From Atherinomorus stipes (taxonomy: Eukaryota > Chordata > Actinopteri > Atheriniformes > Atherinidae), in contig JALJCO010012611.1 of the NCBI GenBank assembly GCA_023101725.1, positions 186,001-250,000 on the forward strand: a stretch of DNA of 64,000 nt, in the 5' to 3' direction. Below the pieces are notes generated by a model. The model had not been told where the DNA came from. It was given only the letters and a program-made list of their open reading frames with translations, and ran no database searches. This document shows positions 1 to 64,000 of the stretch, in pieces. How positions within the stretch are numbered: position 1 is the stretch's first letter; the number at the start of each line of letters is the position of its first letter. A program made the translations under genes and the position numbers.

Positions 1-178
1 ATATATGGTAGTATCTGATACTTGTTAGTATCTGATATATGGTAGTATCTGATACTTGCTAGTATCTGATATATGGCAGTATCTGATACTTGCTAGTATC
101 TGATATATGGTAGTATCTGATACTTGTTAGTATCTGATATATGGTAGTATCTGATACTTGCTAGTATCTGATGTATGG
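1..178. repeat. 34-bp tandem repeat made of two 17-bp half-units
   Basis: Two alternating 17-mers, one containing gatatatgg and one containing gatacttg, both built on GTATCTGAT, repeat about five times. The array runs off the left edge of the window, so its true length is unknown. The core GTATCTGATAT is partly self-complementary. Copies differ by single substitutions only, so the array is young. Confidence 0.95.
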
Positions 179-349
179 GGTTATGTGCTCTCATGCTCAC
201 AGTTGATCAAGTTTTCTTTTAGGTACATGTACAACTATAATTTTGAACACATTAAGAATAAGGAGAAACCTTGATTAGCAGACAGAGATCAGAGATTGTT
301 GGGGAAAACAGTACAACTTCACCGTACACAACAAATGACCAAATTTACG

Positions 350-751
350 TCAACACGTCTGCTTGAGGAGACTGCGTTAGCATTGTGCAAAGTAGCATCT
401 TGCGGAATAACCTTTCCAAGAGCTTGGTCACGTTTGTCAGCATGACAAACGTCCATCACCATCCACGTACAAAATAGCTGTATGCTCTGAGAGATCTGTG
501 AGTTTCTAGCTCCTCCAGCGTGTACAAGCTTTTATATGTAGCAGGTAATTAAAACTGTCCGCGTTGGCAACATCGGCGAAAACGTTCCGGTCTCCCAACC
601 ACTCACTTGGGGCAAAGTCGTCATCGTGTGGATCTCTTCCACCGATAAGTCCAAGTTTTCCCTTTCCCAAGATGCAGCATTTCAAATTTTTTTCTTGCTC
701 TTTTGACAAAGAATGGCGGACAGGCCCCGACATCTGGGTATTAGCCAACAC
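350..751 (-). pseudogene. Broken fragment of a transposon-encoded protein (SWIM/YqaJ-associated type suspected)
   Basis: The minus strand reads GLIGGRDPHDDDFAPSEWL, then NVFADVANADSFNYLLH. After a one-base frameshift near 534 it continues as YTLEELETHRSLRAYSYF and then meets a stop. The pattern of a short Tyr-Leu-Leu motif followed by Tyr-Thr-x-Glu-Glu-Leu-x-x-x-x-Ser-Leu-x-x-Tyr recalls the N-terminal part of large teleost transposon proteins that carry SWIM zinc fingers and a YqaJ-type nuclease domain. That assignment is from memory and is an inference. What is visible is coding-like sequence, a frameshift and in-frame stops, so it is not functional. A small open frame of possibly the same family starts at 54772. 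Function is not assignable with confidence. Confidence 0.35.
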
Positions 752-785
752 ATTGGAAAGAGTTGATATGGCGGCCAGATGTACT

Positions 786-850
786 TATTACTTTTTTCAG
801 TTTCTTGTTATTTGAATAACTATTGTGAATTTAGCATTTTCTTTAAGGGG
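786..850 (+). repeat. Dispersed repeat fragment, copy 1
   Basis: This stretch (tttcttgttatttgaata and following bases) recurs in inverted orientation at 22744-22800. Over about 55 bases the two differ at only a few positions, so it is a piece of an interspersed repeat. The family was not recognised. Confidence 0.5.
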
Positions 851-873
851 CGGGGGGGGGGGGGGGGGGGGGT
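847..873. repeat. Poly-G tract
   Basis: An almost pure run of G with a single C near its start. It is a potential G-quadruplex and a likely site of sequencing length error. Confidence 0.95.
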
Positions 874-1016
874 ATACTTTCAAGCACAACTTTGCCTTTA
901 CAAACCCAAACCTGTAATCAAACTAAAACGACTAAAACCATATAACTACATGTCCCGTCCATGTAACTACCATCAAACAAAAAAACAGGGTTGGGCCTGG
1001 AAACTGTTGTTCTTCC

Positions 1017-1202
1017 TCACCCAGAGTTTCCCCAACACCCCCGCTGGACTGCACGCTGGCCAGAGACAACGCCTGTAATTGGATTCACATCGTGTCTGCG
1101 AGGGGAAGAGGGAACATACCCGGCCCGCCAGCCCTCCCCAGGCTGGCCCATGGCGGCCAGTGTGATGGTGATATTGTACTGACCCTGCCTATCAGGGGTC
1201 AC
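1017..1202 (-). other. Exon-like open frame, unrecognised
   Basis: A GC-rich patch in AT-rich surroundings stays open on the minus strand for about 61 codons, including QYNITITLAAMGQPGEGW. Within it, 1184-1120 is bounded by GGCAG on the acceptor side and GTATGT on the donor side, so a 65-bp internal exon is imaginable. The polypyrimidine tract is weak and no protein family was recognised. It could equally be chance. It is listed because nothing else in the first 2 kb looks like host coding sequence. Confidence 0.2.
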
Positions 1203-1305
1203 AATGAGGAATTATAGTGTTGGCTGTCAAGCTGAGACCCATACTTTGCCCAGAGGTGAGATGCACTCACAGCTTCTGAGGACAAAACCGAGCTCCCTGA
1301 CATAG

Positions 1306-1364
1306 TCACACACACGCGCACACACATGCACACGCACGCACACACATGCACACACACACACACT
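1306..1364. repeat. CA microsatellite, imperfect
   Basis: (CA)n with interspersed CG and TG steps. The perfect segment is near 1349-1362. Confidence 0.95.
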
Positions 1365-2287
1365 GCTGTTTTCTCTTATTTTCTTTATTTTCTAGCACTT
1401 ATTCTCTCTCACTGCACAACCCTGCTCTCATCGGGTTCACAGGCCTCTTGTTGCCCTCCAGGGGTGAGAGAGGGGAAGAAATTAAAGCCTGCAACACAAC
1501 TTAGCTGCTGATCAAAAATGACACTCACTGAGGGGCCTAACGCCTGACGGTGGTGCATCAGTTCATAGCCCATAAAACAAACGTAACACCGATAAAAGGC
1601 TGAGCACAGCGCTGAAACTGACGGCGGTAAACACTGATGGAGGAAAACTTCCACGTTTACATCAGCTTCTACATGAAAAACCTCCCAAATGAAGGAATCG
1701 TGTTAAAATTCATTCTGAAACGGGATTTATTTTCATCGCTTCTTTATTCCCACCTGAGTTAATCTAGTGTGTATGCCTGATCAGATGAGTTTGATCGGGT
1801 TTTCGTACAGAGCAGAAAGATATCTGATTATATGGTTCTCTTAACCTGACCCACCGTTTTTATGGAGCGAAGTTTTTGTAAGAGTGAATCACCACATCTT
1901 CTTCCCAGCTCATGAATGTCTTTTCTGATCGGTCCTCATAAGGGCTGAAAAGTTGACAGACACATCAGCTCCAAAACTGAAACTGAATTTGGAATTTTAT
2001 AGAATTTATTCCGAACAAAATAAAAGAAAAAAAATCTTAAAAAAGAAAACAGAGAAACAAAAGACAAAGAGAAGTCGAACAAAAGCAAACAGAGCACTGG
2101 AAAACAAAGAAAAAGAAAACGCCTCATAGCAACAACAAAGGAAGACAGGACAAATCATCTGTTTTCCTTCTCTTCCCCCTTCATTCCCATACTTTTCATT
2201 TGTCTAACTAGCTATTGTGATCCGAAAAAGGAGCAGGCAGAAGGAAAAAAAACAAACAAACAAAAAAACAACAACAACAAAAACCCC
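1365..2287. other. No recognised feature
   Basis: Unique-looking sequence. An A-rich purine stretch at about 2010-2120 and a (CAAA/CAA)n stretch at 2244-2284 are the only notable composition features. The open frames are short and unconvincing. Confidence 0.5.
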
Positions 2288-2926
2288 TAAGTATTTCAGT
2301 TCCTATGGAAACCCCGAAAAGACCCTGCCTCAGAGTAGGAGCGTAAAAGGTTCTAGGAACTGAGGTCCGAGGCTCCTGGTTCCTATATGTCGGAATGCGC
2401 AAAAAAACGGCCTGGTTCCCAAAAAGGTTCAAGGAACTCCAAAAGGTTCAGAAAGCGCCTATAGATAGGAATAAACAAAGAAGTTGAGAGCATGACAGTT
2501 TTATATTTAAATCCTTCATTGAGTTATCTCTAATTGACCCTACGCTGAGACCCGGCCCCGGGGTTACTGTTGCTAAGTCTGGCAAGCTTCTGTTTCCAGG
2601 TCATTTCTGCCATCGTGGATTTCTCTGTCATTCTGATGAAAGATATTCGATCGGAAATCATAACAAACTTCTGGAGTAACAGTTCAGAAATATCAGACAC
2701 GTAGACAGAAAGGACTGCAATAAGCATTCAGGAGTTGGTTTTACAACATGAGTTGCTTTCAGACTGCACCTTTTTGAGTTCCTAGAACCTTTTTGTGAAC
2801 CAGGCCGTTTTTTTGTGCATTCGGACATATAGGAACTAGGGACCTCGGACCTCAGTTCCTAGAACCTTTTAGCTCCTACTCTGAGGCAGGGTCTTTTCAG
2901 GGTTCCATAGGAACTGAAATACGTAG
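2288..2926. mobile_element. Long inverted-repeat DNA element (about 640 bp)
   Basis: The arms at about 2288-2452 and 2763-2926 are near-perfect reverse complements over about 165 bases, both containing GACCCTGCCTCAGAGTAGGA in the same arm-relative orientation. The roughly 310-bp loop has no recognisable gene; a 65-codon minus frame at 2727-2530 resembles nothing I know. This is the layout of a non-autonomous DNA transposon or foldback element. Superfamily is not assigned because no clear target duplication was found. Confidence 0.8.
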
Positions 2927-3296
2927 ATGTTTGGTGATTAGTAGAACTGGCAAGCCACACCCCTTGCGTGATCTCTGCTTCTTCCAGCCCCACCATATTT
3001 AAAAAGTCCCACAGCTGTTTATCTGTTTACCGAGATTGTAACAACAAAAAACAAACAAGGGTAAACAAGGGAAAGGAAGGGAAAGCTGGTAAGCTAGCTT
3101 TTATAATAGCTTTGAATAAAAGAGATGAGAAACCTCAGTTTTTTATTAGATCTGCTGGGACATAAATTTGTCTCTGTCGCAACGATTGCACCACACATGG
3201 TCCCTAACAACGTCCTCCCTCATGTGCGAACGCACACAGAAGGCGAAGTGTAGTTCTTAAAACTAAACTCGGGAGGCGTAGTTATACAGATCTGGG

Positions 3297-3563
3297 CATG
3301 AAAAAGTTCCCTTTTCAGCCGACTGCCAGCCACTTACCAGCGACTTGTCTGCGAATTCAACTGCACAGAGAAACACCTGTGTGCCCAGGGGAAATGATTT
3401 CAGAGCATAAATGAACGCCTGGAACAAGGACGTTTCCACACGCCAAGTTTGGACACTGTACGTGATGGCGTATTCGCGGGACAAGTCGTTCAGCCAGTGA
3501 TAGTGCAGTAATGATGCACTATTACTGGCAGAAAAAGGAGGAACTTTTTCATGCCCAGATCTT
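3297..3563. mobile_element. TA-flanked MITE, family A copy 1
   Basis: The left end CAGATCTGGGCATGAAAAAG and the right end are inverted repeats of about 25 bp. A TA lies on each side. A second copy occupies 41873-42171. A TA duplication suggests Tc1/mariner mobilisation. No coding capacity. Confidence 0.85.
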
Positions 3564-3813
3564 TATGAACTGCGTTCTTAGAACCTCTCTGTCCGAATGC
3601 ACCTATTATCTGTCAGCAGAGTAATGTTGATGAACAGCTTATTAAAATCGAGGTAAAGGCTCACAGCTCATATTGCAAAACTCACGTGTTGACGATTCAC
3701 CTACAGCAGCAACTATCAGACACGAAAGTCCCTCACCCTTCGCTGAAATTCCCCGTTTTGAATCCAAATTAGGTGACCTATGTGAATCATGTAGATCCGA
3801 TGAGGGAAAAAAA

Positions 3814-3862
3814 GTGTGTGTTCGTGTATGGGTGTGTGTGTGCGTGTGTGTGGGGGGGGGGT
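3814..3862. repeat. GT microsatellite running into poly-G
   Basis: Imperfect (GT)n followed by a run of G. Confidence 0.9.
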
Positions 3863-3949
3863 TGATTGATTGAGTTAATTGATAATGAATTAAACAGTCT
3901 GGAGTCATTTACGTGGTTTACATGACTGCATGTCGTAACTGCAAACGTT

Positions 3950-4364
3950 AGCCCCGTTTCCACCAGCAGGTCTGGGTCGGGTCGGGCCGGGCCGGGCCGG
4001 AGCGGACGGGTACCCTTTTATCCGACCTGACCTACTTTTTTGGTACCCTTCGGTAGGGGTACTGATCTAACCGATCCAGACCAAAGAGGCGGAGCTAATA
4101 CACAGCAGCCTGTTGATTCGCTGAAAAATCCGTCACTTCCCGTGTGACCCGGCGTAAAAACAAAGCGGGGGTGATCCTTGGTTTCTGTCACGTGTGGTGC
4201 GGCGTTGCACGATGATGATGTCACGCGATCGCGTAGCAGCGCTATCCGGTTAATACTCCACCTCCAGGTGAGGGGACAGCTTGCTGTGGGAACGCAAATC
4301 AACACATCTGTACCAAAACCCCCCCGACCCGACCTGACTCAGACCTGCGGGTGGAAACGGGGCT
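3950..4364. mobile_element. MITE with 25-bp TIRs
   Basis: It starts AGCCCCGTTTCCACC and ends with GGTGGAAACGGGGCT. The inverted match extends through GCAGGTCTG with one mismatch. The interior is GC-rich with a run of GGGTCGGGCC-like steps. The target duplication is unclear, so the superfamily is left open. Confidence 0.8.
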
Positions 4365-6838
4365 TTACTTGTTGTCCCTGCGGCCCCCAGAACAGGAACA
4401 AAGTTCTCTCTTCTCCTGGAGAATAACAGCTGTTTCCATCCTCATATTCATGCTGTTCACCTGACCGCCTTTCACGCTTGTTTTTCCTGTGTGGGGGGGC
4501 TACTAGTGCTCCCATGTAGCACTAGCGGATGCGCTTTCTAGATCCACTCGAATTAGTGAGTCATAGATACCTACCGCTAATTGCAGCCCATTCATTGTTA
4601 GCATCAGGCTAGCGTTAGCCACTATGTAATGCTTAGCCTGTAAGCAGATGCTACTTCTCTCTGATCCTGTGTGTTTGATAATGTTTTATTCGTGTGTAGT
4701 CCTATCTTATGGCTGGTTATCAGCCTGCTACGGCTGCTAGCCGGCTACATTTACACTATCCCGTGTAAGTGCTTAAACGTGCATGATCCCTCCTATTTTC
4801 AACATTTACCCAGTGTTTAAGGGCCCCTGATTCACATATTTCTTTAGCCGGTTAAGGGGGATGCGTCAGCAGGCTGGTATCTTCAGCGTTTAATGTAAGA
4901 AAGTGAGGACAACAAAACCCGCTGCAGACTGATAGCAATTAGCAAAGCGCGCTACAGGAAAGTAGCCTCAACAACTCGACTCCCAGTTTAAAATTTGCTC
5001 AGCCATAAAAGTTTTCCCGTCATTTCTTACTTGTGGTGACAACGCCACCTCATCATCAGTCTAAATGAAAAAAAATCTGTAATCCCCCTAGTTAAAACAC
5101 TTTCCCACGCGCATGACTATAACACATTTCACAGTAAAACATTACACACAACAGGCTGAGATGAAGAACCAGGGCCGCTCGCCTCGCTTTCCCAACAAAT
5201 CACATAAAAACACCCCAGAAAGATGAAAAACAGACTGCAGATGTGCCCAACAAGCCCGTTGTCGGCTGTTAGAGTCAAACTTATGAGAGCTCATTGTAAT
5301 CATGTGACCCGTCCTTATTAGATGAGTCTCTCTTCAGTGCAGACGTAACTGCGCGCTCTCAAACCTGCTGCTTCGGGTGAGCTGACCTCTCCGAGCAGCC
5401 AGCCAGCCGTGTGCTTATGAAGAACTTGTCTCCTGTCCAGTTTCTTCTATCAGTTCTCCCATCACATGCTGACACCACAGCAGCACTTCAAAGAGGCCTG
5501 CTTTTGATGCTAACCATCAATATGCATTTCATCCTCCACCACTTGCTCCTCAGCATTCCTTCTCCGTGTCCTCTCTCTGCAGTAATTGCCTTCAAAGCCA
5601 ATTAGCACAAATTATTTGCGACTGTGCTGGTGGTAAAAATCCAGCACTTGTCTGTGGAGGTGTCAGGGAGGTCACAAGTATTAGGTCAGTGGCTCCCATT
5701 TTCTGCAAACTCCTTCCGGACTGTACTTGTGCAAATAAGCTATCAGCATAACACATGTCGACCCTCCTACATTAATCCAAATGTGCTCTATGGGGGTTTA
5801 GCTAATGCATTATTAGAAGAGCACCAGCTCACAGATTTCCAAGGCTCAGGCGGCACGCTGCCATAAACATATGAGAGTGGTAAGTATGTTTAGTTAATTT
5901 GTTGAGCTCTGTTTGTGCTTTGCATCAGTGGTGTAAGTTGATGTTTGGCTAATGCTGCCAGGGCCATTTCACCGCGGTGCCTGCCTGAATTCCCCCTCGG
6001 AAAATACATGTTTTACTCTGTGAGCCAGATCAAAGCGGAGACGCGGGGATCAAAGGCCGGCATCATGCTGCTTTGGTCACATCTGTGTTGTTTACATGAA
6101 TGCTAAAGGCACTTATATCAAATATTACAAACTTTGAAAGATATATGTGTTGAATCAAAGTATTTTGATGTCACTTTTGAAGTACATCAGTGCATTTGGG
6201 GATAATTTTGAAAATCTCCCCACAATTTCACAACAATTTTGTAAGCCTTTAAAAAGACGGGAAGACGCAGCCCTGCTAGAGTATGCATCAGTTTGCATCT
6301 CCCCCCCTTTTGAACATTCTGCCACATCCTCAGTATCAACAGAGCAGCCCCTGTAGGTATGTCTCTGAGGAGATTAGCCGGGCTCGTGGTGTCCATGCAG
6401 CGGACTCGTCTCTGCCAGATCCACGGCTCCAACGCTTCACCACACAGGACTTAAAAAGAGAAGAGGAAATGTGGATACTGTACCTTTCTTAAGCTGCTTT
6501 TTTGATTTGTTGACCTCAAATATTCTCTTTTGGGTAATCTTCCCCGTTGGGAGAGGGAGGAGGCTGGGGCAGCTGAAGGGAGTGGTGGAGGCGTGAGTTG
6601 GGGTGGGGGTGGTAGGGTGTAAGAGTAAGGGAGGAGGAGGAGGAGTTCAATGACCTGTGAGCGGGCCTGCTGTTGAGCTGTGGGCTAAACAACCACAGGC
6701 CCACCCCCACCCATCCTACACACACTCTTACCTCTAACTGGATTATAGACCTTACCGTTCCCCCTGCAAAGCAGCAGGCCGTGTTTAACACACCACCAGC
6801 ACCCACTCACTCATAATTAAGGACAGTTCTCTGTAGCA
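4365..6838. other. No recognised feature
   Basis: Mixed-composition sequence without long open frames, TIRs or repeats that I could detect. A purine-rich stretch lies at about 6540-6660. This is one of the longest stretches here with no visible TE and might hold conserved non-coding sequence, which only alignment could show. Confidence 0.4.
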
Positions 6839-6839
6839 G

Positions 6840-6858
6840 CCCCCCCCCCCCCCCCCCC
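6840..6858. repeat. Poly-C tract
   Basis: A pure run of C that may be miscounted in assembly. Confidence 0.95.
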
Positions 6859-7328
6859 AGCACCCCTTTTCTGCTTTCCTTCGTCCCCTTCAGGTGGAAT
6901 AAGAGGGTGTGAGGATATGATGGGACCCAGCACACCTCCTCCCTCCCTGCCTCTCTGCCAGCAGCTGACCCCTGACATAGCGGTATGTGTTGGAGATAAG
7001 TATGTCAGGACTAAAGGGGGATGCAAGGTTCAGTGGTTTGGGTGGATCTGCTGCATCTGGCTCTGTTTTACAAAAGGGGAGGGGGCTTCTGTGTCCACGT
7101 CTTCACCAGACATGTGTGAGTACGCAGAAGACGACGGTACATTAAGAGTTCATTCTCACCAGGAAAAATGCTCCACCGTCATTTGGTTTGTTTCCACGCT
7201 GCACCAACCCACCTGGACAGCGTCATGCAGCTGCAACAGCCGCTCACTAGGGGGCAGCATTCCCCGAAACAACTGCTGACCAAGAAGAAAGACGAAGAAA
7301 ATCCCGCTCAGTGGTCTGAAAACGACGT
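6859..7328. other. No recognised feature
   Basis: A 120-codon plus frame spans 6917-7279 but shows no domain, and neighbouring frames are equally open in part. Nothing else is visible. Confidence 0.4.
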
Positions 7329-7746
7329 ACACTGCAAAAACTCAAATCTTACCGAGTATGTCTGTCAAAATATCTCATCACACTCAAAATAGGACAAAAT
7401 TACCTGAAGAGAAACATTTTTAGTGAGATATGGGAACTTGTTTTAAGACAATGCATCTTATGTCAAGAAATGTCAAGAAAATTTTACTTGTTCCATTAGT
7501 GGTATTTTTGCTTTTTACAAGCAAAAATTTCTTTGTCACTCTTGAAATGAGTTTAAAAAAAAGTTTGTTTTGGTTTTTTTTTGCTTGTAATAAGCAAAAA
7601 AATCTGCCAATGGAACATAAGATGCATTTGGTTTAAAACAAGCTCCTATATCTCACTGACATGTTTCTCTTTATGTACTTTTGTGATGAGATATTTTTAC
7701 TAGAAATCAGAAAAATATACTCGTAAGATTTGAGTTTTTGGGGTGT
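7329..7746. mobile_element. Palindromic MITE (418 bp)
   Basis: The left end ACACTGCAAAAACTCAAATC matches the reverse complement of the right end (gatttgagtttttggggtgt) with few differences. Imperfect complementarity continues through the interior, for example caagcaaaaatt against ttgcttgtaataagcaaaa. AT-rich, non-coding, typical of abundant teleost MITEs. Confidence 0.85.
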
Positions 7747-8289
7747 ATTCACCACAATAAATTCCTGTAGTCTGGTTTTACTTTGATGGAACTGTCCAGC
7801 AAAGGGATGGGAGTGATTTTTGAAGTTGACTAGTTACACCAATCAAAATCAATTAGTTGTGATGTCATCATTACATCATCAATAATGAAAAGAAGAACAC
7901 TTTATCTGCAAAGGGAAACTGTACAACTGAATGTTTGATGATACATGCAACTCACGACACAAGACGATACACGATATTAAGTCCACGAGAACAAGACGAC
8001 ATTTTCATATTACTTTTAAGAACACTAAAATGACTAAATATGGCTTGAAAAAAGCTGACATCGTTATGTAAGTCATGAAACAATGCAGCCGCATTTAGAA
8101 ATGTTTTATACCTTACATCCAACTAAGGCACGAGCTTTCATAGTTAAACTCATTTCCACAAATAGAATTAAATGTTTCTTCTTCTGTTGACATGTGCAAA
8201 CAATGTGTGCAAAACTGTAACTGAAGTACTACTCTGTCCGTACAGAGTCAAAAATGTGCAGAGACAACAGTTTGGAAACAGTCTAAAAC

Positions 8290-8497
8290 AAGGTTCCCCA
8301 GTCCGGTCCTACGAGGGCGCAATCCTGCAGGTTTTAGATGTGTCCCTGCTCAAAAGCACCTGACTCAAATGAATGAGTCATTGTCCAGAACATCACGAGC
8401 TGTTGGATCCATTTAATTTGAGTCAGGTGGGTTTGAGCTGGCACACTGAAAACCTGCAGGATTGCGGCCCTCATAGGACCAGACTGGGGAAACCTGG
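8290..8497. mobile_element. Palindromic MITE, family B copy 1
   Basis: The arms pair across a centre near 8395: ATCCTGCAGGTTTT on the left and AAAACCTGCAGGAT on the right, then TGACTCAAATGAATGA facing an imperfect complement. Two further copies are at 15500-15713 and 33842-34032. These resemble the very common teleost foldback repeats whose ends read 'GGTCCTCGAGGGCC'. Confidence 0.85.
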
Positions 8498-8837
8498 TCA
8501 TGCAACAGAACTTTACATTTTCTGAGAGAAAGAGTGAACAGTGTGGACACTTCATGAATAGGCATTAATATCCGACAGAAAGCCGGGGTGAGATCAGCCA
8601 GGGGGGCGTTTCATTTCCAGGCTTGTTTATGGAGCGGAGGGGAGCGTGCTGTAGCACCAACTATTAAAGAAGAGTAAACACGCGCTTTCATGTCAGTCTC
8701 CAATACTCTAAGTTTGTTGCAAATCAACTTTTTTGGAAAAAAAAAACAGAAAGGAAGTTGCTCGAGGGATCTGAAAACTTACAATCTATAGCAACAAAGT
8801 TGCTCAACAACACTGCTGCTACTTTGATCTTGTTAAT

Positions 8838-9785
8838 AGCTGGGTTTCCATCACACCTGGAACTGTGCAAAACCTAAATATCGCAATTAAAAACCGCTAA
8901 TGGAAACACCTATATTTCGAAAAAAACTGAAATATCGCAAAAAGTTTTTACGCTTTCATGAGGCGTAAATTCAGACGTTTCAATAAAGCAGCTTTTCACA
9001 TAAATGTAATGGAAACATTTTTTTTCACAATTCCACGCCATCAGGCGACGTACTTAGTTAAAATCCAGTTATTCCTTCTTAATTATGATGAATATGATCA
9101 TTTAAAAGCATTAACTGTGAAATCAGAGTGATGGGGGAAGTTTTATCAGTCACATAAATGAAAAATCCCCAAATCTCAGTAACTCAGCAAGCTGAGTTCA
9201 TTTAGGACATTATACAGATGCTTTAAGTTCTTCATGTATGAACGACTGGACACCAGCTGTTTTTGTGGTTTCCACACGTTTGTAACACCACGACTTGGTT
9301 ATCTGGTTCCCACGTTAATTATACGTCAGCAGGATTTAATAAAACGTGACCAGGATAACATGGTATGACTGCGGCTTCGTATCAGCAGCTGCATCAGCAC
9401 ATCAGTCAGGAACTGGTGCCGATAAACGTGGAATAAAGATCCAGAAATGACATCCACGCTCCACAAGTTCATCCTGGGGGGGGGTTACGTTTCGGGCGTC
9501 TGTCCTGGAAGTCTCCATGAGTGTTTTTCCTGCTGATGTGATCAGAGGCTCCGTACATACGGACGTTGCCTCTGAATCATCATCCGCTGCTTTCATCTCC
9601 TGATGAGCAGCAGCTCTGAAACACGTTTATTTTTCCATCCTCCTCAAAGTGGAGTCTCGCGTGATTTTACCAGAATTACAGCTTAGACCATTCAATGGAA
9701 ACACCTGCATATCACTATTGTACTTTTTGGAAATTTAGGAAATATCGCATTTTATTTTTTTGAAAGAGCGTGATGGAAACCAGCT
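8838..9785. mobile_element. Non-autonomous DNA transposon (about 950 bp)
   Basis: It starts AGCTGGGTTTCCATCAC and ends GTGATGGAAACCAGCT. Subterminal sequence repeats the theme (ATGGAAACACCT near 8898 and near 9694, AATATCGCA near both ends). No open frame of note. The target duplication was not resolved. Confidence 0.8.
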
Positions 9786-10036
9786 CGTGTCTGGCAGACT
9801 GGACATTGCAAAGGTGCTGTTATCGTGCAGCGGTTTGATGCATTTCTTCCCCAACGTCACCTTGACTCTTGCACTCGTCATTCCGCTCTGCAGAGGTAAC
9901 GAGGCAAGTTGCAGGACAGCAGCTCTCAAAGCAAACACCGCGCCCGCAGAAGCGTTTAGCAACAGCAAACCAGTTATTTTCTTCACCTTTCTGGACTTTT
10001 TGCTCCTGAAGCAACATTTCTTTGATGGTTTAGTAT

Positions 10037-11245
10037 AGAGCTGCAACGATTACTCGAGTAATTCGATTCATAAAATTGCTCGAGGCAAAATAACTGCCTC
10101 GAGGATTCGTTAAATTCATTCTTTTTGCGGATCCGCCCGGATGGTTTTTCTGTTGCACAACGTTAACTTAAGGGACGTTCCGCTCGGACTGGCATTTCCA
10201 CAGGGTATTTCTGTTGACCATAACAATATGCTTTATGCTGATAACGTAACTAAAGTGGAGGGAGGAAAAAACTGTATGGGACCGTACAAACTGGACCGAC
10301 AGAGAGAGGAAACACAGTTCCCTCTCCGCGGTTTGGTACGCGCGTGTTCCATGACATAGAAATAATATAAGTCCTTTATTTATTTATTTGTATAATGCGT
10401 GGATTTGGCTGCGCCTGCTCAGTAAAGGCAGTTCAGAGCGGGTTCGTCTGCTCTGCGCTCTGTGTGCAGCGCGGCCTCCGAAACTTAACAAGACCGTTTT
10501 AATCGATGGTTTAGTCGCCATCGGGGACTCGCAGCTCGAGCCAGAAGCACGCTGTCGCAGCTCTCCTCTAAATATGGCCGTCGAGTCTGTTTGTGACAGA
10601 GCAGCTTCCAGAATCAGCTCATTAGTTCAGACAGGAGGAAATCAGACGTAGAAGTAGCAGAAAGCATCCGGTGACTTTCAATATAAAAGCCCCTTCAAGT
10701 TTACAGTCGCTGAACTACATCAAACGCAACATTACGTAACGTAACAACAGAAATACCCTGTGGAAATGCCAGTCCGGTTATAGTCCAGGTTATAGTCTAT
10801 CAGAGGGTCTCAGCTTTTGTTTTTCTTTTTTTAATTTTCATAACAATAAATAATTTTTTTTTTTTTAAACTGCTGGGAGTCGGTTCAGCAGGAGCTGATC
10901 ATCCTTTCTTGTTAATACATTTATACTGCAAGTGTTGTGGACTTGAATATGTATTTAGGTCCTCTAATGAACGGCCAATTGTTTCCATTTCAGTAAAGCA
11001 GAAGTAAAGATGTGGAAGAAACAATTAAGTTTTTGGCAGAGAAGCGGGGGGGCATCAGTGCTGCATTCAGGGCAAAGTCTGCACTGTAGAACTCTGAAAG
11101 CTAGAAATTCTAGCTCTTACAATCAATTTAAGTTGTGAAATTTAAATAACTTGCAAAATGTCCAATTTATCCGATTACTCGATTAATCGTCAGAAGAATC
11201 GCTAGATTACTCGATTACAAAAATAATCGATAGTTGCAGCCCTAG
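10037..11245. mobile_element. hAT element with 8-bp target duplication
   Basis: TTTAGTAT occurs exactly at 10029-10036 and again at 11246-11253. Inside are the ends AGAGCTGCAACGATTA and its inverted partner ending TTGCAGCCCTAG, followed inward by repeated ATTACTCGA motifs on both sides. An 8-bp duplication with this TIR is diagnostic of hAT. The interior contains a second inverted pair, GGACTGGCATTTCCACAG at about 10187 and its complement at about 10757. There is no transposase, so the copy is non-autonomous. Confidence 0.93.
10185..10776. repeat. Internal inverted repeat inside the hAT element
   Basis: Arms of about 33 bp at 10183-10215 and 10745-10776 are reverse complements (CTGGCATTTCCACAGGGTAT within them). 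They enclose a GC-rich core with an 87-codon open frame (10388-10651) of no recognisable family. This may be an older element captured inside the hAT. Confidence 0.7.
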
Positions 11246-11253
11246 TTTAGTAT

Positions 11254-12096
11254 CTGTGCTGCTCTGGTCTGCTGCCTCCACCATCGGTGAAAACAGAAAC
11301 AGCTGTTAAACTCTCCTGCTTCGCCTCCAAACCGCGGTGGGGAGGCTGAGACACGGTGATTCCTCCCGGGTGAAGCTGCCACTAGCTTCAGCATCAACTC
11401 GCTTCGCATTAGCCCGCAGTGGTGATGCAGACTGCTGGAACTAGACGAGCTGTGTGGAGATTACTGATGAAGCTGATGAAAACCTTCACCGTAAACAAAC
11501 GGCTTCCTCTGCTCCGAAGTCTCGCTCTGATGCAGACCTGTGCTGTACGTCCAGTTTTGCAAACACCTCAGGAAAAAAGAGTAGCGATAGCTGTCCTAAA
11601 AGTCGGGTTCCTTTCTGAAAGACATTTCTGTACCTTCATGGTCCATTTTTGTACCTTATCAAGCTGTATGAGTTAATAAAGTACAATTAAACCAATTAAA
11701 GATGATGAATAAAAGTCAATAAAATAGAGATTATGACAACAATCAAAGATGCTAATAATAAATGAATAATTATTATAGAAATATTAGGCCAAACGCATAT
11801 ATAATTATACATATAATTATTACTATGATTATTATGAAAATCATAATATAATAACTGTAATTACTACTGTTTAGAAGTACTGCTATTTATAGTTATTGTA
11901 CGAGCTACACACATTTCTCAATGCTGCAGGTACCCTTAGGGTTGAAATGGTACAAATGTGTACTTTATATTACTTTGGACCCTTTTGCATAGTACTTCTG
12001 GCCTCATAAAGACCAATATTGTACTTTTGAGAGAACATTTGCAAAAAATGTACCTGCAGGTACAGAAATGTTCCTGTCTCGTACCTCTGTTTTTGA
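11254..12096. other. Mostly unrecognised; GTACCT-rich segment at 11600-12096
   Basis: Variants of TGTACCTT and CAGGTAC recur in both orientations between about 11600 and 12090, for example CTGCAGGTACAGAAATGTTC. This suggests a degraded palindromic MITE. Boundaries could not be set. Confidence 0.3.
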
Positions 12097-12142
12097 GTGT
12101 GTGTATATATATATATATATATACATATATATGTGTGTATTG
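12097..12142. repeat. GT/TA microsatellite
   Basis: (GT)n, (TA)n, then GT again. Confidence 0.95.
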
Positions 12143-13735
12143 TGGATAGTTGGTTGCGCCACCTGACATTTTTTATGCACAGAAGAAAAACACAGTAAGA
12201 ATAAAAGAGGATTTAAACACTTTGAAATATAATTTAACAAACATGACTGTTTTTAACACATTGCTCCAGACTCAAAAATATGCTTTCCATCGATTTTGAA
12301 AAAACTTTTTAAAAATACAGTATCTTCTTGGCGCTGTATTTGTCACTGACCCTGGGACAGAATGTGGTGGCTTTGGTCTCAGTGAACTGGAGGCTGAATT
12401 TCTAACAGTGACTGCGACTCTGCCACCACCTCTAAGAGGCTATGAGACTGCAGACAGCTGGTCCGAAGCTCCGTGTACGTCTCTTTCTTTTGTTTTGGGC
12501 GTGTCTCATTGTTTCTCTCTTTTTCAGCTCGTGGAATCAGCGTCACGGTTGTCAGTGAGCGTGCTCGCTCTGAACGGCTGCTCCTCGTAGCGAGGTGGTA
12601 GGGACTACAGAAAACTCTTCATCTTTCCTAAATAAGCAACAACGTGGTCAAAGAACTGAGGACCCCCTGATCACCCTGAGTCAGGCGGGACCAGGTCTTT
12701 CTGACACTGCTGTGAAAAGTGTTGGGGAAGGGATGAAAGAAGGAAAACCAGAAGAAAAAGGTGTAGCACATGGCAATCCAAATAACATTGCTTCATTATG
12801 CAGTCAAGGTAAACGTGACGAGGGCCAGTTGGAGTTTGTCCTGATTCGGAGGGAGAATAAAACTGCTCCCAGTCCCAACACGGCGATAGCTAGCTCAGTT
12901 CAGCAAGCAGGTCAGTGCTGCAAGGTCCTCTGCTGGCTGACTGACAGTTTGCTCTTCCAGGGCTGAGTGGCCCGAGCAGCTCATGTGTAATGTAGCACCA
13001 CCATGGCTAGTTTCAGATGTCATGAAGAGGAACTGGCGGGAGGAGAGCAGCCACAGCAGATGCAGATCAACAGTCCAAGGCCCTGAAGCAAACGCAGCAA
13101 CACAAATGCCTGCTCAGGCAACCGGAAGAGGTGACAAAACACATCAGTGAGCCTGCCTTTCCGGATGCTTCCCACCCTCTCCTGTCACACATGTGAGACG
13201 CCTTCATGTCAGACAGAAATGGTCATTGAATGTGACAGGTAACGTTTGGAGATAGGACATGTGCATTTAACTACTTGTTACCGAGTAGCAGCTGGTTTCT
13301 ACAAACCAGAGAAAGCGGAGCTGTAAATATTGATACTGTAACTTCATTATCATCATCCTCACAGGTCATTAAGGCAATTAACTGTTCATGTGCATGAAGC
13401 AGATGTCAGGAGTACAGAGAAGCATAATTCAGGAGAAATGCTCATTACTGTTCCTATGGACAACAACAAAGAACCATCTCTTCCTTCTTATTTTCATGCA
13501 TTGAAATAACTACAAGTCTTAACAAAGATGGGAAAGAATTTTATGTTTAAAAACTTTCCACACTTTCCTCCCTGCTCAGCATTTCACCTGAGTATGCATC
13601 TAGCTGCTTTTCAACTCTTCATTGAGAACTTTTTGTCATGGTCTCTTTCGGAAGACCACCTTGCTGGTCTTCGTCCTCCTTCCTCTGTCATTCACACTCT
13701 TTCCAGGTCCAGCCTATCACGGCTTCACTGAGCCT
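12143..13735. other. No recognised feature
   Basis: A 123-codon plus frame at 12595-12966 has no domain, no paralogue in the window and no clear splice borders. Nothing else is discernible. Confidence 0.4.
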
Positions 13736-14151
13736 ACATTCACACTGCAGGCCTTGCTGCTCTGATCCGATTTTTTTTTTTTTTTACTGAAATCTGGTTT
13801 GTTCGTGTTTTCATATTATCATGTCCATATGACCTCTATCAGACTTCAGTCTGAACTGCCCACAGCTCTGTAGCGACCTAACCTGACTCCCGCCACCTGG
13901 TATTTGCAATACCATCTGGGGAGGGAGTTAACCCGATGTCATTTCAAATTAGTCTTTTTTTTCTAAAACTCTTGCATGTGATTGGATAGAAGATCTGTCC
14001 GTCATCTTGACTGACACGCTACTTCAGCCACTCACGTTGAACCGAATGACGCAACCCGTGACGTTACTCAGAGCGACACCAGAGCCACCACGCATAGAGG
14101 ATCGAGTTATCAAAACATGTTATCAAGCTCAAAAAGCTTCAGTCAAACAAC

Positions 14152-14232
14152 ATGGCGGCGGCGGCGACAGCTAGTACGAGCGGTGTACAGTCTGTGAACG
14201 ACTTTTGTCGAATGTGCAAAGAAAACCAATAG
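14152..14232 (+). pseudogene. Short Ala-rich open frame with CxxC-like start, TE-internal
   Basis: The ATG lies in a strong Kozak-like context (aacATGg). Translation gives an alanine-rich start followed by SVNDFCRMCKEN and a stop. The Phe-Cys-x-x-Cys-Lys motif looks like the beginning of a zinc-binding domain cut short by the TAG. It sits inside the 13736-15112 element, so it probably derives from the autonomous parent's gene. Function is unknown. At 26 codons it could be chance, although the GC-rich start codon environment differs from its surroundings. Confidence 0.3.
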
Positions 14233-14772
14233 CCAAATCAATTTCGTCGCTCTGATTCCTACGGCAAGCCGCCATGGTTGTTGTTGTCTGAAATAACTGA
14301 CTGACTACACTGCTGTCGCCTGTGCTTCTACATCACATCCGGCCAAAACGCCGCCCATCCTTCAAAAGTCCCACCCGCGATTAGTGATTGGCTCCTATTA
14401 TTCTCTAACCAGACGAAATCACCTATAACTGTCGCCTTACTCAGATGGAGTGCGTGAGGAAAGGGAACGCCCCCGCGTGTACTTGTTGAACGCACCCAGA
14501 TGATGTAAATCAGGTTAGTAGCGACCTGCGTGCACGGGGGTAAACATGGATGCTGTTAGCATGTCTATCAAAGTCAAAATATCATCTGACCTTGTTCCTT
14601 CCATTGTGTCCATTCAATCTTACCGTATCCTGTCTCACTTCACGTCTGTCTCACTTCTGTAACGTCAAAGTCAGATGAAATGCAACATGACATTCAGACT
14701 TCGACACAGCTCGGATATGATTTTGATTTAAGACCACATATGAAAAAAGAAATGGATTTGCGCCGTTCAGAC

Positions 14773-15037
14773 TAGGGCTAAAAGATATATCGTTATCGTA
14801 ACCAGATCGAGATATGGACATTCAAGATATTAATATCGCAAAAGCAACTATATAAAACATATAGATTTCCCCTGCGCTTGTCCTGCATCTAAAGCTCTGG
14901 AAGTCACAAACAAAACTGCACTTTCCACCAAAGTACTTGGTTTTCAACAAACCCGCAGTCATATTGTATCGTATCGATATTGAGATGTCTGGCATGAATA
15001 TCGAGATATGAAATTTTGTCCATATCGTTCAGCCCTA
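14773..15037. mobile_element. 265-bp hAT MITE (reference copy of the hyper-converted element at 45937)
   Basis: GTTCAGAC is duplicated at 14765-14772 and 15038-15045. The ends are TAGGGCTAAAAGATATATCG on the left and CATATCGTTCAGCCCTA on the right, inverted repeats with some mismatches. AT-rich interior with many ATATCG steps. It is nested in the 13736-15112 element. Its reverse complement aligns without a gap to 45937-46201. Confidence 0.95.
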
Positions 15038-15499
15038 GTTCAGACTGTCAGTAATAATCTGAAATGAGTTGCATGTGAGCAAAAGCTGAGAACTGAGCTG
15101 CAGTGTGAACGTGGTCTGGCCCTCATCTCATCAGGTGATGAAGGCAGAGATCAGAGAGGTCCTGCAGGACAAACAAGGGTGAAACAAGGTTAATAAGTCT
15201 TCATCTTTATTTCACGTCACTCATGGCATGTGCTATAGACTTCCCCACATTCACAACCGAATCGCTCTGCAGTTGTACAGCCTTGTTTCTGTGTGTTTGT
15301 GTGTGAGTGACATGTTTCAGTATGTCAGGTGTATATGAGAGAGTGGGAGCTGTAAACAGATGGAGCTAAAATTGACATTTAGCTGGTTAATTCTGACAGG
15401 ACCGGGCTCGGGCTGGAGTAAGGCCTGATGGACCGCTGCCAAGCGGCCCTGAGGTTTTCTTGAGCCTTTTTTCACATCTGGGATGTCCTGGTAGCCAGT

Positions 15500-15713
15500 G
15501 TCTAAAGCTGTGGTGGGAACCTTGGCCCTCACCCTGCAGGTTTTCCACATGTCCTTGCTTCTGCACAACTGATTTAAATGACTGAGTCACTGTGCAGGGC
15601 TTGATAGGCGGTTAAGATCCATTTGATTTGAATCAGGTGTGCTGGAGTGAGGACACGTGGAAAACCTGACGGGACTGTGGCCCTCGAGGAGCAGGGTCCC
15701 CACCCCTGGTCTA
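15500..15713. mobile_element. Palindromic MITE, family B copy 2
   Basis: CCTGCAGGTTTTCCACATGT on the left mirrors acacgtggaaaacctg on the right around a centre near 15600. The right end CCTCGAGGAGCAGGG matches the family. The left end is degraded. Confidence 0.75.
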
Positions 15714-15789
15714 AAGGGAAGGATGAAATATGAAATATCATTTCTTCCTTTATACCCAGTCAGAAAAGAACATTTTCAGCATACTGGTT

Positions 15790-16470
15790 CCTCAAGGCTG
15801 TGGATGCTGGGCGGCTGCGTTGGCTGACTCGTCTCTGCAGCATCGCGTGGACATCAGGGCCAGTGTCTCTGGATTGGCAGACTGGGGTGGTGGTCCCGCT
15901 CTTCAAAAGGCGGGATCGGAGGGTGTGCTCCAACTACAGGGGGATCATACTCCCAAACCTCCCCAGTAAAGTCTATTCAGGGGTCCTGGAGAGGAGGGTC
16001 GTTTGGCTAGTCAAACCTCAGATTGATGATATGTGTGGTTCTTGTCCTGGTCGTGGAACAGTGGACCAGCTCTACACCCTCTTCAGGGTCCTGGAGGGGC
16101 CATGGGAGTTCACCCAACCAGTCTACATGTGCTTTGTGGACTTGAAGAAGGTGTTTCACTGTGTCCCTTAGGGACTCCTGTGGAGGGTGCTCTGGGACTA
16201 TGGACCCTCAGATCCATTTCCGGTGAGGGTTTGACTCCTCCAGGGCTGCCCTTCGTCACCAGCTCTGTTCATGACCTTCATGGACACCTAGACACAGCTG
16301 AGGTGTTAGGGGGATCCGGTTTGGTGGCCCCAGGATTGGTTGTCTGCTTTTTGCAGATGATGTGGTTCTGTTGGCTTCATCGGGTCGTGACCTCCAACTC
16401 TCACTGGAGCGATTTGCAGTAGAGTGTGAAGCAGCTGGGATGAGAATCAGCTCCTCTAAATGAGACCATG
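15790..16470 (+). pseudogene. Non-LTR retrotransposon reverse-transcriptase fragment
   Basis: Frames read WQTGVVVPLFKRRDRRVCSN and YRGIILPNLPSKVYSGVLER, then a Pro-Gly-Arg-Gly-Thr-x-Asp-Gln-Leu block, VYMCFVDLKKVFHCVP, a frame change and a stop. Near 16346 comes LQMMWF in one frame, corresponding to the F-A-D-D catalytic box in another (ttgcagatgatgtggttctg), followed by the usual S-L-E-R-F segment. This is the order of RT motifs of a LINE. Stops and frameshifts make it dead, and it lacks both the endonuclease and the 3' end. The clade was not assigned. Confidence 0.9.
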
Positions 16471-16474
16471 GTCC

Positions 16475-17059
16475 TAAACTGGAAAAAGGGTCAGGGTTTA
16501 GGTCTTGCTGTCCTGGATTCAGTCCGTGACTTCAGTCCCAGTTGTTCTCGTAGGTTGAGCACTCACCAGGAAGGACAAAGAATAATTATGTAACTTTTTG
16601 TCTGCACTTTGGTTTAGATACTGATGAGTGAGCCACTGTGGTCCATCTGCCTTGGGGCACGTCTCATGGTTTCCTCAAATGAACGAGACTTGAATGACCT
16701 GGATTCTTGCAGCAGGTCAGACAACTCTGCGTGGTCTCGTGGTTGTTTTCTGAAATGTTATGAGCACGAAACCGTCGTCATCAGATGAAAAGAGACAGCA
16801 AAACTCCAGTCCAGCTGGTGGTGTCACCACCCCTTTTTCCTCCGCTCCCTCCCGCCCCCTTGCGTCAAGCATTCCAACCTTGGCAATCGCGCAGACGGCC
16901 TCTTCCAACCGTTCCGTTCTAACGAGTGTTCTGGACTTTTGGCACAGTCACATGGTGAAAAAAATGAAGATCTAATCCCATATCTGGACGTGAGGATGTT
17001 TTAATCGTCACAAAAGTAACCATGTGACCCTACCTTTAGAGAAAATTGGGTGGTTCAAC
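16475..17059. other. No recognised feature
   Basis: Possible leftover 3' sequence of the preceding LINE, otherwise nothing identifiable. Confidence 0.35.
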
Positions 17060-20000
17060 TAGGTCTATATCAGAAACTTTAATCCCAGTCAGCAGTACAA
17101 CCTTTAATCTCAGTCAGCATCAGAACCTTTAATCCCAGGAAGCAGTGGAACCTTTAATCCCAGGAAGCAGTGGAACCTTTAATCCAAGTCAACATCAGAA
17201 GCTGTCATCCCAGTCAGCATCCAGAATCTTTAATCCCAGTCAACATCAGAACCTTTAATCCCAGTCACCATCAGAACCTTTAATCCCACTTGGTATCAGA
17301 ACCTTTCATCCCAGTCAGCATCAGAACCTTTAATCCCAGTCAGCAGTGGAACCTTTAATCCCAGTAAGCATCAGAACCTTTAAATCAAGTCAACATCAGA
17401 AGCTGTCATCCCAGTCAGCATCCAGAATCTTTAATCCCAGTCAACATCAGAACCTTTAATCCCAGGAAGCAGTGGAACCTTTAATCCCAGTCAGCAGTGG
17501 AACCTTTAATCCCAGTAAGCATCAGAACCTTTAATCCAAGTCAACATCAGAAGCTGTCATCCCAGTCAGCATCCAGAATCTTTAATCCCAGTCAACATCA
17601 GAACCTTTAATCCCAGGAAGCAGTGGAACCTTTAATCCCAGTCAGCATCACAACCTTTAATCCCAGTCAGCAGTGGAACCTTTAATCCCAGTCAGCATCA
17701 CAACCTTTAATCCCAGTCAGCAGTGGAACCTTTAATCCCAGTAAGCATCAGAACCTTTAATCCAAGTCAACATCAGAAGCTGTCATCCCAGTCAGCATCC
17801 AGAATCTTTAATCCCAGTCTACATCAGAACCTTTAATCCCAGTCAGCATCCAGAGCCTTTAATCCCAGTCAACATCAGAAACTTTAATCCCAGTCAGCAT
17901 CAGAACCTTTATTCCCTCTCAGTATCAGAACCTTTAATCCCAGTCAGCATTACAACCTTTATTCCCTCTCAGTATCAGAACCTTTAATCCCAGACAAAAT
18001 CAGAACCTTTAATCTCAGTCAGCATCAGAACCTTCAATCCCAGTCAACATCAGAACCTTCAATCCCAGTCAACATCAGAACCTTTAATCCAAGTCAACAT
18101 CAGAACCTTTAATCCCAGTAAGTATCCAGAACCTTTAATCCCAGTCAACTTTAGAACCTTTAATCCCAGTCAACTTTAGAACCTTTAATCCCAGTCAGCA
18201 TCAGAAATTTTAATCCAAGTCAGCATCAGATCCTTTAATCCCAGACAAAATCAGAACCTTTAATCTCAGTCAGCATCAGAACCTTCAATCCCAGTCAACA
18301 TCAGAACCTTCAATCCCAGTCAACATCAGAACCTTTAATCCAAGTCAACATCAGAACCTTTAATCCCAGTCAGTATCAGAAATTTTAACCCAAGTCAGCA
18401 TCAGATCCTTTAATCCAAGTCAGCATCAGAACGATTAATCCCAGCCAGCATCAGAACCTTACTCACGGTCAGTATCAGAACCTTCAATCCCAGTGAGTAT
18501 CAAAACCTTTAATCCGAGTCAATTTTCAAAACCTTTTAATCCAGTCAAGATCAGAACCTTTAATCCCAGTCAGTATCCTGAATTTTAAATCCAGTCAGAT
18601 CTGAACATTTGAACCTTTAATCCCAGTCAGCATCCAGAAACTTCAATTTCAGTTAGCATCTAGAACCTTTAATCCCAGTCAGCATCAGAACCTTTAATCC
18701 CAGTCAGCATCAGAACCTTTAAACCCAGTCAGCACCCAGAACCTTTCATCACAGTCAGCATCAGAACCTTTAATCCCAGTCAGCATCAGGACCTTTAATC
18801 CCAGTCAGCATCCAGAAACTTCAATCTCAGTCAGCATCTAGAACCTTTAATCCAAGTCAGCATCAGAACCTTTCATCCCAGTCAGCATCAGAACCTTTCA
18901 TCCCAGTCAGCATCAGAACCTTTAATCCCAGTCAGCATCAGGACCTCAGAACCTTTAATCCCAATCAACATCAGAACCTTTAATCCCAGTCAGCATCAGA
19001 GCCTTTCATCCCAGTCAGCAGTGGAACATTTAATCCCAGTCAGCATCAGAACTTTTAGTCTCAGTCAGCGTCAGAACTTTGAAACTCAGCATCTAAAACC
19101 TTTCATCCCAATCAACATCCAGACCCCCCCAGTCAGCATCCCAAATCTTTAATTCCAGTCAACATAAGAACCTTTAATCCAAGTTAGCATCAGAAACTCA
19201 TAACCTTTAATCCCAATTTACATCAGAACCTCAGAACTTGTAATGCCTGTCAACATCAGAACCTTTATTCCCAGTCAACATCAGAACTTTTAATCCCAGT
19301 CAGCATCATAACCTTTAATCCCGGTTAGCGTCCAGAATCTTTAATCCCAGTCAGCATCAGAACCTTTAATCCCACTTAGTATCAGAACCTTTCATCCCAG
19401 TCAGCAGTGGAACCTTTAATCCCAGTAAACATCAGAACCTTTAATCCCAGTCAGCATCATAACCTTTAATCCCGGTTAGCGTCCAGAATCTTTAATCCCA
19501 GTCAGTCTCAGAACCTTTAATCCCTGTCAGCATCAGAACCTTTTATCACATACAAAATCAGAACCTTTAATCCCAGTGAGCAGTGGAACTTTTAATCCCA
19601 GTCAGCATCCAGAACCTTTAATCCCAGTCAACATCAGAATGTTTAATCCCAGTCAGCATCAGAACCTTTAATCCCAGACAACATTGGAACCTTTAATCCC
19701 AGTCAGCCTCAGAACCTTTTATCTAAGTGAGCATCAGAACTTTTAATCTCAGTCAGCATCAGAACCTTTAATCCCAGTCAGCATTAGAACTGTTAATCAC
19801 ATTTAGCACCAGAACCTTTAATCCCAGTCAGCATCAGAACCTTTAATCCCAGTCAGCATCAGAACTGTTAATCCCAGTCAGCATCAGAACCTTTAATCCC
19901 AGTCAGCTTCCAGAACCTTTAATCTCAGTCAGCATCAGAACCTTTAATCCCAGTCAGCATCAGAACCTTTTTTTTTTTTTTTAAAGGATTTTTTGGGCAC

Positions 20001-20258
20001 TAGTGGCCTTTATATGACAGTGTATAGTGACAGGAAAGGGGCAGAGAGAGTGGGGCGTGACATGCAGCAAAGGGACCTGGACCGGGAATCGAACCGGGCC
20101 GACTGCGCTGCGGAACTGAAGCCTCTGTGAATGGGGCGGCTGCTCAACCAACTGAGCTAATCACGTCCCCCAGCATCAGAACCTTTAATCCCAGTCAGCA
20201 TCAGAACTGTTAATCCCACTTAGCATCAGAACCTTTAATCCCAGTCAGCATCCAGACA
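17060..20258. repeat. Large 25-bp minisatellite (about 3.2 kb)
   Basis: The consensus unit is AGTCAGCATCAGAACCTTTAATCCC with drift (AACATC, AGTGGA, CTTCAATC variants), about 120 units. Higher-order structure is visible: a block containing gaagctgtcatcccagtcag recurs near 17190, 17398, 17550 and 17775. A run starting acaaaatcagaacc near 17994 recurs 250 bp later. The array is split by a SINE at 19971-20170. Non-coding. Confidence 0.97.
19971..20170 (-). mobile_element. tRNA-headed SINE inserted in the minisatellite
   Basis: On the minus strand the head reads TAGCTCAGTTGGTTGAGCAG (A-box-like) and GGTTCGATTCC (B box). A body with the CACTCTCTCTGCCCC stretch follows, then an A-rich tail (the T run at 19968-19982). 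The minisatellite resumes immediately with cagcatcagaacc on both sides, which would be the target duplication, although the array itself repeats that motif. Confidence 0.92.
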
Positions 20259-20993
20259 TCATGTTCCGGTTCAGCCTCAGTTCAGATTATGAGCATAAAT
20301 GATGTAAGATGAATGTAGCAATAGATACAAAACCTTATAGACGAACCAGAACCAGAATTTATTCCTAGAAATAAGTCACAGAACAACAGTGACCAGCCTT
20401 TCCTGCAGCTCATTCTCTCAAGCCTTGGCTTTGGAAAGAAAAAAGAAAATCAGAAGCAGAATTTTGTAGAATTGACCACATTCTTGTTAAACCCTGTCTG
20501 CAGACGTCAGATGGATTAAGGATGAGATTACACTGTCCAGCAGGGGAAGAGTTTCTAGTGATGGCAAACACAAGAGGGTGCAGACCACCACCGTCGTGCT
20601 GCGCTCCGAGTAAAAACGCCAGTTCAGCTACATTTAGATGAGCAAGTGTAAAGAAATATTTTTTTATTTTAGTTATTTTCTTTCCAGTATTTTGTAAGAA
20701 GCCATGTTGAGGAAGAAAACCCTCCAAAAAACTTGAAATTGATATGCTGAAGAAAATGTTTTTTATGTTTGTTTCTGTCCTCTGTGTCTTTTGTCAGCAG
20801 TGTCCAGCTGGATCTTTTTTGCACTAGATTTAAAAAGTGGGGGCACAACAGCCCCCCCAGATGGCTCGCAGTGGCCCTGGATGGAAGCTGCATCAGGGAG
20901 TGGTGCTGATGGGAAATGTAGTCAACGCTCTGAGGGACAAAGAACCGAAACAATGTGATTGATTCGTTCATCACCTGCTGAAGTGAACGGGAC
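20259..20993. other. No recognised feature
   Basis: Unique-looking sequence. A 105-codon minus frame at 20410-20727 has no recognised domain. Confidence 0.4.
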
Positions 20994-21136
20994 GGATCTG
21001 GATCTGGATCTGGATCGGATTTGGATCTGGATTTGGATCTGGATCTGGATCTGGATCTGGATCTGGATCTGGATTTGGATCTGGATCTGGATCTGGATTT
21101 GGATGGATCTGGATCTGGATCAGGATCTGGATGCTT
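20994..21136. repeat. GGATCT hexamer array
   Basis: About 23 units of GGATCT/GGATTT with two breaks. It yields artificial DLDL or WIWI frames on + and DPDP on minus. There is no reason to think it is translated. Confidence 0.97.
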
Positions 21137-22743
21137 GGTGGGGCTCGTTCAGAGCTCTGGATGGGAACACTTGTTATCCTTTTTCCCATTTTGATTTGAC
21201 TTGTGAATTGGATCCAATTGTTCCTTAAAAAAGAAAATGTGTTTGGGTTTTTTAAAGTGAAATTACATGCTGTAGCAGTACGGAGGGCAGAGTGGGGGTG
21301 GGGGGGTGGTGGCAGGGTGGCATACAGAGTCCAGTCATTAATCTTGTAGGGTTTTCAAAATATTTCACATCACAGACCGGGCAGCAGTCATCAGTGAATC
21401 CCACCGTGGCTGCAATCAGTGACAATACGATGAAAAATTAAAGACTCGTGTGCGTCCCCCGTTTTATGCACTGAAGCATATTTTGTGTAGTGCTTAGGAA
21501 TATTAAAGCATAATTTATATTTCAGGAGTTTGACACCTTGACATTTTGGCACCTCTGTTTTGAATTTCAGCATGCGGTTTGACATGTTTGTATTAATAAC
21601 ATTGTGATCTCGGAGGGCCATGGCCTCCGGCTACTTGAGCAAGACTACTAAAGAAAGAGATTTCAAAAGGAATTGTAGAGCAGCCCAGGGACTCGTCAAA
21701 ATCAGCCCTGATACTGGTGCCCTGATAAAAATCCATTACCCACAAATGTGAGGGGGATGGTGGAGAGTGTCTGTGTGAATGAAACTGAGGGCGAGTTTCT
21801 TTTTCCCCCTTTTCTCTCTCTCTTTTTGCTTTCCACGTATGGACCTTATCACAGCATCATCCTTCTGGGTCTGATCATTTTAAGCCCTTTCCACTTTTCA
21901 TTACCTTTTTTATTCCTTTTTATTCTATGGCAGATTCAATTATTTTGTAAATTTTTTATACAAATTGGGCGATAATAGGATGAATAATCTGGATTTATTA
22001 AATACTAAAAACAATTTTTATGATGTTTGGCAAACAACCCACAAAAATCTTCCATTCACACGTATTTTCCAAACACGAGGAGCTGGAACTGGTCACAGAT
22101 TTCTAATACCCAAGTCTTCCTGGACTCTGATCTTCACATAAAACCATTTAAACTATACCGAAGTAACCTGCAGAGCTGGCGTCACTGCTGACTCGGGGCG
22201 GCCAGAATGTCCCTGAACGACACAGTTTTCTCATATTGATGTTAGATTCACTAGACTGTCGTAACTGGACTCGAACCTGTAGAATTACTGACCAAAAAGG
22301 CTCTGAAACTCTTTTACAGGGAAAGAAATCAGCGTCACTGCTGTTATATCCTTACTCAATATAAGTTTTTATCTTTTGGGAATTAGAAAACATTTGAATT
22401 TGCCTATTCCATGTACAAAATATTAAATAGACCTGCACCTCCACCATAAAAGACTGTATATGTCAAACTAAAATTCTGAAGGACCAGTAGAACCACCACA
22501 AGAGGAGACTGAGAGGACCCCCACCGATTGGTGAGGGGTAGAGACATCTGGAACCGATACCAGCAGGGATAAGAGACACATGCAGCACTTTCACTTCCCA
22601 TTTAACTGGTTTATGAACAACCAAACCAGTTCTCACCGCTGGATAGAAGCTCTGCAGCACAGATCCATAAATGCACGGATCTGGATTCATCTGACCTGCT
22701 TCTGTTTAACCCTTTTTCATATGGTGTCATGTAGAGTCATCAC
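21137..22743. other. No recognised feature
   Basis: AT-rich, with a short G-rich stretch near 21290-21320. Small open frames only. Confidence 0.4.
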
Positions 22744-22800
22744 ACCCTCCAATTAAGGAAAAGGCCAAGTTCACAATAGTAATTCAAATAACAAGAAACT
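22744..22800 (-). repeat. Dispersed repeat fragment, copy 2
   Basis: Inverted copy of 786-850; its reverse complement contains tttcttgttatttgaatt. Confidence 0.5.
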
Positions 22801-23767
22801 AATAATAAATAAAAAATTACAAAGTTATAATTTAGTGAAACAAAATATTGCTTTTGAATTATGGTTAGAATTAATAATGAAAAAAAAACAAACAAAACTA
22901 TCAAAGACACATCAGAGCACCTTTCCCATGAACATGGACCAACATACCTGTCAGCAGGTGCAGACGTCTGATTGGACGTTACAGAAAACACCTGATTGCA
23001 GTGATTGTCTCAAAGTGTTGCTTAGCAACATTTTAGCTTTGGAGCCCCATCATGCTTGTTTACTTTTTATTTTTTGTGTGTTTGTTTTTAATATTTCTGT
23101 TAAACCACAATTCAGAATCAGTGTCATGATTTTCAGAGAATTTTTATTCATTATTACTTTTGTCAGTTTTAACTTATTTCACTGACAGATGATTTTTTTC
23201 TAATCAATAATATGAATAATTTTGAAGACGACTGTATATGTAGGCTATGTATACATGTACCACACTCTTTGTTTGTCCCCTATGCTTTGCTCCTGTGTAA
23301 GTACATGGTAAAGTCACTTTAGTGTTCAGTGTTTTGTCTTTTATTTTCAATAAGACACTCCAACCACATGCACTTGAAAATTTCTCTTTAACTTTGCTTT
23401 TTTGCGACATTAACTGTAGCTAATTTTTTAGTACTTGGTTGCTGTGTGTTTTGTCATGATCTGCAACAGTACAATCAGATGCAAATTAGCTGCCAGACTA
23501 ATGGACCCTTTTCATGATTGATGCATACGTCACTCGTGAATGCACGTAACTGCACAACGCCGTCTCTGCAGTTTGGCTCATTGAAAGTGAGCTTCTCTAT
23601 CGAGTGAATTTAAAACAAAGACTAAAAAAAATGGATGTAGCATCCTGTCATGTCTGAATAGGGGAAAGTGAAGCTAGTTGGATGTTTCCGACTGTCGCCA
23701 TCTTGCGTGTCATCATGCAAATGATTGACAGCCAACTTACTCTGGGCTAAACGCTAACACAGCTAAA
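22801..23767. other. No recognised feature
   Basis: AT-rich sequence. The start may be the interior of the repeat whose end lies at 22744-22800. Confidence 0.35.
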
Positions 23768-24009
23768 ATGGTAAATGGACTGTACTTATATAGCGCTTTT
23801 CCAGTCATACTAACCGCTCAAAGTGCTTTACATATCACATTCACCCAGTCACACACACATTCATACCCCGATAGGCACATCGGGAGGAAACTTGGGGTTC
23901 AGTGTCTTGCCCAAGGACACTTCGGCATGTAGTCTGGGGAAGCCTGGAATTGATCCCACAACCCTCCGTTTGAAAGACGACTGCTCTTCCACCTGAGCTA
24001 CAGCCGCCC
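23768..24009 (-). mobile_element. tRNA-headed SINE, near full length
   Basis: On the minus strand the head reads TGTAGCTCAGGTGGAAGAGC (A box) and GGGATCAATTCC (decayed B box). A conserved teleost SINE body with GTCCTTGGGCAAGACACTGA follows. The LINE-like tail contains AAAGCGCTATATAAGTACAG and ends TCCATTTACCATTTT at 23768. The Pol III boxes are in the correct order for a tRNA-derived SINE. Confidence 0.92.
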
Positions 24010-24045
24010 AGCTAACTTGAAACTAACAGTAGCTAACAAAGATTA

Positions 24046-24518
24046 TGCTGCGTTTCATTTCCTCAGAACTGGGAAGTGGGAACTGGGGGGGTGACGTCAC
24101 AGCTGTCCAACTTGCATTCCAGTTGACTGGTCGGAGAACCATTTAGAAGCCTAGCAAAACAATGTGTTTGCTAAGGCTATTGTTATTAGCCGTTGTTAGC
24201 ACAGCTAGTGTTGTAGTTTACATGTACCACATGAAAAATATGAATTATACTACAGCAGCTACCCCCTACATCTATAGGGCTACGTGTACGACTGTTTTAA
24301 TGCAACAAAATATTAGTAAGAAGTGTAAATAAATGTAACATTACAGGAGCTTCTAAAACTGCTAACACCGGGCGCGGCCATCTTTAAATCTGAATTTGGA
24401 GCTGCGAGGATTGTCCGACTTTCCGAGTGGGAAATTCTACTTCGGGGGGCCGTTCCAGTTGAAACTTCCAACTCGGAACTGGGAATTTTCGAGTACCGAG
24501 TTCAAATGGAACGCAGCA
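24046..24518. mobile_element. PIF/Harbinger-like MITE with TTA duplication
   Basis: The ends TGCTGCGTTTCATTT and AAATGGAACGCAGCA are inverted repeats, flanked by TTA at 24043-24045 and 24519-24521. A 3-bp TTA duplication is the Harbinger signature. The interior is foldback-like (gggaactggg, gggaattttcgag). No coding capacity. Confidence 0.88.
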
Positions 24519-24639
24519 TTAGGCCCCTAAGCGGGCTAAAGGTAAGGCATGTTTGGACTTGCTGTTAGGTGCTAAAACCACGATTTTGCTACTTTGCTGC
24601 AGATGAGACCTTACTGAGAGCTAGAAGGAGCTAACTGTT

Positions 24640-24782
24640 AGCCACCGGCCGGCAGGTTCCCTCCGTTGGAGACTGATTTCCAATGCGAGACGAGAGGTGG
24701 GACTAACAGGAACAAATTGAATGGGAGAGAACCAATCAGAGAAACACAGAAAGTAACAGAAACATGGAAGTGACACAAATGT
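24640..24782 (-). mobile_element. Partial copy of the DNA transposon found at 40299-40881
   Basis: GGAGACTGATTTCCAATGCG, then AGACGAGAGGTGGGACTAAC and ccaatcaga, match the reverse complement of 40735-40835 closely. The outer TIR is missing, so this is a truncated copy. Confidence 0.75.
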
Positions 24783-24837
24783 CTTTTTGTAAGAGGACAG
24801 CCCTCAGAGCAGCAAGTTGTTGCGGGTTTTAGGACAT

Positions 24838-25165
24838 GTGCAGCTCATTTAAGACATCAGAAGGGGCAAGAGTTCTCCCCAGCACAGAACCAGCTTTCTT
24901 GATCAGCTTGTTTAGTATCTTCAAGTCTCTGGTTCTGGTTCTGGTTCTGATGCTGCTTCCCCAGCAGATGCTGCAAAGCTAATTGCACTTTCCACAACAG
25001 ACTTGTAGAAGATCTGCAACATCTTGGTGCAGACGTTGAATGATCTCAGCTTCCTTAAGAAGTAGAGTCTGCTCTGACCTTTCTTGTAGATGTAGTCACT
25101 GTTGCATTTGCAGTCGAGTCTGTTGTCCAGCTGAACTCCAGGTATTTGTAATTCTCCATCAAAGA
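24838..25165 (-). pseudogene. LINE reverse-transcriptase C-terminal fragment
   Basis: The minus strand reads a YKYL start, a frameshift, then the block QLDNRLDCKCNSDYIYKKGQ followed by SRLYFLRKLRSFNVCTKMLQ and IFYKSVVESAISFAA. This is the typical post-RT (thumb and connection) segment of several fish LINEs. It then frays into a (GGTTCT)n stretch at about 24937-24957 and LNKLIKKAGSVLG. Frameshifted and truncated at both ends, so non-functional. The exact clade is not assigned. Confidence 0.85.
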
Positions 25166-26144
25166 TACTGGAAACGCTGCCACCACAAGCCCTCTTAGTC
25201 CTTTTACTGTTTTACTACTTCTAGTTTGGACTTTTGATTTATTTTATCTATTTAACTTATTTAATTACTCTCATACAGTTTTTATATTTTTAATCACTAC
25301 CAGTGGCTGGTATTGGAAAGAACCTCCACATGATGTGTGTGTGTCTGTTGTTGGCTATTTTGCTGCAAAATGCGCATGTGCGAACGGTAGAATGGCACTG
25401 TGGGTAATGGGAACATCAATAACCTGAATACAAAAAGTAAATTCAATATTTTGTTTTTGTTTCCTTCTCCATTATATAATCTGTATTGAGCTGAAAATAC
25501 GAAAACAAACTCTATTTTTTTAGTTTTTGGTTATACAGAAAAACAAACGAAATATTGACTTATTTCATTTTTCGTTGACTAGATTGAATGGAATAATTGA
25601 ATGGACGGATGATACACGGACCTATAAGGTAGGTATTTACCATTTTATCCAATTTCTTGCATAATGTTTAATAGTCATAATTATTTCATTGTTCCCAATG
25701 CAAAACATGGAAAAAAAATAGAAAAGATGATAAAGGGCTAACCCTGGTGTCATTCACACCAACCAACAGCCCAACCCCAGAGAGAGGGTGGATGTAAAAG
25801 GAATTAAAGCAATTATCTCACAAATGTTGGCCAGAACAGTCGAATGTTTTAAAATGATTTAAGTCATTGATGCAAATCCCTAGCTGCATTACCTCAATGA
25901 GTTCTGAAGTAGCCTCACAGTCTTTGAACTCTGCTTAGCCCGCTTTCTGCAAGGTGTGGAGTGCCACTGCCAAAGAGTTAATCAAAGTCTGAGCAGCCAG
26001 GGAGACCTTGATTGAATTTATAGAGATGGTTCATATGAATAGTACATTAGAGCTATGAGATACAAACATCAAAAAGTAAAACAAACAAACAAAAACACAA
26101 TAAAATCCTAGACCCTCTCTATATAAATCATCATTCAAACATAC
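25166..26144. other. No recognised feature (possible 3' flank of the P-element-like gene)
   Basis: AT-rich. Downstream exons of the transposase at 26145-31758 would be expected here if the gene had been complete, but I could not read them. Confidence 0.35.
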
Positions 26145-26245
26145 CTTCATCTTCTGATTCTGAAAGTTCACATGCTTATCTGTGAATCTGTTGGCAGCCT
26201 GTAGTTCTCTTTTCTTCTGGACATTGTTCAGATGAACCAAGTACC
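26145..26245 (-). pseudogene. P-element-like exon, downstream segment
   Basis: The minus strand reads LNNVQKKRELQAANRFTDKH, then VNFQNQKMK, and ends at a clear donor (GATGAAG then GTATGTTT). P-element-family proteins have a comparable 'leaves the hydrophobic core, ends in K-x-M-K-V' segment after the DACH box. The upstream border is uncertain. Confidence 0.6.
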
Positions 26246-26524
26246 AAATGTATCAAATGTATAAAAAGCAGAACAGTCAACCCGAGCAAACAGGCAATAA
26301 TCATATGTACCTGCAACATACTGCCTGTGGCATGCATCCATCATAACAAAAACGTCGTCATGGGTTACTGGATGTGGGAAAAAGGTCTTCAGGGGTTCAT
26401 GGGGGTTTGCTTTTAGATTGCATCCAAACTGGCTGCACATAGTAATGTTGGACACCACCTTTATCCGATGACCATGCAGCTCTTCCAACCAAGGCTTCAT
26501 GCTCTACCAAGGCTTTCTGCAATT

Positions 26525-27059
26525 GTGGTGTAACCTGACTCCGCCACATGGATTTGCTCTGCATATCCATCTGAGAATCATCTGTTAGAGTAGTTTTGGG
26601 AAGGGGCGAAAATACTGGTTAGCTGATTGGATAAGGCATCTGTCTATCACCACCTATGTCGGTGATAGACGGGATAAATCAACCAATCAGATCAACGAAG
26701 CATACGACCTACTAACAAACGAAATGTTCTACTAACAACGAAAAACGAGCAAAAATATATATTTCCTTTGAGAAAAGCCTCCAGAGCAGTGTTTTCTCTC
26801 CTTTCAGTGAAGAAATACTCTGTAATTCCGATAAAACATGAGCGATAGCCACTCTGATGATACTTTCATTCGCTGAAGCCACCATGTTGTTTAGACTGAA
26901 CTGTGGCTTCTCGTTGCGTCACACCTCAACCCGCCTCAAAGCCAACGCTGATTGGACGTTTGTTTGGTGAACTGCTCCAAATTCTCTTCAACGGAAAGTA
27001 GCCAGACTGATCTGAGAGTGGAAACCAAGCTCGCCAGATCAGGATGGTCTCACGAGGCT
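26525..27059. mobile_element. 535-bp non-autonomous element inside the transposase exon
   Basis: AATT is present at 26521-26524 and 27060-27063. Between them lies sequence starting GTGGTGTAACCTGACTCC and ending GGTCTCACGAGGCT. The left end shares AACCTGACTCC-GCCA with the interior of the 13736-15112 element (near 13883). The ends are not obvious inverted repeats. The superfamily is unknown. Confidence 0.8.
26712..26885 (-). pseudogene. 57-codon frame inside the MITE, possibly the start of a helicase-like gene
   Basis: The frame starts with ATGG and reads NESIIRVAIAHVLSEL, then SLKGEKTLLWRLFSKE. With a one-base shift the second half reads ENTALEAFLKGN. That pattern (acidic and Ser-rich start, then 'x-L-K-x-E-Q-x-x-A-L-x-x-F-L-x-G-x-D') resembles the entry to RecQ-like helicases carried by some fish repeats. 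The Walker A motif is absent. This is a weak inference from memory. The visible facts are a short open frame and its decay. Confidence 0.25.
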
Positions 27060-27568
27060 AATTCTGGTGTGAGGGACTTGGTCAAATAATATGCAAATGG
27101 GGCTTCCCAATAACCTTGAAGCCCAACTACCATAAACACAACAGCCACATCGGTCTCGTTCCCCCATGATCCCCCATGTCCACACATCCAAACATTGTTT
27201 GTGTCTGAGGATCATTTTGCATGTGATTTTTTGATGGCCATGGCATCCAGCATCAGAGTGACACATCCGTATTTGACCTCATCTTCCTGACGTCGTCTTG
27301 CCAGCATGTCCAACATCATTATATTGAGGCCAGGTCTGGCATTGAGAGAGCTCAGCCACCTTAGCAAAACCAAAAAGTAGATGTTTAACCATGTAGTCAT
27401 TTAAACACTGACCTAAGCATACATATTGTGGACAATGGGCAAACAGCTATAATATTCAAATCTATCAACATGAGACATGAGCCATTAGTAAATTTAACGA
27501 TTCATGAGAATAACGTATGTATTGCTTAATGTAATACATCGTACAAAATTAGACATGGTGAAGATTAC

Positions 27569-27676
27569 CTTTGTAATGAACTGGGATGTGGCAGGTGAAT
27601 GTGCAGAGTATTTCTCAGGTAGTGATATGCCTTTGCACCATGCAAATGGAGTGAAGCACGAGCTGCATTTACTGTG
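27569..27676 (-). pseudogene. P-element-like exon with intact splice borders
   Basis: The acceptor is a pyrimidine tract ending CCTCTCAG directly before 27676 and the donor is CAAAG then GTAATC after 27569. The 108-bp exon is open in one frame and codes for AARASLHLHGAKAYHYLRNT, then HLPHPSSLQ. Its last codon is completed by the first base of the next exon (27359). This exact phase match is strong evidence for the intron. Confidence 0.85.
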
Positions 27677-28229
27677 CTGAGAGGTAAGGTAAGAAAACAC
27701 AGTTAATGGGCAAGGTTCAGAAGCCTAGGTCCAGGCTCAGGGAGAGAGGGAACAGAAACCAATGGTTGCATTTGATGTAGCTGTGTATTTACAGTGACAG
27801 AGACAAATATATTGATTAGATTGAAATGGCTGTTCCTAAAGTGCAGAAGCTATAAACATAAATATACAGTGCATAATTACTTTAATAATGCTTGCAGAAA
27901 TACTGGAATAAAAATATGTCGGAACAACTCTGTACCAGACAAAACAGCAACTGAACCAGGCTAGCCCGCCGGTTCAAAGTCCTCTGCTCATACAGCCATG
28001 CAGATGTGTTGTGTGTTTATTAGTCCATAGGAAAGTCCATTTCAGCTTGTACTGTAGGTAGGAGTACATGAAAATGCACAAAAAGCTGTAGCATGAGGAA
28101 TGTGTGGAGCAAAGGGGGTTTTGGCTGTGAGCCGCCTACCGGCCTGAGCACCCTGTAATCCGGGCTGATTTAGTCCTCAGGCTCGGGTTCCAGGCCTACT
28201 TTTAGCTCGCCATCCAACCGTAGCCACCT

Positions 28230-29187
28230 GGGGTCTCATTTATAAACGTTGCATACGCACAAAACGGGGCCTGAAACTGGTCTACGGCAGTTTCCACGCA
28301 AAAGCTGTGATTTATAAAAAGCAAACTTGATGGGAAAATGTTAACTCTTACCCATGCTAGACTGGTTTTGGAGACTGGGGAAACTGGTGACACAGATGGT
28401 GAGGTGGGGAACTGAAACCACACTGCATCATGGTTCCCCTGCTGGCAGCGCGGGGTCCTGTCACTTGCATCTACAGTAAGTGATACTGCGCTCCGGCTGT
28501 TGCATTTTCAACACTGTCCTTTGGGTGAATGGGGTGGGGTTGTTTTTTTTTTTGGGGGGAGAGTGGGGACCGAGCCCAGCCTCTCCATACGTCATGTCAT
28601 TCTCAAACAAATAATTTATGCTTCATATCAAATTAATATCATGGATGGATTCCAAACCAACAGCGAAGTTTATTTTGTAGGGGGAGAAAGAAAGAAAAAC
28701 CTTCTCAAAAAAAAAAAGAACATAAACAAAACAAATTGCCCCCCCCAGGGATCTGTGCTCTGTGCACAGAACGTAGTACAACGGGTTCTCTCCACCCCCC
28801 CCTTCTTCCCTCATCCCCCACAAAAACAACGCCACCAGCAGCCATTCTCTCCCCTTCCTTCTCGCTGTGACGCCCAAATAAAATGTTTTTTGTGAGGCTC
28901 CACCACCAACAAGCACCTCCACTTCAGTCTCCAGGTAAGCTTTAATGCCTCAGATCAGCTGGCTCATTTATTTGCAGAAGCAAAGAAGGGGGGGGGGGGG
29001 GTATGAACCAAATTCCCCTGCGCAAACTTCCAGGAGGAGTGTGATTTATAATGGGGAAATTGCTTGAATCTGTGTGTACGCATGGTTTTATTAATCTGAA
29101 TATTTTTTGGCGTACGCAAAATTTTGGTTTTGGGCGTACGTTCACTTTTAGTAAAGATCCCACGCACAGTTTTATAAATGAGACCCC
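28230..29187. mobile_element. DNA transposon with TIRs, in an intron of the P-element-like gene
   Basis: It starts GGGGTCTCATTTATAAAC and ends TTTATAAATGAGACCCC. Subterminal TACGCA/GCGTACG motifs are present at both ends (cgcacaaaac and gcgtacgcaaaa). The interior is low in coding potential and carries runs of G (28988-29001) and C (28741-28747). Abundant-type teleost element, non-autonomous. Confidence 0.88.
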
Positions 29188-31169
29188 TGGCCTATTTGAA
29201 ACACAGGACCCCATTATCTCAATGTGCACATTTAGTCCTAATCCTCGATCTCAAACCAAAACAAAAAAACAAATCAGCCAATAAATAAATGAATATCTAA
29301 ATCAGGCTTCATACAGATTGCATCACTAGTAAAAAATACAAATGCAACATGGCTGGAGCATCATAACAATATGTATAATACTGTCATCCAGTTGTAAAAA
29401 ACAAAAACTGCTTATAGAAGTAGTTAACAGACTTTTAACAAAACGTCACACACTTGATCAATATGCACAAATATTATCAACTAAATCTCGACAGAAGTTA
29501 CACTCTGAACAACACAGAAAGACAGGAGAAACTGGAGTCAGTGCATGACGCTAACCACACATATACAGTAAAACCAATGGAGCAGTTAGTGGCTAATATT
29601 CACAAACAATTTTACCCACTACCTCTGGTTAACAACGCGCGATCGCTGTGCCCTCTTGTCCTAAAACAACCTCGATGGTCAACACCTACATGTCAGTTCA
29701 TGGTTGCCTTAAGTCAGAACAACTTTTCTACAAAACGTACGCGATACGAAGAACTTTTAAACATACCAGCTGAGAACCCCCCGAGGAAAGCATCGCACCT
29801 CGCGGCCATCTTGAATCACCCATTTATATCGGATATCATTGGCTGTCACCAGTCACGTGAGCAAGGGTTGCCGTGTTCTACAGTGTCAGGAGGGGGGGGT
29901 GCCACCAAAAAAATACATTTTCTACTTGAATACATGAATATATCCTTTTTTTTTTTTTTTTTACATATGAATGGATTGATAAAATTGTAAATTAATTTTT
30001 GATTAATAAATATATAAAATGAACCATAAATATCTGTCTCATGGACCCATTGTCAGTAACGTGGATGACGTCCCCACTGGGGTCAGTCTGACTGTGCAGC
30101 ACATTGTTTTATAGCCTAATTTAACCATGAAAATACATTTGATTTTACAAAGCACAAGAAACAAGCAACAGCATCATGGATCGTTTTTTAAAAAGATAAG
30201 CCCACAAGAACCGGACATGAATGTTTCATTGGGGTGACTTGAGATTTTATGCACTTTTGGAAGGTGGCCTGACTGAAAAAGTTTGAGAAAGGCTGCTCTA
30301 CGCCCTGCCTAGACAGGAGATGAACCGGAAGATCTGAAATGCCTGCATGTCTGTTCTTTTGGGGAGGTGGCTGGGATCTGGGCCTCTGGGTGGCTGCTGG
30401 GGGCCTGGGTTGTGAGCTTCCTCCTCCTTGCAGAGACGAGGCTGCATCTGCATGACTGTACCGCCATGGAGACCCTTTATTATGCATGTTGACACTGTGA
30501 CACTGCTTCCCATTGCGATGACTAGGTTGTACCTCTTCTCTGCTTCCCATTGCGCTGACTAGGTTGTACCTCTTCTCTGCGTAGTTCTGCGTGTGTTTGT
30601 GTGTGTTTGTATGATCTGAGGATATTTAAGCCACCTGCAGGTCCTCCTGTAGGGGATTGCTTGTTTTGTTTTCCGACAGAGACCTTGGAATGTTGTTTAG
30701 GGATTTCTGTACAGACGCACCAGTGAACTGTGTAAGTGGATTCATGTTTTCTCTCCTCTCTCTCTCTCTCTCCTCCTCCTCTTTCTCAGTCCTTTCTTTC
30801 TGTTCCACTGTAACTTTCATTTCTCCATTGTCAGGCCCAGCAGTATGGTATGGAATGCTGTTATAAACAAATGTTTAATTAAAGAAATAAAATGAATAAA
30901 CAGGATATCAAGGGGAGCCTTATGTTCATAAAGCTCCGTTTGGTAAAGCAAAACTGTTCAACACAATAAAGCAATCAGATTTCCATTCTGCTGCTATGAT
31001 GCTGGACAGGACAAGTAGAAAAATAGAAAAAAAAGGGAAAAAAACAAAAGATCTGAAATTTAATTAGCAAAGTGAGTGAGCAATGAGCAGGTCTCCTTCT
31101 AATAATAACTAGGACGTCAACAAAGAAAATAAAATACATAAAATATTCAATGTAATATTTTCATTTTAC
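29188..31169. other. Intronic or unassigned sequence
   Basis: A 178-codon plus frame at 29454-29990 is not recognised and ends in a poly-T tract (29945-29962). On the minus strand, ATGGCCGCGAGG at about 29812 with a following GTATGT looks promoter/first-exon-like, but nothing supports expression. Confidence 0.35.
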
Positions 31170-31418
31170 CTGAGTAACATTCAAGCTTGTCTTTCAAGTC
31201 TTTGATTTTTCTCCTTCAGTCCCTCCAGAAGAGCCTGCATGCTTTTCTTGGCTCTTTTCTCTCTCTCAGAGACATTACTCTTTTACGCAGCAGTTTTCTC
31301 ACTCTTGCTGAGGCTTCTAAAACTTTGGCCTTTATAGCCTGGGGGCAAGCGGGCAATCCATACCAGTGGTCAGTGGCCTGCCGCTTGCAGCTCTTTCTCT
31401 TCTTTCCACAGGTTCTCT
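31170..31418 (-). pseudogene. THAP/P-element-like coiled-coil exon
   Basis: The minus strand reads RTCGKKRKSCKRQATDHW, then VLEASARVRKLLRKRVMSLR, then (after shifts) MQALLEGLKEK and IKDLKDKLECYS. It ends at a donor TACTCAG then GTAAAATG. A basic stretch followed by a leucine-heptad coil lies between the THAP finger and the catalytic core in THAP9-like proteins. Two frameshifts. Confidence 0.7.
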
Positions 31419-31599
31419 GCTGTTTTTTGCAAAATATACAAATATATTGGTAATATGGAAATTGATATATCTCTTTTTTTTTCTTTTTTTTTAAAAGGAA
31501 AAATAAGTTAACTTTAAATTCTGTACACATGAATAATTTCAAAGTTCTCGAATTCTCCAACAAGAAACACAACAGCATACTTTTAAGAAATTGTCTAGG

Positions 31600-31758
31600 T
31601 GTGTCCCCTTAGAAATGCAAAAATATGTTTTGTGGCTCTTGCCAGAAATGGCTCTTTTGATCACTTCACTGCAGAGCAGCTTCCTGTCGGAGGCAACAAA
31701 ACCGTCCCGTTATAGGGCAAGATCCCACTTCCTCCTCATCGCTTCAGCTTTGGGAAAC
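31600..31758 (-). pseudogene. Partial THAP zinc-finger exon
   Basis: After an acceptor (CATTTTTAAG), the minus strand reads FPKAEAMRRKWDLAL, one stop, then RDGFVASDRKLLCSE. This is the second half of a THAP domain: Phe-Pro, then Arg-Lys-Trp, then Cys-Ser-Glu where C-S-E-H-F is normal. The final zinc-ligand His has been lost. The upstream half with the first C-x2-4-C pair is not in view. Confidence 0.75.
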
Positions 31759-31759
31759 C

Positions 31760-32268
31760 TTAAAAATGTGAGAAATGTACCCAGGTATATAAACTGTCAG
31801 CATTTTCAACCTCTCTTTCTTTTTACATTGAGAGAACAAAAATACACAACTTTATCATTATTATTTTTTTGTAAGTATGTATGTATTTATATATATATGT
31901 TAGTACAACCACACTAAAATAGTTATAACAGCTGTGTGAAAGAAACATTCAGTGTCATTCAGACATATTCTAAAAAGCTTTGGGTCAACAACAATCTTAT
32001 AGTACTATTATGTCACAACCCCGTTGTTCCTGTGTAACAGGATCTGTATTGTACAATCATCCACTAAGTAACTAACAAGTATCCTAAAAATGATCAAAAT
32101 AGTCATGTCTTAGCGGTGGAAGGTGATCCCACAGATTCCCGTTTAGAGAGACCGGTGATTTGAGATGCCACAAAAGTCTGGCATCTTCACAGGTCAATAG
32201 AGCCACCAATTTCCTGTATCACAATATGAGATGTTTTTAAACAAACCAACCAATTGGAAATCATGTAC
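31760..32268. other. No recognised feature
   Basis: AT-rich with a short TATG/TATA run near 31875-31898. The missing first THAP exon should lie in this direction but was not found. Confidence 0.4.
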
Positions 32269-33623
32269 AACTTAAAGTGCTGATAATGCGTTTTTGTCAT
32301 TTTCTCTATGGTTTATTGATCAAAACATTCTTCATGATGATCTATGTAACAGAAACAAGCGCAGCTGCATAGATGAGTTATTAGAAAACATTGCTGCATT
32401 TAAGCATCTGACCAGACTGTGGCGCTGTTCGTAGAAACCGGACGTGACGTCTGCCGGAGAACGTTCTCAGCTCATTTAACATTGAAGTCAACGGCTTCAT
32501 TGCGGTTTTTGTGTTCCTTTTCCAGTTTTACAGACAAACAGTAACGACTCAGCCTTCTGTTGTTTTACCAGTTAATGTTTAAAAGCTCATAAGTGCAGCG
32601 TTAGTTTATTTAAGTTTTCTACAGATCCAGATTTTATTCTGAAGAGGATAAAGAAGCAGGTCGGACTTACCGGGTAGCAGTAGGAGCGTCTGCTTGTCTC
32701 TCCTGTCTGTAGCTTCTGTTTACTGGAGCTTCGAGACTTCTAGTATGTGGAACTGTAGTCATCTCCTCTGGAATATTCTTCTTCGACCATCGTTGCTTCA
32801 TCACATCGGTCATACAGCTGCTGTATGGACAAACAGCTGCTGCTCGATTATACGAGGACGCCTCCGGTCATCAGATCTCCTCCAGCTGCTTCCAGACATG
32901 CATCCTTCCTTCCATCCTCATCCTTATAAACGGCAACAATTTAAAACTCTATTTGAATTATGGAAGTTGTTATCTTCTCATTTTTAAAAGGCTAATTATT
33001 TGCCGCGTTAGCTCGCGGCTAACGGCTAGCCGCGAGCTAACGCAGGGAACGAGTGCCTCTCCTCCGTCCTGCCTGACTCTATGTCCAACTGGTACAGCTC
33101 CTTACAGTCCTGAGTCCGCTCGGTGTGTCCGCGTCGCAGACTTTTAGCTGAACCAGTGGACCTGAGGCTGGAGACAGACTGTAGGCAGCTGACCACAGTT
33201 CTAGTCCAGTTCTACAGTTCTACTCCGGTTCTAGCTTGTAAAATGTGATGTCCCCAAATTCCTCAGCATCATCAAACTCTTCTGAACTGGCTGATGATCC
33301 AGCACACAAACCAGTTCCAGTCCAGCTGCTCTGGAAGCATAAACCGCATAATCAAAGCGGTTTCATGTTTTCCACCGCTTTGATTATATGTGTAAATCAG
33401 TGAGCGGACCACAACTCCGTATCTCGCTGACGTCATGTCACATAGGTTAGGTTTGCTAGTAAAAAGCTATTTGCGCTTAACCATGCCTCTTGAACATTGG
33501 ATATTTACGTAAATACACGTCTGATTAACTTCTAACTGCAGAGAACTACTGATTTTGTCTTGGTGTGTTGTTGTACGGCAAAGTTACCGGAAGTTAAGTT
33601 TTTTTTCATCAGCACTTTAAGTT
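32269..33623. mobile_element. DNA transposon with 16-bp TIRs (about 1.35 kb)
   Basis: AACTTAAAGTGCTGAT at the left is exactly complementary to ATCAGCACTTTAAGTT at the right. The subterminal region includes accggacgtgacgtc-like and ttaccggaagttaag segments. The interior contains a perfect hairpin (33005-33043) and a minus-strand segment ending CCCGGTAAGTC that looks like a former exon border. No intact transposase. Confidence 0.85.
33005..33043. repeat. Perfect 17-bp-arm hairpin
   Basis: GCGTTAGCTCGCGGCTA, a 5-base loop ACGGC, then the exact complement. There are no mismatches, and the arms are CpG-containing and GC-rich. Confidence 0.98.
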
Positions 33624-33682
33624 TAAATAGAAAGAGAAAGCAATTCTGCCGATGTAAAATTTCTGAAAAAAAGATTTTTTTT

Positions 33683-33732
33683 TTGTACACACACAGATAC
33701 ATATTATTCATGTGTAAAAATACATATTATTC

Positions 33733-33763
<31 letters not shown>

Positions 33764-33795
33764 GTATATGTATATATATATACACGTATATATGA
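33683..33795. repeat. Simple-sequence cluster
   Basis: A 25-bp direct duplication (atacatattattcatgtgt twice), a pure A run at about 33737-33762, then (TA)n. Confidence 0.95.
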
Positions 33796-33841
33796 CAAAG
33801 CAATGGTGCACGCTAAGTGCTCATTTAAGTATACTGTATCT

Positions 33842-34032
33842 CAGGGGTGTCCAGCTCTGGTCCTCGAGGGCCACTATCCTGCAGGTTTTCCATGTCTCCC
33901 TTCTCCAACACACACCTGACTCAAATTCATCGGCTTTTAGATTCATTTCATTTGAGTCAGCTGTGCTGGTGCACGGAGGCATGGAAGACCGTCAGGACAG
34001 CGGCCCTTGAGGACCGACTTTGGACACCACTG
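33842..34032. mobile_element. Palindromic MITE, family B copy 3
   Basis: CAGGGGTGTCCAGCTCTGGT at the left and ttggacaccactgctg at the right, with TCCTGCAGGTTTTCCATG and TGACTCAAAT in the arm. This is the best preserved left end of the three copies. Confidence 0.88.
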
Positions 34033-36193
34033 CTGTAGCTGTTTGCACCTGTTACTAAATGTGATTGTTATCTTTGTATATCACCCACAAACGCTGAAGA
34101 GACGGCGCACGCAATTTATCAGCGCAGCAAATATATTAGCGCTTATTATTTGAATTCTTTGTAAATCAGAGCCACAGTTTCAGAGCAATCCCGTCGATGC
34201 TTTGACATGAATGAAGCGTGTTGGACATCAGACACACACGAGTCACGTGAAGGCAGTGTGGACAACTTGAATGTAAAAACGAATGCATCATAAATGAACG
34301 GCTCACAACTGAGATCCCATTCTCATTGTTCATTTAAAAGAGCCGTTCTAAAGAACCGATTCATTCACGACCATCACGTCTCTAGTCGCTGTACTGCTTC
34401 GTCAGGCACCTCGCTCTCTCTGTAGGAAAACAATGGAGCAGCCTGCGCAGAGCGTTTGTGCCGTTGATCATCTGTAGGGGCCTTGACGGCTTCACAGCCA
34501 GCTGTATCAGTAATGGAAGGTGCTGAAACGAGGTGTTACTCGGGTTTCTGTGCTATGCATGGGCATTAACCCAGGGCATGGCATTCCAACATATACATAT
34601 ATGGTACTTATATCCAGCCTTCAGTTTCAGAGTTAAACATTACTCTTTCTGCCTTTTGCACACACAGATTCATTTTAATCAGCATATCTGTTTTCCATGT
34701 TTACAGCCACGCAGACAAACCTCTTAAGAATGAAGTATTCATTGAGAGCATACTGGTAATTCGATGAGGTATAAGTTCTGTAGATGGGTGACTGTCTGAT
34801 GGCTTATTTTTAACAGAAGAGTTGAATGTGTCATGTGGACCCAGGAGTTCCTTGACTGTAACGTGAACAGACAGAGGGTCATACTGCCATCAGCTTCATG
34901 CTGACCAGCAACCGCTGTGTTCAACAGGAATCAATAGTAAGACCCAACATCACAAGTTTATGAAGAACGTGTACTTGCCTGTTTTTTCAGAGCTTTTAAG
35001 GCAGCTCCTTACAGGCCTGGTCTCAAGATAAACATAACCCTCATGACTCCTTATAATTGTCTGTTGAACAGTTCAGACAAACCGGCTGAATGGAAGGAGG
35101 CTCTCAATAGTGTCTCCTTGTCACTCCAGTTACTTTGCAGGGACTGAAAAACATGTTTTTCCATTTCTTTCTTAAAAAAAACCTTTTTCATCCTTGTGTT
35201 TTTACCCATTTCTTTTTGCCTGATCCTGGGTGACTCGATCTTTTCTTCCTCTGGGCCAAATTGATGGCAGTGCAGGAGTTAATTGTTCAGGCATGTGTTT
35301 AGCTTCCTGATGGAGAGTGGATGTGGATCAGGGTGGGGTCATGATTCACAATTACATGTTTTTTCCTCCTGCCACTGAAAAAAGGAGAAGAGGCCACAGG
35401 AGAGAGATGAACATGAGGGTGAATAGGAGTTCCACTAAGGCACTTAAACCTATCTCTATACAGCAGCCAACAAAAGAGAAAAATCATCTAACGTATCAGA
35501 GATGATAGCATATCCAATGGGAGATGCTGCTTCACAGAAACTTCAAGCAAAAACGGTGGACACACAAAGAGCTTCCATTTGTGAGCATGAAAAGAACTGT
35601 GACATACAGTTTGATAACCACAGAACAGTTAGCTTTCAAAGTCAAGTTGTAGAAAAATTCAAAAACTTTCATTTATATTTTCACAGCTCAAAGAATTCAA
35701 TTACTGCCACATCCTTTTGTTATGTAGGTTACGGCCTGAAAAGCCCATTCTGGGACATGTTAAAAGCAAAGACAGCCCAATATAACATGTACACAGCCAT
35801 AAACCGTCTCACTAAATAGCAGGAATTTAAATGTTGTCAATCCAAAGAAACTTACAGTAGAAACCCTGAAAACTACAATCGCTTTTGATGAGTCGAGAAT
35901 TTACTTGTATTATTACAGGTCATACTCAGTATTATTCAATCATTTTTTTATTTATTTTATTTAGTTTTACAGGCCTCCGTGATCAGATGCACGGCTGTAA
36001 TAACTGATCAAACAAGAGACGCGATGGTTTTTGTGAAATCAGAACCAGAATAGATGTTTATCAGCTGATGCTGTCAGGCTGCAGACTGGACAGCCTGCAG
36101 GGCTTTAACTATCCTGGCACCATACTGGATATTAGACCTGTACAGTTTTTGGAGCAGTTTTTGGAAAAAGAAAGAAAGAAAAAATATAATTTA
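34033..36193. other. No recognised feature
   Basis: A short stretch at about 34320-34380 (gagccgttctaaagaaccga) looks like a MITE end. A 105-codon plus frame at 35502-35819 has no recognised domain. Confidence 0.35.
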
Positions 36194-37246
36194 CAGTTTT
36201 TCTCAGTTGCTAAAACACCAAATCTCATTCTTAAAGCCAATTTTTCAGAAGCCTAAACCGAGGTATCAAATCGGTCCTCTTGTGATCAAAACCTAAAGCA
36301 CGTTTCTTTCTTTCACATCATTAGACACTGTTTGCAAACACATTTGCATTGTGATGCACTTGCTGTGCAAAATGGTAAACACATGTTGCACACTTTGATC
36401 ACAACTAAGACACAGATGTCAACAGGTGAACACAGTGACTCAAAATTGATTTCACCTTTGGCTGATGATGATAGAACCAATATAAACCAGTTGAGGAAGC
36501 TGTGGGAGGTCAAGATTTTGCAATGGATAGAGGAAATCAGAGAGGAAGAGTACGGATAAGAGGTGGTCAAGGGTGAGGACATAAGGGGACAAAATCAGGT
36601 CCGACGCAGAGCCTTCATTTCAGGTGAAATCCGTGCAACTGTGCTCTGCCATGTTACAGCATTACCTCCACCAAGGAGGTGATGTTTTTGATGCGTTGGT
36701 TTGTTCATCTGACTGTCAGCAACTTTACGGAAAAAGTTCTGGACGGATTGACCTGAAATTTTCACCAGTCATGAGCCTCAGCCCAAAAACAAACCCATTA
36801 CATTGTGGTGGTGATGCGGATCACCTTCTGGATCCATGATTTTTTTGAAGGATTCTTTATCATTGCGAGTTCTGCTTGGCAGACATCTGCGCTCTGGTAC
36901 TTTATGCTATGAGTTCTCTGTGTTGTGACATGATGCATTTGGCCTGATGTAAATAAAAAAAACATACATTTTGACAGCATGTTGTTCTGAGAACTCTGTT
37001 TTCCTTTTTTCCTTCTAGTGTTTCCTGATTGCTCTGTAGTGTTTTACATTTTGCTGTGCTTGGGGCATGATTTGATGATAGTGTCTCTTTTTGAGGCCAG
37101 GTGATGCTGTTTTGAGTCAGTACTTCCTTTTGCAGCAAGAAAAAGAGGTTTTGGGAAAGTAGTTTGAGTTTGGGGTTTAGTGTTAAAAGTTGTGAAAAAC
37201 TGAGGGGACATTTAAAAAATTATGTTTTAGCAATTGAGAAAAACTG
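36194..37246. mobile_element. Tc1/mariner-type non-autonomous element
   Basis: The TIRs CAGTTTTTCTCAGTTGCTAA and TTAGCAATTGAGAAAAACTG differ at one position and are flanked by TA on each side (36192-36193, 37247-37248). Interior plus-strand sequence at about 36545-36650 may derive from a transposase start (Arg/Gly-rich, 'gtccgacgcagagccttcat'). A different repeat beginning cctccaccaaggaggtgatg interrupts it at 36666. Confidence 0.85.
36660..36845. mobile_element. Nested repeat, CTCCACCAAGGAGG type
   Basis: This segment (tccaccaaggaggtgatg, then a 'ctgtcagcaactttacgg' block and 'attttcaccag') resembles an abundant teleost repeat with a short palindrome CCTCCACCAAGGAGG at its edge. The right border is uncertain. 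Confidence 0.45.
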
Positions 37247-37742
37247 TAATAAGGTGTTAATGTGTGCATTAACTTTCTTTCTATGTCTAGGAATTTATAT
37301 GTGCATTTACTCACCTGTAAAATGTTTGTGTTTCTCTGACTCCTTCAGACGATATTTACATTTATTGCCATCAGCATATCCATATAATGCGAGTGAAGGG
37401 GCAGCTGGAATGGGCCTCTATAGAGTCCCGGTGGCATGGGCGGGCGGGCGGGCAGGTGGGTAAAAAAACATATAGAAATGCCGCTCTGTCACATGAAGGT
37501 CACACTTGGTTTCACACACCGGTGTAGAGCTGTTCCACAGAAGAAGCTGGATTATGTACAGCCGATAACTCTCTGCAGGCTTGTGAATATTAGGATAAAC
37601 TTCCTTCAGTTCCAGTATTTTAACAGGTCTTCTACTCTGCAGAGGTACGACTCTCCCCAAATAAAACCTGTTATATGCATTTTGTCATGAGGCAAGTCTA
37701 TTTGTAAAGCATACTTCATGTACTGGAAAATATTTGCATGCA

Positions 37743-38306
37743 GTCGTGTAAAAAAATGTTTGCCTCCTTCCTGATTTCTTACTTTTTTTGCATGTTTGTC
37801 ACACTTAAATGTTTCAGATGATCAAACAAATTTGATATGAGACAAAGATAACACAAGTAAAGACAAAATGCAGTTTTTGAATTAAGATTTTTGTTAGTGA
37901 GGGGGGAAATAATCCAAACCTCCATGGTCCTGTGTGAAAAAGTGATTGCCCCCCTGTAAAAACATAAAAGAACTGTGGTTTATCATCTTTGGAAAGCTGA
38001 GTTCAGTTCCTCTATCCACATCCAGGCCTGATTACTGCCACACCTGTTCTCCATCAGAAATCACTTAAATAGGACCTGCCTGACAAAGTGAAGTAGACCA
38101 AAAGATCCTCCAAAGCTAGACATCATGCTGCCATCCAAAGAAATTCAGGAACAAATGAGAAACAAAGTCATTGAGATCTATCAGTCTGGAAAAGGTTCCA
38201 GAGCCATTTCTAAAGCTTTGGGACTCCAGAGAACCACAGTGAGAACCATTATCCACAAATGGTGAAAACATGGAACAGTGGTGAACCTTCCCAGGAGGGG
38301 CCGGCC
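37743..38306 (+). pseudogene. Tc1-like transposon, 5' part only
   Basis: After about 380 bp of leader the plus strand encodes KEIQEQMRNKVIEIYQSGKG, then SRAISKALGLQRTTVRTIIH and KW, a stop (TGA at 38261) and KHGTVVNLPRRGRP. This is the paired helix-turn-helix DNA-binding region of a Tc1-family transposase followed by its GRPR-type linker. The sequence leaves the family at about 38306, before any DDE catalytic block. The 3' half of a related element appears at 48342-48660, but that belongs to another insertion. Confidence 0.9.
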
Positions 38307-38846
38307 GGTCTAGGAGGACTACTTTTTAATAAATGGCTGGTCATAACAGGGGGAAACACTCTGATGGACGCAGCGGAATGGGAGTGGACACGTGTCCAAA
38401 CGGGCCCAGTCATTGACCCTCCCCCGCCAGCTGACTACTGTCAGTTGCAAGTGGAGGGGGCCATTGGTGGAGCCAGAAATTTCACTGGGGTGGCCAGGGA
38501 GAATAAGAAGGGAAAATGGTTTTGAAGCAGCTTGGGGTCTCTGTAACTGCTTGAGTGCCGGCCGGTTAAAACATTAGGGTGGATCACCTTTCACCTGTAA
38601 GCCTACCCATAGTCACAGAGGGCATCGCCACAGGGACCCCCCAGATCAGGGCAGGCCAAGGTCGACAGCACAGCTGTAGGGCTGCAGTGCAGGACCCCAG
38701 CCACCAGGACAAGGGCAGCCACCACCTGTCTCCAGACCACGTTGGCAAAGCCCCCACAGTGGACGTTCCCCAAATAACCCAAAGCTTCATTTGTCCTGGT
38801 ACAATGAAATTGGTTGTCAAATGATGGAGCCCTGCCATGTTTCACC
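38307..38846. other. No recognised feature
   Basis: GC-rich and open in several frames on both strands, without a recognisable domain. Confidence 0.4.
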
Positions 38847-39086
38847 CCTGGCCCAGTTTACCTCCAAGCCCAGATTAACCCCTGGCCCAGTTTAACTCCA
38901 AGCCCAGTTTAACCCCTGGCCCAGTTTAACTCCAAGCCCAGATTAACCCCTGGCCCAGTTTAACTCCAAGCCCAGTTTAACCCCTGGCCCAGTTTAACTC
39001 CAAGCCTAGTTTAACCCCTAGCCCAGTTTAACCTCTGGCCCAGTTGAACTCCAAGCCCAGTTTAACCCCTGGCCCAGTTTAACTCC
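38847..39086. repeat. 33-bp minisatellite
   Basis: Two related halves, CCTGGCCCAGTTTAA and CTCCAAGCCCAGTTTAA, alternate about seven times, with GATTAA and CCTAG variants. Confidence 0.97.
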
Positions 39087-40110
39087 TCAGTTTGTGCAAA
39101 CATCAGTGTGTATGGACACCATTCTTAGCCCTGAATCGAAACGTGGGTGACTGTGCAGGATGAAAGGTCCGTGTTGTGGACAGCCCACCTCAACAAGCAT
39201 CAAGTCCAGTCTCGCATTACTTCAGCCAGCTTAACATATCTTGAGACACCAAATTGCACTGCAGCCACACGGTGATCTGCGGTTATTTGTCTTTGGTTCC
39301 TTTAACTTAGTTCACAGTAAGTGCAGGGTGAGCGAGTCAGGAAATCGCAGGGGTATTTAACAAAGCTTGTGTAATTGATTGTGGCAGATCCTGCCAGCAA
39401 ACAGCAGGTCCACAGCCCCTTTCACTGCACCCAGCAGAGGGTCCGCATTGATGTGGATAAGGGAATTATCTCTACTCTGGTGACTCGGACCGGAGGACAC
39501 TGGAAATTCAATTAAACCAATCTATGTTCTTAATGTCCTACGTTCTGACCATAAATCTAAATTTTGATTTTCAGAGGTAGGAGAGAGTGGATGTTTTGAA
39601 GAGGAAAAGCTGCTGGTTTGTTGAGAGATGTGCTATTCTGACTCAGATGTAAAGCTGCACTTCATTAGAACATACATTTTATCATCTTGTTCAGCACTTC
39701 AAATAGTAGTGACCTAAGGGCCAGAGCTGTGACTCACTGTGGGGGTGGAGAGTGTGGTTAGCTGATGTATGTTTAACACCGTTAAGCCATTTATTCTATC
39801 ATGTGGGAGATTTTTAGAAAAAAGAAAAGTTGGATGCAGAGCTGAGGCTGTTAACCACAAGACAATCAGGTGGAGCGGCTGCTTTGTGCAGTGATGGAGA
39901 ACAAGGCAGATGGTTTCACTTTGAGAGGCTAATCAGAGGGGTAAAGGAGCTGTGAGGGAGGACAGCGGCACAGATTACACCCTCATCACTAATAACTCGT
40001 ACATTTATTGCAATATTGTAATAAAGCATCAAATATAATAAGAATTATTTGCATTGTCATATTTGCATCAAACTTAAACTATTGAAAATGTCAGTAATTC
40101 CTCCAAACCT
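39087..40110. other. No recognised feature
   Basis: Unique-looking, no open frame of interest. Confidence 0.4.
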
Positions 40111-40298
40111 TTTTATAATAATAATACATTTTATTTGAAAGCGCCTTTTCAAAACACCCAAGGACACTGTACAGACAGATAAAACATTAAAAACAGGAAA
40201 CTAAGACAGTAAAAACACAAGCATAAGAGGTACCACAGAAAACGAAACAACAGGAAGTAAAACGGAAAAAACAACGTTTGAGTGATGCATATGGACTT

Positions 40299-40881
40299 TA
40301 GCCTGGTACACCAGCCTGACTAACACCATGTATGAGATACACGGCAGGTCAGTCTGGGTTCCCTCCATCGGGAAGTGATTTCCACTCGGGTAAAAAATTG
40401 ACCGGACCAATCACAGTGCAGCAGTAGAATTATGAACAGGAACGTAAAACTCCTCTGACGTCTCCACCGCTGTTTCTGCTCTGTTTTGGTGCGTAACTAA
40501 CAGCTTCCGGGTCATAGTCACATGACGTGCGACACAAACGCTTTCTCATATTAGTAGTTCAGCAATAAACAATGCTGACACGTAACAGAGTATTTATAAT
40601 AATAAAACCAAACATTCTATGTTAATATACACAAGAAAACTACATTAAATAGAGAGAAAAACAACGTGTAAACGCTGACTTCCGGCGTCGCCATAGCAAC
40701 ATAGCAACAGAGTGCCGAGCTACGCCAGCTACAGTCACTTCTGATTGGTTCTCTCCGGTTCACTGTCCTCCTGTTAGTCCCGCCTCTCGTCTCGCATTGG
40801 AAATCAGTCTCCAGCGGAGGAACCAGACTGACCTGCTGTGTATCTCATACATGGCGTTGGTCAGACTGGTGGACCAGGCTC
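40299..40881. mobile_element. DNA transposon with about 95-bp TIRs nested in the LINE 3' UTR
   Basis: TATGGACTT is repeated at 40290-40298 and 40882-40890. The ends AGCCTGGTACACCAGCCTGA and its inverted partner (ggtggaccaggct) extend inward through CTGTGTATCTCATACATGG and GGTCAGTCTGG. A hAT-like 8-9-bp duplication is the simplest reading. A truncated relative is at 24640-24782. Confidence 0.88.
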
Positions 40882-41872
40882 TATGGACTTAGGTGGAATG
40901 AGACTGTCTGAACAGGAAGGTTCTGAGTCTGGATTTGAAAAGAGGGAAGGAGTCCAGGGTACGGAGATCAGGAGGGAGGGAGTTCCAAAGATGGGGAGCA
41001 GAGCGACTAAATGCCCGGCTCCCCATTGAGACCAGATGGGCCTGGGGAACGGAGCTGGAAGGTGTGGGAGGATGGTGGGGAGCGGGTAGGGCTGTTAACG
41101 TGAAGGAGATCAGGGATGTAAGATGGAGCCATGTTATGGAGGGCCTTGAAAGTAGTGAGGAGGAGTTTGAAGATGATTCTTTGTTTGATGTGGAGTCAGT
41201 GGAGATGTTGCAGGATGGGAGTGATATGATGAGAAATGGGGGTCCGAGTAATCAGGCGTGCTGCAGAGTTTTGAAGGAGCTGCAGTTTCTGGAGGGACGT
41301 ATTTGGGAGGCCGAAAAAAAGTGAATTACAGTAGTCAATGAGAGAGGTGATGAGACTGTGAACAAGGATGGCGGTAGTTTGGGGAGTGAGAGAGGGACGA
41401 GATGAGAGATGTTACGCAGGTGGAAGTAGGCGGACCGGATGATGTTGTTAATGTGAGACTGGAAGGGGAGTGTGCTGTCGAGGACGACACCCAGACTCTT
41501 AACCTGAGGGGAGGGGGAGGACAGTTGAGTCATTGAGGGTAATGAAGAAGTTACTGGCTTTGGAAAGAGTGTGAGGTGCCGACTAGGAAGACTTTGGTTC
41601 AAGAGCTGTTCAGTTTGAGGAAGTTGGGTGAAAACCAAGAATGGATTTCTTGGAGACAGAGGGTGAGGGGGGCTGGTGGGAGTGAGGCAGATGGGTGAGT
41701 AGAGAGGTAGAGCTGTGTGTCGTCCACGTAGCAGTGGAATTTGATGTGATGCTTACGGAGGATAAAGCCAAGAGGAGGATGTAGATAATAAACAGGAGGG
41801 GCCCCAGGACAGAACCTTGGGGCACACCGGCAGAAACGGGGAAGGAGATGGATTTATGAGATTTGAGTTGTA

Positions 41873-42171
41873 CAGATCTGGGCATGAAAAAGTTCCCCTT
41901 TCAGCCGACTGCCAGCCACTTACCAGCCACTTATCAGCCACTTGTCTGCTAATTTAATCGCACAAAGAAACGGCTATGTGCCCCGGGGAAACAGTTTCAG
42001 AGCATAAATGAATACCCGGAACAAGGATGTTTCCACACTCCAAGTTTGTACACCGTACGTGATGGCGTATTTGCGGGACAAATCGTTCAGCCAGTGAAAG
42101 TGCAGCAATGGTGCACTATTAGTGCACCACTTCTGGCAGAAAAAGGAGGAACTTTTTCGTGCCCAGATCTG
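41873..42171. mobile_element. TA-flanked MITE, family A copy 2
   Basis: The ends are CAGATCTGGGCATGAAAAAG and its near-perfect inverse, with TA at 41871-41872 and 42172-42173. It interrupts the LINE frame exactly: removing the element and one TA gives the continuous [20 protein letters not shown] in the reverse transcriptase. Confidence 0.93.
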
Positions 42172-42905
42172 TATGAACTGTGTCCTATCAGAGAGATATG
42201 AAGTGAACCAGGCTAGAGGGGTGTGGCTGATACCGATGGATGATAATCGACTGAGGAGAGTGGCGTGGGAAATGGTGTCAAAAGCTGCTGTAAGGAATAA
42301 GGAATTAGAATGAGGATGGAAAGTTTTCCAGAGTCAGAGGCCATGAGGAGGTCGTCAGAGATCTTGATGAGTGCAGTTTCGGTGCTGTGCAGGGGACGGA
42401 AGCCAGATTGAAACTGTTCGTAAATATTGTTGGACTTCAGGTGGTTGTGGAGCTGGGAGACAACAGATTTTTCCAAAATTTTGGATATGAAGGGTAGATT
42501 GGATATGGGGCGTAAGTTGTTGAAGTTGGTGGGGTCCAGGCCAGGTTTTTTTCAGAATTGGGGTGACTGTGGCGGTTTTGAGTGCAGAGGGGACTAAACC
42601 AGAGCTTAAGGAGGAGTGGATGATTTTGGTGATGAGAGGAGCAAGTGAAGAACAGCAGGATTTAACCAGGGTGGACGGGAGAGGATCGAGCTGACATGTG
42701 GAAGGTTTGGATTTATGAATGAAGTCAGAGATGGCTTGAACAGAGGGAAGGTCAAAACTGGAGAGGGTGGTTGCAAGAGATGGGTAGGGGGTGGCGAGGT
42801 CACCTCCAGAAACTGCAGCTCCAGATGAGGTCAGGTGTTTATGAATGTCTGTGATTTTGAAAATGAAAAAGGACATGAGTTTACACTTGCTAAAGAAGCA
42901 CTGTT

Positions 42906-43764
42906 GCACTGTTGTGGTGGAAACATCATGGTGGGGGCTGTTTTTCAGCATGTGGTACTGACAGACTGACAAATGATAATAGATATTCACTTACAGTTTT
43001 TTTGTTGAAAAGACGAGACTCCTATCTTGAAAACGAGCACCCGCACATATTTGTGCGACGGACCAAGCGGACGTTCCGGACTTCTGCACTTCCTGGAATT
43101 TTGGCAACCTATCGCGTCAGCGAGCCAGACCAATGTGAGGTAAAATATCCAATTGCAAGGCTGTTTTTTTTTCACGTGATGAACCAAAGATGTGTTTCTA
43201 AAGACAAGATAGTTCACTCCCCCTCGCTGTATATTTTTCCGATGATTAAAACTGCAATAAATCATGTATAAAAGAAGTTATCTCATCGATTTTGTGCGTA
43301 AATGCGTAAAATACGGTCGCTAATGTCACTGTTAGCCCTGTCACCTATTTTATTAGTTTATTTTTAAATTAATGTTGGAAAAATTTCAAGTTGAATTGGA
43401 CATGTCAGCAAACGATTCGAAAGAAGTGAAGGAGCGACTCATCTTTGCCCCCCAAAATCATTGTTATGGCATTTCAGGCCACACAAGAAGAAAAACTGAC
43501 ATCAGTAACAGTAAACAAGTGGGAGTTTTTGCCATTATGTTCCATTTTTTAACATTTGTGTGAAAAGTTACAGGTTTATTTTTTTTCTCCATTATCCCCA
43601 AGACCCCAAATAACATTTCTATACTGTCGAAATAGCTCATTATAGCAGTTTACTGTGTTTTCAATGAATGTTTGTTAAATTAATTATTTTTATTTTCTTT
43701 CTTGTTTTTATCATTCTACAACCTTTATTCTATTCATATGACACCAATACAGCTTGAATATTAT
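42906..43764. other. No recognised feature
   Basis: AT-rich flank between the LINE and the hAT element. Confidence 0.4.
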
Positions 43765-45309
43765 TAGTGTTGTAGTCAAGACCGCACCAACTGAGACCAA
43801 GACATTTCTGAGACCAGGGAGTACCGAGACCAAGACAAGGTCAAGACATTTAGAGGTCGAGACCGAGACAAGACCAAGACTTCACAGACCGAGACCGAGA
43901 CAAAGACCAAGGACACAAATATCAAAGAAAAATCATGACAAAACATCAAAATGTGAGGGTTTTTTAAAGTTAACTTTTAAACAAATATGACAACAAAAAT
44001 TAATCGCTGTACTGTTGTTTTGAAAGCAGCACTATGAATTAAATAAACTATAAACTAATAAATTTTGGCAAACATCAATTTTAACTATTGCCAAGTTGGG
44101 AGAAATCTCTTCTTATTTTCTGTCATTTGGTCTCTTTTTAATCTCAGTGTCTGTTTTAGAACTAATGACAACAGTATAAGTAGCCTACTCCTATATGTAG
44201 GCCTATATAAGTTCTGCATATCATCTGAAATTTCTGCAGTGTCATCATCATCATCATCATCATACTCACAATGTTGAAATGTTTTACAAAGAACTATTTT
44301 GTTTAGTAATGAGACAGTTTGCACAAACATGAAATGATATAATCACTACTAAAAAAAAGTTTATAATCAAACAAAATTCAGATTGACAACGAACCTGAAG
44401 TAAACACGCACGCTGCATGAGGTGAGAACCATGTAGACTCAATCACAAATGCGCAAACAGGGAGTTTGTTCAGTAAATATAAACTCTACATTAACCTGGA
44501 GACAATAATGACCCTGCTAAGCATCACTGTTGCAGGTAAGATGTTCTTAATGATCTCTGATGTGAAATAATTACTCTGCATACCTGAAGTCTGAAAAAAT
44601 AATGGGGATTTGCTGTGTGGATGATCGATCTCTGATCAGTGACTGAACAGCTGATGATGCGGTGCTTTGCGCCTTGGCAGGCGGAAGAAGTAGTTCAAAC
44701 CTATTTGTACGATTTCGTGAGTTTTCACGGTGTTCATCGGTGATAATAGATTTGAAATCAGATTTAGCCTGAGAAACAGTTCTATAATACAGGTGGTTGG
44801 TCGGGGAAGAATCACTATTTCAGTATCAATCCGCACAGAAATCGTCTTTTCGGGTAAATGCTTTTGAGCTTCATGGTTTTTTGGTTAATTTTATTATAAA
44901 TACTGAGGTCCTGGTCCAGACCTCGGTATGCTATGGTATGGCAATGGTAGCTACAGTCATGCTTACAAGTTCACACAGCCGCTCTCCTCCTGTCGGCTCG
45001 CGCATCTCTGCAGGTGTGCGCAGGAGGCGCTTGGTCACAGTGCAGCTGCAGGGAGACGTAACACCACCGATGTTTTTAAGTTGTCATTCGCTGTTTTTAA
45101 GAGGCTCCTTTTCCACTCTTATCAGCAGCTAAGTTATGGACAAAAAGCCGATCAGCAGTGGTCTCGACCGGTCTCGTTCAAAAATCCCGAGACCGCCCTG
45201 TCCGAGACCGAGACAAGACCGAGACAAAATGCTGTCGATACCAAGACGAGACCGAGAACCTAAAAAAATGGTCTTGAGACCAAGACCGATCTCGAGTACT
45301 ACAACACTA
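43765..45309. mobile_element. hAT element with 8-bp duplication AATATTAT
   Basis: AATATTAT is present at 43757-43764 and 45310-45317. The ends TAGTGTTGTAGTCAAGACC and ctcgagtactacaacacta are inverted repeats. Subterminal zones on both sides are packed with GAGACCGAGAC/AAGACC steps in the same family pattern. A (TCA)n run sits at 44239-44266. No transposase. Confidence 0.93.
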
Positions 45310-45399
45310 AATATTATAAAAGCCCCAGTTATCATGAAAAAAAAAAGTTTATTACTTGATTGTGCATTGCAAGATGACCTTTTAGTGAGCAATTTTACA

Positions 45400-45459
45400 A
45401 AAGAGTGCCAGGCGAGCATATGCCCAAAAAAACCGCCCTCAGACCCCAGAGAAGAAGAT
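45400..45459 (+). pseudogene. Tc1-like transposase segment left of the L1 insertion
   Basis: The sequence agagaagaagat at 45448-45459 and the bases before it continue, in register, with aaagctgatagaacggccca at 48342. Together they resemble the 'KKKIK-V-x-W-P-S-Q-S-P-D' approach of Tc1 transposases. The L1 insertion at 45460-48329 separates them. Confidence 0.6.
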
Positions 45460-45475
45460 TTTTTTTTTTTTTTTT

Positions 45476-46660
45476 CAGCACAATCCCCCAACCCCGCCAG
45501 AGCCACCACCCACCCACCCACACAGCCGCCCCGCATCCGATCCCCCCACAGATCCACCCCCCGCTCCCCACCCAAACCCCCCCAACCGACACACACAAAC
45601 CCCACCAATGCACCACCACCCCCACACCCAAACACCCATCCCCCATGTACCCCCACCCACCCACCCATCTCCACACACCCCCACAGGCAACCACACACAC
45701 ACAACCGCATTCACGCCCCCCCTCCAGTCACACACCCACCCACACACACCAAGGACGGGGACCACGGGGCCACCAGCCCCCCCCAACGCCACAAGTCCAC
45801 CGCCCCCAGCCCCCGCGAGACCAACCCGCACGAGACCACCCGCGCAGGCCAGCCCCAACCGACACAGCGGCCGGGCGGGACAGGCACCCGGCGTGGAAAA
45901 GACCCGGCCACCCCGCAACCCCCCACCTCCACACACTAGAGCTGAACGATATGGACAAAACCCCACACCCCGACAGCCACGCCAGACACCCCAACACGGA
46001 CACGACACGACACGACTACGGGTCCGCCGAAAACCAAGCACCCCGGCGGAAAGCGCAGCTCCGTCCGCGACCCCCAGAGCCCCACACGCAGGACAAGCAC
46101 AGGGGAAATCCACATCCCCTACATAGCCGCCCCCGCGACACCAACATCCCGAATGCCCACATCCCGACACAGACACGACAACGATACACCCCCCAGCCCC
46201 ACCACACACACACACCCCCACCAGCACACACACCCGCACGCACACAGCAGAGGCGCCCCGGCCCCCGGCGCAGTGACTAGACGTCACCAGGTCGTGAGGA
46301 CCGGCCAAAACCAGAGGAGGCACGTCCCGCCGGCCCGCCCCCCCCCAGCGCCAAGCCGGGCCCCCCGGCCCCGGAGGCAGGGGCCACCCCCGAGCACCGG
46401 GGCCCAGGACCCCCCGCGCCCCCCCCGCCCCGGGACGGCCCCTGGCCACCAGGCGCCGGCCGACAGCCACCGGCCAGGGCCCCACCAGCGACCCGCCCAC
46501 CGCCGCAGAGCAGCCCCAACCGCTGACCCCCATGCCCCCCATCGGGCTGGATACAGCCCCGCCCCAGCGGCGAGGCAGCCCAGACCCCCCCCCCCAAGTC
46601 AACCACCAGGGATCCATAGCCATCAAGCACTCGCCAGCACCCAACCCCCACATCGCCGAG
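45476..46660. other. T-depleted (A-to-G converted on the L1 sense strand) block
   Basis: About 1.2 kb in which T is nearly absent on the + strand: two T in 45481-45540, none in 46201-46260 and none in 46381-46440. Normal T content resumes abruptly beyond about 46660 (the L1 reading frame) and at the A tail. It is C-rich rather than simply GC-rich and is not a tandem repeat. A 265-bp hAT MITE at 45937-46201 shows that the composition arose by T-to-C change in place. Stop codons all contain T and A, so both strands are open for long stretches (for example 392 codons on minus). Confidence 0.9.
45937..46201 (-). mobile_element. 265-bp hAT MITE with wholesale T-to-C conversion
   Basis: Aligned base by base to the reverse complement of 14773-15037, the two are the same length with no gap. 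The first 24 bases (tagagctgaacgatatgg and on) differ at one position and keep all four T. In the next 241, I count 85 T positions in the reference: 71 are C here, 12 remain T, 2 are other bases. Only about 8 of the roughly 156 remaining positions differ. CCACACAC at 45929-45936 and 46202-46209 is an 8-bp duplication, as expected for hAT. Confidence 0.95.
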
Positions 46661-46680
46661 GCGGCTCTCCTACACCAACG

Positions 46681-47860
46681 TTAAGTGATGGAGCTAATCA
46701 CAGGGGACCAGAGGGAGTGGAATTCATCTAACTGGTTCTTAGAGGAGGCAGACATCGTCTCAATACTGATATGGTCTACTAAGAAATTCCTAAACTGGCT
46801 AATGCTCAGATTATTTTTGGATTTCCAGTTTACCAAGATAGTTTTCTTTGCAATACATAATACAGTAAGTATCATATGTGCATAGTTGGTTACCGTGTTG
46901 ATCTCATCCAAGTCCCCCAGTAAACACAGTGTGGGGCTTGCAGGGAAGTTACACCTGAGCCACGTTGACAGGTCATCACATACCTGAAGCCAAAACCTCT
47001 GGACAGGTGGACAAGACCACAAGGCGTGAAGATAATTGTCTGTTGTATTCTCATTGCAGTGCAAACAAATATTTGAAGGTGACAGACCCATCTTGAACAT
47101 CCTCTGTCCTGTGTAATGTACTCTGTGTAAAACCTTGAATTGTATCAACTGTATATTTGAGTTTTTAGTCATTAGGAACGTGTTTAAACATATCTGTGTC
47201 CATGTGTTTTGGTTAAGGGTTCTGGACAAGTCAGCCTCCCACTTCGAAGTTGGAAGGGAAATTGAATCATTCAGTTTTAATAATAATCTATATATTTTCG
47301 ACAGTAGTTTGGGGATAGAGAGATTCAGGAATTCTGCTACCCTGACCGGAGTCTGCAGGATCAGTTGGTTAGAGGTATATTTTTTGCTTAATATAGATTT
47401 AAGTTGATGGTATTCTAAGAATTTAGTACTACTGATCCCGTTTTGTAAGGTAAGTGTATTAAATGACAGGAATTTTCCATTTTCAATGATATGTTGTAAT
47501 TGTTTTACTCCTTTATCCTTCCAATGCACAAAATTAATCATTTTCTTGTTTTGTAAAATATCCAGATTATTCCAGATGGGTGTGAGTTTACATGGAATAA
47601 TAGAAGACTCGGTTAACTTCAGGAATTCCCACCATGCTTTCAGAGTAGAGCAGATGTTGATACTTTTAAAGCATTTATGAGATCTGACTGCTGAACTGAT
47701 GAACGGCAAATCAGAGACATCCAGATCCTCACATAATGCTTGTTCTGTGTCTAGCCACGGTTCATCTAGATGGGTAGGTTTCAGCCATTTGGAAATAAAT
47801 TGTAGCTTATTTGCTAGAAAATAATAATTGAAATTGGGTGAGTCTAACCCTCCCCGGTCT
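46681..47860 (-). pseudogene. L1-clade ORF2 C-terminal region
   Basis: A frame of 342 codons (47709-46681), open upstream to about 47860, codes for RGGLDSPNFNYYFLANKLQF, later FKVLHRVHYTGQRMFKMGLS and NICLHCNENTTDNYLHALWS. The C-x2-C-x7-H-x4-C-like cluster is the Cys-rich domain that ends L1-type ORF2 proteins. The domain lies after the RT and is thought to aid RNA binding. Here it is intact but not attached to a reverse transcriptase, so the copy cannot mobilise itself. The A content of this part is normal, unlike the adjoining 3' block. Confidence 0.92.
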
Positions 47861-47884
47861 TTTACCTGTTGTAAGGTGTTCCTC

Positions 47885-48329
47885 CGGGGAGACCTGGTAG
47901 GCGTCTTCTAGTGATTTAATTCTAACTTCTAATTCTGAGATTCTTGCAGCTTCCTTTTTTTTATGGGAAGAGAAGGAAATTATTTTTCCTCGCATTACTG
48001 CTTTACCTGCTTCCCAAAGGACACATGCTGGAGTTTCTGGTACATCGTTGTTCTCTAGATAAATGGACCATTCTCTTTTAAAATAGCTGATAAACTCAGG
48101 ATCTTTCAGTAATGATGTATTAAATCTCCAACTCCTAGTTGCTGGTTAAATAGTTTTATTTCTCAGAGTTAATGATACTGGTGCGTGATCACTGATGGTT
48201 ATTGGGTGGATTTCTAATTCTGAGATTTCACCCATCAGTGAGCTGCTGGTTAAGAAGTGATCTAATCTAGAGTAGGAATGGTGAACTGAGGAGAAGAAGG
48301 TATATTGTCTTGTGGTGGGGTGAGAAGAT
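47885..48329 (-). pseudogene. L1 ORF2 endonuclease end and linker
   Basis: The minus strand reads HPTTRQYTFFSSVHHSYSRL, DHFLTSSSLM, ISDHAPVSLTLRNKTI, a stop, then (in a shifted frame) FKREWSIYLENNDVPETP and CVLWEAGKAVMRGKIISFSS and ARISELEVRIKSLEDAYQVS. S-D-H-x-P is the conserved end of the AP-type endonuclease. The segment is cut at its 5' end exactly at the target duplication. At 47885 it joins the C-terminal region directly, with the RT core deleted. Confidence 0.88.
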
Positions 48330-48341
48330 AGAGAAGAAGAT

Positions 48342-48660
48342 AAAGCTGATAGAACGGCCCAGTCAGTCACCCCACTAGAATCCAGTCGAAAATCTTTGGA
48401 AAGAACTGCAGATCCGAGTTGACAGAAGAGACCTTGAAGATCTGAAAGCAGTTTGTGTGGAAGAATGAACCAAAATCACACCTGAGCAACGTATTCCACT
48501 GGTGTCTCCATACAGGAGGCGTCTGGTGGCTGGAATCACCAATAAAGGTTTTTGTACGAAGTATCAAATTTCAGTAAACGTTGTCAATACATATTCCCCA
48601 TGTCATTTTACTTTATTACAACTTCATATATGGAGATAAATGTTAGGATTTCTTTGTATG
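48342..48660 (+). pseudogene. Tc1-like transposon, 3' part
   Basis: The plus strand reads PSQSPH, a stop, NPVENLWKELQIRVDRRDLE, DLKAVCVEE, a stop, TKITPEQRIPLVSPYRRRLV and AGITNKGFCTKYQISVN. The first block contains the third catalytic position of the DDE/D triad (N-P-x-E-N), followed by the canonical C-terminus. Two in-frame stops make it inactive. The 3' TIR region follows to about 48640. Confidence 0.9.
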
Positions 48661-49188
48661 TGTGCATTACTTGGGTTGTTTGCGACATCTGGTGAAAATT
48701 TCATGTCAATAGCTCTATGAGAAATATATTTTCTGGTTTAAACATCTCCACACTGAGATGTTGCAGCTGGTCTTAAACCCTCGACACCTGCAGTTTCAAA
48801 TTAATTTCATTTTATTTTTATTTATTTTTTTATATTATTTTTGTATAAGTGGAATTGCCCTTTAAGCCAAAATCGAAACAGAAGCTCGGAAAGGAGTAGC
48901 TGCTTCAGCCTCATTTTTATGTTGGGGGGGGGGGGGGGGGGGGTCATGTTGACTTTTTCATATTGTTTTTAAGGAGCAAAAAAGGGTCAACACTGTGATA
49001 TCTTACCTTTTACTTTCCTGCTGAAAAGCTGAGGATGTAGCTGCTGCTTTGTCTCATATTTTCTGTCTCATCATCATGCTGATATTTTAATTTACTGCTG
49101 CTCTCCTCTGCACATGCGCACACGGAGCTGACAAACTTACTTTAGCTTCGTCTGACATCAAAGATGGGGGCTAATCGGACCTCGGACC
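48661..49188. other. No recognised feature apart from a poly-G tract
   Basis: A G run at about 48926-48942. The remainder is AT-rich and unassigned. Confidence 0.5.
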
Positions 49189-50236
49189 AGGGGCGGAGCT
49201 AGACATTGTCATCATCAGGGGCTTAGCCCACAAAAAGATTAATCGCTACAAGGGTGAACCTGTACACCAAAAAAGTAATAAATAATTTAATTTACTGGTG
49301 TGGTACCAAAAATTATTCAGTATTTGCCTTTATCTCACTAACGTTTAACATGTCCTGCCCATGTTCCTTAATAATCATACATTATGTTTTCATTGTGATG
49401 TATTAATAGATAACCATTAAAGTTAAAACTCAGTTGTAGTGTCACACATCTTACTCAAAGAACAACACCAATACACGGCTCAGGACTAAATAAGGACTCA
49501 CTGAGCAGAATTCACAGAACCAGAACCAGTTCTAAACCAGGACTCATTCAGGACAGAATTTACAAAACCAGGTAGCCTATAGGCTAACCCATATATATTC
49601 ATAAATTTAACCAAATATATATATATAAACAACTGTTTTTGAAAATACTACTTCACCCATAGTAAATATGTGCTGAAATATAATCCCATCTTCTTCCTCT
49701 TTTTCTTTACCTGGTTCTTGTTCCACCTCTGTGTGTTCTCTTTGTACTAACACACAAAGATCAACCAGAACCACAAAAAATATTATTGTAAAAACTGACA
49801 CACAAATACATTCCACAGAATTATAAGTTTATTTGTACCTTTGTTCTGGAGGTAAAACAGGTAAAAGGCCATATCTGCATATTATGGTGGGCTGAAACCA
49901 AAATATCACCAGGTAAGGTGTTTTTGCTGTTTTTACAGCATTTAAACATGACATCATCATTTAACCTCAACTTCAAAAGAAAGTACACAGTGTGTTCTAA
50001 AGTGCTCATGCTGGCATTTTTCTTTCTAACTACCATCTCTCTCTTTCTGTCCTCCATTCATACATCAACCAGAGCAAAGTAATATTATCCAATATTATAT
50101 GACAAATGATATCATCGTCAAATTGTCTTAAGTTGTTTTCTCTCACCTGAGCTTTTCTCTTTCTTTTTAAAATGGATCTGATGTTCACGGTTTGCAAATC
50201 CCTAAAAAAAATAGTATATATAGCCTTATGGGAGCT

Positions 50237-50338
50237 TTAAATAGCAGCCCACTGCTCTCAGGTAAAACCTGAGATGGGTTAAATGCAGAGAATTAATTTC
50301 CCAATTGGCACACTTATTGGGATTAATAAAGTATATCT
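50237..50338 (+). mobile_element. SINE 3' tail fragment
   Basis: Contains agcagcccactgctctc, then ATGGGTTAAATGCAGAGAAT and ATTGGGATTAATAAAGTATA. This is the tail of a common teleost SINE on the plus strand with its tRNA head missing. The Tc1-like element follows at once. Confidence 0.75.
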
Positions 50339-50339
50339 A

Positions 50340-51232
50340 CACTGCCTGGCCAAAAAAAAAGTCACCACCTGGATTTAACTAAGCAAATAGGTACGAGCCT
50401 CCTATTGGATAATTACTGCATGGGCGATTATCTTTCAGCTGGCAACAAGTTATTTAACTCCAACTGGTGCAATGAGTTGCTTCTCATTTCCTAAACAACC
50501 GTGTGGAAAGACACATCCGTGGTCGTGGAAAAGATGTTAGTCTGTCTAAGAAGGGTCAGATCATTGGCATCAAGAGGTGAAAACATCTAAGGAGATGCAG
50601 AAACTACTAAAACTGGGTTCAGAACAGTCCAACGCTTTATTAAAAACTGGAAGGATAGTGGACCATCGTCTTCCAGGAAGAAATGTGGCCGGAAAGGCAG
50701 ATGAAGTGATGCAGCATCATGCCTAGTGCTACTGTATGAGCCTGTGGGGGCAGTGTGATGATCTGGGGTTGCTGCAGTTGCTCAGGTCCAGGTTCAGCAA
50801 CAGTATGAGCTCAGATAATGAGGTCAGCTGATACCTGAATATACTGAATGAGCAGGTTATTCCATCAATGGATGTTTCTTTCCTGATGGCACGGCCATAT
50901 TCCAAGATGAGCGTGCCAGAATTTATCGGGCTCAGATTGTGAAAGATGGTTCAGGGATCATGACACATCATTTTCACACATGGATTGGCCCCCACAGAGT
51001 CCAGACCTGAACCCCATTGAGAATCTTTGGGATGTGCTGTGGTCAGACTCTACAATCATCATCAAGATCTTGGTGAAAAATTGATGCAACAGGATGCAAA
51101 TAAATCTGGTGACATTGCAGAAGCTTCTGGAAACACAGCGAATGCTGCCGCAATCAAAGCTAAAGGCTCCAACCAAATGTTAAATGTTTGCCCTTTTTTT
51201 TGGTGGCGACTTTTTTTTTTGGCCGGGCAGTG
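50340..51232 (+). mobile_element. Tc1-like element, internally deleted, both TIRs present
   Basis: It starts CACTGCCTGGCCAAAAAAAA and ends with the near-inverse TTTTTTTGGCCGGGCAGTG, with TA at 50338-50339 and 51233-51234. Transposase remnants on the plus strand include ESLWDVL-type, here [11 protein letters not shown] after SPDL-like 'ESRPEPH' in a shifted frame, and the N-terminal sequence region 'gaagggtcagatcattggc'. The length of 893 bp against about 1.6 kb for a full copy shows an internal deletion; stops are numerous. Confidence 0.9.
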
Positions 51233-51627
51233 TATATACTGTATACTGTTTATATATATTCAAAAGTTAGTTAAATTTAATTATAAATTTAATGACATTT
51301 ATTGGGCTTAGCCCATTACTGTACTTGTTTCATAAACCAAAGCTAAACGCACCATATTACTATCTCAAAAATTACGTTCACATGTTGAAACAATCGCATC
51401 TGCGCTCACTGCATGACAACATAATGACATCTGACTGTTATAAAGTTACAAGGGAAACGTAACGGACACACCATCGTCATTCATGACAGGTTTGTTTACA
51501 TATAAAGCATGACCACGACCTACCAGATGAACGTTAGATTAACGTCCTCTGATGCTGTAAATCAATAAACTCGTGGGAGCTGCTGCTTTTTATTACGTTT
51601 TGCATACATCGTGGTTGATAAGAAAAT

Positions 51628-51874
51628 TTTTTTTTTTGTTATACTTGTATGATCCCCGAGGGGAAATTAGGGCTCTGTATTTCACCATCTCTGTACTGTG
51701 AGTATCAGAGAGCAGTGGGCTGCTACTTAAAGCGCCCGGGGAGCAGTTGGTGGGGGGGGTTAGGGACCTTGCTCAGGGGTCCACAGTGATACACCCAGGG
51801 GTCGTGTCGGGGGATCGAACCCGGGTCCTTCGCGCCCAAGCCCACGACGCTACCACTGGGCTATCCACTCCCCC
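51628..51874 (-). mobile_element. tRNA-headed SINE, family C copy 1
   Basis: On the minus strand, GGATAGCCCAGTGGTAGCG (A box), GGGTTCGATCCCC (B box), a body with GCAGCCCACTGCTCTCTGAT and a tail AAATTTCCCC..GGGATCATACAAG running into poly-A (T run 51628-51639). It matches 62880-63129 over its full length. Confidence 0.93.
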
Positions 51875-52215
51875 TTAATTGTTAAATCAATTCTAAAATC
51901 ATGAAAAAAACAGAAAAAAAGAAACCTCAAAAAAGATCCGGGGCTTTTGAAGAATCATTTCAGGCTTAAGCCCCCTAACCCCCGCTCCGCCGATGCCTCA
52001 GACTTCACACACGCTCGCTCGCTCACACACCAACGGGAGCTAGGCTGGACCTTTGCGCGTTTGTGGTGCGTTCAAGTGCTGGTAGAAAGCTGGGTCATTT
52101 GGATTTTCGTGGGATTATTTTCAGAAAAAGGTAGTTAAACAGTAAATTCATACCCGGGGCTAAACTGAAAACATCTGGGGCTGAAGCCCAGGGAAAAACG
52201 GCTGGCGACACCACT

Positions 52216-53371
52216 GTCAGTCCATCCACCTAAAAACCACCAACCAGGCCAGAAATCTGGGTGTACTGATGGACTCAGACCTAAAAACCACCAACCAGGC
52301 CAGAAATCTGGGGGTAGTGATGGACTCAGACCTAAAAACCACCAACCAGGCCAGAAATCTGGGGGTAGTGATGGACTCAGACCTAAAAACCACCAACCAG
52401 GCCAGAAATCTGGGGGTAGTGATGGACTCAGACCTAAAAACCACCAACCAGACCAGAAATCTGGGTGTAGTGATGGACTCAGACCTAAAAACCACCAACC
52501 AGGCCAGAAATCTGGGTGTAGTGATGGACTCAGACCTAAAAACCACCAATCAGGCCAGAAATCTGGGTGTAGTGATGGACTCAGACCTAAACTTTGAAAA
52601 ACACATCAAAGCGATCACTAAATCAGCCTACTATCACCTGAAGAACATCTCAAGGATAAAAGATCTGATGTCTCAGGAAAATCTGGAAAAACTAGTCCAT
52701 CATTCATCTTCAGTCGGCTTGACTACTGTAACAGCGTCTTTACTGGTCTACCTAAAAAATCAGTTAAACAGCTGCAGCTCATTCAGAACTCTGCTGCCCG
52801 AGTTCTCACTAAGACCAGAATAGTGGACCACATCAGTCCAGTTCTCAGGTCTTTACACTGGCTGCCGGTCCATCAGAGAATAGACTTTAAAGTTCTGCTG
52901 CTGGTCTATAAAGCTCTGAATGGTTTAGGCCCAAAATACATCAGTGACCTCTGACCCAGTATGAACCTACTAGACCCCTCAGGTCATCTGGATCGGGCCT
53001 TTTATCAGTTCCCAGAGTCAGAACCAGACATGGAGAAGCTGCGTTCAGCTTCTATGCTCCACATGTCTGGAACAAACTTCCAGAAAGTCTCAGATCAGCT
53101 GAAACACTTAGTTTATTTAAATCCAGGCTGAAGACCCACCTGTTCTCAGCTGCATTTACGTAGATTTTATTCAAAAGTTAAAATCCGCACGTCTCTGTAT
53201 TCTCTCTTTTTAGTCTTAAATGGTTTGAATTTTAGATCATGCTTCTACTTTTTTGTTCTTAATTTTTTTCTTTCCCTTTTGCATCCCGCTGTAATGCTAA
53301 TAATGTTTTATGTAAAGCATTTTGAATTGTCCTGTACATTAAATGTGCTGTACAAATAAACTTGCCTTGGC
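52216..53371 (+). mobile_element. L2-like LINE 3' part with in-frame tandem expansion
   Basis: After the 51-bp array the plus strand reads [20 protein letters not shown] and [20 protein letters not shown], a frameshift, then (shifted) [40 protein letters not shown] and [39 protein letters not shown]. This is the C-terminal end of an L2-group RT. The 3' tail contains TAAATGTGCTGTACAAATAA and ends CTTGCCTTGGC at about 53371. A minus-strand fragment of the same family is at 60507-60812. Confidence 0.93.
52229..52583 (+). repeat. 51-bp tandem repeat inside the LINE coding region
   Basis: Seven units, each 17 codons, DSDLKTTNQARNLGVVM with one Thr variant (NQTRNL). The motif R-N-L-G-V-x-x-D-S-D-L is the conserved thumb segment just after the RT catalytic core in L2-like LINEs, so the expansion duplicates genuine protein sequence. 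The units are nearly identical and the frame stays open through them. Confidence 0.97.
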
Positions 53372-54595
53372 TAATTTCTTGCCATTAATTTTTTCAATAA
53401 TCTTCTTCCAGTCTTTTCCTTTTTGTTGTATTTTCCTTTCCTTTCCTATTTATTTTGGTTTTTATATAATTGTAGATAGATTAATGTGTTAAGGAGTAAT
53501 TGGTTATGAAAACAAGTATATGAAGCCGTCTAAATGTTCATTTCAGTCACAGTGGATGATAAACAGACTGTGGTTGGAATATTGACCCTGTTGAGTTTAT
53601 TTCAAACTAACCTACAGGAATGTGAAGGTTTCCTGCACTGCTCGACCGCATGCAGCAGTTTTAAAGGAGAACGGCGGTGATCAGGACTGATGGAATAAAA
53701 AGGTGCACAGATGGTTTCACACTCTGGAAGAACAAATGAAATGGAGGTTTTCTGTTCATTCAGAATGTGGGGATTTTACGCAGAGCTTTTATTTTCATCC
53801 ACGCCAGGAAGTCTTCCAGCTTCTTTGTCTGTGTCGTTTTCACCATCACACACAAACACACACTCCCCTTCTTCCCCTTTGACCCCCAACACCTGCCAAT
53901 TAATGCCAATCAGGGCAGCGGTGGGCTGATGTGGCGGGGGGGTTGGGACTGGGACCACCTGCTTGTGGATCACAACTGGCCTTCCTACCTGTCAGGACGA
54001 GACCCCCCACCACCAAAGAGGGGCTGGAAGCCTGGACGAGCGCCGGGGTCTGCTGTGATTGGTGGATGTCAGGACGCTCTTTGTCTTTCTCGTCTGTTTC
54101 TTCAGATCCTGTTTTCAACTCTGCTGAGCCGGAGGTGAACTTCAGAGTCCAGCCTTCACAAAGTTCACGCTTTAATGTGGAAACTGTACAGCTTATGGAA
54201 AATATTGTCTTTCTTTTCAAATATTTGGGCATAATATTGTCAATTGATTGACTTATAGAAATGAAAAAAAACAAAACAATATCTATCTATCTGCATAAAA
54301 CATATTCTTTCCTAAACTTCAGAAGCTAGTTTTGATGCCTAACGTGAAGATGTAAGCAAATGTTGGTTTCATATGGAAATGTGAAGCCGCTGTCCTGGCC
54401 GTGGCTCCTGCAGGTATGCCCCTAGTTCCCTCATGTCTTCCTCTCCAGCCTTGTGTAGACTCTTGCCTTTTTAGGATTTCAGTGACGTTCTTTGTGGGCC
54501 CACTGCAAAACTGCTCATTTCCAGGCACGTGCCGTGAGCTCCAGGGTTCGGTAGGCAGGGGGTCAGAAACTGCGACCAATGCATCAATGACAGTG
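53372..54595. other. No recognised feature
   Basis: A 123-codon plus frame at 53767-54138 and neighbouring frames lack domains. A stretch at 54106-54250 follows a pyrimidine-rich ttcttcag and stays open, but the coding evidence is weak. Confidence 0.35.
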
Positions 54596-54771
54596 TATGG
54601 ATCACCGCGAGCCTACGTCACAACCCGGAACTAATGTGACCGCGAAGCTGGTCCCGGTGAAAATATGCTTCGTATTTGAACGGCGTCTGATGGACTATGA
54701 GCCTCAAAAACTGCTTTTGCACTCTTTTTAATTTTTTTTCTCCGCCGGTCTGTCTTTGAAATATTATAGAA

Positions 54772-54885
54772 ATGACGTCCAGTTATACTGAAAGTCTTAC
54801 TGCCGACGCTAGAAGAAGATACGAAGCTAAACTAGTATCTGTTGGACTAAGTGATGCCCATCTTCTGCTGCTACAGCCTGGTTAG
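54772..54885 (+). pseudogene. 37-codon N-terminal frame of a TE protein
   Basis: The frame reads MTSSYTESLTADARRRYEAK, then LVSVGLSDAHLLLLQPG and a stop. A Tyr, a Ser-Leu-x-x-x-x-(K/R)-x-R-Y and a following basic segment recall the opening of the large SWIM/YqaJ-bearing fish transposon proteins (inference from memory). A GGTAAGCC donor-like site lies at 54954-54961, so the original exon may have run to about 54953 (the TAG would then be a mutation). Related remnant at 350-751. Confidence 0.35.
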
Positions 54886-55319
54886 ACGAACCTACCTGTA
54901 CATAACAGCCTGATGATCAGTTTCCCGATCTCATGATGTATTTGGTTTCATCAGGTAAGCCCCGTGTTCAAGCCATTTATTTTTTATAGAATATAAATTT
55001 TCCCCGGATTTTTAAGAAATGGTGGTATTTCTTTGATGTACTTCTCAGGAGTTTACTCTCATTGATAAAGCTATAAATTCCGGCAGTCTCATCTGTATGT
55101 AACTGGTTATGACTGTGCATGTTTATAACGCTGCAAATGCCTTTCTGCCACTTTTTATGCTTTTATTCTTATGTGGGAACATTGATGGCAGTAATCTGGA
55201 TGAACGTGATCGTTAACAGTCCTGAGGAGACGGGAACAGCGGGCGGCGCTGTGATTCTGTACATCCACTGATTTAATGCTGTTTTCTATCATCTGTGCAA
55301 AAACAGCTACAGAATTTAA

Positions 55320-55600
55320 AAAGTGAGACCACAATATGCTCTTTTATCAGTCACAAAGTGATCTGAACATATTGTTAGATGTTTCCATGGTTTCCAGCGT
55401 GAACTGTCAGCATTTATGGGCTTGATAGCAGCTAGCCACTTAGCATGTTGTACGGGACTTTTTCTGTTGTTTTGGGAACTGGAACAAACACATTCTCTTA
55501 TCCGTGTGATAGATATGTTTATGGCAGCCAAACACAGCGGGACTTCTCGGTATTTCCAAAGTAGAATAAACGAAGATTGACGAGTAATGAAGCAGGTAAT
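55320..55600 (-). pseudogene. THAP zinc-finger remnant
   Basis: The minus strand reads AVFGCHKHIYHTDKRMCLFQ, then FPKQQKKSRTT, a one-base frameshift, then WLAAIKPINADSSRWKPWKH and LTICSDHF. This matches THAP order: G-C-x-x-x, (F)-x-F-P-K, K-K/R-W-x-x-A-I-K, and I-C-S-x-H-F with the final Cys and His ligands kept. The DNA-binding domain is complete apart from the frameshift and the first Cys region. It presumably belonged to the transposase of the enclosing element. Confidence 0.85.
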
Positions 55601-55699
55601 TCAGTGGCTCCCCTATGCAACGAAGCGATGTTTTCACCTGTTACCTAACCGGATGTGACGAATTTGGCGAAAATTCCCGGATGTTCGCGGTGATCCATA

Positions 55700-57236
55700 T
55701 ATGTAGGCAGGTGAGTGCCTTCTTAATCTAACAAATTAAGATTATGAATCAACATTAAAAATTAAAACAATGATTTAATAACAGTCCCCATACTCCTCAA
55801 ATTACTTTTATATCTCGTAACAACTCAGCACCATCCTTGTTTAAGACTGAGAAAGCGACAACTTGGACGCAGAGGTGTCTGCAGTGCAATAACGTTTTGC
55901 TCCAGAGTCCACAAACCAGAAAGCAACAACACAAACATCAAACAGGCTCATGTTAAACACTTTTGCTCTTAATTTAAGCCTTCATTTTCTCAACCTTTTT
56001 CATGGTCCAGGCTCCGTGTAATGATCTCAGTGTAATGATCATTTTAGGTTTATTTATTTAATAACTCAAGCAAATCCACCTGCCTTTAACAGACTGAACC
56101 TGTAAAATGTGGCTGATAAACATGAATAAAATTATATAAAAATATATTATGAAATCGTCACAAACACATTTATATCACACGTAGGCCTATAATTCATGGA
56201 ATAAAATCAGACTCCTACAAGAACAAATCAGAATTAGGCTATAAACACAAAATCAGGGCATTAAAGCACAAAATTTCATCGAACAATTTATTTATAAAAT
56301 CTTAGATTTTTTTTAAAGAACTTCCAGACATTTTTTTTGCATCAACAGCTGATTTTCTCTTTTTTTGTAAAAATTCTTTCTTTCAAGCGTTACAGTTGAT
56401 GTTTGTTTCTAGATGAGCTTACAGATGTAGAGTTCAGGGCTTCCTTAGTTCATTAGCTTTAGCATTAATGTTAGCATCCATCCAGACTTCTCGGCTCTGC
56501 TTTGTTATCTCCACTTACAAATCTGTATTTAATAAATTGGAGTGGAATTTTTTTTTCACTTTTTAGGGGCGGTTTGGGACCATTTCTGTCTTCATTACTC
56601 AGTTTTAATACATCTTTACAACGTTAGCTACAGGCTAGCAGCTAGCTGAGTGTCTTCTTCTGCTTGTTTGTTGAACTCTGACAAAGTACCGCCTCCAGGT
56701 GGGGGGAGGCTACATTGCAACTTATCCTATCATAAATAACAGTGAAAATTAAAGGCCCTACGGTCCTCGTGGCCCACATGTGCAAAAGGGAAGTTTCTGT
56801 CACGGCCCTCCAAACTTGACATTTTTCTCATTAGGAAGACTGTAAAATTGTTTAATTCTCTCTCATGCTCTCTTTCATTCTGCCAGCTAGCTTCAGGAAG
56901 AAGTATCAATTCACTTACACTCTATGAATGTACAGAGCCCACTGGCATAGACAGTAACGTAAAAAGGCAGCATATCGATCTGCGTTTTCATGTAAATTAT
57001 TTTTTTATGAAGAAACTGATTGTGCATGCGCAAAAACACATCATTGCGATAATATGAGGTAAAAGCAGTGTGCCTCATTAGAGGGTGTGACTATAAATTA
57101 ATGCACTGCAAAGGTGTGTTACTTGTCAGCCTGACCAGGAGGAGGCAGTATTGAGTCATTTTCTTAAGCATGAAAAGGTAAAAACGATCACTTTCAAAAT
57201 GATTAGTAAAAACAGGCTTTTGGAAATTTTAATTTG

Positions 57237-57238
<2 letters not shown>
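55700..57238. other. No recognised feature
   Basis: AT-rich sequence with no clear repeats. Short frames only. Confidence 0.4.
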
Positions 57239-57280
<42 letters not shown>

Positions 57281-57304
57281 AAAATTTAAAAAATAGATAT
57301 AAAA

Positions 57305-57366
<62 letters not shown>
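57239..57366. repeat. TA microsatellite, two blocks
   Basis: (AT)n at 57239-57274, an A/T interruption, then (AT)n at 57308-57365. Confidence 0.97.
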
Positions 57367-57367
<1 letters not shown>

Positions 57368-58619
57368 CTATTAAAGAAATAGAAAAAATTAAAAAGTAAT
57401 TATTATAATAGAATTATTTCATGTATTCCTTTCTGCCTCGGGTTGGCAGTGCTTACCCTGACTGTACACCACTGCTCATTTCTTTTTAACTGGATTTGTT
57501 TCATAAATGTCCAACTCAAGTCAAGACCAAATAACACATCATTACATGGCCAAAGTGATTTGAATTATTTCTGAGAGGCTGGGTTGAGTTTGTCTCAGAC
57601 TCCCAGCTTACACCATTTTTCAGTGTCCATGGTTCTGTCCATCCAGGTGAGACTCTAAAAGATGATGGACCGATGGACAGTCAGTTCAGATCAGATATGA
57701 ACGTGAGTCCAGTCAGTGTGAAATTTCCCTCCAGGTTGTATCTGTGTGTTAAACACAAAGAAGCCATAGCAGCTCCCCCCACCCCACCCCCCACCCCACT
57801 TGTCATCACCAAGGAGTCTCACATTTCAGAGCTGACGACCCTTCCAGAAAATTGTGCCTGATCTCTTTGTTAAATAATGCATCAACAATTTTTTTGTAAT
57901 GTAAAAAAGCTGGCTTTTAGCAGCATTGGTGGGACAGTAATGCCACCTGACAATCGCTCCCTGCAGTCTTGACTGTGGCCTGCAGGAAGAGGCAGACTCC
58001 GTGTGATTGACAAGGACAGAAAGTGGAGTAGTCCCACTTCTGTTTTTGATTTGTCATCCACAGCAATGGGATTTGAGAGAGAAGGATGAAACCGTGACAT
58101 TGACTACAATAAGTAAGAGACGAAGGCATGACATGTATGATAAGAATATCCAGGAAAGTCATTGAGGGCACCAAGGTAAGCGCCTGTCTCAACAGGACAT
58201 TCAATTATTTATAACACTGCAGAGAGTTGGTGCTTTCAAGGCCAAACAGCTTACAGCAGTTTCAAGTTAGTTGTGTTCTCAGATACTGAAGAAATACCAG
58301 ATCTACTATTTACAGGTAAAATCACGCTCCTGTTTAATAAATGGTGTGTCATGCGTTACATATCTTTATAAATCCTGCAGTTAGAACTGGTACTGATGCT
58401 GATCACAAGGGTAATGGATCAAAACGAGGTGTAAGAAAAGAAACATTTCAGCAAACAACTGCTGTTTTACCTGTAGCTGCAATGTTCACTTTCCATTTCC
58501 TACCAACACTGCGTCCTTCAACGTTACCAGACATCAGCGCTTCTCTTTCCAAACCTGCTGCTGATGAAACTTCCATACTGAGTTATATCCATCTGTTCAG
58601 CAAGCCACTCACTTACAGG
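57367..58619. other. No recognised feature
   Basis: Contains a C-rich CCCCACCCC stretch at 57775-57799 and a 109-codon plus frame at 58341-58670 without a recognisable domain. Confidence 0.4.
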
Positions 58620-60508
58620 AGCTTAGTCAGGCTGATACACCAACAGAGAACCTGGTCACCGGCTTGTTAACACAAAGATCTACCCAGCCAATCACACGGC
58701 AGTATCTAGTCATGCAGACGTGGTGAAGACGACTTGTTGAAGTTCAAACTGAGCATCAGAATGAGGAATGAAGGGGATTTCATGGTTGTTGGTTTGAGTA
58801 TTTACTGGGATTTCCACCACAAGCATCTCCAGTGAGCAGCAGTTGCCTGGACCAGCATCCAGCAGAAGACCAGACCGGGTGCCGTTTCTGTCAGCTGACA
58901 GATCTGGGGACTGTGGAGAACATTTGAGTACAATGAACTCATCATGTTCAAGAAATCAGTCTGAGATGATTCCCGCTTTATTACATGGTGCGTTCTCCTG
59001 CTGGATGATGTCATCTTTATGACATGGCGCGTTCTCCTGCTGGATGATGTCATCTTTATGACATGGCGCGTTCTCCTGCTGGATGATGTCATCTTTACGA
59101 CATGGCGCGTTCTCCTGCTGGATGATGTCATCTTTATGACATGGCGCGTTCTCCTGCTGGATGATGTCAACTTTATGACATGGCGCGTTCTCCTGCTGGA
59201 TGATGTCATCTTTATGACATGGCGCGTTCTCCTGCTGGATGATGTCATCTTTACGACATGGTGCGTTCTCCTGCTGGATGATGTCATCTTTATGACATGG
59301 CGCGTTCTCCTGCTGGATGATGTCATCTTTATGACATGGCGCGTTCTCCTGCTGGATGATGTCATCTTTACGACATGGCGCGTTCTCCTGCTGGATGATG
59401 TCATCTTTATGACATAGCGCATTATCCTGCTGGATGATGTCATCTTTATGACATGGTGTTTTTTCCTGCTGAAAAATTTTTTTTTTTAAAATGGGGCGTT
59501 TTTTTGTGGGATAATTTTTTTTTTTTAAAATGGGTTGTTTTCTTGGTGGATGATTTTTTATTTATGAGAGGGTAATATCCTTGTGGGGGATGTTATTTTT
59601 ATAATATAGTGTATTATCCTGCTGGGGGAATATCTTTTTAGAAGGGCGGTTCTCGGAAATGTCATTTTTAGAAGGGCGATTATCCTGGGGAATGTCATTT
59701 TTAGAAGCGAATATCAGGTCTCAACATCTTCGCCCCGCCCGCTGGATGATGTCATCTTTATGACATGGCACGTTCTCCTGCTGGATGATGTCATCTTTAT
59801 GACATGGCTCGTTCTCCTGCTGGAAGCAGCATCAGAGGATGCTCCACTGTGGTCATAAAGGGATGGACATGGTCAGCAACAATTCTCAGGTAGGCTGTGG
59901 TGGTTAAACCGCCACGTTGGTACTAAGGGGCCCAAAGTGGGCCAAGAAAATCTGTCCCACACCATCACACCACCACCACCAAGCTGAACCGTTGATACAA
60001 GGCAGGATGGATCCATGCTTTCATGTTGCTGACACCAAATTCTGAGCCTACATCTGAATTTGGTAGCAGAAATGGAGACTCATCAGACAAGGCAACATTT
60101 CTCCATCTTCTATTGTCCAATGTTGGTGAGTCTGTGTGAATTGTAGCCTCAGTTTCCTGTTCTTAGCTGAGAGGAGCGGCACCCGGTGTGGTCTTCTGCT
60201 GCTGTAGCCCATCTGCTTCCAGGTTGGATGTGTTGTTCATTCAGAGATGCTCTTCTGCAGACTTCAGTTGGAACAAGTGCTTATTTGAGTTCCTGTTGCC
60301 TTTCTATCAGCTGGAACCAGTCTGGCCATTCTCCTCTGACCTCTGGCAACAACAAGGCATTTGTGCCCACAGAACTGCTGCTCACTGGATATTTTCTCTT
60401 TTTGGGACCATTCTCTGTAAACCCTAGAGATGGTTGGGCAGGAAAATCCCAGTAGATCAGCAGTTTCTGAAATACTCAGACCAACGACCATGCCACGTTC
60501 AAAGTCAG
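58620..60508 (-). pseudogene. Tc1-like transposase relic with an expanded catalytic segment
   Basis: The minus strand encodes GMVVGLSISETADLLGFSCP, TISRVYREWSQKEKISSEQQ, RGQRRMARLVPADRKATGTQ (the helix-turn-helix DNA-binding half). Then come shifted segments equivalent to W-S-D-E-S (cttgtctgatgagtctcc, with the first catalytic Asp) and H-P-F-M-T-T-V-E (catccctttatgaccaca). The Q-Q-D-N-A-P-C-H block follows, here repeated many times as QQENAPCHKDDII. Downstream FLEHDEF and SPQSPDL survive. A tail with tgattggctggg and ttgtgttaacaagccggtg ends near 58640. Stops and frameshifts are many. The catalytic Asp of Q-Q-D-N is Glu in the repeats. Confidence 0.9.
58983..59830 (-). repeat. 39-bp tandem array inside the Tc1-like transposase
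   Basis: About 12 near-identical units lie in 58983-59460, each encoding 13 codons (KDDIIQQENAPCH) on the minus strand. About seven strongly degenerate units full of homopolymer T follow at 59461-59740. Two clean units follow at 59745-59830, directly abutting the rest of the transposase. Both strands stay open through the clean part. Confidence 0.95.
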
Positions 60509-60812
60509 CCTGGATTTAAATAAACTGTTTCAGCTGATCTGAGACGTTCTGGGAGTTTGTTCCAGACATGTGGAGCATAGAAGCTGAACGCAGCTTCTCC
60601 ATGTCTCGTTCTGACTCTGGAACTGATAGAAGACCGGATCCAGATGACCTGAGGGGTCTGGTGAGTTCATACTGGGTCAGAGGTCACTGATGGATTTTGG
60701 GCCTAAACCATTCAGAGCTTTATAGACCAGCAGCAGAACTTTAAAGTCTATTCTCTGATGGACCGGCAGCCAGTGTAAAGACCTCAGAACTGGACTGATG
60801 TGGTTTGGTTTT
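60507..60812 (-). mobile_element. L2-like LINE fragment (same family as 52216-53371)
   Basis: The reverse complement reads AGTCCAGTTCTGAGGTCTTT, then CACTGGCTGCCGGTCCATCA and AAAGCTCTGAATGGTTTAGG, virtually as at 52836-53120. It is truncated at both ends and abuts the Tc1-like relic. Confidence 0.93.
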
Positions 60813-62039
60813 TCTTCCCGTAACGAACATCAGTGGACTGAGCAGCACCGTCCACTATTTTCACAGACAGCAGAAATCTTTGTGAAATAAATGTCCGTGA
60901 TCTTCTTCTTCACTTATTACCACATTAAAGTTTTCCTCTGATGTTCCAACAACCAGGAATGTGACGTCCTTCCACATTTCCTCCATGTTGGTGAGAAAAA
61001 CGTCTGGCTCTCATCTGTTCTCATTACACATGTACAGATATGGCCAGGTTTGGCCAGATTAGTCTACAAGTCATGTGACTGGAATTACGTTCGTATTTTA
61101 TCTTCCAACTTGTGTAAAATTAAACCTGTAATGGAAAATCAGATTAGGCCTCATTTTCCATTTTTGGATGTCCGATTTACAAACCAAAACAAACAAACAA
61201 AAAAAACGGGAGAGGATCGTTTGCCGTTTTTTGTTTACCATCCTCCAAATGAAAATCAGATGGATTCTTGTTTTCTGTTTTTCAATGTCAACACCAAAAC
61301 CAGACGGCCATGAGGTACACGGACCAACATGGCGCCTTTTCCCATCAGTCTCTTGGTAAGCTGTTGCAGGTGGAGCTGTGAGAAGAATCCTCTCACCTGA
61401 GCTTGTGGCACTCCTCCGGACTCCTTGGTTACTCACAGCTAAATCTCCGTTTACAACATTCTGGTGTGCGTGACCTCCATCAGGTCCAGCTTGCATCTGA
61501 CTGTATCGAGGGCACGTTTGCTCATCCTGCTTGGATCTTGTCTGTAAAGATCTGGTGTTTATGTCCCGGACTCGTAATGCCATGATAATGACCTCTGTCC
61601 CGTCCCTCAGGGCAGCTTTTTCTTGCTGATGGGGGGGGGTTGATGTCAGCCACTTGCTCCATGTGCTGATACTACATCTCATGGAGAGACTTGGTTCTCC
61701 ATGTTACTTCCAGCTCACCCTCATCACTCACCATCTTCCACCGCCTGAGGCATTCTCCTATCATTTCACCCCCCGGGGGGGGGGGGGGGCATCCTTCTGA
61801 TGTGTTCATGGATGCTCCTTGCTTTATCCTGAACAGTGGTTCTGACACTCTCCAATCCTCCTCTAACTGACCCCCTTTATTCAGCGTTTCATTGTCTCTG
61901 TGCTTGTTTTCCATCTGCTGGGAGTTTCTGTGTCATCTCACTCCTCCTCTGCCAACTCCCAACAAATTCATATGATAAAAAGAGCTGATATAAGGAGCTT
62001 CAGCCAAACTCATTATGATGCATTTCAGTTTTAACATAT
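60813..62039. other. No recognised feature
   Basis: A 194-codon minus frame at 61098-61682 is the longest here but shows no domain and runs through low-complexity K/R/F-rich sequence. A G run preceded by C lies at 61768-61790. Confidence 0.4.
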
Positions 62040-62275
62040 TTGATTTATCCATCCATCAATTTTCTGTACCTGCTTTAACTTCAGGTGACTTCAGAGTCAA
62101 TTCAAAGACACTAGTTAACCTCATTTGTATGTTTCTGAACCGTGGGAGGAAGCCAGATTACCTGGTGAGAAACCAGACGTGCAAGGGGAGAAGCTGATGG
62201 AACAATCTGAACCAGGAAGCTTCATGCTGTGTGAGGTGACGGGGTTAACCACCTCACCACCATGGAGCTCTACTT
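62040..62275. mobile_element. Degraded interspersed repeat (GTGGGAGGAAGCC type)
   Basis: Ccgtgggaggaagccagatt, then cgtgcaaggggagaa and gtgaggtgacggggttaacc..cctcaccaccatgg, are recognisable landmarks of a widespread teleost short repeat with a tRNA-like end. Heavily mutated; limits approximate. Confidence 0.55.
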
Positions 62276-62359
62276 GATGTCCTGCAAAACAATTCAACAC
62301 AAGAGATCCAGATGAAGGAAAAGCAGAGATAAACAGAGCGTTGCCTGTGTGCTCTATAC

Positions 62360-62500
62360 CAGCGGTTCTCAACCTTTTCTCAACAAAGTACCCCATGCAG
62401 AATACATTTTAAGCCAAGTACCCCCCTATTGAGCACAAAGAATTTTTTGCTGGAATAATAGATTTTTTAAAAAAATACAGCATGTCGCCATTAATAGTTT
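62360..62500 (+). mobile_element. End of a hAT-like element
   Basis: CAGCGGTTCTCAACC followed by an AAGTACCCC-containing stretch matches the classic 'CAG-GGTTCTCAA' hAT terminus. The other end was not found, so this is one terminus only. Confidence 0.4.
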
Positions 62501-62879
62501 TATTAAAGGTATAGTCCGATGTTTCCCCCTGAAAATAAACGTCAGACTTGTGCAAGTGGAAATCCGTCTCAAACTGCGCCTTTGGGCCTCTACTCACGTG
62601 TCGTGGTGGGTTTGAATGCAACTCCCTCTCCCCTGCCTGTAATTCGCTCTTTATCTTTGTTTTGTTTTGGTCGGGATGTTTCTGGGTGGAGGTTTCTGTT
62701 TATATCGGCCGCCAATGACAGAGCTAAGAGCATGATGCTGTGTGGGAATAAGCTCATGATTGGAGCAGACGCCAGTCACTCAAACTCTCGAAGGAAAAAG
62801 AAAAAACGGCGGATGCACAAAGAGAAGTTAAGAGCTTCAGATAGTGCATGTTGGAAAACCAGGTTAATATTAGTTTGGC

Positions 62880-63129
62880 TTTTTTTTTTTTTTTGTTATA
62901 CTAGTATGATCCCTGAGGGGAAATTAGGGCTCTGCATTTTACCATCTCTGTACTGTGAGTATCAGAGAGCAGTGGGCTGCTACTTAAAGTGCCTGGGGAG
63001 CAGTAGGTGGGGGGTTAAGGACCTTGCTCAAGGGTCCACAGTGGTCCACCCAGGGGTTGTGTCGGGGAATCGAACCCGGGTCCTCCGCGCCCAAGCCCAC
63101 GTCGCTACCACTGGGCTATCCACTCCCCC
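62880..63129 (-). mobile_element. tRNA-headed SINE, family C copy 2
   Basis: Same architecture as 51628-51874: GGATAGCCCAGTGGTAGCGA, GGGTTCGATTCCCC, a body with GCAGCCCACTGCTCTCTGAT, and a poly-A tail (T run 62881-62894). Divergence between the two copies is low, suggesting recent activity. Confidence 0.93.
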
Positions 63130-63516
63130 TACCCACTCCTTTACCTGCTGCTGCGCTCTGAAGGAGACGTTGAAGCTGAATAGTTTGAAGAAGGCGGTCA
63201 GAAGGGATAGGAGGGATCATGCACGTTTGAAGGGGAAGTTCGGCTTTTTTCAATCTGGACCTATTTTCTAGCATAAAATATGTTCATTTCCTCACCCAGA
63301 CAGTTTTGGTGCAACTTGAATTCCTTCAGGAGATATTTAGATCCACTCCAGATCAGCGTATGTCCAATATAATGGCAGTGATGGGGCGACCACGTGCAGC
63401 CTCTAAATAAAGGCATTATCTGCCACAAACTCCTTCATTTTACCAATGTTTTGTTAACATTACCCGCTTAGTGGAGACGTAGTTTTTTATCATTATTCAC
63501 ATATGAAGTGTAGACA
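63130..63516. other. Unassigned, probably repetitive
   Basis: The segment gaaggggaagttcggctttt and what follows has the feel of a dispersed repeat flank, but no borders were found. Confidence 0.3.
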
Positions 63517-64000
63517 TAGGCCCAATCCCAATTCTCTTTTTTACCCCTACCCCTTACCCTTGGCCCTTGCACTTAAAACGAAGCTACAAGGGGTAGGGGT
63601 GAAAGTCAACCCCTTCAAATTGGGACACCCCTTCAAGAATCACATACGTCATCAGTGATTCCGCCGGCTTGTGTAAGCAGATGTGCGCTGAGCTGTTGGC
63701 GCAAATCTGGAGAAAGCCGTCTACAGCTGTGGATTAACGTTAACAAGCAAATTCGATTTTTGCATGACATCCTGCCTGTGTTTTATCCCATGAAGACCAG
63801 CAGCGATGCTGCCAATTTTTATTGATCATCTAGATTATCAGGGCTGCAGAGCACCGCTGGTTTTCAGCCGTTTATATAACTAAAGCGTCAATGTAGTACT
63901 CGCGATTTTTTTTCATGTGCATTTTGCAAAAAAAATGACCGTTAAACATTTAAACAGCATTAAACTAGACTATATAATGGTTTTCACACTTTTTAAACTT
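63517..64000. mobile_element. Left part of a MITE, cut by the window edge
   Basis: TAGGCCCAATCCCAATTCTC followed by ACCCCTACCCCTTACCC and its own inverse aaggggtaggggt nearby is the start of a widespread teleost TIR element. The right end is outside the window. Confidence 0.65.

What the first reader, a model, noticed from the sequence alone, without database searches (positions are those of the whole stretch)
45937..46201. A hAT MITE in which T has been converted to C almost throughout, on one strand only
The reverse complement of the MITE at 14773-15037 aligns over all 265 bases, with no gap, to 45937-46201. Outside the first 24 bases I count 71 T-to-C changes among 85 T positions, against about 8 differences in about 156 other positions. 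Ordinary decay would spread changes over all bases and include the reverse change. The two copies otherwise look about 95% identical, and each has an 8-bp duplication. Established knowledge: ADAR enzymes turn A into inosine, read as G, in double-stranded RNA. On the minus (L1 sense) strand the change is exactly A to G. Inference: the L1 transcript was hyper-edited, then reverse-transcribed into the genome.
Basis: partly seen in the sequence, partly recalled or inferred. Interest (0 to 1): 0.95.

Follow-up and report, generated by a model that had tools for sequence, protein, structure and literature searches.

The report
LINE tail rewritten, adenine to guanine
In what is likely a fish genome, a small DNA stowaway inside the untranslated tail of a jumping gene has had four in five of its adenines turned into guanine on one strand, a change likely made by RNA editing before the element copied itself back into DNA, and the rewritten jumping gene now sits at dozens of places.

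Summary
The MITE at 45937-46201 is converted T-to-C on the plus strand (A-to-G on the L1 sense strand), and the 1.2-kb tract around it, this copy's L1 3'UTR, is equally A-poor: from the ORF2 stop (46681) to the poly(A) tail (45475), sense A is 55 of 1205. ORF2, tail and flanks are normal. Against a consensus of 16 ordinary MITE copies, 69 of 86 A became G; 4 of 265 sites changed otherwise. The conversion is not private to this copy: 64 other copies examined, the best matches in the genome, carry it, so it was made in an ancestor that then multiplied. Some MITE sites are A in part of the copies and G in the rest, which points to more than one step. An apparently different LINE holds the same MITE family inverted, again converted on that LINE's own sense strand (23 of 36 A to G, 0 of 20 G to A; one locus). 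Best reading: ADAR-type deamination of LINE RNA, fixed by retrotransposition. But two ADAR hallmarks fail: conversion exceeds the 40-50% reported for dsRNA, and A after G is not clearly spared. No unconverted L1 ancestor was found.

The parts
45448..45459 (.). Target-site duplication AGAGAAGAAGAT, copy at the 3' side of the L1 insertion
   Evidence: exact 12-bp match to 48330-48341, abutting the poly(T)
45459..45475 (-). Poly(A) tail of the L1 (17 T on the plus strand; the first may belong to the duplication), not converted
   Evidence: sequence; boundary
45476..46680 (-). L1 3'UTR of this copy, A-poor on the sense strand (G 612, T 299, C 239, A 55 of 1205)
   Evidence: maximum-likelihood T-poor segment 45476-46665, 2-unit support 45475-45491 and 46660-46680
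45937..46201 (-). hAT-type MITE inside the 3'UTR, converted A to G on the L1 sense strand at 69 of 86 consensus A; 8-bp duplication CCACACAC at 45929-45936 and 46202-46209
45937..45960 (-). 24-base end of that MITE whose A stayed unconverted in the copies examined
46681..46683 (-). ORF2 stop codon TAA; border between normal and A-poor sequence lies here or within about 20 bases
   Evidence: (homologues end at the same place)
46684..47907 (-). ORF2 C-terminal part, open for 408 codons, not converted (third positions A 115, G 91)
47908..48329 (-). End of the ORF2 endonuclease region and linker; most of the reverse transcriptase is missing in this copy; 5' truncation point at 48329
   Evidence: human L1 endonuclease match begins at plus position 48328
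48330..48341 (.). Target-site duplication AGAGAAGAAGAT, copy at the 5' side of the L1 insertion
14773..15037 (+). Ordinary (unconverted) copy of the same MITE family; duplication GTTCAGAC at 14765-14772 and 15038-15045

Best explanation
The 3' untranslated region of a young L1 family, with a hAT MITE lodged in it, is depleted of adenine on the L1 sense strand, and in the MITE 69 of 86 adenines are now guanine; this most likely arose by ADAR-type deamination of adenosine to inosine in L1 RNA that was paired with an antisense strand, in more than one round, before reverse transcription fixed it in DNA. Shown: strand, substitution type, limits of the tract in this copy, canonical target-primed insertion, sharing by many copies, and sites still A in some copies and G in others. 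Inferred: the enzyme, the double-stranded state, the order of the rounds, and that the rest of the 3'UTR was converted like the MITE. The edited ancestor stayed mobile and became the source of the present family. A likely reason why the tract stops near the stop codon is that ribosomes strip paired RNA from the reading frame but not from the 3'UTR.
For: Against a consensus of 16 ordinary MITE copies, window copy B has A>G 69 of 86 and only 4 other changes (A>C 1, C>T 2, G>C 1); ordinary copies show A>G at 0.29% per site. The opposite strand serves as control: A>G there is 0-3 of 53-79 in the L1-borne copies. Tract limits fall at the poly(A) junction and within about 20 bases of the stop codon, while ORF2 third positions are untouched. 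TPRT anatomy: 12-bp duplication, 17-A tail, 5' truncation at the endonuclease. The 40 scored matches to the converted MITE (of 1064 candidates) and 30 of 30 ORF2-selected loci (40 scored of 881) carry it; these are 65 distinct places, the window copy included. Stepwise: at 70 converted MITE sites T remains in 57 of 2730 cells, with 8 sites shared by two or more copies, against 2 of 1716 cells and 0 of 44 sites where the MITE already had C (39 copies; Fisher on sites P=0.022); in the larger set 5 A cells and 1 shared site at 47 always-G sites. CpG: tract CG 92, TG 12, near the 98.8 and 14.2 expected from converting ORF2 at 85.3% (but see against). Second case: in L064 the MITE lies inverted upstream of another ORF and is converted 23 of 36 A>G, 0 of 20 G>A on that element's sense strand. 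Precedent: ADAR-hyperedited retroviruses (PMC8586724, passages).
Against: ADAR avoids A after G; here GA is converted at 12 of 15 or 13 of 17 against 59 of 68 or 55 of 64 for the rest; a five-fold avoidance gives P=0.0003, a two-fold one P=0.15 and is not excluded. Bass 2024 (PMC11019741, passages) gives 40-50% conversion for long dsRNA; here about 80-85%. Residual A are enriched before T (13 of 20 against 21 of 62, P=0.019), which I cannot explain. Copy-private A>G changes are few: 0, 2 and 1 in the three UTR regions of the first set, 3, 3 and none listed in the second; per A the second set's 4.7 and 5.8 per 1000 are the highest rates of their regions but rest on 3 changes each, so editing of present-day transcripts is neither shown nor excluded, and it is far below hyper-editing. 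Outside the MITE, shared A/G differences (10 sites) do not exceed shared C/T ones (19 sites), so the stepwise signal rests on the MITE. Five other window stretches converted in silico gave CG 108-118, more than the tract's 92, so some CpG decay is possible. Runs of A inside the UTR are not converted in 13 of 20 printed copies. The first 82 bases after the stop hold 9 A, between the two states. No antisense transcript, no unconverted L1 relative and no intermediate was found, but only best-scoring copies could be searched.
Confidence: 0.55

Rival explanations
1. A DNA polymerase that prefers G opposite template T (polymerase iota, or another polymerase under nucleotide imbalance) copied the plus strand over this tract when an ancestral L1 was made, and the result was inherited.
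For: Only template T is affected, without clear 5'-neighbour preference. Human polymerase iota was measured at finc 5.3 for dGTP over dATP opposite T with Mn2+ (PMC3031609, passages), which would give 84% G; the MITE shows about 80-85%. In an ancestor the tail limit needs no explanation, because the tail is renewed.
Against: The enzyme is poorly processive and tends to halt after template T (same paper), and the tract is about 1.2 kb. Its activity could not be detected in loach extracts (PMC5831811, passages). The limit near the stop codon would be chance. Mixed sites and a second element need repeated events.
Confidence: 0.12
2. Slow compositional evolution or selection for an A-poor, G-rich 3'UTR (for example G-quadruplexes that help retrotransposition), without any editing.
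For: The tract holds 5 G-quadruplex motifs on the sense strand. Mammalian L1 3'UTRs are also G-rich (recalled). The rest of the UTR has no unconverted relative to compare with.
Against: The MITE shows 69 A>G with only 4 other changes, and the 15 ordinary MITE copies fetched are 98.5-99.6% like their consensus, so there was little time. C and T sites were hardly touched.
Confidence: 0.1
3. A one-time hyper-editing in the founder, with the mixed sites due to later back mutation or exchange between copies.
For: 48 of 86 consensus A have no A left in any of 68 rows, so one founder carried most of the changes. Copy-private A>G changes are few, and shared A/G differences outside the MITE are not in excess.
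Against: A at converted sites is far commoner than A at sites that were always G (57 of 2730 cells against 2 of 1716). One round would have to exceed the 40-50% reported for ADAR.
Confidence: 0.18
4. Assembly or base-calling artefact.
For: None beyond the oddity.
Against: Found on many contigs, next to normal ORF2 sequence.
Confidence: 0.01

Closest known systems
ADAR hyper-editing of retroviral RNA, reverse transcribed (RAV-1, avian leukosis virus, HTLV-2, STLV-3; PMC8586724, passages)
   Same: One-strand A-to-G clusters in reverse-transcribed retroelement sequence
   Different: Here it is a LINE family in the germline, in this copy limited to the 3'UTR, inherited and multiplied; conversion is high and strong 5'-G avoidance is not seen
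Promiscuous ADAR editing of long dsRNA (Bass 2024, PMC11019741, passages)
   Same: Dense A-to-I in one RNA; internal loops reduce editing
   Different: Reported end point 40-50% and A after G disfavoured; here about 80-85% and nearly flat
APOBEC DNA editing of retrotransposons (PMC2873906, passages)
   Same: Strand-specific clustered transitions in genomic retroelements
   Different: G-to-A there; A-to-G here, with no G-to-A in the MITE consensus comparison
Diversity-generating retroelements (recalled)
   Same: Adenine-specific change during a retro-copy
   Different: They change A to any base in a short target; here A becomes G almost only
DNA polymerase iota (PMC3031609, passages)
   Same: G opposite template T at about the observed fraction
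   Different: Distributive enzyme; kilobase tracts by it are not known to me (recalled)

Membership tests
ADAR hyper-editing footprint | A-to-G on one strand, other changes rare | tested here: met
   69 of 86 A>G, 4 others
ADAR hyper-editing footprint | A after G is disfavoured | tested here: not met
   13 of 17 GA converted against 55 of 64; five-fold avoidance P=0.0003, two-fold P=0.15, so weak avoidance remains possible
ADAR hyper-editing footprint | Conversion not above 40-50% in one round | tested here: not met
   about 80-85% in the MITE; limit; several rounds could exceed it
ADAR hyper-editing footprint | Double-stranded RNA substrate | not testable with these tools
L1 LINE insertion by TPRT | Target duplication, poly(A) tail, 5' truncation | tested here: met
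   12-bp duplication, 17 A, truncation at 48329
L1 LINE insertion by TPRT | L1-type endonuclease and ORF2 C-terminus | tested here: met
   human L1 endonuclease E=1.4e-9; 44 homologues of the C-terminus, those named come from teleosts
hAT MITE | 8-bp duplications and terminal inverted repeats | tested here: met
   duplications; copy A ends match at 14 of the first 19
APOBEC DNA editing | C-to-T or G-to-A clusters | tested here: not met
   G>A 0 of 47 and C>T 2 of 52 on the sense strand of the MITE
DGR-like adenine mutagenesis | A changed to any base | tested here: not met
   69 A>G, 1 A>C, 0 A>T
Polymerase iota tract | G opposite template T at about 84%, other templates nearly error-free | tested here: inconclusive
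   fraction fits; processivity and source untestable here

The most novel reading that the evidence does not exclude
In this genome a recurrent process rewrites untranslated parts of LINE RNAs from A to G and stops at the reading frame; whatever inserts there, in either orientation, is rewritten on the LINE's sense strand, and the rewritten LINEs go on to multiply, so RNA editing becomes heritable and shapes whole retrotransposon families. The enzyme would either be an ADAR without the usual 5'-G avoidance or something not yet described.
Probability: 0.35. Interest if true: 0.93.

Novelty: new variant of a known kind. Interest (0 to 1): 0.86.

Why it matters
ADAR editing is seen as a transient mark on RNA. 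Here an A-to-G change on the RNA strand has become germline DNA, was tolerated at about 80% in a 3'UTR, and the element spread afterwards. The MITE gives a rare internal standard: its ordinary relatives are young and abundant, so the change can be counted site by site. It makes testable whether LINE RNA is double-stranded in the germline, whether ribosomes protect reading frames from editing, and whether editing can create new LINE families. The change also leaves a G-rich tract with many CpGs.

Tried and rejected
Rejected: C-rich MITE family (consensus of 16 copies is T-rich; B's own right end lost inverted-repeat matches, 9 against 14 of the first 19). Rejected: a single edited transcript behind this insertion. 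Rejected: MITE hairpin as the editing substrate, since the whole 3'UTR is A-poor. Rejected: a second unconverted UTR relative at 41447-41712; its collapsed score of 98.7 exceeds the best of 20 block shuffles (74.3), but its C positions match in only 7 of 21. Rejected: an effect on codons; ORF2 third positions are normal. An early impression from dinucleotides that ADAR context was present failed the count. Not used: folds of the two MITE copies as RNA (z -3.4 and -3.3); clustering of unconverted sites in the MITE was not significant (longest run P=0.059, runs P=0.16).

Led nowhere: scans of viral and prokaryote contigs for the L1 or MITE; protein search with a frame of the 3'UTR; Pfam and PDB searches with the 31-residue start of the second LINE. 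The collapsed-alphabet search with loose scoring gave little but noise apart from the MITE. Whether other LINE families have A-poor UTRs could not be asked: the genome search with P0011 was busy, and with the L064 stretch.

Rows to know: the 68 rows hold four copies twice (L027/L042, L034/L051, L035/L052, L037/L053); L004 was left out because its mapping failed; one search used 22 of 28 copies (ungapped). In one search, 'no A' and 'no G' sites may hold other letters or gaps. Copies were chosen by the search as most like the query, so conversion levels are biased upward in the first set and ORF2 identity in the second. In one search I printed 20 copies, chosen by eye.

Full report
WHAT IS THERE. 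The plus strand is T-poor over a much longer stretch, about 45476 to 46680, and no other part of the window falls below the threshold used, 20 T or 20 A in 200 bases. On the sense strand of the surrounding L1 this stretch has G 612, T 299, C 239, A 55.

ANATOMY. The stretch is the 3'UTR of an L1 copy on the minus strand. ORF2 is open for 408 codons up to the stop at 46681-46683, and homologues end at the same residues (four shown); those with a name are from teleosts. The 3'UTR of this copy ends in 17 A (45459-45475, plus-strand T). The insertion is flanked by a 12-bp duplication, 45448-45459 and 48330-48341, and the match to the human L1 endonuclease begins at plus position 48328, so the element is a 5'-truncated TPRT insertion. 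Most of the reverse transcriptase is missing in this copy. The maximum-likelihood limits of the tract are 45476 and 46665, with two-unit support 45475-45491 and 46660-46680. The first 82 bases after the stop hold 9 A, more than the rest of the tract (P=0.011) and far fewer than ORF2 (P=4e-6). ORF2 third positions are A 115, G 91: the reading frame was not converted, not even at synonymous sites.

DIRECTION. A search with the unconverted copy gave 40 scored matches of 1014 candidates, 94-96% apart from itself; 15 were fetched. Their consensus with copy A is T-rich, and the 15 are 98.5-99.6% like it. From this consensus to window copy B, on the L1 sense strand: A>G 69 of 86, A>C 1, C>T 2 of 52, G>C 1 of 47, T unchanged 80 of 80. 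The 16 ordinary copies show A>G at 0.29% per site, G>A 1.7%, C>T 1.4%.

NOT PRIVATE TO THIS COPY. A search of the 1.18-Gb assembly with the converted MITE gave 40 scored matches of 1064 candidates, 97-100% identical over 263-265 bases. The 28 profiled first are T-poor at the MITE, and in those that reach ORF2 the low-T stretch ends there; a good part of them are cut short on one side or the other. A search with the last 600 bases of ORF2 gave 40 scored of 881 candidates, 99.7-100% identical; 30 were fetched, and 30 of 30 carry the MITE in an A-poor 3'UTR. Together these are 65 distinct places, this one included. A protein search with a homologue (P0001) gave 95 scored of 4573 candidates, 11 of them with an open frame of 1247 residues. 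So the conversion was inherited by an L1 family whose best-scoring copies are young. In 13 of 20 printed copies the UTR continues past a run of A into further shared sequence with 4-17 A per 100 in the copies counted, so the window copy has a shorter 3'UTR than most of these.

MORE THAN ONE STEP. Of 86 consensus A, 48 have no A in any row, 12 have no G, 26 are mixed (68 rows, four copies twice). At 70 converted sites T remains in 57 of 2730 cells and 8 sites are shared by two or more copies; at 44 sites that already had C there are 2 of 1716 cells and no shared site (39 copies). In the 68 rows, 47 always-G sites hold 5 A cells and one shared site. Back mutation therefore does not explain most mixed sites. 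Against this: outside the MITE, shared A/G differences (10) do not exceed C/T ones (19). A>G changes private to one copy are few: 0, 2 and 1 in the three UTR regions of the first set; 3, 3 and none listed in the second, where 4.7 and 5.8 per 1000 A are the highest rates of their regions but on 3 changes each. Present-day transcripts are certainly not being hyper-edited at anything like the past level.

AGE. Converting ORF2 in silico at 85.3% gives CG 98.8 (sd 3.5) and TG 14.2; the tract has CG 92 and TG 12. ORF2 itself is CpG-poor (ratio 0.33). By this yardstick CpGs made by the change have hardly decayed. Five other window stretches treated alike gave CG 108-118 and ratios 0.84-1.00 against 0.76 in the tract, so some decay, or a different starting sequence, is possible. 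A CpG-rich tract may also escape methylation. This is only suggestive of youth.

CONTEXT. Conversion by 5' neighbour, last 24 bases left out, with copy A as reference: T 20 of 23, A 24 of 27, C 15 of 18, G 12 of 15; with the family consensus T 22 of 25, A 21 of 25, C 12 of 14, G 13 of 17. The rate ratio GA to the rest is 0.80 (0.36-1.55); a ratio of 0.2 has P=0.0003, a ratio of 0.5 P=0.15. The residual A of the whole tract fit a flat or mildly biased model better than the strong one. The literature read says that ADARs take anything but G on the 5' side and that long dsRNA ends at 40-50% (PMC11019741, passages). So two hallmarks fail, at least for one round. Residual A tend to lie before T (P=0.019), unexplained.

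A SECOND CASE. In L064 the L1 3'UTR match ends at base 824 after ORF2 and is followed by another A-poor stretch that ends where an ORF begins (A per 50 bases 0-7, then 15 and 24). That stretch holds bases 149-265 of the same MITE family in the opposite orientation, and on the strand of that ORF A>G is 23 of 36, G>A 0 of 20; a strict alignment of 105 bases gives 20 of 31 with 5 other changes at 74 sites. Tolerating A>G raises the alignment score from 85 to 171, tolerating another transition to 85-93. In our L1 the same MITE strand shows 0-3 A>G of 53-79. So the change follows the strand of the host element, not of the MITE. Limits: it is one locus; the ORF start is 31 residues, without a Pfam or PDB match, and resembles a LINE endonuclease start only weakly. 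Its wider family could not be searched.

MECHANISM. Strand, single substitution type, RNA-like limits and a retro-copied element point to the RNA before reverse transcription. ADAR is the known animal activity of that kind, and hyper-edited retroviruses are the precedent (PMC8586724, passages). To reach 80% and a flat context I assume several rounds with copying in between; this is inferred. Translation keeping ORF2 single-stranded would explain the border; also inferred. The main rival is a polymerase that puts G opposite T; polymerase iota has the right ratio (finc 5.3, PMC3031609, passages) but is poorly processive, and its activity was not detected in loach (PMC5831811, passages). The 5'UTR of two copies with a long ORF2 is not A-poor (about 29% A) but T-poor, owing at least in part to a 36-bp tandem array, so the process did not act on every untranslated part of this L1.

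VERDICT.

Noticed in passing
L086:2031-2560 and L087:2129-2640: Two copies with a long ORF2 have a 5'UTR of about 510 bases with a T-poor 36-bp tandem array right before the ORF2 start; no ORF1 is seen between the start of their shared sequence and ORF2.
   Followed up: partly
3'UTR of copies such as L043, L045, L049, L051, L065, about 1100-1150 bases after the stop: A run of A, preceded by mixed A and G, lies unconverted inside the A-poor 3'UTR, and shared sequence continues beyond it; seen in 13 of 20 printed copies.
   Followed up: partly
L064:90-684 (minus strand; MITE piece 568-684): Second A-poor stretch with the same MITE inverted and converted on the other element's sense strand.
   Followed up: partly
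45937-45960: The A of the 24 bases at one MITE end stayed unconverted in the copies examined while the other end was converted; a test for clustering within the window copy gave P=0.059.
   Followed up: partly
47810-48329: This L1 copy lacks most of its reverse transcriptase between the endonuclease and the C-terminal part.
   Followed up: no
17021-18377 and beyond, 38800-39139, 52177-52642, 58887-59863: Tandem arrays with periods of about 25, 17, 51 and 39 bases.
   Followed up: no
48390-48620: Sequence beside the L1 looks like the end of a Tc1-type element (recalled resemblance, not tested).
   Followed up: no
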